64,000 nt of DNA, taken from Coralliovum pocilloporae. GTDB lineage: Bacteria > Pseudomonadota > Alphaproteobacteria > Rhizobiales > Cohaesibacteraceae. The stretch is from positions 310,001 to 374,000 of the forward strand of contig NZ_CP132542.1 of assembly GCF_030845175.1 (NCBI RefSeq), in the 5' to 3' direction. This document shows, piece after piece, positions 1 to 64,000 of the stretch; positions within the stretch are counted from its first letter, which is position 1, and every line of letters starts with the position of its first letter. The position numbers were made by a program, and so were the translations under genes. The notes under the pieces were generated by a model. It was not told the origin of the DNA. It did not search any database and saw only the letters and a list, made by a program, of their open reading frames with translations.

Positions 1-1044
1 TTCGTTCAGCGTAACAACGCCGGTCACATCCGTTGTACGGAAGTAGAACTGCGGACGGTAGTTCGTGAAGAACGGCGTATGACGACCACCCTCTTCTTTC
101 GTCAGAATGTAGGCTTCTGCCTTGAACTTCGTGTGCGGGTTAACAGAACCCGGCTTACAAAGAACCTGGCCACGCTCAACTTTCTCACGGTCAATACCGC
201 GAAGCAGTGCGCCGATGTTGTCGCCAGCTTCACCGCGGTCAAGCAGCTTGCGGAACATTTCAACGCCCGTGCAGGTCGTGGTCTGAGTGTCTTTGATACC
301 AACGATCTCGATGGAATCACCAACATTGATCACGCCACGCTCAACACGACCGGTCACAACCGTACCACGGCCGGAGATCGAGAAAACGTCTTCGATCGGC
401 ATCAGGAACGGAAGGTCCATCGGACGGTCCGGGGTTGGGATGTAAGCGTCAACTTCAGCCATCAGCTTCTTGACAGCTTCACGGCCGATTGCCTCATCGC
501 GGTTCTCAACGGCTGCAAGAGCAGAACCGGCTACGATGGGGATATCGTCGCCCGGGAAATCGTAGGAAGACAGAAGTTCACGAACTTCAAGCTCAACAAG
601 CTCAAGAAGCTCTTCGTCGTCAACCTGGTCAACTTTGTTGAGGAACACAACGATAGCCGGAACACCAACCTGACGCGCAAGCAGAATGTGCTCGCGGGTC
701 TGTGGCATCGGGCCGTCAGCTGCAGAACAGACCAGGATAGCGCCATCCATCTGGGCTGCACCGGTGATCATGTTCTTCACGTAGTCGGCGTGGCCTGGGC
801 AGTCAACGTGGGCGTAGTGACGGTTGTCCGTCTCATACTCAACGTGAGCTGTCGAAATGGTGATGCCGCGGGCCTTCTCTTCAGGGGCAGCGTCAATCTC
901 GTCATAAGCCTTAGCAGTCGCACCGCCAGCCTCAGCAAGCGTCATCGTAATAGCAGCAGTAAGCGTCGTCTTGCCGTGGTCAACGTGACCAATCGTGCCA
1001 ATGTTTACGTGCGGTTTGCTGCGCTCAAATTTCTCTTTAGCCAT
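1..1044 (-). CDS. tuf: Elongation factor Tu, 3' end cut by window edge
   Basis: EF-Tu is the GTPase that delivers aminoacyl-tRNA to the ribosome. The first 348 codons are present. The protein begins [20 protein letters not shown], and the P-loop GHVDHGKTT, the switch [15 protein letters not shown] and the NKVD guanine-specificity motif are all visible. The rest of domain 2 and domain 3 continues beyond base 1. ATG at 1044 is preceded by GACGGAGAAG. In many alphaproteobacteria a second tuf copy sits in the order tRNA-Tyr, tRNA-Gly, tuf, tRNA-Trp, secE. The nearby tRNA genes on the same strand suggest this is that copy, which is inference because secE is outside the window. Confidence 0.98.
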
Positions 1045-1292
1045 CGGAAACTTCTCCGTCATCCCACTTGACCGGTCACTTAACCGGGCATCCAAACACA
1101 CGGGCCAAGCGACACAGCCCTGATTTCCGCTGGTCCTTTACCCAAATCTGAGCCCGGTTTCAACCGAAAGAATGACGTAATTCACCGCAGATCCCAATTC
1201 GCCCCCGAAAAAGCGGATGAGTCGCCGAATTCAAAGACAGCCGATGATCCATCAAGGCACCGGATATGGCATGAGATATGACGTATCCACGG
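1045..1292. other. Intergenic region upstream of tuf
   Basis: These 248 bases separate the P450 stop from the tuf start; both genes read leftward. The stretch must carry the tuf promoter unless P450 transcription reads through. I see no tRNA and no convincing terminator hairpin in it. Confidence 0.5.
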
Positions 1293-2648
1293 TTAGCCCC
1301 AATTCAGATTCAGTTTTTCGGGGAACGGTCCGTCCTCATAGTCAATACCGCCATCATGAGCGAGGTCATGCAGGCGGAAGACCTGACGGACCATTTCCGG
1401 GATCATCATCATGCCCACATATTTGCCAAGGCACTCATGAGAGGCAAAACCGAAATTGAAATTGTGATACCAGTTCCGGTCCGCCTGGAACACTTCCGGA
1501 TTGGAATAGGCATAGGTATCGAACATGGCTGATTGCGTAAGCACCAGAACATTGGTCCCGGCATCAATCAATGCTTCCCTGTCCGTCCCCTTGGCTACGG
1601 TATAGTCTTCCGCCGCCTGTCGGAACATATAGGGGCTGATCGGTACAAATCTCAGCGCCTCCCAGACCATGGCATCAAATTCCGCCGTATCGGTCAGCTG
1701 TGCCTTGGCATGTGCCAGCCGGTGCAGCTCCGGATTATCGAGAAAATACTCAATCACCTGCGCCACAGCCTGGGATGTTGTCTCAATCGAGCCAATCAAC
1801 AACCCGCCCGCATTGATGGCGACGCGCTTCAGGTCAAATTCCACGCCCTTGTCAAAGCTGGTTCCAAGCATCCGCTTCACCATATCCGTGGAGGGTTCCG
1901 GCACTGCCTTGCCAAAAGCTGCGTAGATCATGCGCCGTAGAATCTTGAATGGCAGAAGCGGCCACTTCAGCGCCTGCATGATCTTCACCGCAATCACCTT
2001 GCGGAGGATGAGAGAGCCGATATAGGCCTGCAATTCCTCATTGACCCGGTCATGCTCGCTCACAATGTGCTGGAACTTCTCCCTGGGGTTAAGATCAAAC
2101 GGCTGATTGTGGAAGACATCATACTGGTTCCAGAAAGACCACTCGATCAGGTCCTCGCGATCAATCCCGTCCAGTCCGAAATAGTCCTGGACCAGAATGG
2201 CCGGGACCATCCGGCAGTAAGACTGGACAATCTCAATCCGCCCACCCGCGTTTTTCAGAATGTCGGCGGAGGCCTCCTCAATCAGGGCCCGGACTTCCGG
2301 CAGATCATTCCTGTTCAGCATTCCCTGCATGATGGACTTTTCGCGATAATGCAGGGCGTCATCATCATAAGCCATCAGATAACCGTCAGGGATACCAACA
2401 GCGCCCATCTTGGGCTTATAGAGGTTGACCGTGAAGATTTTCGGCATCTGCAGTATATCGCGCACATCATCAAACCGCGCCACAAGTGTACAGACAGGCG
2501 TCTTGAGAATGGGCCGCTCTGCCCGCAATTGCGCGAAGAAGGGCAGCGGCTCGGTCTTCATCCACTTTTTGACGAGCGGGTATTTCGCGTCCTCTGACGC
2601 TTTGTCGTATTCTTCAAGATAGTTTTTGGTGCTGGTGGTCTCTGCCAT
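1293..2648 (-). CDS. Cytochrome P450
   Basis: A 451-residue haem-thiolate protein of usual bacterial soluble P450 length with no membrane segment, so probably a cytosolic monooxygenase. Visible motifs are the I-helix GSIETT (acid and Thr kept), the K-helix EALR, and the haem loop FGFASHECLG with Cys406 as the expected iron ligand. The haem loop has Ala where the family usually has Gly, and the I-helix has Ser where Gly is common. No ferredoxin or ferredoxin reductase gene lies nearby, so electrons must come from elsewhere. The gene is downstream of a RoxA-like dihaem cytochrome on the same strand, 235 bases apart and separated by two hairpin repeats. Substrate unknown. Start ATG at 2648. Confidence 0.93.
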   Translation of the reverse strand: MAETTSTKNYLEEYDKASEDAKYPLVKKWMKTEPLPFFAQLRAERPILKTPVCTLVARFDDVRDILQMPKIFTVNLYKPKMGAVGIPDGYLMAYDDDALHYREKSIMQGMLNRNDLPEVRALIEEASADILKNAGGRIEIVQSYCRMVPAILVQDYFGLDGIDREDLIEWSFWNQYDVFHNQPFDLNPREKFQHIVSEHDRVNEELQAYIGSLILRKVIAVKIMQALKWPLLPFKILRRMIYAAFGKAVPEPSTDMVKRMLGTSFDKGVEFDLKRVAINAGGLLIGSIETTSQAVAQVIEYFLDNPELHRLAHAKAQLTDTAEFDAMVWEALRFVPISPYMFRQAAEDYTVAKGTDREALIDAGTNVLVLTQSAMFDTYAYSNPEVFQADRNWYHNFNFGFASHECLGKYVGMMMIPEMVRQVFRLHDLAHDGGIDYEDGPFPEKLNLNWG

Positions 2649-2675
2649 AATCGGCTCCCGTCACATGCTGTTAGA

Positions 2676-2776
2676 GCATATTCCCGAAATGCGTGTGCGG
2701 TTTTCGGATAAGAATATGCCTAGAAACAAAGAGATAGAGCATTTGGGGTAACTTCGTTTTCTCACAAAATGCTCTA
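2676..2776. repeat. Two adjacent hairpin repeats between P450 and dihaem cytochrome genes
   Basis: The first element pairs GCATATTC (2676-2683) with GAATATGC, with an inner CCGAAA/TTTTCGG pairing, and ends at 2719. The second pairs TAGAGCATTT (2735-2744) with AAATGCTCTA (2767-2776), a perfect 10-bp arm. Both look like the extragenic palindromes scattered through rhizobial genomes, whose typical form begins AGAGCAT and contains GCGGTTTTCGG. They could weaken transcription from the cytochrome gene into the P450 gene or stabilise mRNA ends. Neither is followed by a clear T-run on the minus strand. Confidence 0.6.
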
Positions 2777-2883
2777 GCTGGAACAGCGCCAGGGCTCTGA
2801 AAACATGCATAAAGCCCATGAACCGCTTGTCCTGCAGGATCAATCAGCCCGGAGCCATAAACCGGCACCGGGCTGAGAAAGCA

Positions 2884-5103
2884 TCAGAGCGTTTTCAGGT
2901 ATTCAAGGAGATCAAGACGCTGCTTCCTGTTCAAAGCTTTAAGAACAGTCTCGCCATCGGCCTGAGGTGTCAGTCCGCCTCCATATTCGTGGCCTCTGTT
3001 GGAATTCCCTCGGTCGGCAGTATTGAACAGGGTGTAGCCTTTCCCCGCTTCACCGATGTCCCGTCCCTTGAAGCCGACATGTTTGGGATCAAATTCCCGC
3101 CAACCAACAGCAAATATATCAGGTCGGTATTCTCCATACTCCGGGTCCCCTTCCCGCTTGGCGGGAAGCAAGAGATCATAGAGCGTCGGCACAGACCCGT
3201 TGTGGAGATAAGGCGCCGTGGCCCAGATACCGTTCAAAGGCCTCGCCTTATATGACAACAAGGAAGCGTAAGGGCTCGATGTTGTGTCCGGCAGATAGTT
3301 ACCGGCCTTCATACTCGGTTCAATCGGGTTCTCGGTTTTGGATGCAACCAGATTGTAGATTCTCTCCGCCCAGCGACGGAAGAACCACTTATCGGGATCA
3401 GGCGTTGCGATGACCCCTCGGGCGGCCCAGGTGAGGAGCTGGATCACAGGTGCATCCTGATCAACCACCACATGACCAAGTGAATCGACCTCTTGGCGCG
3501 TATGCTTAAAGTTTCCCGATTGGCCTGTGTAGTTCACGCTGTTCTCTGCCATGACCGGATCTGTCCCTATCAGTTCGATATTTGACATCTTGGCAATGGC
3601 CAGCCGATCCGCATTGTTCCGGTCGATCACCTCATGACATCCGAGACAGTATTGATTGTATATCAACCGGCCACGCTGGGCTTTAGTCCAGTCAATCGAT
3701 CCGAGAATATCCTCAGGCCAAACCGGCGATTTCAAGCTGCGAAGCTTTCGCTCAAGACGCTGCAGATTGGAAATGTCAACGGATGAGTCAAAAGTGACAT
3801 GCTTTTTCTTGTTCTTCTGTCCGGTAATGTAAGCAGAAAGGCTTGGCATCCAGCGGTCTTCAGCCTTCCAGTCCAGAATACCAAAGACACCAATCACCTC
3901 ACCGGTATTCCGGCCCAGAGGGCCTATGCCGGCGTTTGAGGCCAGACCGTTCCACTGCACATAATCCGACTGGGCGATATCCCAGAGGAAAGGATAACTT
4001 ACCGGTGCATTGGCTTCATTGAAGACCGCATCGCGGAGAGCTATCTGACTATCAGAACTCAGCGGTATCGTCTTCAACCGTGAGAGGATAAGTGCGAAGT
4101 TCCTGTCACCGAGGATGATATCGTCGCTCTCGATACCGTCGAACAGAACATCAAGCTGAGCGGTATCCAGAATCCGTTCGCCGTCAAGCGTGGCATCAGC
4201 CAGCACCTCACGGGCCTGCTCTGTGCTGATCACGTATTGCAGCACGCGATTGTAGATCCGGCCGAAAGCATCCAGCCTAGAAAACCCGTACTCCGTGGAG
4301 CTGTGATTGATGTAATTGTAGTTCTCGACCGTACCGGTCCACTTTTTCAGATCGTCATCCACTTCCTCGGCAGACGAATAGTCATTGTTACGCGCCAGAA
4401 CACGCTCAATGAATTTGTCTCTCTTCGGCCCGGACTGTGCCGCTTTCATGGCCTTTTCCAGGGCATCAAGAAAACCGACCATATCCGCCATGGCCGGGCC
4501 GCCATCAATACGGATGGCAACAGCAGGTTTTTCAGGATCTTTGGTGTAGTTGATCTGTCCGGTGTGGCAGGCAGCACAGGTATACCCGACATAATCCTTG
4601 CCGGGATTGAACATCTGATACCACTTGTATTCGCCGAGATAAGTGGTCTTCACAAACCCAACAGCCAGCCCGTCCGGATTGAAAGGTGTGGGCTTCTGGG
4701 GAAGGTAACGAAAGTCGTTCATCACTTCATTGGAACTGAGAAGACGATCTGAACCGGCCTCTTCCAGTGCCAGGAAAAAATCATAAGGCAGTAAGGCTGA
4801 CCCTTGAGTGGTATTGTAGAACCAGAGGCTGTCAGTGTTATTCCAACCTTGCTGAGCCGTATAACCGCCGCGGTCACTATGATCCTTCAGATAAATTGGC
4901 GTACTGAAACGTTCCCCCAGTTTATCAGGCTCTGTCATGGCAATAGCGCCACGATCAGCATCCTGATCACCAAAGTTCTGGTACAGTTTTGATGCGATCA
5001 GAGAAACAACAGGAATAAGAATCGCAAGTATCAGCAGGTACTTGAATACATTCTTATGACGAGAAAGAAACAGGAAAATCCTGTATAGAAGCCGGCTCAG
5101 CAT
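2884..5103 (-). CDS. RoxA-like dihaem c-type cytochrome, membrane-anchored
   Basis: A 739-residue protein with an N-terminal membrane segment (about residues 18-42) that acts as an anchor or uncleaved signal, and two covalent haem sites: CAACH at 176-180 and CLGCH at 486-490. The stretch after the first haem (HTGQINY) and the C-terminal YLHNGSVPTLYDLL are typical of the dihaem peroxidase/MauG superfamily, particularly the long branch containing the rubber oxygenase RoxA (about 680 residues). RoxA cleaves poly-isoprene in the periplasm, but most relatives have no known substrate. The protein should face the periplasm while the neighbouring P450 is cytosolic, so a shared pathway for a hydrophobic substrate is inference. 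The haem spacing and family features support the family call, not the reaction. Confidence 0.85.
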   Translation of the reverse strand: MLSRLLYRIFLFLSRHKNVFKYLLILAILIPVVSLIASKLYQNFGDQDADRGAIAMTEPDKLGERFSTPIYLKDHSDRGGYTAQQGWNNTDSLWFYNTTQGSALLPYDFFLALEEAGSDRLLSSNEVMNDFRYLPQKPTPFNPDGLAVGFVKTTYLGEYKWYQMFNPGKDYVGYTCAACHTGQINYTKDPEKPAVAIRIDGGPAMADMVGFLDALEKAMKAAQSGPKRDKFIERVLARNNDYSSAEEVDDDLKKWTGTVENYNYINHSSTEYGFSRLDAFGRIYNRVLQYVISTEQAREVLADATLDGERILDTAQLDVLFDGIESDDIILGDRNFALILSRLKTIPLSSDSQIALRDAVFNEANAPVSYPFLWDIAQSDYVQWNGLASNAGIGPLGRNTGEVIGVFGILDWKAEDRWMPSLSAYITGQKNKKKHVTFDSSVDISNLQRLERKLRSLKSPVWPEDILGSIDWTKAQRGRLIYNQYCLGCHEVIDRNNADRLAIAKMSNIELIGTDPVMAENSVNYTGQSGNFKHTRQEVDSLGHVVVDQDAPVIQLLTWAARGVIATPDPDKWFFRRWAERIYNLVASKTENPIEPSMKAGNYLPDTTSSPYASLLSYKARPLNGIWATAPYLHNGSVPTLYDLLLPAKREGDPEYGEYRPDIFAVGWREFDPKHVGFKGRDIGEAGKGYTLFNTADRGNSNRGHEYGGGLTPQADGETVLKALNRKQRLDLLEYLKTL

Positions 5104-5208
5104 CTGTTCCCCCCAACATTTGCTTTAGAAACAATCTAAAATAGCATAATGCATAGAAACAACTTTATCAAATCACCATGTATAATCCTGCCAGCAGCCA
5201 TGTCGCTA

Positions 5209-5256
5209 TAGCGCGCTTCCGAAAAGTTGGCAGACTTTTCGAATAAGAGCCCGCGT
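5209..5256 (+). repeat. Dispersed hairpin repeat, copy A
   Basis: Contains CGAAAAGT (5220-5227), a 6-base loop, and ACTTTTCG (5234-5241), a perfect 8-bp stem flanked by GCGCGCTTC and AGAGCCCGCG. The same element recurs inverted at 7172-7217 and 7227-7273 and direct at 33564-33610. The surrounding gap 5104-5415 (312 bases) otherwise shows only the region before the cytochrome gene and a GTCAAGACCCATTG word at 5274 that has near-copies elsewhere in the window. Confidence 0.65.
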
Positions 5257-5415
5257 TGAAAACGACCTGTTAGGGTCAAGACCCATTGATAAGGAAAAGC
5301 AGGTCATTCGGTGGGGAAAATCGGACGTCACAAGGCTTATGAAGAACCGGCCACGACAAATACGCGCTGACAATCAGTGATCAGAAAAACCGCAGCAATG
5401 AAAAATGGAAAACGA

Positions 5416-5489
5416 TGGAGCGGGTGAAGGGAATCGAACCCTCATCTTCAGCTTGGAAGGCTGTTGCTCTACCATTGAGCTACACCCGC
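5416..5489 (-). tRNA. tRNA-Gly (anticodon TCC)
   Basis: A 74-base cloverleaf on the minus strand. The acceptor stem GCGGGTG pairs with CACCCGC, the D-loop contains TAGCTCAATGGTAGAGC, the anticodon loop CTTCCAA gives TCC, and the T arm contains GGTTCGATTCC. The CCA end is encoded. It lies 22 bases downstream of tRNA-Tyr on the same strand and is presumably co-transcribed with it. Confidence 0.97.
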
Positions 5490-5511
5490 TCGAATAGCCT
5501 TGCAGGACGCA

Positions 5512-5596
5512 TGGTGGAGGGAGTTGGATTCGAACCAACGTAGGCTAAGCCAACGGGTTTACAGCCCGTCCCCTTTAACCACTCGGGCACCCCTCC
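5512..5596 (-). tRNA. tRNA-Tyr (anticodon GTA)
   Basis: An 85-base class II tRNA with acceptor GGAGGG/CCCTCC, anticodon loop CTGTAAA (GTA), the long variable arm expected for tRNA-Tyr, a GGTTCGAATCC T arm and an encoded CCA end. It begins the minus-strand tRNA pair, with rlmB divergent on the other side. Confidence 0.97.
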
Positions 5597-5790
5597 GGAT
5601 GCGTCGCCGCCGCCTCTTTGGCAGGCTTGAGGCTTGATGCGCACTTGAAGTGCATCAACCTTGCGGCGCGTTTATGACCACCTGAGCCGGAACTGTCAAC
5701 GCCCCTTTTGCACTTGCCCACGATTTTTCGTCATCTTCCTTTCATCTTTGCTATAGAAGCGCAGTGATTTGCACATGGAGACGAGCAGGC

Positions 5791-6615
5791 GTGACCAGAA
5801 ACAATTCAAGACCGGCAGCGAAACGGCGTGCTTCGGACAGTGGCCCCAATGGCCGGAAACGGCGACCGGGTGAGCGTGCGAGGACCGATGACAAGCTCTA
5901 TCTCTATGGCCTGCATACCGTTGCCACCGCTCTGAAAAACCCTGACCGCGTTATCCACAAGCTTATGGTCAGCCAGAATGCCCTGCCCCGATTGCAGGCA
6001 CTCTGCGACGATCTTCGCACGGAACCGGAAATGAAAGATCCGCGTCGTCTTGACGATCTGGTCGGGAAGGATGCAGTGCATCAGGGCGTTGTACTCGAAA
6101 CAGGTCCATTGCTGGAGCGCCCGATCACATCACTGGCAGACGCCCGGCTGGTTCTGCTGCTGGATCAGGTCACGGACCCACACAATGTTGGCGCGATTCT
6201 CCGCTCTGCCACCGCTTTCAATGCCGATGCGGTCATTGTTACCCGCCGACACAGTCCGGTTGAAACAGGCGTACTGGCAAAATCAGCCTCCGGGGCACTG
6301 GATACGATACCGCTTCTCACCACCCGCAACCTCTCCAACACACTGGTGGAGTTGAACGAGCTTGGCTTTCTGACACTGGGTCTCGACAGTGAGGGCGCGC
6401 AATCACTTGAACAGGCGATCGATCCTGAAAGGCCAATCGCTCTGGTGATGGGCTCCGAAGGCAAAGGCCTCAGACAGAAAACACGGGAAACCTGCACAAT
6501 GATGTGCCGCATGGACATGCCCGGTCCAATCGCCAGCCTGAACGTCTCCAACGCAACAGCCCTGGCGCTTTATGCAATCGATCGCATTTCTTCCGGGAAG
6601 CTGACAGCACGTTAA
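5791..6615 (+). CDS. rlmB: 23S rRNA (guanosine-2'-O)-methyltransferase RlmB
   Basis: A SpoU/TrmH-family SAM-dependent methyltransferase that modifies G2251 of 23S rRNA in the cytoplasm. The chain has a basic N-terminal tail of about 35 residues, then the TrmH substrate-binding domain (from LYLYGLHTV), then the knotted SPOUT domain with LLLDQVTDPHNVGAILRSA, ALVMGSEGKGLR and IASLNVSNATALALY, the three SpoU signature motifs. GTG at 5791 is preferred because GGAG lies ten bases upstream; an in-frame GTG at 5764 would add nine residues. It is divergent from tRNA-Tyr, a conserved arrangement in this group. Confidence 0.95.
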   Translation: MTRNNSRPAAKRRASDSGPNGRKRRPGERARTDDKLYLYGLHTVATALKNPDRVIHKLMVSQNALPRLQALCDDLRTEPEMKDPRRLDDLVGKDAVHQGVVLETGPLLERPITSLADARLVLLLDQVTDPHNVGAILRSATAFNADAVIVTRRHSPVETGVLAKSASGALDTIPLLTTRNLSNTLVELNELGFLTLGLDSEGAQSLEQAIDPERPIALVMGSEGKGLRQKTRETCTMMCRMDMPGPIASLNVSNATALALYAIDRISSGKLTAR

Positions 6616-6675
6616 ACAAAATGAGGCGCAACACCTCTTCAATGTCGCGCCTTTAGAACCTGCCGGTAACCAGTC

Positions 6676-7011
6676 TCAGCGGCGTGAGTTGATCTGCGGA
6701 TAATTGTACTCCTGGCGATCATCGACATGATACCGATGGTACCGTTTAGGGTAGTGGCGATGCCGCTTGGGATAATAACCGATATAAGGTCTGTAATACC
6801 GGTTCTTGTAACGCCGGTGCTTATAATGGCGGGATTTGTAATAGCGTCGCTTGTAGTAACGCTTCTTGTGATACCGCTTCTTGTGGACCCCGATGTGGAA
6901 TCCGGATGGTCCGATATAGACGTTCACACCGGCCTGAGCCGATGGCGAACCGCCGATTGGCAGCAGAAACAAGCCACCAAAAACCGTCAAAACTGCGAGG
7001 ATTCTCTTCAT
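6676..7011 (-). CDS. Small secreted, Tyr/Lys/Arg/His-rich protein
   Basis: A 111-residue protein with a clear signal peptide (charged MKR, hydrophobic core, likely cleavage after SAQA near residue 27). The mature part begins GVNVYIGPSGFHIGV and then becomes a run of imperfect 6-7-residue repeats of the type KKRYY and KSRHY, extremely basic and rich in Tyr and His. Secreted or outer-membrane proteins of this composition are common but uncharacterised in Rhizobiales. Polyanion, metal or peptidoglycan binding can only be guessed. Convergent with rlmB. Start ATG at 7011. Confidence 0.8.
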   Translation of the reverse strand: MKRILAVLTVFGGLFLLPIGGSPSAQAGVNVYIGPSGFHIGVHKKRYHKKRYYKRRYYKSRHYKHRRYKNRYYRPYIGYYPKRHRHYPKRYHRYHVDDRQEYNYPQINSRR

Positions 7012-7171
7012 TTTTCCCTCCTATCAGAAGGTTCGAGTGCCCCTCTCGCGTTGTGATCTTAACAAAATCTTAACGGTTTGGCGAGTGTGCGGACCAGATG
7101 AGAGCCGGCCATTCATAAAGCACCAGACCCTTAACCTGAATTGGCAGCGGTGCTTTAAGAATCTGTCTCTA

Positions 7172-7273
7172 CGCGCGCTTTGATCCGAAAAGTCTGTCAA
7201 CTTTGCAGAAGCACGCTTTTGTTTCTGCGCGAGCTTTGATCTGAAAAGTCTGTCAACTTTGCAGAAGCACGCT
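7172..7273 (-). repeat. Tandem pair of dispersed hairpin repeats, copies B and C
   Basis: Copy B (7172-7217) and copy C (7227-7273) are near-identical direct repeats with a 56-base period. Both are inverted relative to copies A and D. Each holds GAAAAGT CTGTCA ACTTT and ends GCAGAAGCACGCT. They lie in the 357-base gap 7012-7368 between the Tyr-rich protein and tRNA-Thr, which shows no gene of its own. Confidence 0.7.
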
Positions 7274-7368
7274 GTAGAAGAAAATAACCTCAAATTGGAA
7301 TAGCGCGTGGAAAACTGAAAATTCATGCTGGACAGCAGCAACTGATATCTCTAAAGAAACGCGCATGT

Positions 7369-7444
7369 GCCGGTATAGCTCAGCTGGTAGAGCACCTGAT
7401 TTGTAATCAGGGGGTCGGGAGTTCGAATCTCTCTGCCGGCACCA
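7369..7444 (+). tRNA. tRNA-Thr (anticodon TGT)
   Basis: A 76-base cloverleaf. The acceptor GCCGGTA pairs with TGCCGGC, the D arm is AGCTCAGCTGGTAGAGC, the anticodon loop TTTGTAA gives TGT, the T arm is GAGTTCGAATCTC, and CCA is encoded. It stands alone on the plus strand, convergent with the response regulator gene. Confidence 0.97.
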
Positions 7445-7479
7445 TTCCCAAAAATTCCAATCCTGTAATCAGATGATGC

Positions 7480-8121
7480 CTACAATCCCAGCTTTGCTGC
7501 GATTTTAGACAGTGCGATGGCGTTACCGCCTCCGGTTTTTTCACGGATTGACAATCTGTGGCTTTCAACAGTCCGAACGCTGATGGTCAGTTGCTCTGCG
7601 ATTTCCCGGTTGGTGAAGCCCCTCGAAATCCCGGAAAGCACTTCACGCTCTCTGCCCGACAACCCGTATGCATCCTCACATTCGGACGTGTCTGGTGCGG
7701 GTTCAGCGCTCTGGGCGGCATTGATGCTGGGACCAAGATAGGTACATCCCCGCGCCACAGCCTGGATTGCGAGGATCATCTCGCCCTTCGACACATCTTT
7801 CAGAATAAAGCCGTTGGCACCAATCCGAAGGGCCTCCTGCACATACTCCTCATTGTCATAAATGGAGAGAAACAGGATTCGGATAGCCGGATGTGTCTTG
7901 CGGATCTCGGAAGCCGCCTCCAGCCCGTTCATCCCGGGCATGGAGATATCCAGAAGAACAACATCCGGATCAAGCGAGCGACAGAGTTCAATCGCGCCAA
8001 AGCCATCACTGGCCTCACCAACAATGGCAATGGAAGCCTCGTCTGTCAGGCGGGCCCTGATACCATCACGAAGCAAGTCGTGATCATCCACAATCAGAAG
8101 TCTGATCGGATTCTCGAACAT
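7480..8121 (-). CDS. NarL/LuxR-family response regulator
   Basis: A 213-residue DNA-binding regulator. The receiver domain (about 7-122) has acidic DDHD at 12-15, phospho-acceptor Asp58 in VVLLDISMPG and the conserved Lys in ILKDVS. The C-terminal LuxR helix-turn-helix (about 150-210) contains LSGREREVLSGISRGFTN followed by REIAEQL and TVESH. GAGGAGGG precedes ATG at 8121. It follows the histidine kinase gene by 58 bases on the same strand, so they form a two-component pair. The divergent TRAP transporter is the obvious candidate target, which is inference. Confidence 0.94.
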   Translation of the reverse strand: MFENPIRLLIVDDHDLLRDGIRARLTDEASIAIVGEASDGFGAIELCRSLDPDVVLLDISMPGMNGLEAASEIRKTHPAIRILFLSIYDNEEYVQEALRIGANGFILKDVSKGEMILAIQAVARGCTYLGPSINAAQSAEPAPDTSECEDAYGLSGREREVLSGISRGFTNREIAEQLTISVRTVESHRLSIREKTGGGNAIALSKIAAKLGL

Positions 8122-8179
8122 GGCGATTGCGCCCTCCTCGCGGCGATTGCGCCTTATTGTTTTTGCCGGCGCATTGAGG

Positions 8180-9568
8180 TCAGGCCTCGTTTATCTCCGC
8201 CAGCATGGACTGTTCTATGGGCAATCTTGCATGGATGGCAAGTCCTCCACCCGCGGTTCGGGAGAATCTTATGCGTCCGCCAAAGCTCTCAACCCGCTCC
8301 TGCATGTTTCTGATACCCAAGCCAGAGGAGACTGCTCCCCGATTTTCCTCTGAAGCCAGACCGACACCGTTGTCCTCCATCGTCAGATCCACATAGCCCC
8401 TCTTCACCTTGAGGCCGATCTTGACTCTGTCTGCACCGGAGTGGCGCGCAACATTGGTCAAAGCCTCCTGCACAACACGATAAAGCGCTGTACGGGCCTC
8501 ATCAGACAGAAGCTTGCGGGACCGCTCTGTATCGACGTCTACATCAATGCCGGTTTGTCTGGAAAACTCCGATGCCAGGCTCTTGACCGCTGCGGCAAGC
8601 CCCATATCGTCAAGAACAGACGGTCGCAATGCCATGGAAATCCGACGCACTTCTGAAATCGCATTGTCCAGAGTTGTCATTGACTTGCTAATCGGGTCGG
8701 AGACAGCGCCCCGCCCCTTTGCCCTGTCGAGTGCGAGATCAAGGCCATAACGGGCAGAGACAAGAAGTTGACTGATCCCATCGTGAAGCTCCCGGGACAC
8801 ACGCTTGCGTTCCTGCTCCTGAACATCCACAAGGCGGGCGGCAAGCTCCTTCAGACGGCTGTCCGCCATTTTCTGCTCAGAGAACCGTGCCACGGCAATA
8901 ACCATGGCCGTCATCAAAATGGCCCCCAGAGACAGGACCACCAGAACAAGCTGCGTCTGCCTGATATTGTTCTCAAGTTCAGCCTGAACCGGCAAAACCT
9001 GTTTGGAGACATCATCCAGATAGATTCCGGTGCCCAGCATCCAGCCCCATTTCTCAAAGAAGACCGAATAGCCCAGCTTTTCCACATACTCGCCGCTTGA
9101 AGGCTTTTTCCACACAAAGGAATAGAACTCTCCCCCGCTCCGGGCGCGATCAATCAGGTCCTTGACCACATGACGGCCATCTTTGTCCGTGAGCCCTATC
9201 CAGCTGCTTCCAACCAGATAGGTCAGGCGTGGATTGACGATGTTCTTGCCCTCTTCGTCATAGATGAAGAAATAGCTGTCCTCCCCGAATGTCATTTTTC
9301 GAACAATCTCACGCGCCTGTCGCTGGGCCTGGCGGGTTGGCGTCAGGGTAGACTGGTAAATCGGCGAGAGCGCATTGCGGGCCAATGTAACATAGTTCTT
9401 GAGTTCCTCGCGCTTCAGGGCAATGACCATAGCCTCCACAGTCTGTGCCTGTGACTGCGCCAGTCTTGTGGACTGAAAGGTAATCACCCAGAGCATCAGG
9501 CCTGACACCAGGAGCACTGGAAACAGGGTAATGAGGAAAAGCTTGGTCTTGAACGTCATGACTCTCAT
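8180..9568 (-). CDS. Sensor histidine kinase with periplasmic Cache domain
   Basis: A membrane kinase of 462 residues from ATG 9568 (ATG 9559 is also possible). Order: TM helix (about 8-30), periplasmic single Cache domain (about 35-190, with YFFIYDEEGKNIVNP and WGWMLGTGIYLDD), second TM helix, short linker, HisKA_3 dimerisation domain with RELHDGISQ (phospho-His), and HATPase_c with ALTNVARHSGA and DNGVG. Cache sensors of this type often bind small carboxylates or amino acids outside the membrane. The position next to a carboxylate-type TRAP system suggests it senses the transported substrate, as DctS-like kinases do. Confidence 0.93.
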   Translation of the reverse strand: MRVMTFKTKLFLITLFPVLLVSGLMLWVITFQSTRLAQSQAQTVEAMVIALKREELKNYVTLARNALSPIYQSTLTPTRQAQRQAREIVRKMTFGEDSYFFIYDEEGKNIVNPRLTYLVGSSWIGLTDKDGRHVVKDLIDRARSGGEFYSFVWKKPSSGEYVEKLGYSVFFEKWGWMLGTGIYLDDVSKQVLPVQAELENNIRQTQLVLVVLSLGAILMTAMVIAVARFSEQKMADSRLKELAARLVDVQEQERKRVSRELHDGISQLLVSARYGLDLALDRAKGRGAVSDPISKSMTTLDNAISEVRRISMALRPSVLDDMGLAAAVKSLASEFSRQTGIDVDVDTERSRKLLSDEARTALYRVVQEALTNVARHSGADRVKIGLKVKRGYVDLTMEDNGVGLASEENRGAVSSGLGIRNMQERVESFGGRIRFSRTAGGGLAIHARLPIEQSMLAEINEA

Positions 9569-9769
9569 TCCGTAATAGGCGCCTTGATCGAAGGCAGCCC
9601 TGCAAATCGCGGGCAGCCTATCATAACCTGCCGAAACGATTACCGTATTCGGTAGTACTACCGATCCATTCCGTACTTGCACGAATTGAGAATATATCGT
9701 GTAGTGAGTAGACACCTCTGCAACAGGCAGAGAGTCTGTATGCGTAAAAACTGATTTTGGGAGGACTTA
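9569..9769. promoter_or_regulatory. Divergent control region between sensor kinase and TRAP operon
   Basis: These 201 bases contain both start regions. A purine-rich GGGAGGAC ribosome-binding site lies just before the dctP ATG at 9770. The region is the likely binding place for the NarL-type regulator, but I could not pick out a convincing paired operator. Confidence 0.45.
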
Positions 9770-10852
9770 ATGGAACGCCGTACCTTTCTGAAGGGCGCAG
9801 CACTTGCCGGTGCCGCAACAACACTGGCAGCCCCGGCCGTCGCTCAGGCAAAAAAAGAAATGGTCATCGTCTCCACATGGCCACGGGACTTTCCGGGCCT
9901 CGGCTTGCCGGCGCAGCGCCTTGCAGCGCGTATCGCAGAGCTGACAGAAGGACGCATTGACGTTCAGTACTTCGCAGCTGGAGAGCGAGTGGGCGCTTTC
10001 GACAGCTTTGACGAAGTCGCATCCGGCAACGCTCAGGCCTATATCGCCGCCGACTATTACTGGAAAGGCAAGCATCCGGGCTGGGCACCGTTCACCGCCA
10101 TCCCGTTTGGCATGACCTACACAGAAATTGACGCCTGGATCAAATATGCAGGTGGTCAGGAGCTCTGGGATGAGCTGGCCAGCGAATTCGGCCTGAAGAA
10201 CTTCGCCATGGGTAACACCGGCGTCCAGATGGGCGGCTGGTTCAACAAGGAAATCGAAAGCGCTGACGACCTCAAAGGTCTGAAAATGCGTATTCCGGGC
10301 CTTGGTGGTGACGTCATGGCGAAACTGGGTGCATCTCCTGTATCCCTGCCGGGCGGCCAGATCTATGAAAACCTCGTCTCCGGCGCGATTGATGCCACAG
10401 AGTGGGTTGGCCCGTATAACGATTACTTCATGAAGTTCTACGAAGCCGCCAAGTACTATTACTGGCCGGGCATGCATGAGCCGGGCGCACAGCTGGCTCT
10501 TGGCATGAATGCATCCTGGTGGGGCACCCTCTCCAAAACAGACCAGGCCATCATTCAGGCCGCCTGTAACGAAGAGAATGCCCGCACAATGGCTGAAACA
10601 AACGCCAATAACGGTGCATTCCTCAATCGTCTGATCAATGATCATGGCGTGCAGCTGCGTGAGTTCAACGACGACGTTTATGACGCCTTCGGTGAAGCCG
10701 CTGCAGAGGTGATCGAGGAAGCGCGCGATCACAGCCCGCTCTCCAAGAAGATCTACGATGCTGTTCTGGAAAAACGCGCCGAGCTCGGTGCCTGGACCCA
10801 GCTGTCTGACACAGCTTACGTCCAGAAGCGGAACAACGTGATCAACCGCTGA
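9770..10852 (+). CDS. TRAP transporter substrate-binding protein, TakP-like DctP
   Basis: A 360-residue periplasmic receptor of a tripartite ATP-independent (sodium-driven) importer. A Tat-type leader MERRTFLKGAALAGA with AQA cleavage is visible. The family Arg that salt-bridges the substrate carboxylate is in KMRIPGLGG (Arg174). PFGMTYTEIDAWI and the W-rich middle resemble the TakP/2-oxo-acid branch rather than classical C4-dicarboxylate DctP. A strong hairpin follows the stop before dctQ, as expected when the receptor is needed in excess. The exact ligand (2-oxo acid, lactate or other carboxylate) is inference. Confidence 0.93.
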   Translation: MERRTFLKGAALAGAATTLAAPAVAQAKKEMVIVSTWPRDFPGLGLPAQRLAARIAELTEGRIDVQYFAAGERVGAFDSFDEVASGNAQAYIAADYYWKGKHPGWAPFTAIPFGMTYTEIDAWIKYAGGQELWDELASEFGLKNFAMGNTGVQMGGWFNKEIESADDLKGLKMRIPGLGGDVMAKLGASPVSLPGGQIYENLVSGAIDATEWVGPYNDYFMKFYEAAKYYYWPGMHEPGAQLALGMNASWWGTLSKTDQAIIQAACNEENARTMAETNANNGAFLNRLINDHGVQLREFNDDVYDAFGEAAAEVIEEARDHSPLSKKIYDAVLEKRAELGAWTQLSDTAYVQKRNNVINR

Positions 10853-10884
10853 TCCGCGCAAATCCAAAACATTTCAGACAAATG

Positions 10885-10910
10885 CCAAGACGGGAACTTT
10901 CCCGTCTTGG
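10885..10910 (+). promoter_or_regulatory. Intercistronic hairpin between dctP and dctQ
   Basis: CCAAGACGGGAA and TTCCCGTCTTGG form a nearly perfect hairpin with a tiny loop, starting 33 bases after the dctP stop. No T-run follows, so it is more likely a mRNA-stabilising or partial attenuation element than a full terminator. It would make the binding protein more abundant than the permeases. Confidence 0.65.
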
Positions 10911-10932
10911 TCATATATAAGGGCTGTAATTC

Positions 10933-11928
10933 ATGTCATCCCAGGCGTTTGAGGGTCAGGTTACCTCAACCTCCGTCCCGAAGATGACCCGCCTCTTCGG
11001 CTGGTGTCTGCTGGCAGTCATGCTGGTTTATCTGATCAACAATTTTCTGACGTTCGGCGCAGGTTTGTCTGGCCCCGTTGATGCGCTTGCCGGAAACGGC
11101 AATGCCACGGCGTGGTTACTGACAGCGTTCTATCCGGTCAGCCTGGTGCTCGCGCTGCTGTATGTTCAGAGAACGTCAGCCCGCACTCTCAGGGAAGACA
11201 GCGACATTATCACCGGCATCAACACCTATTTCATCCGGGCCGCCTTCTGGTGCGTCCTGATTGTCGGGCTGGTTGATGTGACAATCTCGTTCCTGCGCGT
11301 TGAAGGTCTGCTGGAACAGGTGGTCGGGGAACAGCTGGCTAAAGACCTGGGACGGTCCCACTTCCGCGGCCCTTACGTTCATATGCCGCTTCTGGGCCTC
11401 AGTGTGGTACTTGCAGCCTTTACCCGGACACTCGGCTTCACCTGGCTTGCCCTGTTGATTGTGGTCGCCGAGCTGGCCATCGTCTTCATGCGGTTCATCT
11501 TCTCTTACGAGCAGGCTTTCATGGCTGACCTGGTACGCTTCTGGTATGGCGCATTGTTCCTGTTTGCCAGTGCCTATACCCTGCTGGAAGAAGGTCATGT
11601 GCGCGTTGATGTGTTCTATGCGGGGTTCAAAACCAAGACCAAGGCCCTGGTCAACGCCATCTGTACCCTGACAATGGGCTTCACCCTCTGCTGGACAATC
11701 CTGATTGTCGGCATGGGGCAGAAATCATCCGTCATCAACAGCCCGATCTTCAATTTTGAAACCACACAGGCCGGGTTCGGCATGTACGTGAAATACATGA
11801 TGGCCGGTTTCCTTGGTGTGTTTGCTGTCTCCATGATGATCCAGTTCGTCAGCTATCTGATGAGCGCGGTTGCCGACTATTACGGCCATCCGGGCGGACG
11901 CGAACAAAACACAGACCTCACTCACTAG
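10933..11928 (+). CDS. TRAP transporter small permease (DctQ), enlarged
   Basis: A 331-residue inner-membrane protein with about seven hydrophobic helices. Typical DctQ subunits have 160-200 residues and four helices. The DctQ core is the C-terminal half, with RFWYGALFLFASAYTLLEEG then HVRVDVFY, the family signature. The N-terminal 150 residues add further membrane segments. It is the second gene of the TRAP operon, ending 12 bases before dctM. Confidence 0.9.
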   Translation: MSSQAFEGQVTSTSVPKMTRLFGWCLLAVMLVYLINNFLTFGAGLSGPVDALAGNGNATAWLLTAFYPVSLVLALLYVQRTSARTLREDSDIITGINTYFIRAAFWCVLIVGLVDVTISFLRVEGLLEQVVGEQLAKDLGRSHFRGPYVHMPLLGLSVVLAAFTRTLGFTWLALLIVVAELAIVFMRFIFSYEQAFMADLVRFWYGALFLFASAYTLLEEGHVRVDVFYAGFKTKTKALVNAICTLTMGFTLCWTILIVGMGQKSSVINSPIFNFETTQAGFGMYVKYMMAGFLGVFAVSMMIQFVSYLMSAVADYYGHPGGREQNTDLTH

Positions 11929-11940
11929 GCACCGGAAATC

Positions 11941-14607
11941 ATGGAACTTCTCTTTCTTCTCATACTCGTGCTGCTCATGGCAGTGGCACTTGGATCTGGA
12001 TATCCGGTTGCCTTTGCCCTTCCCGGATCCTCAATCATTGCTATCGCCCTGGCTGCTCTGTGTGGCTATCTGTTTGCAGGCGACCCCAGCGCTTACTTCG
12101 CACAGGGCGGTCCCTGGCAATGGCTCAGCGCCGGCGTCACCAACCTGCGCGGAGTTTATTGGGAACCTGAACGGGATACCCTGATTGCCATTCCGCTGTT
12201 TATCTTCATGGGCATCATGCTGCAGCGGTCCAAGATTGCTGAAGATCTGCTGATCACAATGGCTCAGCTCTTCGGCCCTGTTCCGGGTGGTCTCGGTATT
12301 TCCGTGGTCTTTGTGGGCGCACTTCTTGCTGCAACGACCGGCATTGTCGGCGCTACCGTTGTGGCCATGGGCCTGATCTCCCTGCCCGCTATGCTGCGCA
12401 ACAACTATTCCCAGTCGCTGGCAACAGGTACAATCGCGGCCTCAGGCACGCTCGGGCAGATCATTCCGCCATCCATTGTCCTGATTATTCTGGCTGACCA
12501 GCTTTCAAGCGCCGCCGATCAGGCGGGGACCGCCCGTAAGACCCTGTTCAAGGAATCGACCGGCGAGCTGTCCATGCCGTCAATCTTTGACGTTGGCTCC
12601 ACCAGTGCCGGTGAAATGTTCCTTGGTGCTTTCCTGCCGGGTCTTGTGCTTGTCGCGCTCTATATGATCTACATTCTGGTCTATGCCTATATGAAGCCGG
12701 ACAAGGCTCCGCCGGTCCCCTATGAAGGCAAATATGACCGGGCATTTATCACCAAGGTCTTCCTGACCCTGTTCCCGCCGCTGACACTCATCTTCCTCGT
12801 GCTTGGCTCGATCATTGCCGGTATCGCGACAGTGAATCAGGCCGGTGCCATTGGTGCAGGCGGCGCGCTGATCATGGCAGGCTACCGACTCAGAGAAGGC
12901 CACAAGCGGGCCTACTGGCCAGCCCTGATTGCCATCTTCTCTCTCATCGCAATCGCCTTTGTGCTGTCATTCTTCAACACCAACGTCAAAGCCATCAATA
13001 CGGATAGTGATCGTCTCGGCATCGCACTCGCAACACTGGCGGTTATCGGCCTGACAGTTGCCCTTGCATGGAGCGGCTGGCGTGCCCTGAAGATTGAGGA
13101 CACCCTGCGCGGCGTAATGGTGGAAACCGCCAAGACCACCGCTCTGGTGTTCATCATCCTGCTCGGTGCTGCCATTCTGACAGCGGCCTTCCGTGCCTTT
13201 GGTGGAGAGCATCTTGTGAAGGAGTTCCTCAACGGCCTGCCAGGCGGGTTCTGGACCAAGTTTGTCATCGTCATGGCCGTGATCTTCATCCTCGGCTTCT
13301 TCCTCGACTTTATCGAGATTGCCGTTGTGGTCGTGCCCATCGTGGCACCGATCCTGCTGGCTGACCCCGGCGCAAACATCACAGCTGTCTGGCTTGGTGT
13401 GATGATCGGTCTCAACATCCAGACCTCCTTCCTCACACCACCTTTCGGCTTTGCCCTCTTCTATCTGCGCGGAGTTGCACCTGCCACGGTCAAAACACTC
13501 CAGATCTACAAGGGTGTGATTGTTTTCATCGGCCTGCAGCTTGCGGCTCTGGCCATCGTTGGCGCCCTGCCGCAACTGGTGAATTATCTGCCGAACCGCG
13601 TCGCGTTTCTTTCAGATACGGCACCGCCACCGCGCAATCCGCGCCTCACCTACTGCATTGACCGCTATGTGACAGAAGAAGTCACACGCAATGGTGTTGC
13701 AATCGCTCAGGCTGTTCTCAATGCCAAGGCTATCAACATCGATGCTCTGCCGCGTAAGCTGTCATCAGACGCGACAAAGAGCTTTGATAATGTGGCCAAG
13801 GCTATTGATCTCCTGAAACAGGCAAACGAGGCCGAGAAGCGGATTGAGGAAGCATCTGTCGCGTTCAGACCACTTCATACCGAGGTTCGGGCCATTGAAG
13901 CGGATATCCGCAAGATCCGGAAAGAGATCAAGGACTACGATACCCGTATCAGCCGCCTGAACGATCCGTCCGAGCTTGACGCTCGCAAGAAGCTGGAAGC
14001 GCGTGTTGAAGTTCTGAATGCGGAAATCAACGCTCTTGAGCAGACCATTCCATCCGGATGGGATGCGGCTTACGCCAAGTTCAATGAACTGAAGAAAGCG
14101 GAAACAGATCTCCGTCGCGCCTATATGCGGGCTTCAACGCAGGCCTACGAGCCTGTTGGGGAACTGCTGGCAGTGATCGACAGTTCAGATGCCTTCCGGG
14201 CTCTGGAAGCCGATCTGAAGGCCGTCAAGGGTCAGCTAGATGCAGCAACGGCTGACAATCTGGCGAACCTGGTTCCGGTCTTCAAAGAGCTTGAGCGCAA
14301 GGTACGCGATGTTGAAGGCACATCCGACATCAAGTCGGCTCTGTCCAAAGCCAGACGCGCTGTCCGTGCCCGCAAGCCGGATCAGGAAAAAGCGGTCAAG
14401 GAGTTCGATAAGGCCCTCAAGCTTTACGCTGAACAACTGGACTGGCGTGGCAAGGCTGAAGCGGACATTGCACCGGGCCTTCGCCAGTATGAAGCCGCTA
14501 TCCGGGAGACAATCGGTATTCGGCAGCAGCAGAAAATGACAAAGGACCAGGCTCTCTATGTTGCCGCCTGTGCCTCTGATCACCGCGATATCTCGCTGCA
14601 CTTCTGA
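11941..14607 (+). CDS. TRAP transporter large permease (DctM) with long C-terminal extension
   Basis: An 888-residue protein. Residues 1 to about 553 are a hydrophobic DctM permease (usual length 420-450, here with extra loops), with IPLFIFMGIMLQRS, ATTGIVGATVVAMGLISLPA and GQIIPPSIVLIIL. It carries out sodium-coupled substrate translocation. From about residue 560 a hydrophilic tail of about 330 residues rich in Glu, Lys, Arg and Ala follows, with heptad-like patterns (about 600-740) that suggest coiled coils. The tail has no membrane segment, so it lies on one side of the membrane. I do not recognise its function. The reading frame is continuous, so this is a fused domain, not a frameshift artefact. 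Confidence 0.9.
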   Translation: MELLFLLILVLLMAVALGSGYPVAFALPGSSIIAIALAALCGYLFAGDPSAYFAQGGPWQWLSAGVTNLRGVYWEPERDTLIAIPLFIFMGIMLQRSKIAEDLLITMAQLFGPVPGGLGISVVFVGALLAATTGIVGATVVAMGLISLPAMLRNNYSQSLATGTIAASGTLGQIIPPSIVLIILADQLSSAADQAGTARKTLFKESTGELSMPSIFDVGSTSAGEMFLGAFLPGLVLVALYMIYILVYAYMKPDKAPPVPYEGKYDRAFITKVFLTLFPPLTLIFLVLGSIIAGIATVNQAGAIGAGGALIMAGYRLREGHKRAYWPALIAIFSLIAIAFVLSFFNTNVKAINTDSDRLGIALATLAVIGLTVALAWSGWRALKIEDTLRGVMVETAKTTALVFIILLGAAILTAAFRAFGGEHLVKEFLNGLPGGFWTKFVIVMAVIFILGFFLDFIEIAVVVVPIVAPILLADPGANITAVWLGVMIGLNIQTSFLTPPFGFALFYLRGVAPATVKTLQIYKGVIVFIGLQLAALAIVGALPQLVNYLPNRVAFLSDTAPPPRNPRLTYCIDRYVTEEVTRNGVAIAQAVLNAKAINIDALPRKLSSDATKSFDNVAKAIDLLKQANEAEKRIEEASVAFRPLHTEVRAIEADIRKIRKEIKDYDTRISRLNDPSELDARKKLEARVEVLNAEINALEQTIPSGWDAAYAKFNELKKAETDLRRAYMRASTQAYEPVGELLAVIDSSDAFRALEADLKAVKGQLDAATADNLANLVPVFKELERKVRDVEGTSDIKSALSKARRAVRARKPDQEKAVKEFDKALKLYAEQLDWRGKAEADIAPGLRQYEAAIRETIGIRQQQKMTKDQALYVAACASDHRDISLHF

Positions 14608-14630
14608 TCTCGTGTCAGAAAACAATTCAA

Positions 14631-14660
14631 AAGCCGACGGAACTCCCGTCGGCTTTTTCT
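14631..14660 (+). terminator. Rho-independent terminator of the TRAP operon
   Basis: GCCGACGG and CCGTCGGC pair around AACTC and are followed by TTTTTCTG. It lies 25 bases after the dctM stop. Confidence 0.88.
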
Positions 14661-14711
14661 GTTTCACTGCTATAATTGAGTCTCCGGAATGCCCTCAGAA
14701 GGTCATTGGCA

Positions 14712-14873
14712 ATGAAGATTATTGGCGGCATGGCCAGAAAACTCAAAACACTGCATGAGCAGATTGAAGCAGAAAAGCAGGCGGAGAAGGCGGGAAAAGA
14801 AAAACGTCCCGCGTCCGAAAGCGATCTTCACCATACTGAGGACCAGGGACTGGATTATGACAAAGAGCTGTGA
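14712..14873 (+). CDS. Small hydrophilic hypothetical protein (53 aa)
   Basis: MKIIGGMARKLKTLHEQIEA starts a charged, Glu/Lys-rich, probably helical peptide ending DQGLDYDKEL. AGAAGG lies nine bases before ATG 14712. No family recognised. It lies between the TRAP terminator and the CHAD gene, 84 bases ahead of the latter. Confidence 0.5.
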   Translation: MKIIGGMARKLKTLHEQIEAEKQAEKAGKEKRPASESDLHHTEDQGLDYDKEL

Positions 14874-14957
14874 AACAGTTTGATATCCGGGACTTAGAGT
14901 ACCATTCGCAGTCTCTGTCGCGGATAATGAAATCCGGATGTAAGGGGTACGGACTGA

Positions 14958-15878
14958 ATGGCTCGTCGGTTAAAGGTCGGCAGAGGAATAGGCCAGGAAC
15001 TGAAACGCATTGTCCGTTCCGGATTGAAGAAGACAATCAGCGACCTGGCCTCAGCAGCAGACGATCCCGATGCAAGAATTCTGTCCGCCAGAAAACGGAT
15101 TAAGATCATCCGCGCCAATCTGGTTCTGGCGAAGTCCCAACTGGGTCCGCACTACCGGACGGAGACCGACAATCTTCGGTCCGTGGCCCATCGCCTGGCC
15201 AAGGCTCGTGATCTGCAGGCTCTTATTGTCATCGCGGAAAACCTGGCGCGCACCTCAAGAGCGCAAGACGCGGATACAGCCATTGCTCTCTGTACTCTTT
15301 CCGTGTCTCTTTCCCATCTTCTGACAGAGGAACGTCCTGGCAAGACGGAACTCACCGAGGCTATAGGAACTCTCACCGGGTGCCTCGAACGGGTGACACA
15401 CTGGTCTTTGACCGATGACTGCACCCCCTATTTCGATGCCTATCAGAAAACCTATAGCGGTGTGCGCAAACGGTTGGACTTCGGGTTCCGAGAGAACGAT
15501 CCGATCCACATCCATGATGGACGAAAGCTGGTTATCAGGCATCGTCATCATCTGGTCGCACTCTCACAAGCAGCACCGGACCATTTCATCTCACGGGCAG
15601 AAGACATCAGAACCCTGAGGCGCAGCCTGGGCGACTATGACGACCTGATGGCGCTTGTAGCCTTTGTCGGCAAGGAAGGCCCGGCCCTCTATGACCTGTC
15701 GCCCCGACAGAGGGATCTCATCGCAAACCGCGCCCGTGAAATAGCACAGCCGTTTGCCCAGGCGGCAAAAGCACACTTTGAGACCATGTTTGCCGAGAAA
15801 CCCAAGCGTCACCGCTTCAATGCGCAGTCTCTCTGGAACCTTGCTGAAGCTGAGACCGGTCCTGCCGTGTCAGACTGA
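14958..15878 (+). CDS. CHAD domain-containing protein
   Basis: A 306-residue all-helical CHAD protein (conserved histidine alpha-helical domain), a family that binds inorganic polyphosphate. Characteristic pieces are ARKRIKIIRANLVLAK with LRSVAHRLAKARDLQ in the N half, and IHDGRKLVIRHRHHLVALS with LRRSLGDYDDLMAL in the C half, giving the basic/His-lined surface expected. No CYTH triphosphatase domain is fused. GGGG lies upstream of ATG 14958. Convergent with the CaiD-like gene. Role probably polyphosphate-associated, by family. Confidence 0.9.
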   Translation: MARRLKVGRGIGQELKRIVRSGLKKTISDLASAADDPDARILSARKRIKIIRANLVLAKSQLGPHYRTETDNLRSVAHRLAKARDLQALIVIAENLARTSRAQDADTAIALCTLSVSLSHLLTEERPGKTELTEAIGTLTGCLERVTHWSLTDDCTPYFDAYQKTYSGVRKRLDFGFRENDPIHIHDGRKLVIRHRHHLVALSQAAPDHFISRAEDIRTLRRSLGDYDDLMALVAFVGKEGPALYDLSPRQRDLIANRAREIAQPFAQAAKAHFETMFAEKPKRHRFNAQSLWNLAEAETGPAVSD

Positions 15879-15934
15879 CAAAGCTTCTGGTGAGCTTCTG
15901 GGGAGCCTCCGACGACTCCCCGTTTCAGAACATG

Positions 15935-16723
15935 TCAGCGTCCCTTCCAGACAGGGTCGCGCTTTTCTGCAAAGGCCCGGGCTCCCTCAAGCTGGTCCTC
16001 GCTGGCATAGAGTGTCTGAATGGACGCAAATTCACGCCGATTCATCTTGTTCATGGATTCCTGGAAACTCATGGTTTCAGACGCCCGAACCACTTCCTTG
16101 ATTGCCGCATAGACAAGAGGCGGTCCGCTGGCCAGAAGTTCCGCCATATCCAGAGCTGCATCCATCAGCTCAGCCGCCGGTACAATCCGGTTTACAAAGC
16201 CCCATCGGTGCGCTTCCTCGGCGTCAAGGCGTCGGCCGGTAAACAGCATCTCCATAGCGATATGATAAGGAATACGCTTTGGCAGCTTGGCGGTTGCCGC
16301 ATCAGCAATCGTTCCTGAGCGAATTTCAGGCAAGGCAAATGTGGCATGATCAGCAGCAATAATGATGTCTGCACTGAGCGCCAGTTCAAAACCGCCTCCA
16401 AAGGCAATCCCGTTCACCGCTGCAATAACCGGTTTGCCAAGATTGGGCAGCTCCTGAAGACCACCAAAGCCGCCTTCACCATAATCCGCATCCGGTTCTT
16501 CCCCTTCAGCTGCCGCCTTCAGGTCCCAACCCGGGCAGAAGAATTTCTCTCCGCCGCCGGTGATGATGGCAACACGCAGGTTCGGATCATCACGAAACTC
16601 CACAAACGCCTTGCTCATGACACGGCTGGTTGCCGCATCAATGGCATTCGCCTTGGGGCGATCAAGGGTCACGATAAAGATAGCGCCTTTGCGTTCTACC
16701 CGGATCGGGCTTGCCTCTGACAT
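15935..16723 (-). CDS. caiD: CaiD-like carnitinyl-CoA dehydratase (crotonase family)
   Basis: A 262-residue crotonase-fold protein. It resembles E. coli CaiD closely in several places: LDRPKANAIDA, PGWDLKAAAEGE followed by PDADYGEGGF, and the C-terminal FAEKRDPVWKGR. The two catalytic glutamates of CaiD are matched by Glu113 (FGGGFELAL) and Glu133 (FALPEI). CaiD interconverts crotonobetainyl-CoA and L-carnitinyl-CoA. It is the last gene of a four-gene operon with an acyl-CoA ligase, dehydrogenase and SDR. Substrate could be another betaine-type or short acyl-CoA. AGAGGA precedes ATG 16723. Confidence 0.85.
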   Translation of the reverse strand: MSEASPIRVERKGAIFIVTLDRPKANAIDAATSRVMSKAFVEFRDDPNLRVAIITGGGEKFFCPGWDLKAAAEGEEPDADYGEGGFGGLQELPNLGKPVIAAVNGIAFGGGFELALSADIIIAADHATFALPEIRSGTIADAATAKLPKRIPYHIAMEMLFTGRRLDAEEAHRWGFVNRIVPAAELMDAALDMAELLASGPPLVYAAIKEVVRASETMSFQESMNKMNRREFASIQTLYASEDQLEGARAFAEKRDPVWKGR

Positions 16724-16748
16724 CAGATTATTCCTCTCAAAGCTTCAA

Positions 16749-18845
16749 TCACGTCTGAATGCGCCGGATAACCGCATCCACAGCAACTGCCCCCTCACCT
16801 TTCGGGCGCAGCATGACAGGGTTCACATCAAGCTCCAGCAGCCCGTCACCCTCTTCCATCGCATAGTGCACGACTGCGAGAACAAGGTCAGCGGCGGCTT
16901 CAAGGTCTGCCGGAGCAGCACCACGATAGCCTGTCAGAAGCGCCGCTGTCTTCAGAGACAGTAATGCCTCTATAATCTCTTCCCGTGTAGTCGGCAGAAG
17001 AAGGGTCGCGCTGTCTTTCAGCAAATCGACAAGGACACCACCCGCCCCGAGCACCAGATGCAGGCCAAACTGTTCATCACGGTTGATACCGACAAGGATT
17101 TCAGCGACGGTCCCCGTCACCATGGCTTCGACCATAAATCGATCAGACAGATGGGCCATGGAGTTATAAGCAGCTCGCACCTCGTCGTCGGTCTGCAGAC
17201 CAACAGCCACGCCGCCAACATCACTCTTGTGGGCAAGGGTGTCGCTGACAACCTTCAGCACCACCGGCAATCCAAGTGCGCAAGCCGCGTTGACCGCATC
17301 ATCCTCAGACGTGACCAGCTGGCGATCCGGCACAGGCAGGCCATAGCCAGAAAGAACCGCCTTGGCAGCATCCTCATCAAGACTGACAATGGTCGCAATG
17401 TCATCAACACCGCCAGCACCAATGCAACGCAAGGATTCTCCAGGCTGTCGCCTGAACGCAGCCCCTATCTCTGCCGCAGCTTCAATCGCATCATAAGCGT
17501 CATCAATCCCGACCATCGGCACCAGGCCAAGGCGGCAGAGTTCAGCGGCACGGTCTTCTGACAGGTTTTCCTGCAATGTCGCCAGAACAGCGGCTTTGGC
17601 ACCTGTCACATGACTGGCTTCGGCCAGAGCATTCACCGCGGCCTGCCAGGCCTCATCACCGCAACGATCAGTTCTTGGGAAATCCAGAACCAGGATGGAC
17701 AGGTCAAACCCGTTTGACAGCATGGCCGTAAAGGTCGCCGTCAACTTCTCCTGATCGCCCCAGATGAAGGTGTGATAATCAAGCGGGTTGGCAACGGCAA
17801 CAATCTCGTTCAGCGTGTCCTTGACCCTGCCCCTTTCATCCTCCGCAAGAGCGCGGAAAAAGACAGCCCGCCCTTCCGCACTGTCAGCCATCAGACTGGC
17901 CTCACCGCCTGAACAGCTCATGGATGTGATAGATGTCCCATCCAGCGGACCAAGCACATGCAGCAGTTTCAATGTCTCAAGGAAGGAGGGCAGTGAATAG
18001 ACACGAGCGGCCCCCAGGCGGCGCAGAAACGCATTTGTCAGAGAATCAGATCCGGCCAGGGAGGCTGTGTGGGAGATGGTCAGGGCCTGCGCGGCTTCAG
18101 ACCGACCTATTTTAAGCACAACGACCGGAATATTCTTCTCCCGAGCCTTGAGGACCGTGGCCTCAAAAGCAGCGATATCGTCAATACCCTCGATATGAAG
18201 ACCAAGCACCGTCACGCGCGGATCATCAAGGGCGGCAGATGCCAGTTCAGAAAGCCCGCATTGTGCCTGATTGCCCGCAGTCAACACATAGGCAACCGGC
18301 AACCCACGCGCCTGCATGGTCAGATTAATCGCAATATTGGAGGATTGCGTCAGGATGGCCACACCCGTCTCAACCGCAGCACCACCATGCTGGTCCGGCC
18401 AGAGCAAGGCACCATCCATATAGTTGATACAGCCGTAGCAGTTGGGCCCGAGGATCGCCATGGGCCCGGCAGCCTCTATAAGCTGCTCCTGGAGGTCGGC
18501 ACCATCATCAACTTCTCCAACCGCTTCCTTGAACCCCGACGCATAACAGACAGCACCACCAGCCCCGGCTTCAGACAATTGCCGAACCAGATCAATGGTC
18601 AGATAGCGATTCACGCCGAGAAAGGCTGCATCCGGCGCTGATGGCAGATCAGCAACTGACGCAAAGCATGGATACCCTTCCACAAGCGTCTTCTTTGGGT
18701 GAACCGGCCAGATCTGTCCCCGATATCCCATACGCTTGCATTGCCGAATGGCCTCGGCGGCTTCATTGCCACCAAAAAAGGCGATGGATCTTGGCCTCAG
18801 CAGTCGGCCAAGCCCCTCTCGAAACGATCGCGCCGCCATCAGCAT
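16749..18845 (-). CDS. Acyl-CoA synthetase, NDP(ADP)-forming type
   Basis: A 698-residue single-chain ADP-forming acyl-CoA ligase. An N-terminal Rossmann CoA-binding domain (about 10-140, LLRPRSIAFFGGNEAAEA) is followed by two succinyl-CoA-ligase-like flavodoxin domains with the phospho-histidine site ISHTASLAGSD, then a C-terminal ATP-grasp domain (about 470-698, LPVVLKVVSDTLAHKSDVGG). It makes acyl-CoA + ADP + Pi from acid, CoA and ATP. The start codon overlaps the acyl-CoA dehydrogenase stop (TGATG), indicating translational coupling. In this operon it is the likely activating enzyme, taking the place that CaiC or CaiB fills in E. coli; that is inference. Confidence 0.92.
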   Translation of the reverse strand: MLMAARSFREGLGRLLRPRSIAFFGGNEAAEAIRQCKRMGYRGQIWPVHPKKTLVEGYPCFASVADLPSAPDAAFLGVNRYLTIDLVRQLSEAGAGGAVCYASGFKEAVGEVDDGADLQEQLIEAAGPMAILGPNCYGCINYMDGALLWPDQHGGAAVETGVAILTQSSNIAINLTMQARGLPVAYVLTAGNQAQCGLSELASAALDDPRVTVLGLHIEGIDDIAAFEATVLKAREKNIPVVVLKIGRSEAAQALTISHTASLAGSDSLTNAFLRRLGAARVYSLPSFLETLKLLHVLGPLDGTSITSMSCSGGEASLMADSAEGRAVFFRALAEDERGRVKDTLNEIVAVANPLDYHTFIWGDQEKLTATFTAMLSNGFDLSILVLDFPRTDRCGDEAWQAAVNALAEASHVTGAKAAVLATLQENLSEDRAAELCRLGLVPMVGIDDAYDAIEAAAEIGAAFRRQPGESLRCIGAGGVDDIATIVSLDEDAAKAVLSGYGLPVPDRQLVTSEDDAVNAACALGLPVVLKVVSDTLAHKSDVGGVAVGLQTDDEVRAAYNSMAHLSDRFMVEAMVTGTVAEILVGINRDEQFGLHLVLGAGGVLVDLLKDSATLLLPTTREEIIEALLSLKTAALLTGYRGAAPADLEAAADLVLAVVHYAMEEGDGLLELDVNPVMLRPKGEGAVAVDAVIRRIQT

Positions 18846-20005
18846 CAGGCCCCCAGCGGACGCAGCAAATCGCGGCTGATAATGTGACGCTGAATTTCGG
18901 ATGTGCCATCCCAGATCCGTTCCACACGGGCGTCCCGCCAGAACCGCTCAAGCGGGAAGTCATCCATCAACCCCATGCCGCCATAGATCTGGATCGCCTC
19001 ATCCGTCACCCGTGCCAGCATTTCCGTGGCATAGACCTTGGCAGACGCGATTTCACGATTGGCAGGCAGCTCCTGATCAAGACGCCATGCAGCAGCCAGT
19101 GTCAGATAGTCAGCCGCATCAATCTCGGTAATCATGTCTGCAAGCTTGAAGGAAATGCCCTGAAACTTGCCAATCGGCTGACCAAACTGCTTCCGCTCCG
19201 CTGCATAGTTCAACGCATAGTCAAAGGCCCGGCGGGCACGGCCAACACTCATCGCAGCCACAGTAATCCGCGTTGCGTAGAGCCACTCATTCATCACGGC
19301 AAAACCACCATCAACCTCACCCAGAACCTGGGCATCCGGCAGACGGCAATCATCGAAATTCAGAACGTAGTTGAGATACCCACGATGAGAAACCGACTTG
19401 TAACCGTGCACCACCTCAAAGCCGGGCGTGCCACGGTCGACAAGGAATGTGGTGATCCGTTTTTTCGGCCCACGGGGCGTATCGTCCTCACCGGTTGCAA
19501 CAAAAACGATAAAGAAATCCGCGTGTTCAGCACCGGAAATGAAATGCTTGGTACCGTTCAGAACCCAATCACCACCATCACGACGGGCGGTGCACTTCAT
19601 GCTGCGCACGTCCGAGCCGGCATCAGGCTCGGTCATCGCCAGAGCATCCATCTTCTCACCACGTACAGCCGGGAAAAGATAACGTTCACGCTGCTCGTCA
19701 TTACAGGCCATCAGAATATTCTGTGGTCGTCCCCAGAAATGGTTGAGCGCCATGGACGCCCGACCAAGCTCACGCTCCAGCAACGCAAACTCCAGATGGT
19801 TGAGACCGCCGCCGCCAACCTCTTCGGGGAAGTTCGGCGCATAAAAGCCAAGATCCAGCACCTTTTGCTTCAGTTCCTGGCCAAGCTCTTCCGGCACCCG
19901 ACCAAGACGGTCGACTTCTGCTTCATGCGGATAAATTTCATTTTCAACGAAGGAGCGGACCGTCTCGACGATCATCTCCTGTTCCTGAGTCAAACCGAAA
20001 TGCAT
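18845..20005 (-). CDS. Acyl-CoA dehydrogenase family protein
   Basis: A 386-residue FAD enzyme of typical length that introduces an alpha,beta double bond (or reduces one) in an acyl-CoA. Visible family features are AMTEPDAGSD near the flavin, FISGAEHADFF, AERKQFGQPIGKFQ, and IQIYGGMGLMDDFPLERFWR then DGTSEIQR at the end. The position that carries the catalytic Glu in medium-chain enzymes (YEGTS) reads WDGTS, so the base may be Asp or lie elsewhere, as in several subfamilies. It could act on a betainyl-CoA in the manner of CaiA or butyrobetainyl-CoA dehydrogenase. Coupled to the ligase gene by a one-base overlap. Confidence 0.92.
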   Translation of the reverse strand: MHFGLTQEQEMIVETVRSFVENEIYPHEAEVDRLGRVPEELGQELKQKVLDLGFYAPNFPEEVGGGGLNHLEFALLERELGRASMALNHFWGRPQNILMACNDEQRERYLFPAVRGEKMDALAMTEPDAGSDVRSMKCTARRDGGDWVLNGTKHFISGAEHADFFIVFVATGEDDTPRGPKKRITTFLVDRGTPGFEVVHGYKSVSHRGYLNYVLNFDDCRLPDAQVLGEVDGGFAVMNEWLYATRITVAAMSVGRARRAFDYALNYAAERKQFGQPIGKFQGISFKLADMITEIDAADYLTLAAAWRLDQELPANREIASAKVYATEMLARVTDEAIQIYGGMGLMDDFPLERFWRDARVERIWDGTSEIQRHIISRDLLRPLGA

Positions 20006-20032
20006 GGTGCACCTCTTTCAGAACAGCGGTTG

Positions 20033-20800
20033 CTAGTTGATCGATTCCGTATGACCATCAACGGTCAGGGCCTGGCCGGAGATCATCTTCCCGGCAGGCG
20101 ATGTGATAAACAGGATCATCTCTGCCAGATCATCGGCACTGACAAAGGACTTGAGAGATGTTCCTGCTGTATAACTGGCCCGGATTTCCTCTTCAGACCG
20201 ACCGGTCGCTCTGGCATCTGCCGCAATAACCCGGTCCATCCGGTCTCCACTGACAGCACCCGGGCAGATGACATTGACCCGGACATTCGAACTCCCCAGT
20301 TCCATGGCCATGGACTTGGTCAGACCGATGACACCCCATTTGGCGGCAGCATATGGCGTGCGGTTCGGATAACCATAGAGCCCGGCGGTGGACGAAAAAT
20401 TCACGATCGACCCGCTCTTCTGTGCCTTCATCAGAGGAATGGCTTTGCGGCTGCACAGAAAAGTTCCATCCAGCGTGACCGAGATACAGGCCTTCCACGC
20501 ATCAAGAGAGAGGTCTTCAAGCGGACCCGTCGGCCCGCCGATACCAGCCGTATTGACCAGGATGTCGATGCCCCCGAGGCGGTCCAGAGCCTGTGCGAAT
20601 AACTGATCAACCTGGCTTTCGTCGGTCACATCAGCCGCACAGCCGCCAGCAAGCCCCTCTGCTTCAACCGCTTGTGCAACGGTCTCATCATTAACATCGC
20701 AGATGAAGACCTGATCGCCGCGTTCTCTCAGACGCTGAGCCACCGTGCGTCCGATTCCGTTACCGCCTGCAGTGACAACAACACGTAAACTGTCGGCCAT
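20033..20800 (-). CDS. Short-chain dehydrogenase/reductase (SDR)
   Basis: A 255-residue classical SDR with N-terminal nucleotide motif TAGGNGIGR, the NTAGIGG strand, catalytic Ser in NFSSTAGLYG, and the YAAAK active-site Tyr/Lys. The C-terminal AGKMISGQALTVDGH is typical. It would oxidise or reduce a hydroxyl with NAD(P). First gene of the four-gene acyl-CoA operon; ATG 20800 has a strong GGGAGGA upstream, and the longer frame to 20830 lacks such a site. Its substrate in the pathway is unknown; a 3-hydroxy acid is plausible. Confidence 0.92.
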   Translation of the reverse strand: MADSLRVVVTAGGNGIGRTVAQRLRERGDQVFICDVNDETVAQAVEAEGLAGGCAADVTDESQVDQLFAQALDRLGGIDILVNTAGIGGPTGPLEDLSLDAWKACISVTLDGTFLCSRKAIPLMKAQKSGSIVNFSSTAGLYGYPNRTPYAAAKWGVIGLTKSMAMELGSSNVRVNVICPGAVSGDRMDRVIAADARATGRSEEEIRASYTAGTSLKSFVSADDLAEMILFITSPAGKMISGQALTVDGHTESIN

Positions 20801-20913
20801 ACTCGTCCTCCCAAACCCGCAGGCTTCCAAACATTATCGAAAGGCTATCGACATTTGCCGGAGTGATAAATACATTTTTCGACAGAGTTGATACGGTTTC
20901 CGAGGTATTTTTG
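20801..20913. promoter_or_regulatory. Divergent control region, SDR operon and GlxA-type regulator
   Basis: A 113-base gap holding both start regions. GlxA-type AraC proteins usually bind their own divergent promoters, so this is the expected operator site. No unambiguous operator was identified by eye. Confidence 0.4.
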
Positions 20914-21849
20914 ATGCATATGGCCTTCGTCCTGTTTGATCATTTCAGCGGCCTGTGTCTCTCCAACGCTCTGGAGCCACTTCGTGCTGCCAATATGAAA
21001 TCGGGGCGCGACCTGTATTCCTGGTCACTGGCCAGTCCGGACGGGAAACCTGCCGTGACCTCAAGCCAGTTACAGATCAACGCTGATTTCTCCATTGATA
21101 CACTGCCGAGGCCCGATATTCTCTTTGTCATGCCGAGCTACCATTACACCCAGCATGAAACGCCCGCCGTCCTCCGTTCCCTGCGCCAATGGGCTCAGGC
21201 CGGACTGACTCTGGGTGGTCTTGATTCCGGTAGTCATCTGCTCGCGAGAGCCGGATTACTGGATGGATATCGCGCAACGATACACTGGGAAGAACTCGGC
21301 ATCTTTGAAGAGCGATTCCTGAACGTGACTGTTGTCGCCGACCGCTTCGTCATTGACAGAAATCGCATCACCGCTGGTGGTGGAACCACAACACTGGACC
21401 TGATGTTGCATCTGATCAGACGCGACCACGGGGAAACGCTGGCCAATGATGTGGCAGGCACTTTTATCTATGACCATGAACGCGCATCCGGCGACCCGCA
21501 ATGGTCCAATCCGGGTGGCATTCATGCAAAACGCTATCCCAAGCTGGCCCGCGCTCTGACCATCATGTCAGGCTCTCTGGAAGAGCCTGTCGCCATTGGT
21601 GAGCTGGCTCGCAAGACCGGGATGAGCCAGAGAGACCTGGAGCGATTGTTCAAAAAGGTTCTCTCCACCAGTCCGAATGCCTACTATCAGCATCTCCGCC
21701 TGGCCAAAGCCCGCAGTCTGCTGATGGAAACGGCGCTGACCGTTGCAGAGATCGCAGCACGCACCGGGTATACATCCGGCAGCGCCTTCTCTCGAGCCTT
21801 CCGCTCCCATTTTGGCCACGCCCCCGGCAAGCTGCGCCAGATGCGATAA
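20914..21849 (+). CDS. GlxA-family AraC-type transcriptional regulator
   Basis: A 311-residue activator. The N-terminal DJ-1/PfpI-like domain (about 1-190, LDSGSHLLARAGLLDGYRAT then HWEELG and GGTTTLDLMLHLI) senses a ligand. The C-terminal double helix-turn-helix of AraC type (about 215-310) contains ARKTGMSQRDLERLFKKVL and AEIAARTGYTSGSAFSRAF. Regulators of this architecture include CdhR and GbdR, which control carnitine and glycine betaine catabolism, fitting the CaiD-like operon next door. ATG 20914 follows GAGG by eight bases; GTG 20863 is an alternative. Confidence 0.9.
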   Translation: MHMAFVLFDHFSGLCLSNALEPLRAANMKSGRDLYSWSLASPDGKPAVTSSQLQINADFSIDTLPRPDILFVMPSYHYTQHETPAVLRSLRQWAQAGLTLGGLDSGSHLLARAGLLDGYRATIHWEELGIFEERFLNVTVVADRFVIDRNRITAGGGTTTLDLMLHLIRRDHGETLANDVAGTFIYDHERASGDPQWSNPGGIHAKRYPKLARALTIMSGSLEEPVAIGELARKTGMSQRDLERLFKKVLSTSPNAYYQHLRLAKARSLLMETALTVAEIAARTGYTSGSAFSRAFRSHFGHAPGKLRQMR

Positions 21850-21871
21850 AGGCCGCCCGGAGGCGACCTTT
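21848..21871. terminator. Hairpin between convergent regulator and ABC ATPase genes
   Basis: AAAGG.CGCC and GGCG.CCTTT pair with one mismatch and a four-base loop, overlapping the regulator stop codon. It could serve both strands, but T-runs are short. Confidence 0.4.
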
Positions 21872-21898
21872 ATACTATTCCATCGGGTCTGACATCTA

Positions 21899-23560
21899 TC
21901 AGTTGCCAGCTGACTCCATGCCACCCTTCTGCTTCCGCTCTTCCAGCAGCTTGTCGAGCCAGTCCGGATCCATCTCCGGCACTGATGACAACAGAAGTTC
22001 CGTATATTCATGATGCGGCGGAATGAACATCTGGCTCTTTGGTCCGTGTTCAACCACCCGTCCCTGCAACATGACAACCACTTCATCGGCGATGGAGCGG
22101 ACCGTCGCAAGGTCATGCGTGATGAACATGTAAGCCAGATCAAACTCGCTCTGCAGTTTGTCGAGCAGGCGCAGAATACCTTCCGCCACCAGCTGATCTA
22201 GCGCAGACGTCACCTCATCACAGATGATGAATTCAGGCTCGGCGGCAAGAGCGCGCGCGATACAGATACGCTGCTTCTGGCCGCCCGAAAGCTCACCCGG
22301 CAGCCGGTCAATGAACTGATCCGGCTCAAGCTCAATCATGTCGAGAAGCCCGCGGATACGCTCTTCCTTCTTTTTGCCTTTCATGCCGAGATAGAATTCT
22401 AGCGGCCTGCCGATCACATCCCTGATCCGCTGCTTCGGATTAAGGGCTGTATCCGCCATCTGATAAATCATCTGGACACGCCGCAGCAGATCCTTGGACC
22501 TGCTGCGATAATCCGCAGGAAGGATCTCGCCGTTAAACAGAACCTCCCCTTGCCGTGGAGGCAGGAGGCCGGTCACACAACGGGCTGTGGTTGACTTGCC
22601 TGAACCGGATTCACCCACAACAGCAACAGTTCTGCCACGATGGATCTTGAACGACACATCATGCAGAACCGGCACATTGCCATAGGCTGCCGTTACATTG
22701 CGGATTTCGACAACTGGCGTTTCACTCTCAGGGGCCGATGGTTTTTCAGCTCGTTGAAACTCGCGCACCGCCCACAGGGACTTGGTATAGTCTTGCTGCG
22801 GCGAAGACAGCATGGTCCGCGTGTCAGCCTCTTCCACCTCATTGCCATAGCGCAGAACCTTGATCTTGTCAGCCATCTGCGCCACGACCGCCAGATCGTG
22901 CGTGATGTAGATCGCGGCTGTGTTGAACTGCTCAACAATATCCCGGATGGCTGACAGCACCTCAATCTGCGTTGTCACATCCAGCGCGGTAGTCGGCTCA
23001 TCAAAGATGATCAGATCCGGACGGCAGGACATGGCCATGGCCGTCATCGCACGCTGCAACTGACCACCGGAGACCTGGTGCGGATAACGGAAACCGATCT
23101 CCTCAGGGTTCGGCAATCGCATGCGCCGATACAATTCCACCGCATCCTCAGACGCTGTTTCAGCCGACAGAATACCATGCTGAACCGGTGCTTCATTATA
23201 CTGATCGATGAGCTTGTGAGCCGGATTGAATGACGCAGCCGCTGACTGGGCCACATAGGCAATCCGGGCACCGCGAAGTTCCCGCTTGTGGCCTTCACTG
23301 GCTGTCACCAGATCCACACCATCAAACATCACCGAGCCGCCATTGATCCGGCAACCGCCTTTGGTATAGCCCATGGCTGCCAGACCGATTGTGGACTTAC
23401 CCGCCCCGGATTCCCCGATCAGGCCCAGCACCTCGCCCTTGTGGAGTTTCAGATCCACGCCATGAACAATGCCATGCCATTTTTCGTCGGAATATCCCTC
23501 AATCTTCAAGCCTTTGATGTCGAGGAGTACTTCTCCAGAGGTCACAGATGTCTCTTTCAT
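21899..23560 (-). CDS. Peptide-type ABC transporter, fused double ATPase (DppD-DppF)
   Basis: A 553-residue protein with two complete nucleotide-binding domains. Domain 1 has GESGAGKST, VSGGQLQRAMTA and LIIFDEPTTALD. Domain 2 has GESGSGKST, LSGGQKQRICIARAL and FIICDEVTSALD. Each domain resembles DppD or DppF of the dipeptide/oligopeptide/nickel family; in many alphaproteobacteria they are fused. It drives import through the two permeases encoded just upstream (stop of dppC-type gene five bases before). Last gene of the transporter operon. Confidence 0.95.
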   Translation of the reverse strand: MKETSVTSGEVLLDIKGLKIEGYSDEKWHGIVHGVDLKLHKGEVLGLIGESGAGKSTIGLAAMGYTKGGCRINGGSVMFDGVDLVTASEGHKRELRGARIAYVAQSAAASFNPAHKLIDQYNEAPVQHGILSAETASEDAVELYRRMRLPNPEEIGFRYPHQVSGGQLQRAMTAMAMSCRPDLIIFDEPTTALDVTTQIEVLSAIRDIVEQFNTAAIYITHDLAVVAQMADKIKVLRYGNEVEEADTRTMLSSPQQDYTKSLWAVREFQRAEKPSAPESETPVVEIRNVTAAYGNVPVLHDVSFKIHRGRTVAVVGESGSGKSTTARCVTGLLPPRQGEVLFNGEILPADYRSRSKDLLRRVQMIYQMADTALNPKQRIRDVIGRPLEFYLGMKGKKKEERIRGLLDMIELEPDQFIDRLPGELSGGQKQRICIARALAAEPEFIICDEVTSALDQLVAEGILRLLDKLQSEFDLAYMFITHDLATVRSIADEVVVMLQGRVVEHGPKSQMFIPPHHEYTELLLSSVPEMDPDWLDKLLEERKQKGGMESAGN

Positions 23561-23564
23561 CTTC

Positions 23565-24461
23565 CTACTCCTTCAGACCGCTTGAACGATGCAGCATCCA
23601 GTCAACCACGAAGTTGACGGCAACTGTCAGCAGGGCAATAGCACCGGCGGGCAGAAGCGGCGTCAGACCAAGCGTGATGTCATCAGCAGCAAAGGTGATC
23701 AGGGTTGCGTTGTCACGCACCATGGATCCCCAGTCAGCCGTTGGAGGCTGAATGCCAAGACCAAGGAAGGACAGGGCAGCGATAAACAGGAAGACGAAGC
23801 AGAAGCGCAGGCCGAATTCCGCAATCAATGGAGCCATGGAGTTTGGCAGGATTTCATGCCGGATAAGCCACCAGAGCCCCTCTCCGCGCAGCTTGGCTGC
23901 CTCGATGTAATCCATCACCACGATATTGCCGGCAACAGCGCGGGTCAGGCGATAGACACGGGTCGAGTCCAGAACTGCAATCACCAGGATCAGAACGATC
24001 ATCTTCATCTGTCCGTCACTGATGATGAAAAGACCAACATCGACCGCACCCACCTTGGAGAAAATCGTCAGCAGCAGCAGAGCAAAAATCAGAGATGGGA
24101 TCGACATCAGAACATCGACAATCCGGCTGAAGAACTGATCAAGCCAGCCACCCAGCGTAGCCGCCAGCAGGCCCATCAATCCGCCAAGAACAAAGGCGAT
24201 TACGGTTGTTGCCAGAGCAATACCCACTGTGTTCCGAGCACCATAAATCAGTCGGGACAGCATATCCCGGCCAAGATTGTCCGTGCCGAGGAAAAACTCG
24301 CCAAACCAGAGATCATATTCCGGACCAACAATTTCCGTCTCACCGTGCGGTGCCAGAATTGGCGCAAAAAGCGAAACCAGAATATAGGACAGGATCACGA
24401 TCATGCCGAACCAGGCGCTGAGCGGAGCTGTTTTCAAACCTTTCCAGAGGTCTGTCATCAT
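23565..24461 (-). CDS. Peptide-type ABC transporter permease (DppC family)
   Basis: A 298-residue inner-membrane permease with about six helices. The N-terminal cytoplasmic piece contains the OppC_N-like segment APLSAWFGMIVILSYILVSL, and the EAA loop that contacts the ATPase reads AAKLRGEGLWWLIRHEILPN. Pairs with the DppB-type permease; the two genes are 15 bases apart. Confidence 0.94.
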   Translation of the reverse strand: MMTDLWKGLKTAPLSAWFGMIVILSYILVSLFAPILAPHGETEIVGPEYDLWFGEFFLGTDNLGRDMLSRLIYGARNTVGIALATTVIAFVLGGLMGLLAATLGGWLDQFFSRIVDVLMSIPSLIFALLLLTIFSKVGAVDVGLFIISDGQMKMIVLILVIAVLDSTRVYRLTRAVAGNIVVMDYIEAAKLRGEGLWWLIRHEILPNSMAPLIAEFGLRFCFVFLFIAALSFLGLGIQPPTADWGSMVRDNATLITFAADDITLGLTPLLPAGAIALLTVAVNFVVDWMLHRSSGLKE

Positions 24462-24476
24462 AAGTTTCCCCTCCCC

Positions 24477-25433
24477 TTAGCGCGGATGCAGCAAGCGTGG
24501 ATTGCTGAGAATTGACAGGATATCGGCTGTCAGGTTCAGCAGGATATAGGTTGCTGCGAAAATCAGACAGGCTGCCTGCACAACGGTGATGTCACGCTTG
24601 GCGACCGAATCCACCAGCAACTGCCCCAGGCCCGGATAGACAAAGACCACTTCAACAACCACAACACCCACAATGAGATAGGCAAGGTTCAGTGCAATCA
24701 CGTTGATGATCGGCGCCAGTGCATTTGGCAAGGCGTGTTTGACGATTACCCGTGACTTGGAAAGCCCCTTCAGATGAGCCATCTCGATATAGGGGGATGC
24801 CAGAAGGTTGATAATAGCCGCTCGCGTCATGCGCATCATATGCGCGATCACCACAAGCGTCAGCGTCAGGGCTGGCAGGAAGGACTTGTACATCCGTTCC
24901 AGGAATGGCGTACCCGCATCCACATTCGAGATCGGCGGGAACCAGCCAAGCTGAACCGACAGGAACAGGATAAGGATATAGGCAACAAAGAACTCAGGAA
25001 ATGAAATCGATGTCAGCGTCGACACATTGATTGCACGGTCAAACAGTGAATTCCTGTAAAGCGCCGCCAGAACACCAAGCGCAATGGCAAGCGGTACGGC
25101 GATAACTGCTGCAAAAGCAGCCAGGAACAGCGTATTGCCAAGCCGGGAACCGATCAGTTCCGAAATTTCCCGCTGGTTAGCCAGGGATTTGCCGAAGTCC
25201 CCCTGAAGCACGCCACCAAGCCAACTGAAATAGCGCGTGAAAGCAGGCTGATCGAGACCAAGCTCCCGACGGAAAGCAGCAACTGTTTCTTCCGTTGCAG
25301 CCTGACCGAGAATTTCCTGTGCAAGATCACCTGGAAGAAGTTCAACGGCGGAAAAGATAATAACAGAGACGACAAAGAGCGTCAGAAGCCCCAGCCCCAA
25401 ACGCTGAAAGACCATGCGTAGAATAGGATGCAT
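24477..25433 (-). CDS. Peptide-type ABC transporter permease (DppB family)
   Basis: A 318-residue membrane protein. It begins with the DppB-type MHPILRMVFQRLGLGLLTLF and LLPGDLAQEILG, and has the EAA loop MAHLKGLSKSRVIVKHALPN. It forms the channel with the DppC-type subunit. A strong hairpin precedes it, so its expression may be lower than that of the binding protein. Confidence 0.94.
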   Translation of the reverse strand: MHPILRMVFQRLGLGLLTLFVVSVIIFSAVELLPGDLAQEILGQAATEETVAAFRRELGLDQPAFTRYFSWLGGVLQGDFGKSLANQREISELIGSRLGNTLFLAAFAAVIAVPLAIALGVLAALYRNSLFDRAINVSTLTSISFPEFFVAYILILFLSVQLGWFPPISNVDAGTPFLERMYKSFLPALTLTLVVIAHMMRMTRAAIINLLASPYIEMAHLKGLSKSRVIVKHALPNALAPIINVIALNLAYLIVGVVVVEVVFVYPGLGQLLVDSVAKRDITVVQAACLIFAATYILLNLTADILSILSNPRLLHPR

Positions 25434-25461
25434 ATCCGGACCCCAAAACCGAGTTCAATGA

Positions 25462-25494
25462 CAAAAAAGCTGGGGAAGATTGACTTCCCCAGCT
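25462..25494 (-). terminator. Intercistronic terminator after the ABC binding-protein gene
   Basis: On the minus strand GAGCTGGGGAAG pairs with CTTCCCCAGC and is followed by a run of six T. It lies 18 bases after the binding-protein stop and before the permease gene. Partial read-through would favour the periplasmic receptor over the membrane parts. Confidence 0.85.
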
Positions 25495-25511
25495 CGGTAT
25501 CGGTTCAGGTC

Positions 25512-27095
25512 TTAGGAATCGAACCACCAACGCTCAAGGGCCTTGTTGCCATCAAGATCCCAGTTGGAAGCGAACTTGTCATGGCCGACATTTGCAGCTG
25601 TCGCGAAGACATAGCTTGCATACATCGGAACAACCGTACCACCATCATTGCTGCAGAGTTCCTGCATTTCGTAATACATGGCACGACGCGTATCTTCGTT
25701 AAGCTCTGCACGAGCCTGAACAAGAAGTTCGTTGAAACGCTCGTTTTCCCAATGGGTATCGTTCCAGGCAGCGCCCTTGGAATAGGCAATTGAGAACATC
25801 CAGTCCTCTGTCGGACGGCCACCCCAATAACAGAAGCACCAGGGCTTCTTCAGCCAGACGTTGGACCAGTATCCATCATTCGGCTCACGGATGACGTTGA
25901 TATTGATACCGGCCTTTGCTGCATGCTCTTTGTAGAGAACAGCGGCATCAACAGCTCCGGCAAAGGCTGCATCTGCAGACGACAGGTCCACATTGATGCT
26001 GTCAACACCAGCTTTCTTCAGGTGATACCTCGCCTTTTCAGGATCATAGGCGCGCTGCGGCAGATCCTTGTTGAAATATTTGTTGGCCGGGCTGATCGGA
26101 TGGTCGTTGGCAACCTGACCATATCCGCGCAGCACTGTTTTCACGATAGCTTCACGGTCAATCGAATATTTCAGAGCCTGACGGACATTCACGTCATTGA
26201 ACGGCGCAACATCCACGTGCATCGGAATGGTGTAATGCTGTGTTCCGGTTACCTGATGCACATTCAGTTTGCGATTGCGCTTGAGCAGGTGAACCGTTTT
26301 CAGATCACAGCGGTCCATAGCGTGGATCTCGCCGGACGTCAGGGCATTGGTCCGGGCCGCCACATCCTTAATTGAGAGAACTTCGATGGAATCAAAGTGA
26401 GCCCGCTCATCGCCACGCCAGTAGTTACCAAACTTCTTAAAGGTGGCTTTCACACCTGGCTCAAAGCTCTCGAGAACGTATCCGCCCGTTCCAATCCCTT
26501 CCTGCCATTTGCCGTCAGGCATAATTGACAGATGGTAATCAGAAATGATGTACGGGAAATCGGCATTGCCTTCTTTCAGCTCAAAGACAATCGTGTGGTC
26601 ATCGTCTTTCTTGATTTCGACAACCGGGTCCAGAACGCTTTTCGCCGCTGACTTCGAATCGTCACCGCGATGGTGATTCATGGATGCGATGACATCATCT
26701 GCCGTCATCGTCTTGCCATTGTGGAACTCAACGCCCTTGCGGAGTTTCACAGTCCAAGTCTTGGCGTCAGCGGATGCCTCTACGCTCTCGGCCAGGTTAG
26801 GAACAGCATTGCCCTCATTGTCCACATCAACGAGACAGTTACGGGTCGCATAGTTCACCTGCTGGGGGAACGTATTGTCGATCGCGCCCGGATCCAGGGA
26901 TTCCGTTGTGCTGCCGCTGCCGATACCGATCTTGAAATGCCCGCCTTTTTTCGGGGCAGCCTTTGCAGGGCTTGTCAGAAGTGCTGACGCAGCGCTTGCA
27001 GTGATCCCGACAGCAGCCGCACCCGCCATGAAATCACGACGGCTGAGATGGCCTGACAGAACCAGATCACGCATTTTATTGAGCTCATTTGACAT
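25512..27095 (-). CDS. Peptide-type ABC transporter substrate-binding protein
   Basis: A family 5 (DppA/OppA type) periplasmic receptor of 527 residues. A Tat-type signal with SRRDFMAGAAAVG and cleavage near SPAKA is clear. The SBP_bac_5 signature region includes WTVKLRKGVEFHNGKTMTAD. Family members bind peptides, nickel, opines and other amines. The neighbourhood with a CaiD-like acyl-CoA operon leaves a small zwitterion possible. GGAGGAAAG lies nine bases before ATG 27095. Confidence 0.94.
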   Translation of the reverse strand: MSNELNKMRDLVLSGHLSRRDFMAGAAAVGITASAASALLTSPAKAAPKKGGHFKIGIGSGSTTESLDPGAIDNTFPQQVNYATRNCLVDVDNEGNAVPNLAESVEASADAKTWTVKLRKGVEFHNGKTMTADDVIASMNHHRGDDSKSAAKSVLDPVVEIKKDDDHTIVFELKEGNADFPYIISDYHLSIMPDGKWQEGIGTGGYVLESFEPGVKATFKKFGNYWRGDERAHFDSIEVLSIKDVAARTNALTSGEIHAMDRCDLKTVHLLKRNRKLNVHQVTGTQHYTIPMHVDVAPFNDVNVRQALKYSIDREAIVKTVLRGYGQVANDHPISPANKYFNKDLPQRAYDPEKARYHLKKAGVDSINVDLSSADAAFAGAVDAAVLYKEHAAKAGININVIREPNDGYWSNVWLKKPWCFCYWGGRPTEDWMFSIAYSKGAAWNDTHWENERFNELLVQARAELNEDTRRAMYYEMQELCSNDGGTVVPMYASYVFATAANVGHDKFASNWDLDGNKALERWWFDS

Positions 27096-27593
27096 TATGA
27101 GTCTTTCCTCCCTAGTCAAAGTTAAAGAATTGCCGCGTTAGTCGGCTATTCCCGATTTGTCACACGGACATATGACAGCTTGATAATGTGGGCCCTCGCA
27201 TTGTCATTTTGATGCAAGACCTCCTCCCAGAGGTATGCCCGACATTGATCTGTTGAGTGGTATTACAGAACGAAGCGTCTGAACAATCAACCACTTTGGC
27301 GTTTTTACACAGCCTCATTCAGAAAGTCTAAAGGTCCAAACACAGGCATTATTAACACGAAACGACATCAATATTGCCAAAATCACCTCAAGACCCAAAA
27401 AATCCGATCAATTTTACCGGACATGCAGCCCAGTGAATTCAGCATCCATGGGAAAAATGAAGGTGATAACAGCGATTTGACCAGCGACTTGCACAGTTTT
27501 TGCGAAGCATTTCATATTGCTGGTACACTCACCGAATAGAAATCAGATTAATGTGTTAACAACAATATACACTGGAACCGGGAGAACATTACG
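27096..27593. other. 498-base divergent intergenic region
   Basis: Lies between the binding-protein gene and the cytochrome c' gene. It is AT-richer than its surroundings and contains no plausible coding frame with a ribosome-binding site. It must hold the promoters of both operons. No repeat or RNA structure stood out. Confidence 0.5.
27489..27517 (+). promoter_or_regulatory. Candidate promoter of cytochrome c' operon
   Basis: TTGCAC and TCATAT are separated by 17 bases, about 75 bases before the cytochrome c' start. This fits a housekeeping-type promoter but is only a by-eye match. Confidence 0.3.
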
Positions 27594-28040
27594 ATGAAAC
27601 TGGCCATTTTTGCGCTTACCATTGCCGCAACAACTGTCTCTATACCGCTGCAGTCCGTGGCCGCTGATGATCCGATCTTGACACGTCAGGCTCTGATGAA
27701 ATCCGTCGGCGCGGCAACCAAAGCAGCAGGCGCAATTGTTAAGGGTGAAGCCGAGTATGACGCGGTCACAGCCGAGCTGACCATGCGGGTCATGCATGGA
27801 GCTGCCGTTGGTTTCAGCCATTACTTCCCGGAAGGGTCAGACACCGGCCACAAGAATGAAGCAAGTCCGGAAATCTGGAAGGACATGACCGGTTTCATCG
27901 CAGCTCGTGACAAGTTCAAGGATGACTCAGCAGCCGCCATCGGCAATGCGTCTAAAGGTGCGGACGAGTTCAAACAGGCGTTCCTCTCAGTGGTTGCCAA
28001 CTGCAAATCCTGTCACGAAAAATATCGCGTCAAGAAATAG
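27594..28040 (+). CDS. Cytochrome c' / c556 family protein
   Basis: A 148-residue periplasmic four-helix-bundle cytochrome. The signal peptide ends near SVAA (about residue 23), and a single C-terminal haem site CKSCH sits ten residues from the end, typical of cytochrome c' and c556. Roles in this family include NO binding and electron transfer. The next gene, a dihaem cytochrome, starts nine bases later, so the two are one operon and probably electron partners. Confidence 0.93.
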   Translation: MKLAIFALTIAATTVSIPLQSVAADDPILTRQALMKSVGAATKAAGAIVKGEAEYDAVTAELTMRVMHGAAVGFSHYFPEGSDTGHKNEASPEIWKDMTGFIAARDKFKDDSAAAIGNASKGADEFKQAFLSVVANCKSCHEKYRVKK

Positions 28041-28049
28041 GAAAATCAC

Positions 28050-28967
28050 ATGATGCGGCGTCTTACAGTCAGTGTGATTCTGCTCGCCATAGCGGGGTTC
28101 GCCGGATTCTGGTTTCTGACCAGCCCCCAACGCATAGACGCCGCCTCTCTTCCGGCTCATACCCCGGACCTTGATAACGGCCGCCTCATGTTTGATGCTG
28201 GCGGCTGTGCATCCTGTCACGCCCCCAAGGGTGCCAAGGGCGATGACCGGCTGGTTCTGACCGGGGGGCATGAGCTTAAAACGCCCTTCGGCATCTTCCG
28301 GGTTCCCAACATTTCATCTGACCCCGATCATGGGATCGGCAAATGGACAGATGAGGAATTTGTCACCGCTATGGTCAAAGGCGTCTCTCCGGAAAATAAG
28401 CATTACTATCCTGCGTTCCCGTTCAGCTCCTATCAGCGGATGACTTTACCGGATCTGCTTGATCTGAAAGCCTTTATGGATACGCTGCCAGCTTCAGACA
28501 TACAGAATGCAGACCACGACCTTCCTTTCCCCTTCTCGGTAAGACGAGGCCTTGGTGTCTGGAAGCTGCTCTTTCTGGATGGCAAGCCTTTCGCTCCGGA
28601 TCCTTCACAGTCGGACATCGTCAACAGAGGCGCCTACCTCGTATCAGGCCCGGCCCATTGCGGGGAGTGCCATACACCACGTAACCTTATAGGCGGCCCA
28701 ATAGAAAACCGTCACCTGGCAGGCGCACCAGCAGCCGAAGGCGATGGTTTTATCCCCAATATTACGCCACACAAGACAGGCATCGGAAGCTGGAGCGAAA
28801 GTGACATCGTCTATTCGCTCGAAAGCGGCTTTACTCCGGAGTTTGATTCCTTCGGTGGCTCAATGGTCTCCGTGCAGGAAAACATGGCACGTCTTCCGGC
28901 AGAAGACAGAGCCGCAATAGCAGCCTATCTGAAATCAGTTCCAGCTCTTGTAACTGAAAAGAACTAA
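28050..28967 (+). CDS. Dihaem cytochrome c
   Basis: A 305-residue membrane-anchored or secreted cytochrome with an N-terminal hydrophobic segment (about 6-23) and two haem motifs, CASCH at about 52-56 and CGECH near residue 206. Each half ends with a typical Met-region segment. The pattern resembles the small dihaem subunits that take electrons from membrane or periplasmic dehydrogenases. No dehydrogenase gene is adjacent, so its donor is unknown. Downstream of cytochrome c' in one operon. Confidence 0.9.
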   Translation: MMRRLTVSVILLAIAGFAGFWFLTSPQRIDAASLPAHTPDLDNGRLMFDAGGCASCHAPKGAKGDDRLVLTGGHELKTPFGIFRVPNISSDPDHGIGKWTDEEFVTAMVKGVSPENKHYYPAFPFSSYQRMTLPDLLDLKAFMDTLPASDIQNADHDLPFPFSVRRGLGVWKLLFLDGKPFAPDPSQSDIVNRGAYLVSGPAHCGECHTPRNLIGGPIENRHLAGAPAAEGDGFIPNITPHKTGIGSWSESDIVYSLESGFTPEFDSFGGSMVSVQENMARLPAEDRAAIAAYLKSVPALVTEKN

Positions 28968-29117
28968 TAACCAGACTTGCAGAGTCATGATTTTGGCACA
29001 ATCCGCCAGAATAATGGAATTGGAATACAAATGGTGATCCGGCTCAGTATGGATCATCTATAAATAGAAAGAGACGCCATAGCAGGGAATTCATCGTCCA
29101 TATAAGGAGGACACGAT

Positions 29118-29228
29118 ATGGGACGAGTAAGAACGATAGCTGAAAAACCGGACTTCTGCCTCTACGGAGCGGCTTTTGGTCTGTCTGCGGCAATCTGGCT
29201 GACCCTGACTGTGGTTATCCTGCTTTAA
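29118..29228 (+). CDS. Small single-pass membrane peptide (36 aa)
   Basis: A short frame beginning MGRVRTIAEKPDFCLYGAAF and ending in a hydrophobic helix (about residues 15-36, LSAAIWLTLTVVILL at its end). The ribosome-binding site AAGGAGGA is close to ideal at seven bases before ATG. The basic N-terminus followed by a C-terminal helix predicts an N-in membrane peptide. No family recognised; too short for routine gene finders. Confidence 0.6.
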   Translation: MGRVRTIAEKPDFCLYGAAFGLSAAIWLTLTVVILL

Positions 29229-29425
29229 ACAAAGCAGCTTATCCATAAGCGCAAACAGTGTCTCATAACACTTGGCTCGGCCAATCTCTTGGCGATTCAA
29301 TAGGCAAAGCCGCGTCTTCTTTTGCTGTTCGGCCACCTTCCACCTGTCAACATCGCAAATAGCCAATGTAGCATTGGCGTTTGGCTCTACACATGGTACT
29401 GGCAATGGATCGTCAGGAAAGAGCC

Positions 29426-30208
29426 ATGCGTAAAACCGATAAGCCGATTGAAAATATTGCTTTTATCTCCAGTCCTACGGATGAGGCAGAGCAAGCCCGT
29501 CGCCGTCTGGCCCATCGCTATGGTTCGGTTTCTCCCAAGAACGCAGATGCCATTGTTGCTCTCGGTGGCGATGGATTGATGCTGCAGACCCTTCATCGGT
29601 TTATGGGCAGTGATATTCCCATCTACGGCATGAACCGTGGATCTGTCGGCTTTCTGATGAATGAATTTCGCATGGATGACCTGATTGAGCGGATCAACGA
29701 TGCTGAGATCACACGTCTGACGCCTCTCAAGATGGATGTGACAGACACATCAGGGCAACACCATTCCGCTATGGCGTTGAATGAAGTCTCCATGCTGCGT
29801 CAGGCCCATCAGGCAGCAAAGCTGCGTCTGTCTATTGATACTCAGATGCGTATGGAAGAATTGATCTGCGACGGTGTCATCGTGGCAACACCGGCAGGCA
29901 GTACCGCCTACAATCTGTCTGCTCATGGTCCGATTCTGCCGATTAACGCCCCGCTCCTTGCTCTGACACCAATCAGCCCTTTCAGACCAAGACACTGGCG
30001 CGGCGCTCTGCTGCCGAACCATGTTGCGGTTCAGATTGAGGTATTGGAAGCCAGCAAAAGGCCGGTCAATGCGGTCGCCGACCATACCGAATTCCGCTCA
30101 GTCCAGCATGTTTCCATAGAGCAGAACCCGGATGCCTGCTGCTACATCATGTTTGACCGTCGACACCCCTGGGAAGAGCGAATCCTCAACGAACAGTTCC
30201 GGTACTGA
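29426..30208 (+). CDS. nadK: NAD kinase
   Basis: A 260-residue cytosolic enzyme that phosphorylates NAD to NADP. The ATP-NAD kinase motif ALGGDGLML, the [12 protein letters not shown] segment and the second motif [17 protein letters not shown] are present, as is the C-terminal region. Length is usual for the short alphaproteobacterial form. ATG 29426 follows AGGAAAG; frame-open codons upstream to 29381 lack a good site. Confidence 0.95.
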
Positions 30209-30322
30209 CATACATCCAATCCACATGATCGCCGAGGCCATAAGAACACATCGCGCATTAGTCCGTTCTTAACAACCTGTTGTGCATAATCTGTCCAAAC
30301 ACATCGCAAGATGCGGGACGGC

Positions 30323-30838
30323 ATGACAAGAGTTGACCTCAGTACAGTTCGAATTCTGATAGCAGATGACAATTCCCACATGCGTCGGATTGTCAGAACG
30401 CTGCTGAACAGCTACGGCGCGCGCGACATCACCGAAGCGGAAGATGGCGCAGAAGCGCTTGAACTCTTTAAGGCTTCCGGGCCGGACATCGTTATTACCG
30501 ACTGGATCATGCCTATCTTTGATGGCCTGGAACTGACACGGATGATCAGAAGTGAGGATGCCTCTGGTAATCCTTACGTTCCTATCATCATGCTGACCGG
30601 CCATTCCGAGAAGAAACGAGTTGTCGAAGCCCGGGACGCCGGTGTGACAGAGTTCTTGTGCAAACCCATTTCAGCCAAGGGTCTGTACATGAGGGTGCTG
30701 AACTGCATTGTGAACCCTCGCCCATTCGTCAAAAGCAAAACCTTCTTTGGCCCGGATCGCCGCCGGTTCACCAATCCGCATTATGCAGGCGAGGAACGAC
30801 GTACCGAACCCGCCCCGCAACAGGCAGAGAACGGCTAG
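30323..30838 (+). CDS. CheY-like response regulator without output domain
   Basis: A 171-residue receiver protein. Acid pair DD at 15-16, phospho-acceptor Asp60 in VITDWIMP, and Lys114 in LCKPIS are all present. The C-terminal tail FVKSKTFFGPDRRRF followed by an acidic/basic end is a conserved addition in alphaproteobacterial single-domain regulators. It sits 25 bases ahead of an Hpt-like gene and is likely co-transcribed, suggesting a phosphotransfer partner, although that partner lacks its His. Confidence 0.92.
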   Translation: MTRVDLSTVRILIADDNSHMRRIVRTLLNSYGARDITEAEDGAEALELFKASGPDIVITDWIMPIFDGLELTRMIRSEDASGNPYVPIIMLTGHSEKKRVVEARDAGVTEFLCKPISAKGLYMRVLNCIVNPRPFVKSKTFFGPDRRRFTNPHYAGEERRTEPAPQQAENG

Positions 30839-30863
30839 GTCCGGATAGAGATCGAGAGTTATC

Positions 30864-31370
30864 ATGACACAAGAGATCGAAGACAAAGGCACCCATCAGA
30901 TTATCAAGCCGCCGAACGATCTGCGGCAAAAGACAAAGCCGTCGCGATCAAGCCCTCCGAATTTCGATCCGATTGCCAAAGCCGAACAGGCGCTGCATCA
31001 AATGTCCGGCAACTTCACACTGTGGATTGAAGAGGAAGTCGCAGCCCTGGTCAAAGCCTGGAGTGTGGCACGGGAAGCTGGCCTTTCAACAGACAGCATG
31101 GACGACCTCTTCCGCGCTGCCATTGACATCAAAGGGCAGGCTGAGACATTCGGTTATCCGATTGCAGGCTCAATTGCCGACAGCCTGTGTCGCCTGGTCG
31201 AACATGGTCAGGAAGGCAACCAATTACCTGAACCCCTTCTTGATCAGCATGTGCAGGCAGTTCGTGCCGTCGTCAGAGAGCGCGCTAAAGGTGATGACAG
31301 CCAGATTGCACTGTCTCTCCTGCATAACCTGACAGATGTGACGAACGACTATATCGCCCAGAGCGCCTGA
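30864..31370 (+). CDS. Hpt-like protein with degenerate phospho-histidine site
   Basis: A 168-residue protein with a Pro/Lys-rich N-terminus of about 35 residues and a helical C-terminal half. The segment AAIDIKGQAETFGYPIAGSI followed by ADSLCR matches the Hpt signature (H)D(I/L)KGQ..TFGYP. Ile87 stands where the phospho-accepting His is expected, so it probably cannot carry phosphate. It may sequester or gate the receiver encoded just upstream. The substitution is read directly from codon ATT. No RNA or frameshift problem is seen. Confidence 0.75.
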   Translation: MTQEIEDKGTHQIIKPPNDLRQKTKPSRSSPPNFDPIAKAEQALHQMSGNFTLWIEEEVAALVKAWSVAREAGLSTDSMDDLFRAAIDIKGQAETFGYPIAGSIADSLCRLVEHGQEGNQLPEPLLDQHVQAVRAVVRERAKGDDSQIALSLLHNLTDVTNDYIAQSA

Positions 31371-31399
31371 TACGTTATCGCGCTGAAGCCAAAGCATCC

Positions 31400-31433
31400 A
31401 AGCCTCGTCACTATTGGCGGGGCTTTGCTTTTT
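31400..31433 (+). terminator. Terminator after the CheY-like/Hpt-like operon
   Basis: AAGCCTCG pairs with CGGGGCTT (one G-T pair) across a ten-base loop, followed by TGCTTTTT. It is 30 bases after the Hpt-like stop. Confidence 0.65.
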
Positions 31434-31462
31434 GGCTCATTGGTTGAAAAATCCAATCGGAA

Positions 31463-32614
31463 TTACGCAGCCCGCTGTGAAGCAAAGGCATCGGCATCAG
31501 ACCGTGCAGCATCGCGCGCCGCATCACTGGCAAATCGTCTGAGCATGGCCAGAAGTGCATCGGCATCACTACGATCAATATCTTCAAGACGGGTCAGAAC
31601 CCGCTCCAGCATTCGACGAACGCGAGCGTATTCCGACATGCCTTCATCAGAAATCAAGTCATCGAGATAGGTTTCAATACCAACCACAATGGCCGGAATC
31701 ATCTTGTCCGGCAAATGGGCCTGCCTGCAGACTGTTTCGATAGAAGCACTGCGACCGGAATAGAGCAAATCAGACACGCGCTCGACCGGTAACCGGGCCA
31801 GTCGGGCCAGAGCAATTTCGATAAAGCGGAAATGCCCGAGACACAGAGCCCGCAGCAACAGTGCGGGTGTCAGACGATTGCTGACCTTGAGATGTTCAAC
31901 AAGGACATCCAGATCGTCCATCTGAAGATCAACGGCAAATCCGAGTGTCGCCTTCTCACAGGCCTCCCGAACAACCGTCTGGGCCCGTTCCGGCTTCATC
32001 CATGCCCGCTCAGTCACAAGAGACCGAAGAGCAGCAGCCAGCCTCTGCATCAGGTCTTCACGCACTCTGACCGGCAAATCATCCCGATCCAGCAGAAGCT
32101 GACGAATAGACGGGTCATTACCAAAACGCTCGACAATCCGTTCAACGCTGAAAGCCGCGATGGATGCAAATGCGTTCTCGAGAAGATCAACAACAGCGTC
32201 TTCCTCGCCCACTTCCGCAAGAGCGGCAGCAACGGCCCGGCTCACATCACCGCGCTGGGCAACGGCTCTCTGACGCGCCAGAGGACCAACTGCGACCAGA
32301 TCAACCAGGTCCGCATCATCCAGAACAGGTGAACGAAGCAACACGGGCTCCGCAACACTCATCTGATCAGCAGCAAGACCCAGTACAATATGCTTTGGCG
32401 CATCAGGCTCAGAAGCCAGAGCGTGTGCCATAGCAGCCCGGACACGGGGGGCTGGATCATCAAGAAGGACAGTCATCACGGCCTCAAGCCGCTCACGGTC
32501 AAGTTCTGGCAAAGGGGAATGGAGATAGGTGCGCACCAAAGCATCTGCGCCCTCCGCTCGCCGATTGACAGGAGCGCTTTCCATCCATTCCAGAAACTGA
32601 TCTGCGATCATCAT
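31463..32614 (-). CDS. DUF2336 domain-containing protein
   Basis: A 383-residue, helix-rich cytosolic protein of the alphaproteobacterial DUF2336 family, with HEAT-like segments such as DPAPRVRAAMAHALASEPDA and RLLERVL-like C-terminal repeats. Function is not established; members often lie near signalling genes, and here it is convergent with a CheY-like/Hpt-like pair. ATG 32614 is preferred; a TTG at 32629 is in frame. No strong Shine-Dalgarno is visible for either. Confidence 0.85.
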   Translation of the reverse strand: MMIADQFLEWMESAPVNRRAEGADALVRTYLHSPLPELDRERLEAVMTVLLDDPAPRVRAAMAHALASEPDAPKHIVLGLAADQMSVAEPVLLRSPVLDDADLVDLVAVGPLARQRAVAQRGDVSRAVAAALAEVGEEDAVVDLLENAFASIAAFSVERIVERFGNDPSIRQLLLDRDDLPVRVREDLMQRLAAALRSLVTERAWMKPERAQTVVREACEKATLGFAVDLQMDDLDVLVEHLKVSNRLTPALLLRALCLGHFRFIEIALARLARLPVERVSDLLYSGRSASIETVCRQAHLPDKMIPAIVVGIETYLDDLISDEGMSEYARVRRMLERVLTRLEDIDRSDADALLAMLRRFASDAARDAARSDADAFASQRAA

Positions 32615-32799
32615 GATATCCGAACTCAACCACCGTTGCCCCAGAATGGACGCCGGGTGGTTAACGTTCGGTTCACCATAAAATCGAATGCATCCAAAAA
32701 GATGAATTTGAACTGTATCAGGAGACTTTCCCGAGCGCTTATCTCTCCCTGCAAAAACCAGGGACAGAAGGCATAATTTCAGGCAATCAAAATAAGAAA

Positions 32800-33534
32800 T
32801 CAGCCTCCGATATTGGAGAAATATGCATCACCTTCAATATAGTTCAGCAGCCTATACCCTGAATCATTCAGGAAGCTTTTGACTTCATCATCATTCTTGT
32901 TGCCCATCTCGATCTGCAACACCATCTCGTTATTCTGCAGAAAGGCTTTCATTCCCAGAAGGGTATTCAGTGTATAGCCTTCAACGTCAATTTTTGCCAA
33001 AATCCTCTCCCCTTTCATGGGAAGAAAATCATCAAGTCGCGCTATTTCGATTGTTTCGATATTGCTGTATTGCCGCGACCTTGCACATAATTCCGGATCA
33101 ATAGCGGACACGCCTGTAGAATTCCGGTCGATATGAATCTGTGCCGTTTCATTCATCTCGCCCAGCGCGATGTTATGACACTGAACTCTATTCTCCAGAC
33201 CATTGAGAAGGAGATTTGTATTAAGCCTGATAAAGGTTGACTTCACCGGCTCAAAGCTATGAACGGCATCAATATCCGTCAGTGTCGGCAATAATACACT
33301 GTACAGGCCAATATTGGCGCCAATATCAAGAAAACAGTTCAAGTTATTCTCTTTTATCAGCTCCGCACATCTCTCAATCTGGCGATTTTCAAAATCAATT
33401 CCTGAGAGAAGTCGATTGTCTATCCAGTCCTTTGGATTCAACAGGAGCAGGCACCCTCTCCTCCGGCAAACGATTGGTGTTTTGCGCAACCGATAAAATC
33501 TCTTCACGAGACTCAACAGTATATTTTTTCTCAA
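32800..33534 (-). CDS. FkbM family methyltransferase
   Basis: A 244-residue SAM-dependent methyltransferase. The SAM-binding motif FLDIGANIGLYS and following acidic SFEPVKST are typical, as is LAKIDVEGYTLNTLLGMKAF. FkbM enzymes O-methylate sugars, lipids or polyketides. Its base composition is clearly lower in GC than that of its neighbours, and it lies alone beside repeat copy D, which suggests transfer. Start ATG 33534; it lacks neighbouring polysaccharide genes. Confidence 0.88.
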   Translation of the reverse strand: MRKNILLSLVKRFYRLRKTPIVCRRRGCLLLLNPKDWIDNRLLSGIDFENRQIERCAELIKENNLNCFLDIGANIGLYSVLLPTLTDIDAVHSFEPVKSTFIRLNTNLLLNGLENRVQCHNIALGEMNETAQIHIDRNSTGVSAIDPELCARSRQYSNIETIEIARLDDFLPMKGERILAKIDVEGYTLNTLLGMKAFLQNNEMVLQIEMGNKNDDEVKSFLNDSGYRLLNYIEGDAYFSNIGG

Positions 33535-33563
33535 AATCAGCTTCCTGTTTTCTTCTTATTACA

Positions 33564-33610
33564 GCGTGCTTCTGAAAAGTTGCTAGATTTTTCAGATAAA
33601 GGCTCTTGCT
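33564..33610 (+). repeat. Dispersed hairpin repeat, copy D
   Basis: CTGAAAA and TTTTCAG form the stem around a nine-base centre, with compensatory changes relative to copy A. The flanks GCGTGCTT and AAAGGCTCT match the family. It lies in the 326-base gap 33535-33860, which also holds a GCCAAGACTCATTG word at 33827 and no supported gene. Confidence 0.65.
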
Positions 33611-33860
33611 AAAACAACCCCTTAAAGCACCGCTACCAGAGAACCGTAATCGGACCAACATTGACGTCAAAACACCGCCATTAGCAATGATTTTCAGCCT
33701 AACTATCTGAATTAGGTATTCCAAGTTAATTGTGGAGAAGCATGGTTCTGTCAGGCTGAAAGAGACCACGAATATGACAGCCGGAACCTCTCTCCCGTTG
33801 CATCGCGTCGAAAAGCCCAGGGCCAAGACTCATTGCGCTAAACAGGCCTGAAAACACGGT

Positions 33861-34769
33861 CTAAACCGACTTCTGAACCTTGAGGAAAGACAGGAGATTA
33901 AGAGGCTGTCTGCCATTCTCGGCTTCTGGAGGTGTCGCTGGCGCAAACAAGGCCCGGTCCGGTCTGTCCTGTTCTGCATATGCCGTTGACCAGCCACTTG
34001 TATTCAGAAGGTTTGCAGTCGGACTATCATCACGAAAGAGCCCGTGAAACGGATTTTCCGGTGCCTTTGCTGACCATCCGGCAAACCGGGGATCCTGTTG
34101 CGGGGCCTCGGCAACCGACCGTGTCTCTTCAGGTGCGGAGGCCAGACGTACCGGAACATTGTCATAGGAGCTTACAAGGTTCCGATAAACCTCTGAGACA
34201 TCACGAGCCCGCCCGTCGCGGTGATAGAAGATGGGTTTATTAGCCCTTGCCTGTTCAGGAAACAGCTTGTCAGCACGCACATCCGGCGTCTGGTCCGCCG
34301 CCTTGATCAATCGGGCACCACCGCCCGGGCCAAGAAAATGGGCGATGTAGAGCTCACCGGCACTCGGATTGCGATCCAGCTGCTTGCGCAGATAATTCCC
34401 GTTGCCCTCGGCATAGGCACCGGCCAGCTTGGCTGATGCTTCAGGATTGAACCGAAGCGCCAGAACAGCTTCCCGGTCATCACGGTTCGGCACCACATAT
34501 TTGCCGTTGGATTTCTTTGCAATCTTGTCAGCAAAGTCTCCATAGCCCAAACGGCTGCCATTCTCCTTAAGCGTTTCCAGCCAGGTCGATTCGATGAACT
34601 GGAACAGACCCGCAGCAGATGACGTGGAAGCCTTGGCTTGCGGGTCAAAATTGCTCTCACGTTTTGCTGTCTCCAGCAGAAAGTCAAAATTGGTGCCCGT
34701 GGTTTCACTGGCAGCACGAAAAGCACTTTCGATCCGATCGGATATCTTGGGTAGGCTTGCTGTCTCCAT
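33861..34769 (-). CDS. Lytic transglycosylase-like protein (SLT fold)
   Basis: A 302-residue protein with a lysozyme-like domain in the first about 190 residues. The catalytic Glu lies in ETAKRESNFDPQA, followed by AAGLFQFIESTWLE and the GELYIAHFLGPGG segment common to the family. It would cleave peptidoglycan to 1,6-anhydro products. There is no obvious Sec signal peptide, so export may use another route, as in flagellar or type III-linked enzymes. C-terminal about 110 residues are low-complexity and Pro-rich. ATG 34769 follows a GGGGGTG. Confidence 0.85.
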   Translation of the reverse strand: METASLPKISDRIESAFRAASETTGTNFDFLLETAKRESNFDPQAKASTSSAAGLFQFIESTWLETLKENGSRLGYGDFADKIAKKSNGKYVVPNRDDREAVLALRFNPEASAKLAGAYAEGNGNYLRKQLDRNPSAGELYIAHFLGPGGGARLIKAADQTPDVRADKLFPEQARANKPIFYHRDGRARDVSEVYRNLVSSYDNVPVRLASAPEETRSVAEAPQQDPRFAGWSAKAPENPFHGLFRDDSPTANLLNTSGWSTAYAEQDRPDRALFAPATPPEAENGRQPLNLLSFLKVQKSV

Positions 34770-34924
34770 GATGCACCCCCGTGCCGGCCCCCGCAAAACG
34801 GAATGGTAAATGGTCCGTTAAGAATTCACCCAGCATGGTTAATGTTCCGTTAACAAAAGAACAGGTTGCACCGATCCGGCTCGGGCGGATACCAATGAAC
34901 GAACGTGCGCAAAAGGGGGTCACC

Positions 34925-35380
34925 ATGCCGGGTTTGTATTTCGAGGAATTTGAGGTCGGTCATATTTTCGAGCACAGCCTGCGCAGAACCGTGACCGAAA
35001 TGGACAATATGCTGTTCTCGAACATGACCTTGAACCCGCAACCCCTGCACATAGACAAACACTTCTGCGAAACCCAGACCGAATGGGGTCAGCCGCTGAT
35101 GAACAGTCTTTTCACGCTGGGGCTGATGATTGGCATTTCAGTCAACGATACAACCGTCGGCACGACCATCGCCAATCTGGGCATGACAGATGTGAAATTT
35201 CCTCACCCCCTGTTTCAGGGCGACACGGTCCATGTCACAAGCGAGGTTATCCTGAAGCGGGAATCAAGATCCCGACCAGATGCCGGAATTATCGAGTTTG
35301 AGCACAAGGCCTTCAATCAGCATGATGCCCTGGTGGCAATCTGCCGACGTCAGGCGTTTATGAAAAAGAAAGAGGCCTGA
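34925..35380 (+). CDS. MaoC family dehydratase (hot-dog fold)
   Basis: A 151-residue enzyme. The MaoC/hydratase-2 core TLNPQPLHIDKHF is followed by the GTTIANLGMTDVKFPHPLFQ strand pattern. It hydrates or dehydrates a CoA thioester; mesaconyl-CoA hydratases have this appearance. It forms an operon with the CoA-ester lyase gene (stop 35380, next start 35385), so the pair may produce and cleave a malyl-CoA-like ester. GGGGG lies before ATG 34925. Confidence 0.9.
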   Translation: MPGLYFEEFEVGHIFEHSLRRTVTEMDNMLFSNMTLNPQPLHIDKHFCETQTEWGQPLMNSLFTLGLMIGISVNDTTVGTTIANLGMTDVKFPHPLFQGDTVHVTSEVILKRESRSRPDAGIIEFEHKAFNQHDALVAICRRQAFMKKKEA

Positions 35381-35384
35381 CCTC

Positions 35385-36272
35385 ATGCGTTCTCTGCTGT
35401 TTGTACCCGGCGACAGCCGCAAGAAGCTGGACAAAGCACTCACGTCCGGCGCTGACATCCTGCTGATTGATCTTGAGGACTCTGTCGCTGCTGCCAACAA
35501 GCAGCAAGGCCGAAGCACAACAGCCGACTTTCTGGCCGAACATCGTGACGCCGAGCAGCGCCCTCTCCTCTATGTGCGCGTCAATGCACTCGATACAGCC
35601 CTGATTGATGATGACCTCTCAGCAGTCATGCCCCATGGACCAGCCGGCATCATGCTTCCCAAATGTCAGTCAGGTGATGATGTGGAAGCGCTTCATGCCC
35701 GACTGTCAGTTCAGGAAGCCTATGCTGGCCTCAGAGACGGTGAGACCGGGATTATGGTGGTGGCAACGGAGACAGCGGGGTCTGTTTTCAATCTCGGGAC
35801 CTACAAGGACAGAAGCCTTCGCCTGAAAGGGATGACCTGGGGCGGGGAGGACCTGTCCGCAGACATCGGAGCAGAGACGAACCGGGATACAAACGGACAC
35901 TACACCGATCCCTATCGCCTCGCCCGGTCGCTCTGCCTGCTGGGTGCCGTGAACGCGGAAGCTGCGCCAATTGACTCCGTCTACACAAACTTCCGGGATC
36001 TGGATGGGCTCAAGGCAGAGGCTGAAGCAGCCCGCCGGGATGGCTTTACAGCCAAAATGGCAATCCATCCGGCACAGGTCCCGGTTATCAACGACGTTTT
36101 CACCCCGGACGATGCAGCAATCACCCATGCAGAAGCGGTCGTCGCGGCATTCGCTGCATCAGAGCAGACGGGTGTCGTCGGACTTGACGGAGAGATGCTT
36201 GACCGCCCTCACCTGCTACGTGCCAGGCGCGTTCTTGAACGGGCCCGAGCTGCCGGTATGCTAAACGACTGA
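35385..36272 (+). CDS. HpcH/HpaI (CitE-like) CoA-ester lyase
   Basis: A 295-residue TIM-barrel lyase. FVPGDSRKKLDKAL at the start, LIDLEDSVAA for magnesium binding, MLPKCQSGDDV, and MTWGGEDLSADIGA are the family landmarks. Substrates of relatives include citryl-CoA, L-malyl-CoA and beta-methylmalyl-CoA. Partner of the MaoC hydratase in a two-gene operon. Choice of substrate is inference. Confidence 0.92.
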   Translation: MRSLLFVPGDSRKKLDKALTSGADILLIDLEDSVAAANKQQGRSTTADFLAEHRDAEQRPLLYVRVNALDTALIDDDLSAVMPHGPAGIMLPKCQSGDDVEALHARLSVQEAYAGLRDGETGIMVVATETAGSVFNLGTYKDRSLRLKGMTWGGEDLSADIGAETNRDTNGHYTDPYRLARSLCLLGAVNAEAAPIDSVYTNFRDLDGLKAEAEAARRDGFTAKMAIHPAQVPVINDVFTPDDAAITHAEAVVAAFAASEQTGVVGLDGEMLDRPHLLRARRVLERARAAGMLND

Positions 36273-36277
36273 CCCGA

Positions 36278-36880
36278 TCAGTTCTGCGGCCGATTGAGTG
36301 AAAAAACCCGATCAACCGTACTGTAATCCATATATCCGAGGCGGGCCAAAAGCTGCATCTTCTCTGAATCAACCAGGCCGTCTTTCAGATAGGCATCATC
36401 AATATGAATGCCGGTCACCTGCCCGATGACCATCCAGTGTTCGGCAGATTCTCCTGAAAGGACAGTCAGGGGCACCGTCTGAAGATAGCGGCATTCCAGT
36501 GCTGCAGGCGCTTCCGCGACACGCGGCACCGGCACAGACACGGAGTCGGCCATGGTCAACCCGGCCAGCTCAAACTCGTTCACCTCGCGCTCAACCGGAG
36601 CGGATGTGGCATTCATCGCATCCCGCAAGGCATAGGACGCCATATTGCAGACAAAGGCACCGGTTTCCTCGATATTGAGCAGGCTGTCCTTGCGTCCCTG
36701 GCTGGAAAACATCACCAGATGAGGCCTGGACGCCACCGCATTGAAAAAACTGTACGGGGCGAGATTGACACTTCCATCCTTACCCACTGAGCTGATCCAG
36801 CCAATTGGCCTTGGCCCTACCAGGGCCTTGAACGGATCATGTGGCAAAGTGTGGTCGTTCTTGACCGCGTCGTAATACAT
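36278..36880 (-). CDS. Flavin reductase-like (flavoredoxin) family protein
   Basis: A 200-residue FMN-binding split-barrel protein. GPRPIGWISSVGKDGSVNLA and the PYSFFNAVASRPHLVMFSS segments are typical of the flavoredoxin branch; GESAEHWMVIGQV is near the C-terminus. It may reduce flavin or act as a redox partner. It is downstream of the nitroreductase gene, with almost no gap, so the two are co-transcribed. Confidence 0.9.
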   Translation of the reverse strand: MYYDAVKNDHTLPHDPFKALVGPRPIGWISSVGKDGSVNLAPYSFFNAVASRPHLVMFSSQGRKDSLLNIEETGAFVCNMASYALRDAMNATSAPVEREVNEFELAGLTMADSVSVPVPRVAEAPAALECRYLQTVPLTVLSGESAEHWMVIGQVTGIHIDDAYLKDGLVDSEKMQLLARLGYMDYSTVDRVFSLNRPQN

Positions 36881-36882
36881 GG

Positions 36883-37452
36883 TCAGCCTTTCCAGGATGT
36901 TGTGATGTCTTCAAGGTTCGGTCTTGGCCGCTCGACCGGGGCCTGATCGGGCGTCCCGATATGGATAAAGCCAGCAAATCGCTCGTGATCCTCACAGCCA
37001 AGAAAACGGGCCGCAACCGGGTCAAACGCATACCATTCCGTCAGCCACTGCGCGGAATAGCCAAGCGCCCGCGCGCCATGCAGCATATTCATGCAGACCG
37101 CACCGGCGGATAATTCCTGCTCCCACACAGGTACTTTGTGGTCAGCATTGACGCAACTGATCACACCAATCACGCGGGGGGCACGGCTGAAACGGTCTTT
37201 TTCCTGCTTCAGGCGCTCTTCGGAAGCATCGGGTTCCCGGTCCCGCCAGCACTCGGCAAGCCAAGTGCCTATCATGTCCGCATCTTCCGGGTCATAAAGA
37301 ACAAACCGCCATGGCGCGAGTTTTCCATGATCCGGCACGCGTGCCGCAATGGTCAGAAGGGTCTCGATCTGCTCATCATCCGGCCCGGGTCCGGTGAGAA
37401 AATTTGCCGGCACAGTGCGACGGGAAAGCAGATAATCGCGAAGCTGATCCAT
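36883..37452 (-). CDS. Nitroreductase family protein
   Basis: A 189-residue FMN-dependent NAD(P)H oxidoreductase. The DYLLSRRTVPA start, the VPDHGKLAPWRFVLY segment and GAVCMNMLHGARALGYSAQW are family features. Substrate of natural relevance unknown (nitro-aromatics, quinones or flavins). ATG 37452 follows AGAGGG. Two bases separate it from the flavin reductase gene downstream, consistent with shared redox function. Confidence 0.92.
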   Translation of the reverse strand: MDQLRDYLLSRRTVPANFLTGPGPDDEQIETLLTIAARVPDHGKLAPWRFVLYDPEDADMIGTWLAECWRDREPDASEERLKQEKDRFSRAPRVIGVISCVNADHKVPVWEQELSAGAVCMNMLHGARALGYSAQWLTEWYAFDPVAARFLGCEDHERFAGFIHIGTPDQAPVERPRPNLEDITTSWKG

Positions 37453-37639
37453 AGACCAAAACCCTCTCTTGCAGAGCAAAACCGAAGCCCTGACCTTCTG
37501 AGCAAGACTTGACCCCAAAAGGAAATAAGCCTCTGGGGGTGCCTCCACAAGGCCAAACTTCATTGATATAAGGCATTGTTGGAAACAGCGGTGATTCAAA
37601 GCTGCGCAAACGCGGCACGACGTTCAAAGGCCAATTGGA

Positions 37640-38605
37640 ATGATACGACTGACATCTGCAATCTTATGGGTTTTGGTCAGCCTGGGAACGGCCTCTGTTT
37701 CAGCCCAGACAACTTCTCCCGGTCCACTAGACCTGAACGCAACACTGTCGGACCTGCCTCCACAGGGTCAAACAGGCCCGGACGCATCTCAACAGAACAG
37801 TCTTACCGACGGAACCAGTGCACCAGCGGATGCAGAAGCTCTTATCCTACAGCTGCAGGCCCAGCTTCATGCAGACGGGCCACTGATTCCGTCCGGCCTT
37901 ACCTGGCGCATCTTCCAGGCTGAGGATGGCATTGAAGGTGTAACGCCGATCGGTACGCAGAAAGGCGGCAGTGTTGCCCTTCCACTGCAGCCGGGCTCCT
38001 ATATTGTCCACGTGAGCTTCGGCCTTGCCAGCGCCATCAAGAAGATTACTGTGCAACAGGACAACCAGTCCGAGACCATCGACCTCAATGCCGGTGGCAT
38101 GCAGCTTGATTCTGTTGTTGGCGACCGGAGACCGGTGAGCCGCTCACACGTGACATTTGACATCTTTTCCGAGCCGGATCAGGCAGGCAATCGCAAGCTT
38201 CTGCATCAGAAAGCGGAGTTCAACAAGATCGTCCGGCTGAATGCGGGAACCTATCATGTCGTCAGCCGGTACGGTGAGAGCAACGCAATCGTCCGCGCGG
38301 ATATCCGCGTGCGTCCTGGAAAGCTGACCAACGCCACCATCATCCACCGGGCCGCCATGATTACACTGAAATTCGTCAACGAACCCGGAGGCGAAGCCCT
38401 GGCCAACACGATCTGGACGGTTCTGACACCCGGCGGGGACACAGTGGCAGAGAATGTCGGCGCCTTCCCCACCATGATCCTTGCAGAAGGCGACTACACA
38501 GCGGTTGCCAAGCATGAAGGCGAAATCTTCAACCGCGATTTCTCGGTGGAAGCAGGAGTCAATCGGGATGTGGAAGTCCTATCAACCCGCTTTGAAGCGC
38601 AATAA
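37640..38605 (+). CDS. Secreted hypothetical protein with beta-sandwich-like repeats
   Basis: A 321-residue protein with a signal peptide ending near SVSA (about 22). After a Pro/Gln/Ser linker (25-65) come three related segments ending in LQPGSYIVHVSFGLA, LNAGTYHVVSRYGES and LAEGDYTAVAKHEGE, the pattern of carboxypeptidase-regulatory-like (SpaA/Cna-like) domains. Present in many alphaproteobacteria without known function. Lies alone between two minus-strand genes. Confidence 0.85.
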   Translation: MIRLTSAILWVLVSLGTASVSAQTTSPGPLDLNATLSDLPPQGQTGPDASQQNSLTDGTSAPADAEALILQLQAQLHADGPLIPSGLTWRIFQAEDGIEGVTPIGTQKGGSVALPLQPGSYIVHVSFGLASAIKKITVQQDNQSETIDLNAGGMQLDSVVGDRRPVSRSHVTFDIFSEPDQAGNRKLLHQKAEFNKIVRLNAGTYHVVSRYGESNAIVRADIRVRPGKLTNATIIHRAAMITLKFVNEPGGEALANTIWTVLTPGGDTVAENVGAFPTMILAEGDYTAVAKHEGEIFNRDFSVEAGVNRDVEVLSTRFEAQ

Positions 38606-38630
38606 TCGCACTTCAGGAGATCATTCCTGG

Positions 38631-39461
38631 TCAGGCAGCCATTTGTTGTTCTGCTGCCAGTTCGTGAACACGCCTGTACAGTTCATCAGTCAGAGCCTTG
38701 CGATCAGACTGCATCTCGAACTGGTCAAATGAGATCAGCGCGCCCACCCGCACATACATGGTCCGCCCTCGTAAACGCTTGAACTCCCGGATCAGAAGCG
38801 ACAGGCGCAGGGTCTGACTGAACTTGCTGACAAGGTGAAATAGCGGGCCATTCTGTCCTTCAAAGTAAACAGGCATAACAGAGGCCTTTGATGCTTGGAT
38901 CAGCTTAGCCACAAAGGTTTTCCACGGCAGATCAACAGCCTGGCCGAGAGGCCTCTCGGCAGTGGCAACACCACCAGCAGGAAACACAACAATTGTCGTT
39001 CCTTCCGCCAGAAGTCGCAGCGCTTCCTTCTTGGTCGCAATATTCGCCTGCAAGGCTTCCCGACTCTCGGAGAAATCAACCGGCAGGGAATAAGGCCTTA
39101 TTTCCGGAACTTTCAAAAGTTCACTGTGGATCATCACCTTGTAAGGGCGCCCCAGCTTTTCTGCCAGAGACAGAAGCGCAATACCATCGCCAATCCCGAA
39201 CGGGTGATTTGCGACAATCACCAACGGCCCTTTCGGAACTGACCGGACCGGCCAGCCCTCCCCCTTGATCGACAACGTCACCCGGATCAGATCCAGAAGG
39301 TCGGACATTGGCGTATCGCACTGATCAAGAACGCGTTTCTTCCAGATCGCATAAAGCGGCAGGAACTTGTTTCGACCGGACAATCCTTCCACCAGCCGGA
39401 TCACCATACGACGCGCGAAAGGGTCCGACGGGCTCGCATAGCTCAACTCTGGAAATTTCAC
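38631..39461 (-). CDS. Lysophospholipid acyltransferase-like protein
   Basis: A 276-residue PlsC-superfamily protein. The catalytic block ANHPFGIGDG carries the HxxxxD spacing, and VVFPAGGVATAER is a second conserved block. HPFG rather than HxS places it in the branch near ornithine-lipid and glycerolipid acyltransferases. Probably associates with the inner membrane through N-terminal helices. Exact acyl acceptor unknown. Confidence 0.85.
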   Translation of the reverse strand: MKFPELSYASPSDPFARRMVIRLVEGLSGRNKFLPLYAIWKKRVLDQCDTPMSDLLDLIRVTLSIKGEGWPVRSVPKGPLVIVANHPFGIGDGIALLSLAEKLGRPYKVMIHSELLKVPEIRPYSLPVDFSESREALQANIATKKEALRLLAEGTTIVVFPAGGVATAERPLGQAVDLPWKTFVAKLIQASKASVMPVYFEGQNGPLFHLVSKFSQTLRLSLLIREFKRLRGRTMYVRVGALISFDQFEMQSDRKALTDELYRRVHELAAEQQMAA

Positions 39462-39527
39462 AGGCAGCCTCTAGTTCAACCGGGTTATCTGTTCGGAAAA
39501 CTAGGTTCTGCAGATGACAGGATGATG

Positions 39528-39561
39528 AAAGGGCCGGTCAGGTTTCCCCGACCGGCCCTTT
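39528..39561. terminator. Bidirectional terminator between acyltransferase and thrS
   Basis: AAAGGGCCGGTC and GACCGGCCCTTT form a perfect 12-bp arm across a ten-base loop. It lies 25 bases after the thrS stop (minus strand) and is A/T flanked on both sides, so it works for thrS and may also work on the plus strand. Confidence 0.85.
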
Positions 39562-39585
39562 AAAAGGCCTGACGACAGAACGACT

Positions 39586-41535
39586 TCAGCCCTTCCGCCG
39601 TTTGACGTCAGGAGGTGTCATTTCCTCAAGCATCATAGCCATGGCATCATCAAAGCTCATGACCGTCTGATCCTTGGAGCCAAGGCGACGAATATTGACA
39701 GTCCCCTCTTCCGCTTCGCGATTACCGCAAACGAAAATCAGCGGAACCTTCGTCACTGAATGCTCACGAACCTTGTAGTTGATTTTCTCGTTGCGAATAT
39801 CCAGCTCAGCCCGAACACCCGCCGCGCGAAGCTTCTGGGCAACCTCAGCAGCATAATCATCCGCAGCAGACGTGATTGTCGTCACAACAACCTGCGTCGG
39901 AGCAAGCCACAGCGGGAAGTGACCGGCATAGTCCTCGATCAGGATACCCAGGAAGCGTTCCATGGAGCCGCAGATAGCCCGGTGGATCATCACCGGCGTC
40001 TTCTTCTCGCCATCAGCATCAACGAAGAATGCTCCAAAGCGCTCTGGAAGGTTGAAGTCGACCTGCGTGGTGCCGCACTGCCATTCACGTCCGATTGCAT
40101 CCCGAAGGGTATATTCGAACTTCGGCCCGTAGAAAGCACCTTCACCTGGCAGAATGTCGGTTTTGATCCGACCTTCCGACTGCTCTTCAATCGTCTTCAG
40201 AACCTCAGACATGACCGCTTCGGCATGATCCCAGAGCTCATCAGACCCGACACGCTTCTCCGGACGGGTCGACAGTTTCACGACAATCTCGTGGAAGCCG
40301 AAATCGGCATAGGTGGAGAGAATCAGATCGTTGATCTTGAGGCACTCTTCCGCCATCTGATCTTCCGTGCAGAAGATATGCGCATCATCCTGAGTGAAGG
40401 CACGAACCCGCATCAGGCCATGCAGGGCGCCGGATGGTTCATAACGGGACACAGATCCGAACTCGGACAGGCGCAACGGCAGGTCACGATAGGACTTGAG
40501 GCCATGCTTGAAGATCTGCACGTGGCCCGGGCAATTCATTGGCTTGATGGCAAAAACGCGGTCATCTTCCGTCTGGGTGACGAACATGTTCTCACGATAC
40601 CAGTCCCAGTGCCCGGAGGTCTCCCACAACGCCTTATCGAGAATCTGCGGCGCATTGACTTCCTGATAGCCGGTATCATCCAGCCTGCGGCGCATATAGC
40701 TGATCATCTCCTGAAAGACTGTCCAGCCCTTCGGATGCCAGAACACAACGCCAGGTCCCTCTTCCTGGAAGTGATAGAGATCCATCTCGCGACCCAGGCG
40801 ACGGTGATCCCGTTTCTCCGCCTCTTCCAGCATGTGGAGATAAGCCTTGAGTTCTTTCTCACTTGCCCAGGCAGTGCCATAGATACGGCTCAGCATCGGA
40901 TTGTTGGCGTCTCCACGCCAGTAGGCGCCAGCGACTTTCATCAGCTTGAAAGCAGGGCCAATCTTGCCAACTGACGGCATGTGAGGGCCTCGACAGAGGT
41001 CCAGCCAGTCCCCTTGCCTGTAGATCTTCAGGTCTTCCCCTTCGGGAATCATATCCACCAGTTCGACCTTGTAGTGCTCGCCTTTCTCAGCAAAGAACGC
41101 TTTCGCCTCATCACGGCTCCACAACTCTTTGGTAAAGGGTGCATCACGCTCGATAATCTGGCGCATCCGCTTTTCGATGGCCGCAAAATCATCCACGCTA
41201 AACGGCTCGTCGCGTGCAAAGTCGTAGTAAAATCCGTTTTCGATAACCGGCCCGATCGTCACCTGTGTTCCCGGGAAAAGATCCTGCACGGCTTCTGCCA
41301 GAACATGGGCACAGTCATGCCGGATCAGCTCAAGGGCTTCCGGGGCATCCCGCGTTACGATCTCGATATCTGCGTCTGCATGAATAGGGTCACTCAGATC
41401 AGACAGAACACCATTGATCTTGGAGGCAACAGCCTTTTTCGACAGGGATTTGGAAATGGCCAGCGCAACGTCTGCTCCGGATACACCGGGCTCCATTTCT
41501 CGCGTGGCACCATCGGGGAAAGTCAGCGTAATCAT
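39586..41535 (-). CDS. thrS: Threonyl-tRNA synthetase
   Basis: A 649-residue class II aminoacyl-tRNA synthetase. Domains: TGS (about 1-60, [15 protein letters not shown]), the editing domain with HDCAH (HxxxH), the catalytic core with zinc ligands in MNCPGH, DDAHIFC and MIHRAICGS, and the C-terminal anticodon-binding domain ([13 protein letters not shown]). Charges tRNA-Thr and proofreads serine. ATG 41535 follows AGGAGA; the upstream GTG at 41556 is less likely. A strong terminator lies after it. Confidence 0.97.
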
Positions 41536-41674
41536 GTCAGTCTCCTGCTCACTCACTGCATACCGCGCAGGTAAGCGCTTTTTGTCGACTTTCCTCTAAA
41601 CGCTTCGCAGACGAAGGTCCACCCGCGAGACTGAGAAACAGGATGATTTTGGCATCAGGAGGCGTTTTTGAACC

Positions 41675-42523
41675 CTATTCCGCGTGAGGATTCATAACGC
41701 GGGCTGCGCCGGATACCCGGATAGAGCTTCCTCGTTCATCACTTAAGGTGACCGTAAGTCGTGACGGCATCCCCATATCCTCTCCCTGCCGGATGATGAA
41801 CTCCCCGCCATGCGGCCAATCCAGATCCCTCAGATACCCGCCAAGAGCCGCAGCGGCTGCTCCGGTGGCCGGGTCCTCAACGACACCTCCAGACGCAAAG
41901 GCATTACGGACACGAAATTGCTGATCTGTTTCAGCATGAACAAGGGCAACAGTCACAAGGCCATGACTGTTCATGACATCACGTCCGTACTCAAGGTCAT
42001 AAGCCATTTCAGCCAGACGGGAACGGGATTGAAGGGCCAGAACCAGATGCCTTGCACCCGCTTCCATCACAGCAGGCGGTATCCGGGCATCAAGATCATC
42101 CTCTGTCAGATGAAAGAGATCCAGGGCCTGATTGAGCAGATCGTCTGTTACTGCAGTACTGCGCGTCGGAGGTGACTGCAGAGCGGCCTGAAAGGTGTTG
42201 CCAACCTCCTGTCCTTCGACTGTGATATCTGCCTCAGAAAGCTGCAGGTGGAACGTATCACCTCCCTCTTTCATGGCCAGGGCCGCGCCAAGAGCTATGG
42301 TGGCATGGCCGCAGAACGGCACCTCCTGCTCTGGAGAGAAATAACGCACAATCCAGCTTTTCTGATCCGTGTCAGGAGCTGCAAAGACCGTCTCGGAATA
42401 CCCCACATCAGCAGCAATCTGCTGCATGTCTTCCGGTGTCGGCAGTGTCTTATCGATATGGACACCTGCCGGATTACCACCGCGGTCATCCAGCGAAAAG
42501 GCTGCAATTCTCTGTATTGTCAT
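41675..42523 (-). CDS. PhzF family epimerase/isomerase-like protein
   Basis: A 282-residue two-domain protein of the phenazine-biosynthesis PhzF superfamily. The GGNPAGVHI signature, catalytic Glu in DVGYSETVFA, VPFCGHATIA and VEDPATGAAAAALGG are all present. Reactions of the family include isomerisation of trans-2,3-dihydro-3-hydroxyanthranilate, but most members are unassigned. ATG 42523 follows GGGGAG by seven bases. The frame remains open upstream through the 15-bp tandem repeat, without an ATG. Confidence 0.92.
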   Translation of the reverse strand: MTIQRIAAFSLDDRGGNPAGVHIDKTLPTPEDMQQIAADVGYSETVFAAPDTDQKSWIVRYFSPEQEVPFCGHATIALGAALAMKEGGDTFHLQLSEADITVEGQEVGNTFQAALQSPPTRSTAVTDDLLNQALDLFHLTEDDLDARIPPAVMEAGARHLVLALQSRSRLAEMAYDLEYGRDVMNSHGLVTVALVHAETDQQFRVRNAFASGGVVEDPATGAAAAALGGYLRDLDWPHGGEFIIRQGEDMGMPSRLTVTLSDERGSSIRVSGAARVMNPHAE

Positions 42524-42592
42524 CACCGGCTCCCCATCTCTGATAAGTCTCATATGGAAAGCAGCAGGTTGACCGTCAACGGGCAAAATACC

Positions 42593-42673
42593 GGAGTTCA
42601 AAACCCTGGTGTCCCAAATACCGGTGTCCCAAATACCGGTGTCCCCAATACCGGTGTCCCAAATACCGGTGTC
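42593..42673. repeat. 15-bp tandem repeat between PhzF and yidD genes
   Basis: Four copies of GGTGTCCCAAATACC (third copy has one change) occupy 42608-42667, with a further partial copy to 42673 and one degenerate copy 42593-42607. The unit is a multiple of three, so both strands remain open; on the minus strand it reads DTGIW in phase with the PhzF coding frame. Tandem slippage is the simplest explanation. Confidence 0.9.
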
Positions 42674-42692
42674 ATAGTCTCATGATCAGTGC

Positions 42693-42980
42693 CTAACGCT
42701 TTTCAGCGCTGTCTGCCATGGCCCGATAAGTCCAGGGCTTGTACCAGCGCGCCGCCGGAGGAAGCGTTTCAGGAACCGGGTCAAACCCGCAATAACCAAG
42801 GGGATTGCAACGAAGAATACGAAACAGCCCCATCCAGCCACCAGCCCAGAAGCCAAAACGCTCCATGGCCTCATGGGTGTAATAAGAGCAGCTCGGCTCA
42901 TACCGGCAGGAACGCCCGATCAGGGATGACAGGGTCAGTTGATAGGTTCTGATCAGAATTTGCGCGAGACGTTTCAGCAC
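42693..42980 (-). CDS. yidD: Membrane protein insertion efficiency factor YidD
   Basis: A 95-residue protein with an amphipathic N-terminus that assists YidC-dependent membrane protein insertion. The conserved CRYEPSCSYY and RILRCNPLGYCGFDPVPE signatures are clear. Usually it sits in rpmH-rnpA-yidD-yidC; in many alphaproteobacteria it lies elsewhere, near an IscU-like gene, as here (21 bases downstream). Confidence 0.95.
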   Translation of the reverse strand: MLKRLAQILIRTYQLTLSSLIGRSCRYEPSCSYYTHEAMERFGFWAGGWMGLFRILRCNPLGYCGFDPVPETLPPAARWYKPWTYRAMADSAEKR

Positions 42981-43001
42981 CTGTTTCCTGTCTCTACGAC
43001 C

Positions 43002-43445
43002 CTATGCTGCCGCGCCTTCATTTTTCTCGATCTGGGAGACGGCATCCACCACCGCATCAAAGGTCAGAAGCGTCGAGGCATGGCGTGGCTTATAGTCACG
43101 CACCGGCTCAAGAAACTGCAGATCAGACCAGCGGCCATTTGGAGCATCACCATTTTCTTTCAGCATGGCATACATCTTTTCACGCACATCACGGAGCTCA
43201 GATGCAGATGCACCGACAACGGAGCGAGCCATAATAGAGGATGCTGCCTGGCCAAGTGCACAGGCCTTGACGTCATGGGCAAATTCCGTGACCACGCCAT
43301 CTTTCATTTTCAGGTCGACGGTCACCGTTGAACCACACAGCTTACTGTGCGCGCGGGCCGTCGCATCCGGTTCGGCCAGGCGGCCGATAAACGGAATATT
43401 GCCCGCAAGCTCCAGAATCTTCTGGTTATAGATATCGTTGATCAT
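43002..43445 (-). CDS. IscU-like iron-sulfur scaffold family protein (NifU_N), Cys-poor
   Basis: A 147-residue protein with the NifU N-terminal fold. Two of the three scaffold cysteines are present, Cys37 in SKLCGSTV and Cys62 in VKACALGQ. The Asp that follows the first Cys in IscU (CGD) is Ser, and the third Cys position reads RHASTLL. It may still bind a cluster or serve as an assembly partner, but cannot form the standard three-Cys site. Upstream of yidD on the same strand. ATG 43445; the longer frame has no better site. Confidence 0.85.
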   Translation of the reverse strand: MINDIYNQKILELAGNIPFIGRLAEPDATARAHSKLCGSTVTVDLKMKDGVVTEFAHDVKACALGQAASSIMARSVVGASASELRDVREKMYAMLKENGDAPNGRWSDLQFLEPVRDYKPRHASTLLTFDAVVDAVSQIEKNEGAAA

Positions 43446-43898
43446 ACTCGAGCGCCCATAGAAACAGTCAGGAGGCCAACTCCTGAACCTCATCATATAA
43501 TGCCGCATTTGCCCCTTGCACAGAGGAAAAACCCGCACCAGGACATTGTGAACCAGCTCACCACGCCGTAACGTATGGACGAACAGGCGAAATTGCAGAC
43601 AGAAATGGAGCGGTCACCTTTTATCTTTATTTTGCATTCCAGCACCAAACCGATTATATGCAGTGCGCAAGAGATCGTGACTCTGTGAAGTCATCGATCA
43701 CGAAACATGATGAGGGCCATTACAGCGCTTTGTCCTTATGGTCGCATCACTTTGCGTTTCGCGTTTAGATTGCTATATTGATTTCTTCATGTGTCTGGTG
43801 CGACGAAAAATATGGATGAGAAGTCTTGAAAAGGACAGCTCACAAATTCGTCGTTGGCTATGAGAAAGGCTGGTAAGCCAGCAGCGGAGGTCCAAGAG
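43446..43898. other. 453-base divergent intergenic region before folE
   Basis: Between the IscU-like gene and folE. Contains AT-rich stretches near 43615-43650 and an inverted word TGACT..AGTCA at about 43677-43694. No gene is supported by start and ribosome-binding evidence. Promoters of both flanking genes must be here. Confidence 0.45.
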
Positions 43899-44543
43899 AT
43901 GGACGCAGTTGTGAAAGAACTCCTCAAGGCAGACGAAACATCTGCCAACAGCTATGGACTGCACCGCCCTTCCCGCGAGGAAGCGGAAGCGGCTGTACGG
44001 ACACTGCTGGGCTGGATTGGTGAAGATCCAAACCGGGAAGGTCTTCTGGACACACCGTCACGTGTTGTGAAGGCCTATGGCGAGTTCTTCAAAGGCTATA
44101 ATGAGGATCCGGATCAGGTTCTTGAGCGCACATTTGAAGAAGTGGGCGGCTATTCCGACATGATTCAGGTCCGGGATATCCCCTTCTACTCTCATTGCGA
44201 ACATCACATGGTGCCGTTTATCGGCAAGGCGCACATCGCCTATTTCCCATCAAAGGGCGTTGTCGGCCTGTCCAAACTTGCGCGCGTTGTGGATGTTTAT
44301 GCCCGACGTTTGCAGACCCAGGAAAATCTGACCGCAGAAATTGCCGGTTCCATCGAACGGGCACTGAAACCGCGCGGCCTGGCCATCATGATCGAAGCTG
44401 AACATCAGTGCATGTCTTTGCGCGGTGTACAGAAAATCGGCGCGTCCACCATGACCACATGGTTCTCCGGCAATTTCGACGGGGATGCAACATTGCAAGC
44501 CCGTTTCATGATGGGTGTCCGCGGGGCTTTGATTACACCATAA
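43899..44543 (+). CDS. folE: GTP cyclohydrolase I (FolE1)
   Basis: A 214-residue homodecameric zinc enzyme that converts GTP to 7,8-dihydroneopterin triphosphate, the first step of folate synthesis. Zinc and catalytic residues appear in [10 protein letters not shown] and [22 protein letters not shown] and [15 protein letters not shown] are family signatures. ATG 43899 has GGAGG eight bases upstream; ATG 43860 would extend it by 13 residues. hisI follows 41 bases later and is probably co-transcribed. Confidence 0.96.
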
Positions 44544-44584
44544 GACCGCACTGACCGCCACCTCTACCAGACAGGATTCCGATC

Positions 44585-45043
44585 GTGACCGTGTTCGCCA
44601 GTCGCGCCGATAAGAAAATGCTTGAGGATGGCAAGGAACTCGCCCCCAGGTTTGACGAAAACGGCCTCATTCCCTGCATTACCACTCATGCAGAAACCGG
44701 CGACCTTCTGATGGTCGGCTACATGAATGCGGACTCTCTGGCAAAAAGCATCGAATGCGGCGAAGCCGTCTACTGGAGCCGGTCACGGCAGGAGCTCTGG
44801 AAAAAGGGTGAAACCAGCGGCCAGACCCAGAAAATCGTCGAGATGCGGACGGATTGCGATCAGGATGCAATCTGGATCAAGGTTCTTGTAGAGGGCAATG
44901 GAGCCACATGCCATGTGGGCTATCACTCCTGTTTTTATCGCTCCGTTGAACTTGGCGAGGCAGGCGCGAAACCTCCTGCCCTCAAGTTCGAAGAGACCTC
45001 AAAAGTCTACGATCCAGATGAGGTTTATGGTCGCAAATCATAA
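44585..45043 (+). CDS. hisI: Phosphoribosyl-AMP cyclohydrolase (HisI)
   Basis: A 152-residue enzyme of histidine biosynthesis that opens the adenine ring of phosphoribosyl-AMP. TDCDQDA (metal site), GEAVYWSRSRQELWKKG and CHVGYHSCFYR (zinc site) are the canonical motifs. GTG start. It lacks the fused HisE domain, as is usual in alphaproteobacteria. Downstream of folE. Confidence 0.96.
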   Translation: MTVFASRADKKMLEDGKELAPRFDENGLIPCITTHAETGDLLMVGYMNADSLAKSIECGEAVYWSRSRQELWKKGETSGQTQKIVEMRTDCDQDAIWIKVLVEGNGATCHVGYHSCFYRSVELGEAGAKPPALKFEETSKVYDPDEVYGRKS

Positions 45044-45108
45044 AAAGTGACCATTTTCACTAAATAAAGAGAAATTTCTGAGATGATGATTTCAAAGGAG
45101 AAATTGTC

Positions 45109-46113
45109 ATGCTCTATGATGTTGTCAGGCGCATGCTTCCCCCGGACAGCCGCAACAGTCAGGCTGTTGATGATGAACCGGTTATCTGGGATCCGAGAGA
45201 AACAGAGAAACCGTCAATCGGACTGGCCCTGGGTGGCGGTGCGGCGCGCGGATGGTCCCATATCGGTGCTCTCAAGGCCCTGAACGAGGCTGACATCCGC
45301 CCGGATATCATCGCGGGCACATCCATCGGCGCCGTTGTCGGCGGCTGTTACGCCGCCAATCATCTTGACATGCTGGAGGATTTCGCTCGCAGCCTTACTG
45401 GTCGCCGCATTATCGGCCTTCTCGATTTCAACATAAGAGGTGGTGGCCTGATTGGCGGGTCAAAGCTGAAATCTCTGCTGGAAGATCAGCTCAAGAACAT
45501 TGCCATTGAATCGCTCAGCCGCAAGTTCATCTGTGTGGCAACCGAGCTCGGCACCGGTCACGAGATCTGGCTGCGCAGAGGACAATTGGTGGAAGCCATG
45601 CGGGCCTCCTATGCCCTGCCCGGGATTTTTGAGCCCGTCCCGTTAGGCAAGCGCTGGCTGGTGGATGGCGCTCTTGTCAATCCGGTGCCCGTATCGGTTT
45701 GCCGCGCTCTTGGTGCCCGTCTGGTTATCGCCGTCAATCTGAACATGGATACATTTGGTCATGGCTCCGTTCTTCAGGATCTGGAAGTGGGTCAAAGCGA
45801 AGAGCCAGAGGTCAAAACGTCCTTTCTCGAAAGTCTTGGTCAAACCAAGCGTTCCATCAAGCGACAGCTCCTGGGCGCATCAGGCCAGGGCCCCGGATTA
45901 TCATCCGTCATGATGGAAAGCTTCAATATTATCCAGGACCGGATTGCCCGATCACGTCTTGCAGGCGATCCTCCGGACATCATGATCGGGCCACGTGTCG
46001 GTGATATCGGGTTGTTCGAGTTCCAGAAAGCAGAGCAGGCGATTGAAGCGGGCTATACGGCAACGGTGCGCCATATCGACGAAATCCGTGACATGACGCG
46101 CGCTCTGGCCTGA
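45109..46113 (+). CDS. Patatin-like phospholipase
   Basis: A 334-residue Ser-Asp dyad hydrolase. The oxyanion loop GLALGGGAARGWSHIG, nucleophile GTSIGAVVGG and catalytic Asp in VDGALVNPVP are present. RssA-like in length, with no clear signal peptide, suggesting a cytosolic or membrane-associated lipase. AAAGGAG lies ahead of ATG 45109. Confidence 0.93.
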   Translation: MLYDVVRRMLPPDSRNSQAVDDEPVIWDPRETEKPSIGLALGGGAARGWSHIGALKALNEADIRPDIIAGTSIGAVVGGCYAANHLDMLEDFARSLTGRRIIGLLDFNIRGGGLIGGSKLKSLLEDQLKNIAIESLSRKFICVATELGTGHEIWLRRGQLVEAMRASYALPGIFEPVPLGKRWLVDGALVNPVPVSVCRALGARLVIAVNLNMDTFGHGSVLQDLEVGQSEEPEVKTSFLESLGQTKRSIKRQLLGASGQGPGLSSVMMESFNIIQDRIARSRLAGDPPDIMIGPRVGDIGLFEFQKAEQAIEAGYTATVRHIDEIRDMTRALA

Positions 46114-46194
46114 AGCGATCTGTTGCTCGTCAAACCGCCGTACCGGACGAAAAAATGACTATCGCAGAATGGACGCCAGCAATGGGTCTTGATC

Positions 46195-46626
46195 CTAGGC
46201 AGATGCTATATAGGAGCGCATCTGTTCTGCTTCCTGTTCTGCCTGCCGGATACGACGCTTGACCACATCACCAATCGAGATGATCCCGATGAGCTTGTCC
46301 TTGTCCATAACCGGCACATGACGGAAGCGACCGGCCGACATTTTTTCCATGACGGCCATAATCGTATCATCTGAGCATACGGTAACCACCGAGCTGGTCA
46401 TATGCTTATCGACGGTATCCGATAAGGCGTCCCCGCCACTCTTGGCAACAGCGCGAACAATATCCCGCTCGGACAGAATACCCACAAGTATTCCGTCACC
46501 ATCGCATACGACAATCGCACCAATCTTCTTTTCCGCCAGAACCTGCGCGACATCTGCCAGTGTCATGGACGGCGCAGCACATGCGACCTCGTTTCCTTTT
46601 TCCGCCAACATAGAACCAACTGTCAT
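46195..46626 (-). CDS. Tandem CBS domain protein
   Basis: A 143-residue protein made only of a CBS pair (about 12-65 and 75-132), the Bateman module that usually binds adenosine nucleotides. GILSERDIVRAVAKSG and GIISIGDVVKRRI close each CBS repeat. Free-standing CBS proteins are common in Rhizobiales. Convergent with the patatin gene. Start ATG 46626 follows GGAGG. Confidence 0.92.
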   Translation of the reverse strand: MTVGSMLAEKGNEVACAAPSMTLADVAQVLAEKKIGAIVVCDGDGILVGILSERDIVRAVAKSGGDALSDTVDKHMTSSVVTVCSDDTIMAVMEKMSAGRFRHVPVMDKDKLIGIISIGDVVKRRIRQAEQEAEQMRSYIASA

Positions 46627-46790
46627 CGCAACCTCCTTGCTACGGTTTTGGGTTTGCGAAAACCGCCCGGCAGCGCGGTCGATACCCGGAAAGGGTCATG
46701 ATCACCGGAAGTTGCTGAAGATGCAAGGGCAAGGGCGCGGTTTGCCTGCCTTTCGTCATGCGACTTGAGGTGCATGTGGTACACGCAAAA

Positions 46791-46880
46791 AAGAAGCCCG
46801 GAGCGCTATTTCTGCGCTTCCGGGCTGGTCGCCTCCCAGGATCCCGCCCCGAGATCTGAGATCAAAGTGTGCTCAAATAT
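46791..46880 (-). ncRNA. Candidate small RNA ending in an orphan terminator
   Basis: On the minus strand, AGCCCGGAAGCGC and GCGCTCCGGGCT form a strong hairpin followed by TTCTTTTTT (46793-46826), a good intrinsic terminator. No protein gene reads into it: the nearest on that strand is on the far side and the genes to the right read away. An upstream GGGGCGGG..GGGAGGCGACC segment looks like a structured or anti-Shine-Dalgarno region, as in rhizobial trans-acting sRNAs. 5' end unknown. The gap 46627-47105 (479 bases) otherwise shows only the PAS gene leader. Confidence 0.4.
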
Positions 46881-47105
46881 GAAGTGCAGTCTTTATCGCT
46901 GCCTCAGCACCAAAAGGCAATCATAACCGTCTGTTAACCTTAACTGCACCCGCCCCGCGCCATCGCCCTGGCACAAACAGGGTTGGCACACCCTGTGCAA
47001 GATATCCGGCAAGGGGTGCATCAGGATGTTCAAACTGTCCCAGTCTTGAACAGATGTCACAATACTGAACAGATAAACGGCCGGGGCCAAAAGGGGCATA
47101 TCGGG

Positions 47106-47720
47106 ATGAAACATACGGTAACACAGGAACTCTACGAGTACTGGAACAGTCTCCGGCACGGGCGGCTTGCCCCCAATCGCAGCGAAATCGAGCCAAGCGC
47201 GATCCGCAACCTCCTGGGCGACACATTCATTCTGGAAGTGGTGGATCGTGACACCTATAACTTCCGCCTCGCTGGCACGCGCCTCTGCGGCTCATACTGC
47301 AGGGAGTTGAAAGAACGGAACCTGCTTGATCTTTGGACAGGGCATGACCGCGAGGCGGTGGCAACCCTGCTGGCAACAGTCAGTGAAGACGGTGCAGTCG
47401 CGACAGCCGGCTTCTCAGGGCGCACGGAACGGGGACAAACACTCGAATTCGAACTCATCCTGCTGCCACTGATGACAGACGGAGAGAATGTCACCCGGAT
47501 TCTCGGCGCAATCGTTGCCCACGACACCCCCTACTGGCTCGGCATCTGGCCAATCATCGCACAGAACCTCGGCAGCGTCAGCTTGATCTGGCCGGATGAT
47601 GAACCTGCATTCCTGCGCCCGATGCGAGCTCAGGCTCAGGCCGAAATGCCTCTGGTTATTACCCAGCAGCCCAGCAAACGTATCGGACATCTGTCAGTCT
47701 ATCAGGGCGGGAAAACCTGA
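47106..47720 (+). CDS. PAS domain-containing protein (PAS_5/DUF type)
   Basis: A 204-residue cytosolic protein. LYEYWNSLRHGRLAPNRSEI with IRNLLGDTFILEVVDRD and the YNFRLAGTRLCGSYCRELKE segment are characteristic of the alphaproteobacterial PAS_5 family, which has no attached output domain. Function unknown; such genes often lie near PilZ genes, as here. AAAAGGGG precedes ATG 47106. Confidence 0.88.
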   Translation: MKHTVTQELYEYWNSLRHGRLAPNRSEIEPSAIRNLLGDTFILEVVDRDTYNFRLAGTRLCGSYCRELKERNLLDLWTGHDREAVATLLATVSEDGAVATAGFSGRTERGQTLEFELILLPLMTDGENVTRILGAIVAHDTPYWLGIWPIIAQNLGSVSLIWPDDEPAFLRPMRAQAQAEMPLVITQQPSKRIGHLSVYQGGKT

Positions 47721-47877
47721 GCATAGCCAGCCTTTATCCCTCATCGCCCGCGTCACGAAACAGATGAGGTGAAGCAAGAAAGGCTGGATAAGCTATAAAT
47801 CCCTGCACAATCAGGCATTTTGATGCGCTGGCGTTACCCCCTGTTAACCATAGACACATAGGCTGAAGCTCAGTTGC

Positions 47878-47900
47878 ACTGCATGGAGCATCCATGCAGT
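47878..47900. promoter_or_regulatory. Perfect inverted repeat upstream of PilZ gene
   Basis: ACTGCATGGA (47878-47887) and TCCATGCAGT (47891-47900) are exact complements across GCA, ending 33 bases before the PilZ ATG. It looks like an operator or a small hairpin in the leader; no T-run follows. Confidence 0.55.
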
Positions 47901-47932
47901 ATACTTGATTAAGGCAGCATGAGCAGGTCCCG

Positions 47933-48541
47933 ATGATACCCGAGCAAAAGCCCGAGCAGAAAAAACGGCTTTATGAGCGGCGACGCTTCCAGCGCGTCAA
48001 CATCAACCTGCTTGGCCGTTTCATGCTTGAAAACAAACGGGAATATCCCTGCCAGGTGATCAACATGTCACCGGGTGATGCAGCCATCATTGCGCCTGTA
48101 GGCGGCAAACTGAACGAAAAAGTCATCGCCTATGTGGATCACATCGGTCGAATCGAAGGCAAGATTGCCCGTCAGTTTGATGGCGGCTTTGCCGTTCTTC
48201 TGAACGCAACCAGCCATAAACGCGAGAAACTGGCAGCACAGCTCACATGGCTGGCCAACCGTGATATTCTCAATCTGCCGGAAGATCGACGCCATGACCG
48301 GCAAGAGCCGAAAATCTCCTCGTCCCGCATGACGCTTTCAGACGGAAGACAATATACCTGCCGCGTTATTGATGTTTCACTCTCTGGCGCAGCTGTCTCC
48401 ATGGCAGTCAAACCGGCAATCGGCACACCCATCACACTTGGAAAAATGCGGGCCCGTATTGTCCGCCACCTTCCTGACGGTGTTGCTGTCGAATTCTCAA
48501 GCATCCAGCCGATGGAAGTTATCGAATCCCATCTGAGCTAG
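47933..48541 (+). CDS. Tandem PilZ domain protein
   Basis: A 202-residue protein with two PilZ domains. The second (about 118-200) has the c-di-GMP motif RRHDR and DVSLSGAAV, complete. The first (about 15-95) has RRRFQR but NMSPGDAAI, with Asp in place of the last Gly of (D/N)xSxxG, and may not bind. Predicted c-di-GMP receptor; output target is unknown. Follows a PAS gene and a palindromic element. Confidence 0.92.
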   Translation: MIPEQKPEQKKRLYERRRFQRVNINLLGRFMLENKREYPCQVINMSPGDAAIIAPVGGKLNEKVIAYVDHIGRIEGKIARQFDGGFAVLLNATSHKREKLAAQLTWLANRDILNLPEDRRHDRQEPKISSSRMTLSDGRQYTCRVIDVSLSGAAVSMAVKPAIGTPITLGKMRARIVRHLPDGVAVEFSSIQPMEVIESHLS

Positions 48542-48743
48542 AGCAGATCGATTTTCGCAGCCAAGTTTCCGCAACTAGCGAAAACAACCTATGGATACTC
48601 AACTCTCTTCCAGCCCTCTATCTCAGTTTTAATTTCTGAACGTATTTTGGAAAGAGCAGCTGCGAAAAAGTTGGAAGCCGGATAAGACCGACTCTTTCAG
48701 ACCTCCAGAGGTCGACTGAATAAACAATCGACCCTCAAAGAAC

Positions 48744-49457
48744 TCACACCTGATTCAAGAGTTTCATATCGGCTTTATTCAAAGTCAAAACAGTTCCAAT
48801 CCCGAACCCACGCCACTGTGTTTTGGGAATGTTGGCGCGATTGAGTTTTTCTTCGGTAAATTCCTTTGAAGCATCATATGCAGAAGGTAGTCTGAGAAGT
48901 GAACCGAGATGCCTTGAGATATCCTTGTTTCCGAAGCGGCGCACATGATCATGCTGGCCGAAGCGGCGCACTCTTTCTTCAGTTCCAATATCCTGAAAAG
49001 TTTCGTCATACTCTCCGTTCATAAACGGAATGATGCATACATGCTTGCCTTTCGCAGTAAGCATTCGGTGCAAATGAAAAAGTGTATAAGCAATATTACA
49101 TGGTGTGTGCTCAAGCACATGACTATGAAGAATTAGATCAAAATGATCGGAGCGCCAATGATCCAAGTCGCAAAGATCTATGTGCTTACACTTCGGAGCA
49201 AAACGCTGATACAACTCAGGATAAAAATCGGCAGTCACATAATTTTCGGATTCTGAAATGAGAGAAATCTTGTTGTAAATGCTACGCTCGGGAGCGATGT
49301 GTAGAATTTTCCAGTCGGGCTTAATATCAAGTCTCTCAAGGTACATCCACATCAAGCGGGTACGCTCCAAAGAGCCGCAATTCGCACACTTAGCGTTCGG
49401 ACGCTTGTTCATATCAACAAACTTATCACCACCGCAAAAATTGCATTCAAATTCCAT
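48744..49457 (-). CDS. SAM-dependent methyltransferase with N-terminal zinc ribbon
   Basis: A 237-residue protein. CNFCGG (about 4-9) and CANCGS (about 24-29) form a likely zinc ribbon; the class I methyltransferase domain follows with HSHVLEHTPCN (motif for SAM pocket) and LTAKGKHVCIIPFM. Its base composition is lower in GC than the flanks, and it sits by a 600-base AT-rich tract, which suggests transfer. Substrate unknown. ATG 49457 has GAAGG seven bases upstream. Confidence 0.85.
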   Translation of the reverse strand: MEFECNFCGGDKFVDMNKRPNAKCANCGSLERTRLMWMYLERLDIKPDWKILHIAPERSIYNKISLISESENYVTADFYPELYQRFAPKCKHIDLCDLDHWRSDHFDLILHSHVLEHTPCNIAYTLFHLHRMLTAKGKHVCIIPFMNGEYDETFQDIGTEERVRRFGQHDHVRRFGNKDISRHLGSLLRLPSAYDASKEFTEEKLNRANIPKTQWRGFGIGTVLTLNKADMKLLNQV

Positions 49458-50090
49458 CGTCAAACCTTCGGCTCGGATCGGGCTCTTAACTCTTAGAAAT
49501 TTAAAGCATCTGACATACAGCTATGGGAGCAATCAGCAAATGCTTACTCACATATTGAGCTAATTGATATGAATGACTAAAGCAAACCGAAATTTGACCG
49601 ACGATCCGAAAACACCCCGATCTGCTATCAACCAGCTTTAGCAACGCGAAGCTGCACCTTGCTACCAAATACTGAACAGGTTGACTGCACCAAACCTATC
49701 CTAAAATCCGAGGTCGCTCGGGATTCCGTACAACACAGGAACCCTATTTTCTGGTTAAACCGGAAAAAAACAGCATATCTGCATTTTTTTTGACAGGCTG
49801 TACTTACCTGTAATCTAGTTGAATCTGCGGACTCAGGCAAAATGTCGCCAGTCAGGCTTGCCCTCCAGCCTGTGACTGACAATTGCTGTTCTTCTTGATT
49901 TTAAAAGGCTTTTCGCAACATCAGTGCCGAAGCACATCATTTGATTAAAATTAGAAACAAACAAGACTCAAAACCAAATAAAATACATATAAAAATCAAT
50001 ATTACTTTGAATTAAAACCAATTAATACTTTTATTCGTCTATAAAAACGATTGTGAAATAGTAATCACCATAACGGGGACGGTGATTACT
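49458..50090. other. AT-rich intergenic tract (633 bases)
   Basis: A strongly AT-rich region, in contrast to the rest of the window, with long A/T runs near 49960-50070. Short open frames on both strands lack ribosome-binding sites. I see no RNA gene or repeat in it. Possibly a remnant of a transferred segment with the neighbouring methyltransferase. Confidence 0.55.
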
Positions 50091-50711
50091 ATGAAAAACA
50101 TCAGATCAAGTCTGAAAGCATGCTATAGATTAACAACGGCGCTCTGTCTCTTGGCAGGCAGTATCTGGACAGCAGAAGCCGCGGATCAGAGGTTCATGCA
50201 GGTGGCGGGTGTCACATCCACACCAATTGGTCATGTGCAATTCTGCCGATCCAATCCCAAAGAGTGCCAGATAACGGCAGAACGAGCACCCCTTGTACGG
50301 CTGAATGAGGCCACCTGGCGAGAACTTGTTGCCGTGAATGAATATGTAAACCAGAGCGTAGCCCCTGTAACAGATCAGGACCTGTACCAGACGGCGGAAT
50401 ACTGGACATATCCGACACGTTATGGCGATTGCGAAGATTACGCCCTGCAGAAACGCCGCATCCTGATGGAACGCGGCTGGCCATCCGGGGCACTATTGAT
50501 CACGGTTGTGATCGATACGGATAATACCGGTCATGCTGTGCTGACCGTAAGAACTGATCAGGGAGACTATGTGCTCGACAACCAGGATTACCGCGTTCTG
50601 GAATGGGAGAAGACCCCCTATCGCTATGTGAAACGCCAATCACCCAGGAACAGCGGCGTATGGACGCGCATTCTGGATGAAAGACCCAATATTGTCGCGA
50701 GTATCCGCTGA
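50091..50711 (+). CDS. Transglutaminase-like cysteine peptidase (BTLCP/LapG family)
   Basis: A 206-residue secreted protein with a signal peptide (cleavage after AEA near residue 31). Catalytic Cys in RYGDCEDYAL, His in DNTGHAVLTV and Asp in YVLDNQD form the papain-like triad. The family includes periplasmic LapG, which releases surface adhesins in response to c-di-GMP, but no adhesin or LapD gene is adjacent here. ATG 50091 is preceded by a purine-rich GGGGACGG. Terminated by a strong hairpin. Confidence 0.9.
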   Translation: MKNIRSSLKACYRLTTALCLLAGSIWTAEAADQRFMQVAGVTSTPIGHVQFCRSNPKECQITAERAPLVRLNEATWRELVAVNEYVNQSVAPVTDQDLYQTAEYWTYPTRYGDCEDYALQKRRILMERGWPSGALLITVVIDTDNTGHAVLTVRTDQGDYVLDNQDYRVLEWEKTPYRYVKRQSPRNSGVWTRILDERPNIVASIR

Positions 50712-50788
50712 CAAACCAGCTTTGTAATGGAGACCCCGAAGAACCCGGTCGCGTCCCCACTCCCCGTCCCCAAATAGACCGGGTTCAC

Positions 50789-50824
50789 AAGCCGGCCCTT
50801 CCCCGAGGGCCGGCTTACTTTTTA
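50789..50824 (+). terminator. Terminator after transglutaminase-like gene
   Basis: AAGCCGGCCCT and AGGGCCGGCTT form an 11-bp perfect arm across TCCCCG, followed by ACTTTTTAG. Convergent with the carbonic anhydrase gene, so it may serve both. Confidence 0.88.
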
Positions 50825-50831
50825 GAAAGAT

Positions 50832-51359
50832 CTACAGAGATACAAGGCCGGACGCATAACGACGGCCGTTTTCGACATAATGTGCGGCAAGTCGACGATT
50901 GTTCTGGGCAGACGCATCATCAAGCTCACGAATAACTTTCCCCGGCATACCAACCACCAGAGAATTGTCCGGAATTTCCTTGCCTTCGGGAATAAGCGCA
51001 TTCGCTCCGATAATACAGTTACGGCCAATACGGACACCGTTCAGAATGGTCGCCCCCATACCGATCAGAGAATTTTCTCCAATCATACAGCCATGAACAA
51101 TAGCAGAATGGCCGAGTGTACATCCAGCGCCGATGGTCAGAGGAAAGCCCATGTCTGTGTGAAGAACACACATATCCTGAACATTGCTGCCCGCACCCAC
51201 TGAAATCAGCTCATTGTCACCACGCAACACGGCTCCAAACCAGACAGTCGCATCCTGCTCCAGACGAACCTTGCCAATAACCTGGGCATTATCGGCAACC
51301 CAGCACCGGTCCGGATCCACAATTTCCGGCTTGTTCCCATCGAGCATGTAGAGCGTCAT
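50832..51359 (-). CDS. Gamma-class carbonic anhydrase family protein
   Basis: A 175-residue left-handed beta-helix protein built of hexapeptide repeats, with metal-site His in VLHTDMG and GHSAIVHGC. The [20 protein letters not shown] start is typical of the YrdA/PaaY-like branch. ATG 51359 follows CGGAG. Carbonic anhydrase activity is not assured for this branch. Confidence 0.93.
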
Positions 51360-51407
51360 AAGCCAGACTCCGTTAGGCAAGGCCTGTTCAAAAGTAAGGG
51401 GTTACTA

Positions 51408-51737
51408 TCATCGGAAAGCCAAAACAAAATCCAAAACAAACAGACCCGAGCAGAAGCTCCAGACTGCAGCAATCCCCGCACTGGCCGCAAGCCAGCCAAT
51501 ATGCCGCCCCTCAATCCGACGGCCCCTGATCGCATTGCGCATGATGATAAACGGTCCACCGATACAAATCGTCACCAGTGTCAATGCCGTCATCGGCAAG
51601 GTCGGCCCATCAAAACGGAACCCCGCCGGCTCCGATGTAACGAGCTGGTAGAACGACCCCAGCAACCCGGCAACAACAAAGCCCGTGCAAGCGATATACA
51701 AAGCCAACATCAACTCAAAATACATCATCGCCCCCAT
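51408..51737 (-). CDS. Small four-helix membrane protein
   Basis: A 109-residue hydrophobic protein with helices near residues 7-28, 45-65 and 80-105. Conserved in Rhizobiales but without known function. ATG 51737 and ATG 51728 are both possible; the second follows GGGGGCG closely. Lies 49 bases upstream of the carbonic anhydrase gene on the same strand. Confidence 0.75.
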   Translation of the reverse strand: MGAMMYFELMLALYIACTGFVVAGLLGSFYQLVTSEPAGFRFDGPTLPMTALTLVTICIGGPFIIMRNAIRGRRIEGRHIGWLAASAGIAAVWSFCSGLFVLDFVLAFR

Positions 51738-52040
51738 GCGAAACTGTCTCGATCTGGCGCATCCTGATCTATTAATACTTTATTAAGCAAATGAGGTGCC
51801 AGTCCAAAATCGTGGATCAATTCCGCTCCGGGTTGCGCAAAGTCTTGTTTTTCCCGCTACTTTCAAGAAGAATATTGTTATGAGAACTGAGATGTTCAGG
51901 GATGATCGTTTCGGAATGATACAGGGGCACAATTTGAAACAACCATCCAAGCAGACTGGAGAAACACTGACGGATTACAGCACTTTTGCCGTATATATGT
52001 CTGTGAGCACGACCTGTCGGGCTCAATAGGAACGACTGCC
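51738..52040. other. 303-base divergent intergenic region
   Basis: Between the small membrane protein and the membrane-anchored hypothetical gene. AT-richer in the left half. No gene, RNA or repeat supported. Confidence 0.45.
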
Positions 52041-52766
52041 ATGCCTCTGTTCAGGGAAAGACCTCCTGATTCGACAGCAGCCAGACGCTGGCCATTTGTT
52101 ATCCTGCTTATGGCCCTGCTCGGCATGCTGGCCATGTTGATATTCGACACCTGGCAACAGATGCACAAGCTGCCGGAAGGACCAGAGGTTTATCTCCAGT
52201 CTCCTGAAACACTGGTCTCGATGAGGCTGGAAAAATGGAAGCTCGCCATCCCCCGTTCAATGCTGATACGGAAACCTGACAGCAGTCAGAACAGCATTGA
52301 TATGGAAGTTCTGTGGCCGTCGCTTGCCGGACGCAAACCGGAGAATGCAAAAGCCTTCTCTGACGGCTCAGCGAACAGGCGCATCATTCATCTGCATATA
52401 GAACCCCGGCGAGCCAGGGCTGACAGCAACACCCGCTTTGAGACAACCTATCAGTATGTTCTGGAAACAGACGACAAAAGCCGTGTGCAAGGCCTCAACC
52501 TTCGGGTATTCAGATCAGGGTCGGGATATCCTGGTGAACTACTCGCCTATGGCCCTAAAGATCAGCCGAGCCCGTCCTTTGTAGCACGTTGTCCTGATCC
52601 CAAACGCGTGGTTCTGCCTGAAAACTGCTTGAGGGAAATTCACCTGAACGAGGATTTGACGATGCTGATCCAGTTCAGACCCGCCCTTCTCAAAAACTGG
52701 CAGGAACTGGACCGCCGCCTGACCGGCCTGATCGACATTTTCATGACCAGAGACCCGGCACAGTAA
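52041..52766 (+). CDS. Membrane-anchored hypothetical protein
   Basis: A 241-residue protein with one N-terminal membrane helix (about residues 17-38), the rest periplasmic if the helix is an anchor. No family recognised. Conserved-looking segments include NEDLTMLIQFRPALLKNWQE near the C-terminus. Lies alone on the plus strand before the convergent DUF3126/cysE pair. Confidence 0.75.
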   Translation: MPLFRERPPDSTAARRWPFVILLMALLGMLAMLIFDTWQQMHKLPEGPEVYLQSPETLVSMRLEKWKLAIPRSMLIRKPDSSQNSIDMEVLWPSLAGRKPENAKAFSDGSANRRIIHLHIEPRRARADSNTRFETTYQYVLETDDKSRVQGLNLRVFRSGSGYPGELLAYGPKDQPSPSFVARCPDPKRVVLPENCLREIHLNEDLTMLIQFRPALLKNWQELDRRLTGLIDIFMTRDPAQ

Positions 52767-52783
52767 AACCTCTCAATCATCGG

Positions 52784-52813
52784 ACACAAAAAAAGCGCCA
52801 CAAAGGCGCTTCT
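52784..52813 (-). terminator. Terminator after DUF3126 gene
   Basis: On the minus strand AAGCGCC and GGCGCTT pair around TTTGT and are followed by TTTTTTTG. It ends the cysE-DUF3126 operon; the reverse orientation has no T-run. Confidence 0.8.
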
Positions 52814-52838
52814 TCACTGTCTGAAGGAGTCTTATTGC

Positions 52839-53054
52839 TCAGTCTTCGAGATCGTAGTCCAGAATGGCCATGGAGAAATTGTAGGACAGATCATCCTCAT
52901 CCTCATCATCCCGATACAGGATGCCGATAAACTCTTCGCCGATATAAACTTCTGCTGAGTCATCTTTCTTCGGGCGTTGACGAACAGTGATTTCGGCATT
53001 TCCGAATGTCTTTTTGAGATAATTTTCAAGTTTTCCCAGCTCAGCGCGGTTCAC
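52839..53054 (-). CDS. DUF3126 family protein
   Basis: A 71-residue protein. The start NRAELGKLENYLKKTFGNAE is typical of DUF3126, found downstream of cysE in many alphaproteobacteria. The Asp/Glu-rich end LYRDDEDEDDLSY is visible. GTG 53054 follows AGGAGA by eight bases. Function unknown; co-occurrence with cysE suggests a link to cysteine synthesis. Confidence 0.88.
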   Translation of the reverse strand: MNRAELGKLENYLKKTFGNAEITVRQRPKKDDSAEVYIGEEFIGILYRDDEDEDDLSYNFSMAILDYDLED

Positions 53055-53089
53055 GGCAGTTCTCCTGTCATAGTGACTAGTCACGGATC

Positions 53090-53118
53090 AGGCGGCGTGA
53101 TGCACCATCACGCCGCCT
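53090..53118 (-). promoter_or_regulatory. Intercistronic hairpin between cysE and DUF3126
   Basis: AGGCGGCGTGAT and ATCACGCCGCCT form a perfect 12-bp stem with a five-base loop and no T-run. Likely an mRNA processing or stability element. Confidence 0.6.
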
Positions 53119-53174
53119 CTGTAAAGTCCGGTTCTGTTTTTGCTCGGGGAAAACCCCCAAGATCAATCTGTCAA

Positions 53175-54002
53175 TCAATCATCCGCAAGAGTGTGATCCA
53201 TCGAGCGGGATGGTTCAGAGCAGCCCGCCTGTCCGACGACACGGGCAGGCACACCAGCCACCGTGGTCTCTGATGGAACTGGCTTCAGGACAACCGAACC
53301 GGCAGCAACCCGTGAGCAGGAACCGATCTCGATATTGCCAAGAATCTTGGCGCCCGCACCAATCAGAACGCCCCGGCGGATTTTCGGATGCCTGTCTCCA
53401 CCGGTCTTGCCGGTCCCGCCAAGCGTAACATTCTGGAGGATGGATACATCATCTTCAATAACAGCCGTACTGCCGACAACGATGCCCGTTCCGTGGTCAA
53501 TAAACACACCCTTGCCAACCGGCACCATCGGGTGGATATCAACCTGAAACACCTCAGATGCCCGGCTTTGAACATAGAGCGCGAAATCCCGGCGCCCTTG
53601 GTGCCAGAGCCAATTGGCCAGCCTGTGTGCCTGAATGGCATGGAAGCCTTTGAAATACAGGATCGGCTCGATCATACGGTCACAGACCGGATCACGGTCA
53701 ATGACCGCACCGATATCAGCCCGCAACAAATCCTTCAGCTGAGGATCACTGTCAAACGCATCAGAATAGGCCTGTCGGATCAGATCCCCATCCATGGATG
53801 GATGGTCCAGTCGGTCGGCAATTCTCTGACTGACCGCTGCTTCAAGCGTGTCATGATTGAGAATTGTCGTATAGAGAAAGCTGCCCATAGCGGGGTCGCA
53901 ACGAACCACATTCTCAGCATCTTCACGGATCGCGGCCCAGACCGGATCACAGTTCCCGGCAAGGCCGGATTGTGCATTTGATTGTCTCATTGAGTCCGTC
54001 AT
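53175..54002 (-). CDS. cysE: Serine O-acetyltransferase
   Basis: A 275-residue enzyme that makes O-acetylserine from serine and acetyl-CoA, the first step of cysteine synthesis. The N-terminal helical domain (about 20-150) precedes a hexapeptide beta-helix. Active-site His lies in VDIHPMVPVG and DHGTGIVVG; NVTLGGTGKTGGDRHPKI binds acetyl-CoA. ATG 54002 follows GGAGGTG. Co-transcribed with DUF3126. Confidence 0.95.
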   Translation of the reverse strand: MTDSMRQSNAQSGLAGNCDPVWAAIREDAENVVRCDPAMGSFLYTTILNHDTLEAAVSQRIADRLDHPSMDGDLIRQAYSDAFDSDPQLKDLLRADIGAVIDRDPVCDRMIEPILYFKGFHAIQAHRLANWLWHQGRRDFALYVQSRASEVFQVDIHPMVPVGKGVFIDHGTGIVVGSTAVIEDDVSILQNVTLGGTGKTGGDRHPKIRRGVLIGAGAKILGNIEIGSCSRVAAGSVVLKPVPSETTVAGVPARVVGQAGCSEPSRSMDHTLADD

Positions 54003-54168
54003 GAGGAACACCTCCAAAACCGATATCCGGTTTACATAGGATACGCATACTGCATCTGAAAGGGTTCTTAGCACAATTTATCACTTCGGACCAATTGACC
54101 GAAATGCCAGAACCGGCTTTGTCAGAACAGAGTTTACAAACCTCCTCGATCAGAACGAGCGTGAAGAC

Positions 54169-54957
54169 ATGACCGAACAGCACCTGCTTCTGTCCCATGA
54201 TGGTCCGGTATCAACAATCACCATCAACAACCCGGCCCGCCGGAATGCCCTGAGCCTCGCCATGTGGACAGCCTTGCCCGATCTTGTCCACGAAGCTGAG
54301 AGGCGCGATGAGACCCGAGCTATCATCCTGAGGGGCAGTGGTGACGACACCTTTGTCGCCGGAGCCGACATCTCCGAGTTCGAAACACTGCGGTCCAATG
54401 CAGAAGACGCCAAACACTATGAAAAGTCCAATATCGATGCGTTCAATGCCCTGCGTCAGTGCAAGCGGCCAACCATAGCCATGATACGCGGCCACTGCCT
54501 AGGCGGGGGTCTGGGGCTGGCCATCTCATGCGATCTCAGGATTGCCGCTCACGGCTCCCTGTTCGGCATCCCCGCCGCAAAACTCGGCCTGGCTTATCCG
54601 CCCTCTGCCGTACGTGATATTGTCGCGCTCGTCGGCCCGGCAGAAGCAAAAGCCCTTTTCTTCGCCGCAACCCCCATCAATGCAGAACGAGCATCCGCTA
54701 TTGGCTTGATCAACAGTCTCACATCAGATGAGGATCTGGAGTCCTCAACGGCCAAACTGGCTGAGACCATCGCACGCAATGCGCCGCTCACTCTGCAGGC
54801 CGCAAAAGCCGCCATTGATGCCGCTCTGCCCGGCGCTACAGAGACAGAACAGCAGCGCGCTAACACACTGGCAGACACCTGTTTCAACAGCGCTGATTTT
54901 GCCGAGGGCCGGACAGCCTTCCTCAACAAGCGACACCCCGTTTTTACCGGACATTAG
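54169..54957 (+). CDS. Enoyl-CoA hydratase/isomerase family protein
   Basis: A 262-residue crotonase. The NPARRNALSLAMW start, the oxyanion FVAGADISEF and CLGGGLGLAISCD are typical; the C-terminal FLNKRHPVFTGH is the family end. The Glu positions seen in true hydratases are less clear here (GLGLA and GIPAAKLGL), so a hydratase, isomerase or other crotonase role is possible. Single gene, divergent from cysE. Confidence 0.9.
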   Translation: MTEQHLLLSHDGPVSTITINNPARRNALSLAMWTALPDLVHEAERRDETRAIILRGSGDDTFVAGADISEFETLRSNAEDAKHYEKSNIDAFNALRQCKRPTIAMIRGHCLGGGLGLAISCDLRIAAHGSLFGIPAAKLGLAYPPSAVRDIVALVGPAEAKALFFAATPINAERASAIGLINSLTSDEDLESSTAKLAETIARNAPLTLQAAKAAIDAALPGATETEQQRANTLADTCFNSADFAEGRTAFLNKRHPVFTGH

Positions 54958-55281
54958 TGTCAAGACTCATTGCTGCGCGAGCTTTAAGACAACACCTCAA
55001 GCAGGGCAGAAAAGACATAGGCAACACGCACTTACTATGACGAGATGAATCAATCTGCCCGGACTTTGAATCTGATTCAGAAGTTCAGGACTCCGCGACA
55101 GATCCTGATTCTGGGGCCATTTCAATCCTGTCATATGAATCGATATCAATCAGCTTTTCTGAAAAAGGGAAAAATCCGCAATCTCTCTTTCCCAAACCGG
55201 GCAAAGACTTGAATCAGCTTCTTAACGTAGTGATTCAAGTTCAAAACAAACACGCACAAGACCTTGAATCAAAAAAAGAAT
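54958..55281. other. 324-base intergenic region with TTGAATCA words
   Basis: Holds a perfect inverted repeat ACTTGAATCA (55207-55216) / TGATTCAAGT (55231-55240), plus further copies of TTGAATC or its complement near 55064, 55072 and 55264. A GTCAAGACTCATTG word at 54959 matches words at 5274, 33827 and 58573. The AT-rich end just beyond 55282 may form a weak terminator for the convergent hydrolase gene. Confidence 0.5.
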
Positions 55282-56151
55282 TCAAACAAGAAATTCGACA
55301 ATAGCATCCGTAAACCGATCATTTCGATCACCGGCAACCATATGCCCGGCCCCTGCTATATCCCGGTAATGGGCGTGAGGCACAAGCGTGCGGAACCGCT
55401 GGGCCAGCTCTTCTGACACCAGTTCCGACCGCTGCCCGCGCACCAGCATAAGAGGACACGTGACACTGCTGGCAGCCCGAACGAGCGCCTCTTCCACGAG
55501 AGCAGCATCTGTTGAAACAGGTCTCGGGCCATCCAGGAAACGCGGGTCCCAATGCCATCTGTACCGGCCATCTTTGCCCAGCCTCAGGTTCTTTCTGAGA
55601 CCATCAAGAGATTGAGGTCTGGCCCTCTGGGGCAGATAGCCGTGAATAGCTTCTGCAGCATCCTCAAGAGAGGCAAAGCCAAGCTCCACATGCTGCCGCA
55701 TGAAACCTGTAATCTGAGCGACACCGCGAGGATCAAGCCATGGCACCACATCCACCAGCACAATGCCGGAAAAGAGCCCATGCCCGGCCTTGTCCTCCGC
55801 AAGCAGAGTTGAAAGCCCGCCAAGACTGGCGCCAATGGACAAAGGACGCGTTCCAAAGCGCTCGGTCATGTCAGCAGCAACAGCAGCAACATCGTCAGCA
55901 AAGTCGAAGAAACTGTAGTTAGCAGAAGAGACCCAGTCGCTTTCACCGTGGCCACGATGGTCAATCGCAACACAGGTTATGCCAGCGTTTGAAAGACATC
56001 TGGCAGTGCCAGTCCACGCATGCCGTGTCTGCCCGCCACCGTGAAGAAGAAGAGCGACCCCGGAGCTGTCCCCGGCTGCTGGCCAGACCGAACCGGCAAC
56101 GCGATTGCGGGCCACACCGGAAAACCATATGGCTTCAGGTTCATCCGTCAC
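55282..56151 (-). CDS. Alpha/beta hydrolase
   Basis: A 289-residue hydrolase with the HGGGQTRHAW oxyanion region, nucleophile elbow GASLGG, and catalytic His in GAGHMVAGD. DHRGHGESD is typical of the fold. Its start overlaps the stop of the preceding hydrolase by four bases (ATGA), so the two are co-translated. Substrate unknown. Confidence 0.9.
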   Translation of the reverse strand: MTDEPEAIWFSGVARNRVAGSVWPAAGDSSGVALLLHGGGQTRHAWTGTARCLSNAGITCVAIDHRGHGESDWVSSANYSFFDFADDVAAVAADMTERFGTRPLSIGASLGGLSTLLAEDKAGHGLFSGIVLVDVVPWLDPRGVAQITGFMRQHVELGFASLEDAAEAIHGYLPQRARPQSLDGLRKNLRLGKDGRYRWHWDPRFLDGPRPVSTDAALVEEALVRAASSVTCPLMLVRGQRSELVSEELAQRFRTLVPHAHYRDIAGAGHMVAGDRNDRFTDAIVEFLV

Positions 56152-56906
56152 GTGCTGCTGACCCTCGCAAGGAAGTCAACGACACCAGCTTTGTAGACCC
56201 TGTCGCCAACTGCCAGCATGTGATCTCTGTCCGGAATATCCAGAACCTCAGCCCCCTCGATGAGAGCGCCCAGGTCATGTCCTGAGCCGGAAATCGCATC
56301 CCGTGTGCCAACCGCAATCAGACAGGGAACCGAAAGGCCGCTGATTTCCTCTGCACTGATTTTCTGACGTGACGCCCGCATGCAGGCTGCCAGGGAGCGA
56401 AGATCGCTGCCGGTCTGTTCAGCAAACTGGCGGAAAGAGCGACCCGTCTGGTTTTTTACCTGATCAAGACTGTCGGCTTCCAGCGCCTCCACAATCGGAG
56501 TAGGCGCACCAACGCCATGGACCATACCCATGCCAAGACCGCCAAACACCACAGAACGAACCCGCTCAGGATATTTGAGCGACAGGAAGGCCGAGATACG
56601 TGCGCCCATGGAATATCCCATGACATCCGCTTGTGCGATATCGAGATGGTCAAGCAGACGTCGTGCATCTTCCGCCATGGCAGGAGACGGATAGGCTGCA
56701 GGGTCATGGATTTTTTCACTTTCTCCATGACCGCGATTGTCAATGCTGATGACCCTCCGCCCCGTCTTTAAAAGCGTATCCACCCAGCCCGTATACTGCC
56801 AGTTTACATGACGGTTCGAGGCAAAGCCGTGGATTAGCAGAATTGGCTCCCCCTGCCCTTCATCAGAATAGGCAAGACGGTATCCATCGGACAGGAAGTC
56901 AGGCAT
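56148..56906 (-). CDS. Alpha/beta hydrolase
   Basis: A 252-residue alpha/beta hydrolase. LLIHGFASN, the nucleophile GYSMGAR, acid in GTRDAISG and His in RDHMLAVGD form the expected triad. It is first of a two-hydrolase operon. The duplicate architecture suggests related but distinct ester substrates. No lid insertion of note. Confidence 0.9.
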   Translation of the reverse strand: MPDFLSDGYRLAYSDEGQGEPILLIHGFASNRHVNWQYTGWVDTLLKTGRRVISIDNRGHGESEKIHDPAAYPSPAMAEDARRLLDHLDIAQADVMGYSMGARISAFLSLKYPERVRSVVFGGLGMGMVHGVGAPTPIVEALEADSLDQVKNQTGRSFRQFAEQTGSDLRSLAACMRASRQKISAEEISGLSVPCLIAVGTRDAISGSGHDLGALIEGAEVLDIPDRDHMLAVGDRVYKAGVVDFLARVSST

Positions 56907-57104
56907 GCGGAATCCTTAACCTTGACGTAAAAGGAAGATGTCAGTGAATCCAAAATGACTCATTTCCACCGGCTTTTGAAGTCCCTGAGGGTTCATTTTC
57001 GCAGTTTCACTGGAACCGGGCCAAAGGCGCGACGGATTGGCACTTTAACTCGTAGCGTCTGAAGAGTATGGTCCGCTGCAGACTTGCAGAAAGGGCATCT
57101 GGTC

Positions 57105-57353
57105 ATGGCGGATTCGATCATTCCACATTTTCAGAACGACAAGGGTGTCGATATGATTGAGATCGGCGTCAAGGAATTCAAGTGTTGTGGCGCAACACCA
57201 CCCTATGACCACCCTCATATCTTTCTCGACATGGGCGCAGACGAAGAAATCCTCTGCCCGTATTGCTCAACGCTCTACCGCTACAATGCCGAACTGGATG
57301 CCCGGGACAGCCGCCCTGACGGCAGCCTGCTCGTCCTGGATGCAGCCGAGTAA
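57105..57353 (+). CDS. Zinc-finger CHCC domain protein (NDUFS6-like)
   Basis: An 82-residue protein ending the zf-CHCC fold: Cys at about 27-28 (KCCGATPPYDHPHIFL), His, then CPYC. Bacterial members resemble the C-terminal part of the mitochondrial complex I subunit NDUFS6, and this small protein is standard in alphaproteobacteria. ATG 57105 follows AAGGG. It is three bases upstream of the FAD monooxygenase gene. Confidence 0.92.
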   Translation: MADSIIPHFQNDKGVDMIEIGVKEFKCCGATPPYDHPHIFLDMGADEEILCPYCSTLYRYNAELDARDSRPDGSLLVLDAAE

Positions 57354-57355
57354 TC

Positions 57356-58561
57356 GTGCCTTCCCTGCAGAATGCCGATAAGGCCATGGCATCTGCCATT
57401 ATCTCGGGTGGTGGCATCGGCGGGCTTTGTGCCGCCATCGCTCTCGCCCGGTCAGGATGGCAGGTCACCGTTCTGGAACGCGCCTCTGAGTTTCAGGAAT
57501 TTGGCGCAGGCCTGCAGCTCTCAGCCAATGCCTTTCATATCCTTGCAGACTGGGGACTGTCCGACGTCCTGCTGGCCCATGGTGTTGAACCGGATGGGGT
57601 TGAGATAAGACGCGCAGAGACCGCTCGCCTCCTCGCCCACGTCCCCGTCAATACATCCCGCACCCGATATGGTGCGCCTTATCTGGTTATCCATCGTGCC
57701 GACCTACATTCAATCCTTCTGAATGCTGCTCGATCGCTCCCGACACTATCCTTGCGGACCGGTTGCGTCATAGCAGACGCAACGCTCAGGGAAGATGGTG
57801 TTTCTGTCCGAATTGCAGATGGCTCTTGCGAAGACCAACAGTCAGCGGACATGCTGGTTGTCGCCGATGGTGTCTGGTCAAAGCTGAGAACAGAGCTCTT
57901 TCATCTCCCTCAGGCACAATATAGCGGCATGACAGCATGGCGGGCGCTCATTCCGATGGATGCTGTTCCAAACGGCATATCGCGCACCGCTACCTCAGCC
58001 TGGCTGTCAGGCAAAGGGCACATGGTCCATTACCCGGTGAACGCTGGCACCCATTTCAACATTATCGTCAATATTCCGGACAAATGGCAGGAAGAGACCT
58101 GGTCGGCAGAAGCCAACGGCGCAGACCTGCTGTCAGCCCTGGCAAGCTGGCATGACACACCACTGTCCTTGCTGAAGGCCGTTCCGGACTGGACCAAATG
58201 GGCTCTTTGCGCTCCAAAGCCAACGGGGCGGGCCGCAAAAGGACTTGCTGTTCTGGTCGGAGATGCAGCACATGCCACCCTGCCCTTCATGGCTCAGGGC
58301 GCGGCGATGGCAATCGAAGATTCAGCTGTTCTGGCACGATGCCTCAATGAAGACACCGACACCCCTGCGGCCTTGCAGACGTTCGAACAGAAACGTGCCC
58401 ATCGGGTTGTCAGTCTGGTCAAGGAAGCAAACAAGAACCGGACAATCTACCACCTGTCAGGCCCGGCAGCCGTAGCCCGGGACATGACTTTAAGAATGAT
58501 GCCCGAAGACAGGCTCCTGGCACGCTTCGACTGGATCTATGGCTGGCGCTACGATCGCTAG
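57356..58561 (+). CDS. FAD-dependent monooxygenase (aromatic hydroxylase type)
   Basis: A 401-residue flavoprotein monooxygenase. GGGIGGLCAAIALARSG (dinucleotide fold), VVADGVWSKLR and GDAAHATLPFMAQGAAMAIE are the three family motifs; the layout matches salicylate hydroxylase and 3-hydroxybenzoate 6-hydroxylase relatives. NAD(P)H-dependent ring hydroxylation is expected. GTG 57356 overlaps closely with the upstream gene; ATG 57386 is an alternative start. Substrate unknown. Confidence 0.9.
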   Translation: MPSLQNADKAMASAIISGGGIGGLCAAIALARSGWQVTVLERASEFQEFGAGLQLSANAFHILADWGLSDVLLAHGVEPDGVEIRRAETARLLAHVPVNTSRTRYGAPYLVIHRADLHSILLNAARSLPTLSLRTGCVIADATLREDGVSVRIADGSCEDQQSADMLVVADGVWSKLRTELFHLPQAQYSGMTAWRALIPMDAVPNGISRTATSAWLSGKGHMVHYPVNAGTHFNIIVNIPDKWQEETWSAEANGADLLSALASWHDTPLSLLKAVPDWTKWALCAPKPTGRAAKGLAVLVGDAAHATLPFMAQGAAMAIEDSAVLARCLNEDTDTPAALQTFEQKRAHRVVSLVKEANKNRTIYHLSGPAAVARDMTLRMMPEDRLLARFDWIYGWRYDR

Positions 58562-58592
58562 AGGCGACTGAGGTCAAAACTCATCGCTGACC

Positions 58593-59459
58593 CTAGAACC
58601 GACCTTCCCGATAGTCTTCAAAGGCCTGCAGAATCTCAGCACGTGTGTTCATAACAAAGGGGCCGCCACGCGCCACCGGCTCATTCAGCGGCATCGCAGC
58701 TGCAACAAGAACCTTGGCATCTGTCAGCGCTCTGATTTTCAACTTGTTTCCCGCTCCCAAAACGCCCAGTTGGCTCGTCCTCACCCTTACAGGCTCAGCC
58801 CCACGGGAAATCACCTCCACAGCGCCTTCATGGACGAAAATAAAAGCGTTGTTCCGTACATCAATACAGTCTTCAAACACGGAATCCGCATGCATATGCA
58901 CATCCCAGTAGATCGGATTGGTGGCAATATCCTGAACCGCAGCCGAGGTACCCGCGTCCGTATCTCCAGCAATCACTTTGACCGTAACGCCCTGCTCGGG
59001 CCGGGCTTCAATGGGAATCAGTTCATTGTCGAATTCCTGATAGCCAGGCTCGTCCATCTTGTTGATTGCCGGCAGATTGATCCAGAGCTGGAAGCCTGAC
59101 AGAAGGCCGTTATCCTGCTCCGGCATTTCAGAATGGATCACTCCGGATGCCGCTGTCATCCACTGAACGCCACCCGGCTCAACAACGCCGCTATGGCCCT
59201 GGTTGTCCCAGTGGCGAACTTTGCCCGCCTGCATATAGGTGACCGTCTCAAATCCGCGATGGGGATGATCGGGAAAGCCGCCGATATAATCGTTCGGCTC
59301 ATCGGAATGGAACCAGTCGAGCATGAGAAACGGATCAATCATATCAAGATCCGGCGTGCCGATATAACGGCGTAGCTTGACACCATCGCCATCAGACGAC
59401 GCATGCCCGTCTGTCACAAGCAATACAGGCCGCAAGGCTTCTGCCATCATATCCGCCAT
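58593..59459 (-). CDS. Pirin family protein
   Basis: A 288-residue bicupin. The metal-site PDHPHRGFETVTY and GVIHSEMPEQD, the LDWFHSDEPNDYIGGFPDH start and the C-terminal cupin are characteristic. Some bacterial pirins show quercetinase activity; others bind regulators. GAGGG precedes ATG 59459. Divergent gap to the kinase pair. Confidence 0.92.
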   Translation of the reverse strand: MADMMAEALRPVLLVTDGHASSDGDGVKLRRYIGTPDLDMIDPFLMLDWFHSDEPNDYIGGFPDHPHRGFETVTYMQAGKVRHWDNQGHSGVVEPGGVQWMTAASGVIHSEMPEQDNGLLSGFQLWINLPAINKMDEPGYQEFDNELIPIEARPEQGVTVKVIAGDTDAGTSAAVQDIATNPIYWDVHMHADSVFEDCIDVRNNAFIFVHEGAVEVISRGAEPVRVRTSQLGVLGAGNKLKIRALTDAKVLVAAAMPLNEPVARGGPFVMNTRAEILQAFEDYREGRF

Positions 59460-59634
59460 ATTGCCCTCGCAAGCTTTCTGTTCATGATCGTCCCCCTGAT
59501 CATACACCACGTCACAAACCTGAACGTCTTACCTGATATGTGGCTATGTGCTTCGAACACTAGACCTTATCTGGAAAAACACTGTGTTCACAGAGCTGGA
59601 ACGGTCAAAGCATCTCACGAGAATATGATCACAG

Positions 59635-60504
59635 TCAGCAGGTCTCAAGGCGATCATATGCCCGGTTCATCCGATCTTCCAGCATTCGCTGAAACGCATT
59701 GTTCCCCGGCTCTTCAAGAGCCCTTACCCCGGCCCAGAGCGCAGACAATCCATCACAGACAGGCTTCAGGCAGGATACCCGTTGCCAGAACGTTTGGTCT
59801 CCGACAAGAGGCACATAAGCCGTCTTAAGAACTGCCTCGTCTTCGGAAGAAAGCCCGGTCTCACAGATAAGATAGGCAAGGTCGAATGCCGGATCGCTCA
59901 TGCCGGAATACTCCCAGTCAATAAACCGGACAGCTGCGCCATCATCGATGATATTGCCTGCAACCAGATCTCCATGACAGGGACAAGACTGCGGCCTGGC
60001 ATCCTGCCATCGGTTCTTGAGCGCTTCGATCTGCCTGATCACCATATCGTAGGTGACAAGCAGTTCAGCATCAGACACCATGGTCTGATAGAGAGCCAAT
60101 GCCTTGAACGGATCAAGCAAGCCCTCAAAAGCCTCTCCATTATTGTGAAGCTGCATCAGACCGGAGGCTATCCGCCCGAGATATCCCGGGTTCGAACTCT
60201 CAGCATGATCCAGGAAGGGCAAGACAAGGATGCCGCCTTCCGGATCGCAATAGGTCACCTGCGGTGCCAGGCCCAGCGCTGCCGCTCTTTTCAAATTATG
60301 ACACTCTGCACTGCGATTGATAAACGCATCAGTCCCGCCCCCGGACAGACGCAAGACAAACACTTGGGAGCCAAAATCAAGGCGATAAACCCGATTGGTC
60401 AGCCCGCCCAGACGGCTGATGGAAAACGCGCGTCTCTGAAACGATTGAAAACAGTCAAGCGTTCGAACGAGAAATCGCAGATGCTGTTCATCATCATCAG
60501 ACAA
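59635..60504 (-). CDS. Choline-kinase-like phosphotransferase (LicA-like)
   Basis: A 289-residue aminoglycoside/choline kinase-fold enzyme. SRLGGLTNRVYRLDF at the N-terminus, CHGDLVAGNII (catalytic Brenner motif) and FIDWEYSGMSDPAFDLAYL are characteristic of choline/ethanolamine kinases. It begins one base after the stop of an EamA permease gene. LicA phosphorylates choline taken up by LicB in Haemophilus and Neisseria, so choline or an analogue is a candidate substrate. No nucleotidyltransferase LicC is seen. Confidence 0.9.
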   Translation of the reverse strand: MSDDDEQHLRFLVRTLDCFQSFQRRAFSISRLGGLTNRVYRLDFGSQVFVLRLSGGGTDAFINRSAECHNLKRAAALGLAPQVTYCDPEGGILVLPFLDHAESSNPGYLGRIASGLMQLHNNGEAFEGLLDPFKALALYQTMVSDAELLVTYDMVIRQIEALKNRWQDARPQSCPCHGDLVAGNIIDDGAAVRFIDWEYSGMSDPAFDLAYLICETGLSSEDEAVLKTAYVPLVGDQTFWQRVSCLKPVCDGLSALWAGVRALEEPGNNAFQRMLEDRMNRAYDRLETC

Positions 60505-60505
60505 G

Positions 60506-61429
60506 TCAGGCGCTCTCCCTGTTGCTCAGAATATCCAGTCCGATAAACAGCATGACAACGACGAGGCCACTGGCCGTCAGCCAGGTCCAGCTGTAGACCG
60601 GAGACAGTCCTTCCAGCAGAAAAGTCACGACCGGCAAAGCCGACATGGTGACCATCAGCGTATAGGGATCGCAGCGTCCAACCCCGACCTGCAGGAGATA
60701 AAGCGGCAGCAGAACGCCAACAACTGAAACGCCCAGAATGATTCCCCATAGTTCCAGTGTAATCGCGCCGAACGGGTCACCATCAACCAGCGCAAGAATC
60801 AGGGATAGCGGGATAATCACATAGAACCGATGCGCGAGGACCGCGCCAAACGACCACCCCCTGCCGATCAACCGCTTGGACAAGATGGTAATCAGAACCG
60901 CTCCGATACCGGCAAGGACACTTGCCACAAGCCCAATCCACGCATGGGTGCCAGAGAGAGCATAACCTTCTCCGGACAGTGCCGACAGCCCCAGGAAGAC
61001 GCACCCAAGACCAATTCCCAGGCTGACAATGACCTGGACAAGAGCCGGTTTCTGACCGGCAACGACAAACGCAATCAGCAGGGCCAGCATTGGCCCGACA
61101 CCAATCTCGATTGCGCCGACGATGGCAGGCTCAATAAGCTTTAAGGCAAAGAAAAAACAGAGAAATGTTAAAGCGGTCGCGAGATTAAGCCCCAAAAGAG
61201 CAAGCCAGTCCCGTTCTCCCTGACCGGATGAAGACCGAATGAGAAAAACCAGAGCCGTCAATGAAAAGCTGACAAAGACAAAGGCTGGTGATGAGACATC
61301 CGTCAGCCATGTGCCAAAGGCAATCTTGCCCAGAGCCTGAAGAATGACAGCTGCAAGAACCGCAAGGCGGCCCAGTCCCACCCGGTGAATAAGCCCCACT
61401 TGGTGAATAAGTCCCCGTATCTCGACCAT
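60506..61429 (-). CDS. EamA/DMT family permease (LicB-like position)
   Basis: A 307-residue transporter with ten hydrophobic helices in two EamA repeats. The N-terminus has a short duplicated GLIHQVGLIHRVGL. Transports a small metabolite, perhaps choline, given the kinase one base downstream (inference). The leader holds a perfect inverted repeat CTCCTTT-G-AAAGGAG (61441-61455) that includes an AAAGGAG Shine-Dalgarno-like stretch and could mask it. Confidence 0.88.
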   Translation of the reverse strand: MVEIRGLIHQVGLIHRVGLGRLAVLAAVILQALGKIAFGTWLTDVSSPAFVFVSFSLTALVFLIRSSSGQGERDWLALLGLNLATALTFLCFFFALKLIEPAIVGAIEIGVGPMLALLIAFVVAGQKPALVQVIVSLGIGLGCVFLGLSALSGEGYALSGTHAWIGLVASVLAGIGAVLITILSKRLIGRGWSFGAVLAHRFYVIIPLSLILALVDGDPFGAITLELWGIILGVSVVGVLLPLYLLQVGVGRCDPYTLMVTMSALPVVTFLLEGLSPVYSWTWLTASGLVVVMLFIGLDILSNRESA

Positions 61430-61460
61430 AGTGCAACTGACTCCTTTGAAAGGAGTGGTC

Positions 61461-61838
61461 CTAATCCTTGATTGCAGTCACTTCAATCTCAATCTTCATT
61501 TTCGGATCAGCCAGCCCGGCGCTGAACATGGTCGCTGCCGGTTTGCTGCCACCAAAGGCATCACGCAAGGTGGAGTGGCATTTCGGAAAATCATCAGCAT
61601 CCGGCAGAATATAGTGCACCCGCACCACCTGATGCATGGCGGCATCCGCTTCATTCAACGCCCATTCGATATTCTTCAGACATTGTTTCGTCTGCTCGAC
61701 AACATCGTCCGAAATCGTCTGCGCCGCATAGTCATAGCCGGTCGTCCCGGACACAAACACCATGTTTCCATGTACCACAGCCCGTGCATATCCGATCTGT
61801 TCTTCAAACACAGACCCCTGAAGAATTTCACGTCGCAT
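61461..61838 (-). CDS. RidA family protein
   Basis: A 125-residue trimeric enamine/imine deaminase-family protein. The start ends in VVHGNMVFVSGTTGYD, VRVHYILPDADDF holds the family Arg/acidic region, and KPAATMFSAGLADPKMKIE is the C-terminal end. It clears reactive enamines in the cytosol, protecting PLP enzymes. Upstream of the EamA gene, and followed by the hyuA start on the other strand across a 338-base gap. Confidence 0.92.
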   Translation of the reverse strand: MRREILQGSVFEEQIGYARAVVHGNMVFVSGTTGYDYAAQTISDDVVEQTKQCLKNIEWALNEADAAMHQVVRVHYILPDADDFPKCHSTLRDAFGGSKPAATMFSAGLADPKMKIEIEVTAIKD

Positions 61839-62176
61839 CTCTCGACCTCCCGTTACAGTGCCGCAAACCCGTTACTGGTTAGATATTATACGAAGAGGTC
61901 TTTTCGGATACAGGCTCCACACAGAACAACGAAGACCTCATAGCATAACAACAGCTCCACTGAATCGGATTGAGATTCCGTATATTGACTTTTCCTGAAT
62001 TGCTGAAAGACTGAAAGTTGAACAGGGATTGGAACAAATGCCAGTCAGGGTATGCTTCAAACGCTATGACCGCCGGGCCACGGGATGTGATCTCGTCGTC
62101 TAGTCTGCGTTGTTTGAAAATCAGTCACCCTTAATTGCCAGTTTTATGGCAGGCAACGCCAGTCTCCGGCCTTCCC
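61839..62176. other. 338-base divergent intergenic region before hyuA
   Basis: Between RidA and HyuA starts. No supported gene, repeat or RNA. It must hold the two promoters. Confidence 0.45.
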
Positions 62177-64000
62177 ATGCTTACATCCCAGCAATTGCGT
62201 CTCGCCATCGATATAGGCGGCACATTTACAGATACTGTACTGGTTGACTCTAACCAGCAGGTTCTGGCTTCAACGAAAAACCCGACCACACCCGCCGACC
62301 CGACAGAAGGAGCCCTCACGGGCATCCACCATGTCCTGGGTGTATCTGGGTACAGCCCTGCGGATATCGGGCTGTTCATTCACGGCACCACACTTGCGAC
62401 CAATGCCCTGATAGAGCGGTGCGGTTCCAAGGTATCGACGATCACGACCCATGGTTTTCGGGACATTCTGGAAATCGCCTATGAACGCCGTTACAGCCAA
62501 TACGATATCAACATCAGCAAGCCTGACCTGATCGTTCCACGCTCCCGGAGTTTTACGATTGGCGGTCGCGTTGATTTCATGGGCAAGGAGCTGGCTCCAC
62601 TGGATGACAACGGCATCGAGAATCTGGTTGTGGAACTTGAAGCAGCCGGGACAGAAGCCGTTGCAATCTGCCTGCTGCACTCCTACGCAAACCCTGACCA
62701 TGAACGCCGGTTAGCGGAAGAGCTGAGGATACGGCTGCCGGACATTGCCATTTCCCGCTCCAGCAAAGTAAGCCCTGAAGCCCGCGAATTTGACCGGCTC
62801 TGCACAACAATCGCAAACGCATATGTGCAGCCGATGATGTCAGCTTATCTGTCAGACTTCGAACAGCGGATACACGCCCTCGGCATCACCTGCCCGATCC
62901 TCATGATGACCGCAAGCGGCGGCATGACGACCCTCAAGACAGCGGCTGCCTATCCAATCCGACTGGTTGAGTCAGGCCCGGCAGGCGGTGCCATACTCGC
63001 AGCCCAGGTCGCAAGGGACATATCAGCCGATAAAGTCCTGTCTTTCGACATGGGGGGAACAACGGCAAAGCTGTGCCTGATCGACAATTATGAACCTCAG
63101 TCAACGCGACATTTCGAGATTTCCCGGGCCGAACGATTTGTGAAAGGCAGCGGCATGCCGGTTCGGATCCCGGTGCTGGACATGATCGAAATCGGAGCTG
63201 GCGGCGGTTCAATCGCCAGCGTTGACCGGCTCGGGAGATTGCAGGTCGGCCCCAAAAGCGCAGGAAGTGAGCCAGGGCCAGCCGCCTTTGACCGGGGAGG
63301 CACACATCCAACAGTAACAGACGCCGACCTTGTTCTTGGTTATCTTGACCCAGCCTCCTTCGCAGACGGACATATCACCCTCGATGAAACCAGAAGCCGC
63401 AACGCCATTGACAATGAGGTCGGGCACAAACTTGCCACGGACGAGATCAGAACGGCTGCCGGGATCAGCGAGATCGTTGATGACAGCATGGCCAGCGCGG
63501 CAAGAATGCACGCTGTTGAAACCGGCAAGGATCTGGGTGAACGGGTCATGATCGCCTTTGGCGGTAACGGACCCTTGCATGCCACACGGGTGGCAAAGCG
63601 CGCTGGTGTATCACGCATTCTGGTTCCCCCTGAACCTGGCGTCGGCTCGGCAGTCGGGTTTCTCTTCGCGCCAATATCTTATGAAATTGTCCGCAGCCGC
63701 TATACCTTGCTGGAGAGTTTTACGGCAGCAGATGTGAATACCTTGCTCGCTGATATGGAAGCGGACGCCAGAACCGTCGTCACAGAGGCGGCTCAGAACC
63801 AGCCGCTCATACGCAAACGCATCGCCTTCATGCGATATCACGGACAAGGTCATGAGTTGGAGATTCCACTGCCAGACCGCCCGCTGGAAAACAGAGACTC
63901 GGAAACACTGAAAACGGCCTTTGAGGAAGAATATTGCCGTCAGTTCACCCGTGCCGTGCCGGATATGGCTATCGAAATCCTCAACTGGGGACTGAAGCTC
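62177..64000 (+). CDS. Hydantoinase/oxoprolinase subunit A (HyuA type), 3' end cut
   Basis: The first 608 residues of a usually about 690-residue ATP-dependent amidohydrolase subunit. The actin-like ATPase features AIDIGGTFTDTVLVD, HGTTLATNALIE and SFDMGGTTAKL are clear, and the ESGPAGGAILAAQ segment is typical. HyuA and HyuB together hydrolyse hydantoin or 5-oxoproline with ATP; the B gene should follow outside the window. The neighbouring RidA may serve amine metabolism, but that is inference. ATG 62177. Confidence 0.93.
   Translation, partial: MLTSQQLRLAIDIGGTFTDTVLVDSNQQVLASTKNPTTPADPTEGALTGIHHVLGVSGYSPADIGLFIHGTTLATNALIERCGSKVSTITTHGFRDILEIAYERRYSQYDINISKPDLIVPRSRSFTIGGRVDFMGKELAPLDDNGIENLVVELEAAGTEAVAICLLHSYANPDHERRLAEELRIRLPDIAISRSSKVSPEAREFDRLCTTIANAYVQPMMSAYLSDFEQRIHALGITCPILMMTASGGMTTLKTAAAYPIRLVESGPAGGAILAAQVARDISADKVLSFDMGGTTAKLCLIDNYEPQSTRHFEISRAERFVKGSGMPVRIPVLDMIEIGAGGGSIASVDRLGRLQVGPKSAGSEPGPAAFDRGGTHPTVTDADLVLGYLDPASFADGHITLDETRSRNAIDNEVGHKLATDEIRTAAGISEIVDDSMASAARMHAVETGKDLGERVMIAFGGNGPLHATRVAKRAGVSRILVPPEPGVGSAVGFLFAPISYEIVRSRYTLLESFTAADVNTLLADMEADARTVVTEAAQNQPLIRKRIAFMRYHGQGHELEIPLPDRPLENRDSETLKTAFEEEYCRQFTRAVPDMAIEILNWGLKL

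Follow-up and report, generated by a model that had tools for sequence, protein, structure and literature searches.

The proline betaine transporter Prb of Sinorhizobium meliloti is Opp-like, and BKACE is the enzyme that cleaves 3-dehydrocarnitine. In the same species, five enzymes are said to convert gamma-butyrobetaine to glycine betaine in seven steps, reportedly the work of Bazire et al. 2019 (J Bacteriol). Excerpts of other papers describe individual components. BcoAB is presented as the gamma-butyrobetaine:CoA ligase of S. meliloti, which made gamma-butyrobetainyl-CoA from ATP, CoA and gamma-butyrobetaine in vitro (excerpt of PMC8364193). SM2011_c01638 is described as oxidizing carnitine and converting betainyl-CoA to glycine betaine (excerpt of PMC12482172, citing Bazire 2019), and SMc01642/3/4 as proline-betaine transport genes (excerpt of PMC3596328). 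Short sections of two further papers mention the carnitine transporter cntTUVW (SPO2995-2998) of R. pomeroyi, found via mutants (PMC10130141), and a D-carnitine dehydrogenase of Acinetobacter (PMC5979481). DddX is portrayed in a section of PMC8163506 as an ATP-dependent DMSP lyase, in which Trp391 and Phe435 hold the sulfonium and Glu432 is the proposed lyase base.

The genome of S. meliloti Ak57 (CP090106.1) contains genes for a short-chain dehydrogenase (SDR), a GlxA regulator, BKACE, carnitine 3-dehydrogenase (LCDH), an acyl-CoA dehydrogenase (ACD), caiD and an ABC transporter, with an unlisted stretch between ACD and caiD, and R. leguminosarum WSM1325 has the same operon. The unlisted stretch consists of two overlapping ORFs of 480 and 228 aa in different frames, which match residues 12-444 (60% identity) and 486-693 (43%) of the ligase (LIG) analyzed below. 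Three close Sinorhizobium records keep the ligase stretch at 95% DNA identity; it is a single 714-aa ORF in the two that were examined, so the split in Ak57 may have arisen recently or may reflect a frameshift confined to one record. Judged by name, position and domains, BcoAB would be this two-ORF pair and would form ADP. No statement of BcoAB as ADP-forming was found in the literature searched, the scope of which ended short of the original S. meliloti enzyme study.

We analyzed a window of 64,000 nucleotides from the chromosome of Coralliovum pocilloporae. It contains an operon that very probably represents the upper half of a Sinorhizobium-type catabolic route for gamma-butyrobetaine, with a transporter and a regulator (REG) alongside and the LCDH/BKACE half at a distant site.

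Genes of the locus and their products

The initial annotation described SDR, ACD, LIG and a hydratase (HYD) opposite a GbdR-like regulator, and all five genes are found where it placed them (Table 1). On the minus strand, HYD and LIG are 25 nt apart, LIG and ACD overlap by 1 nt, and ACD and SDR are separated by 27 nt. This tight spacing fits a single operon. An ATG was taken as the start of SDR, giving the end coordinate 20800, and the mechanical ORF begins at a TTG at 20830. REG is divergent from SDR, and the transporter genes (21899-27119) are located beyond REG.

Table 1. Features of the locus in window coordinates.
Feature	Position	Strand	Basis
HYD, hydratase, CaiD-like	15935-16723	-	ORF list and profile scans
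LIG, ligase, alpha and beta fused, ADP-forming acyl-CoA class	16749-18845	-	Pfam domains
ACD, acyl-CoA dehydrogenase	18845-20005	-	Pfam
SDR, dehydrogenase, accessory	20033-20800 (ATG start)	-	Pfam/NCBIfam SDR
Divergent promoter region (predicted)	20801-20862	.	Direct repeat TCGATA-N5-TCGATA at 20835-20851
REG, regulator, GlxA/AraC, GbdR/CdhR type	20863-21849	+	GbdR model, DJ-1/PfpI and HTH_18
DPPDF, Opp/Dpp-type ABC transporter, two fused ATPase domains	21899-23560	-	Pfam ABC_tran twice and oligo_HPY
DPPC, ABC transporter permease	23565-24461	-	Homologues in ligase loci
DPPB, ABC transporter permease	24477-25433	-	Homologues in ligase loci
DPPA, substrate-binding protein, Tat signal	25512-27119	-	SBP_bac_5, TAT_signal_seq

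A Pfam scan of LIG identified the domains CoA_binding_2, Succ_CoA_lig and ATP-grasp_5. This is the make-up of ADP-forming acyl-CoA synthetases and bears out the earlier placement of the ligase in that class; the fold class is taken from these sequence-derived domains, and ADP would be the expected product. In an alignment of the window ligase with those of 35 loci (36 rows), every row keeps the alpha histidine H259, which aligns with the swinging-loop histidine of DddX. The beta histidine H539 is present in 35 rows, the exception being an alpha-only ORF whose partner beta ORF carries an HK motif. Three aromatic residues are also widely kept: W362 in all 36 rows, Y357 in 34 rows and W400 in 31. 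The nearest solved relatives of LIG are 3-hydroxypropionate-CoA ligase, 4-hydroxybutyrate-CoA ligase and DddX, but LIG reached only 182 bits against DddX and 244 bits against the NCBIfam model for 3-hydroxypropionate-CoA ligase, far under the cut-off of 1300. Trp391 and Phe435 of DddX align to H358 and A402 of LIG, with Y357, W362 and W400 close by in other columns. An aromatic pocket is thus plausible in LIG, though it would not match that of DddX column for column. Glu432 of DddX aligns with Ala399 of LIG, a column that holds Asp or Glu in 18 of the 36 rows and is therefore uninformative on lyase activity.

ACD is 79% identical to its S. meliloti counterpart and 84% identical to the gene adjoining the ligase in R. 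pomeroyi. Site 366, which we take from the acyl-CoA dehydrogenase family to be the site of the catalytic base, is acidic in all 97 aligned rows (Asp in 60, Glu in 37), whereas CaiA has Gly. Identity to CaiA is 32%, and the CaiA model gave 193 bits against a cut-off of 540; the best NCBIfam model, acryloyl-CoA reductase, gave 301 bits and also remained under its cut-off (640). For HYD the best model is CaiD (NF002936 equivalog) with 345 bits, as compared to 248 bits for the next best and a curated cut-off of 500. The orthologues from S. meliloti and R. pomeroyi fall short as well (310 and 327 bits), with E. coli CaiD itself at 563 bits. HYD is 58% identical to E. coli CaiD, and the crotonase glutamates E113 and E133 occur in CaiD as well as in each of the 101 aligned rows. 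HYD looks CaiD-like in function, though by its score it would fall outside the NF002936 equivalog.

The GbdR model was the best match for REG, with 280 bits against a cut-off of 480, and the DJ-1/PfpI and HTH_18 domains fit a GbdR/CdhR make-up. The direct repeat upstream is the sole match in the window at one mismatch or fewer, with 0.10 matches expected and 9 of 100 shuffles reaching one match. A comparison of 7-mers common upstream of 74 operons yielded no single clear operator box. The nearest solved relatives of DPPA are nickel- and dipeptide-binding proteins, so its ligand is proposed from gene context alone. In that context, the adjacent Opp/Dpp-type transporter probably imports the substrate of the operon.

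Distribution and conserved neighbourhoods

With a threshold of E <= 1e-120, LIG was found in 35 of 385 genomes of the class, our own genome included, and ACD in 39. At E <= 1e-100, 3 of the 20 family genomes carry LIG, again counting our own. ACD is present in 33 of the 34 other LIG-bearing class genomes and occurs without LIG in five. A first round of neighbourhood analysis covered 20 loci, namely the 18 top class matches together with two relatives from the family. ACD accompanied LIG in 19 of these and HYD in all 20; one locus is cut by a contig end. Clustering of the same loci recovered REG in 13, a family of 492-aa proteins in nine and a family of 299-aa proteins in seven. NCBIfam identifies one protein of the 492-aa family as carnitine 3-dehydrogenase (739.7 bits, cut-off 592). 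The 299-aa family includes a protein of the BKACE type, whose best model is 3-keto-5-aminohexanoate cleavage enzyme with 262 bits, under the cut-off of 382.

A second round covered 11 more distant LIG loci (L073-L083), of which seven had matches to both ACD and HYD/CaiD (the hydratase match in L081 is weak, 28%) and five had matches to LCDH. HYD alone was found in L076, ACD alone in L083, and neither in L077 and L078. The ligase homologues in L076, L077 and L078 are approximately 42–44% identical to LIG and that in L083 35%, which suggests that the ligase family is broader than the gamma-butyrobetaine function. The two rounds omit the LIG loci of five class genomes, one of which (G398) was later seen in part (L201).

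A scan of named genomes returned at least 571 stretches encoding relatives of the ligase, not all of them orthologues, and the best 80 were analyzed. By their titles, these 80 are mostly from Rhizobium, Mesorhizobium, Phyllobacterium, Aminobacter, Shinella and other Hyphomicrobiales; the rest are a few Paracoccaceae or Roseobacter-type, Kiloniella, Rhodoferax/Comamonadaceae and gammaproteobacterial sequences, several of them MAGs. Within this best 80 of at least 571, homologues were found of HYD in 78 loci, ACD in 74, LCDH in 68, BKACE in 65 and REG (at 30% identity or more) in 62. The order REG-BKACE-LCDH-ACD-LIG-HYD is kept in 59 of the 80. The arrangement ACD-LIG-HYD is more than chance, since the three genes are consecutive in 72 of these best 80 loci, and within 500 nt in 67. 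Homologues of the transporter ATPase DPPDF (at least 45% identity, median 57%) occur in 42 of the same 80, as do those of DPPC and of DPPB, with DPPA in 40 and three or more of the four parts in 42. In one locus, L067, the row reads BKACE, DPPB, DPPC, DPPDF, DPPA, LCDH, with transporter parts 58–77% identical to those of the window. Recurrent neighbourhoods would tie an Opp/Dpp-type ABC transporter, and likewise an SDR (see below), to carnitine metabolism.

LCDH was identified in 51 of the 385 class genomes at E <= 1e-100, in 26 of them over the curated cut-off. Leaving out our own genome, it is present in 28 of 34 genomes with LIG as compared to 22 of 350 without (Fisher p 3e-23, kinship ignored). 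Counting only matches over the curated cut-off, the numbers are 15 of 34 and 10 of 350 (p 1e-11). A genome with both LIG and LCDH is found in 16 of the 19 families that bear LIG. No LCDH match was obtained in six of the 35 LIG-bearing genomes (G079, G167, G178, G212, G280 and G357), and the G212 assembly is only 64% complete. In our own genome (G000), LCDH is located at G000:C1:1673-3151 (799.8 bits, cut-off 592), adjoined by a BKACE gene at G000:C1:3259-4149 (58% identity), which in turn is flanked by a second GbdR-like regulator. LCDH and BKACE are thus outside the window, approximately 325 kb from the operon, which itself holds neither. The earlier proposal that the operon belongs to carnitine or butyrobetaine metabolism is backed by this gene context, that is, by the six-gene order in the named loci and the co-occurrence with LCDH.

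The SDR is distributed differently. A homologue (40% identity over 200 residues) is present in only 1 of the best 80 of at least 571 named ligase loci, and we therefore rejected the SDR as a core gene of the pathway. Among 61 class matches, 10 have LCDH or LIG no more than 12 kb away, and for seven of these 10 LCDH is the immediate neighbour. The neighbours in 10 further stretches are mixed. The SDR homologue adjoins a BKACE homologue in L207 and is near ligase and ACD in L201; in L203 and L204 it is accompanied by homologues of the window transporter and by a gene of the dioxygenase family. The six other stretches had no neighbour matching the window or carnitine queries, except in L208, where an ATPase matched weakly (26%).

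A gamma-butyrobetaine dioxygenase at G000:C1:6772-7854, considered as a second route in our own genome, was also rejected. It scores 418.2 bits with TIGR02409 (cut-off 414.75) but 557 bits with TmpA (cut-off 400), and we read it as TmpA (2-trimethylaminoethylphosphonate dioxygenase), possibly with a side activity on gamma-butyrobetaine. TIGR02409 matches 64 of the 385 class genomes, 12 over the cut-off; owing to the same TmpA ambiguity, this count was not used to test a rival route.

Proposed route and alternative substrates

The most probable reading draws on the genes present and their order, on the retention of catalytic residues, and on homology and co-occurrence, all as read from the sequences. 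The Opp/Dpp-type ABC transporter would bring in a trimethylammonium acid. LIG would use ATP and CoA in a phosphohistidine relay to form the CoA ester of gamma-butyrobetaine, its likely substrate, with release of ADP and Pi. ACD would then oxidize gamma-butyrobetainyl-CoA to crotonobetainyl-CoA, and HYD would add water to form L-carnitinyl-CoA. The direction of these steps and the release of free carnitine are presumed. The lower half would be encoded at a separate chromosomal site (G000:C1, about 1.7-4.2 kb), where LCDH may act as dehydrogenase and betainyl-CoA hydrolase, as reported of its S. meliloti counterpart, and BKACE may cleave 3-dehydrocarnitine with acetyl-CoA, the end product being glycine betaine. 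The GbdR-type REG is expected to control the divergent operon. Carnitine itself requires no activation in a Sinorhizobium-type route.

Entry into the same set of enzymes could instead be by crotonobetaine or D-carnitine, with LIG activating crotonobetaine, SDR taking D-carnitine and ACD serving a side branch. The chemistry of ACD, LIG and HYD could accommodate either entry point, and SDR homologues beside LCDH in other genomes are consistent with the second. A crotonobetaine-only route needs no ACD, however, and ACD accompanies LIG in all but one of the other LIG-bearing class genomes; in addition, BcoAB acts on gamma-butyrobetaine according to an excerpt of PMC8364193. We consider this entry improbable. 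An unrelated short acid, such as DMSP, acrylate or 3-hydroxypropionate, is a very improbable substrate. The solved relatives of LIG, among them DddX and 3-hydroxypropionate-CoA ligase, and the acryloyl-CoA reductase model of ACD point in that direction, but the NCBIfam scores are far under the curated cut-offs, and the conserved neighbours, in neighbourhoods searched with window and carnitine queries, are carnitine enzymes. Hardly credible is a CaiABCD-like reductive system from carnitine or crotonobetaine to gamma-butyrobetaine, which the similarity of HYD to CaiD would suggest, given the low identity of ACD to CaiA and its acidic residue in place of Gly, the lack of a CaiC over the cut-off in the genome and the context of LCDH and BKACE.

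Under the gamma-butyrobetaine route, the SDR is best regarded as accessory. It is possibly a D-carnitine dehydrogenase, a guess guided by the Acinetobacter enzyme mentioned in a section of PMC5979481. More specifically, though this is doubtful, it might be a dedicated enzyme of the pathway beyond the S. meliloti scheme, either admitting D-carnitine via 3-dehydrocarnitine or acting as an oxidoreductase on carnitinyl-CoA before hydrolysis. The route here would then fork from the known one.

Comparison with described systems

The initial annotation had suggested that activation here may use a different chemistry from that of E. coli. The contrast with E. coli holds, as its domains place the ligase among the ADP-forming enzymes and a profile search of the genome gave no CaiC over the cut-off (best 188.9 bits, cut-off 651). 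Novelty does not hold: with BcoAB of S. meliloti already employed as a gamma-butyrobetaine:CoA ligase, as described in an excerpt of PMC8364193, and an orthologous ligase in the same place of the operon, ADP-forming activation would have a precedent. The tempting reading of a new chemistry is thereby corrected, and the locus becomes one case of activation by an ADP-forming ligase, which the 35 class genomes with a LIG homologue suggest to be widespread among Alphaproteobacteria. A function is also suggested for many genes annotated merely as "acetate--CoA ligase family protein", and the fused ligase might make it possible to explain in structural terms how an ADP-forming ligase handles quaternary ammonium acids.

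The view of the operon as a CaiABCD variant was abandoned, as its gene content is that of the Sinorhizobium-type conversion of gamma-butyrobetaine via L-carnitine to glycine betaine. With E. coli caiTABCDE it shares a CaiD-like hydratase and, by prediction, CoA-bound trimethylammonium intermediates. It differs from E. coli in having no CaiB or CaiC among the operon genes of the window, a ligase of the ADP-forming class, a dehydrogenase with only 32% identity to CaiA and a context of LCDH and BKACE. LIG resembles DddX, as described in a section of PMC8163506, in its ADP-forming acyl-CoA synthetase superfamily, phosphohistidine, NPLD motif and, presumably, use of an onium acid, whereas DddX further cleaves its own CoA ester. 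The bbu cluster of Emergencia timonensis, according to an excerpt of PMC8364193, likewise starts from gamma-butyrobetainyl-CoA and has an enzyme of the acyl-CoA dehydrogenase family, but it uses class III CoA transferases, eliminates trimethylamine and is anaerobic.

The closest likeness is to the S. meliloti pathway, with ACD at 79%, the two parts of LIG at 60% and 43% and HYD at 73% identity in the same order, together with an Opp-type transporter, LCDH, BKACE and a GlxA regulator. Three features differ from S. meliloti Ak57. LIG is one fused protein here and two overlapping ORFs in Ak57; LCDH and BKACE are distant and have their own regulator here, whereas the Ak57 genes are all together; and the SDR heads the operon here, whereas the nearby SDR of Ak57 is only 35% identical to that of the window. 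Thus, on its gene content, we conclude that the system belongs to the known Sinorhizobium-type route for gamma-butyrobetaine, here with the ligase fused, the genes divided between two loci and an SDR added.

The SDR–regulator intergenic region

Between the SDR gene and the divergent GbdR-type regulator gene lies a direct repeat, which a pattern search recovered as the sole match within the 64-kb window. TCGATA elements are also present upstream in the two family relatives that carry the ligase (L034 and L035), and the repeat may therefore be an operator.

Features discussed in this section
Feature	Location	Remark
Direct repeat TCGATA-N5-TCGATA	window 20835-20851	between SDR and regulator
S. 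meliloti Ak57 ligase	L104 11355-13417	two overlapping ORFs, different frames
Second ADP-forming ligase homologue, distant	L002, G000:C1:2518414-2520417 (host chromosome)	27% identity, 928-aa frame
DJ-1/PfpI family gene	L105 13260-13865, Ruegeria pomeroyi DSS-3 megaplasmid	between ligase and hydratase
Dioxygenase	L065 6718-7884 (G000:C1, host chromosome)	near carnitine genes
TRAP large permease (DctM)	window 11941-14607	888 aa total

The ligase gene in Sinorhizobium

Two close Sinorhizobium records displayed a single ligase ORF of 714 aa, whereas two overlapping ORFs were found in S. meliloti Ak57, which represents either a split of the fused gene or a frameshift in one record.

Dioxygenase homologues

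The dioxygenase of the host's second locus scored above the curated cut-offs of both the gamma-butyrobetaine dioxygenase model and the model for TmpA (2-trimethylaminoethylphosphonate dioxygenase), with by far the better match to TmpA. Passing the gamma-butyrobetaine dioxygenase cut-off is thus not enough to tell these enzymes completely apart. In two stretches drawn around SDR homologues (L203 and L204), the SDR homologue is grouped with counterparts of the window's transporter genes and with a gene resembling butyrobetaine dioxygenase or TmpA; judged by eye, the same group also includes genes that look like a hydrolase of the HAD type and an oxidoreductase similar to choline dehydrogenase.

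The TRAP permease

The DctM frame continues into a long C-terminal portion, in which profile and domain scans returned weak SMC/Rad50 matches. DctM proteins are not generally known to carry a C-terminal extension of this kind.
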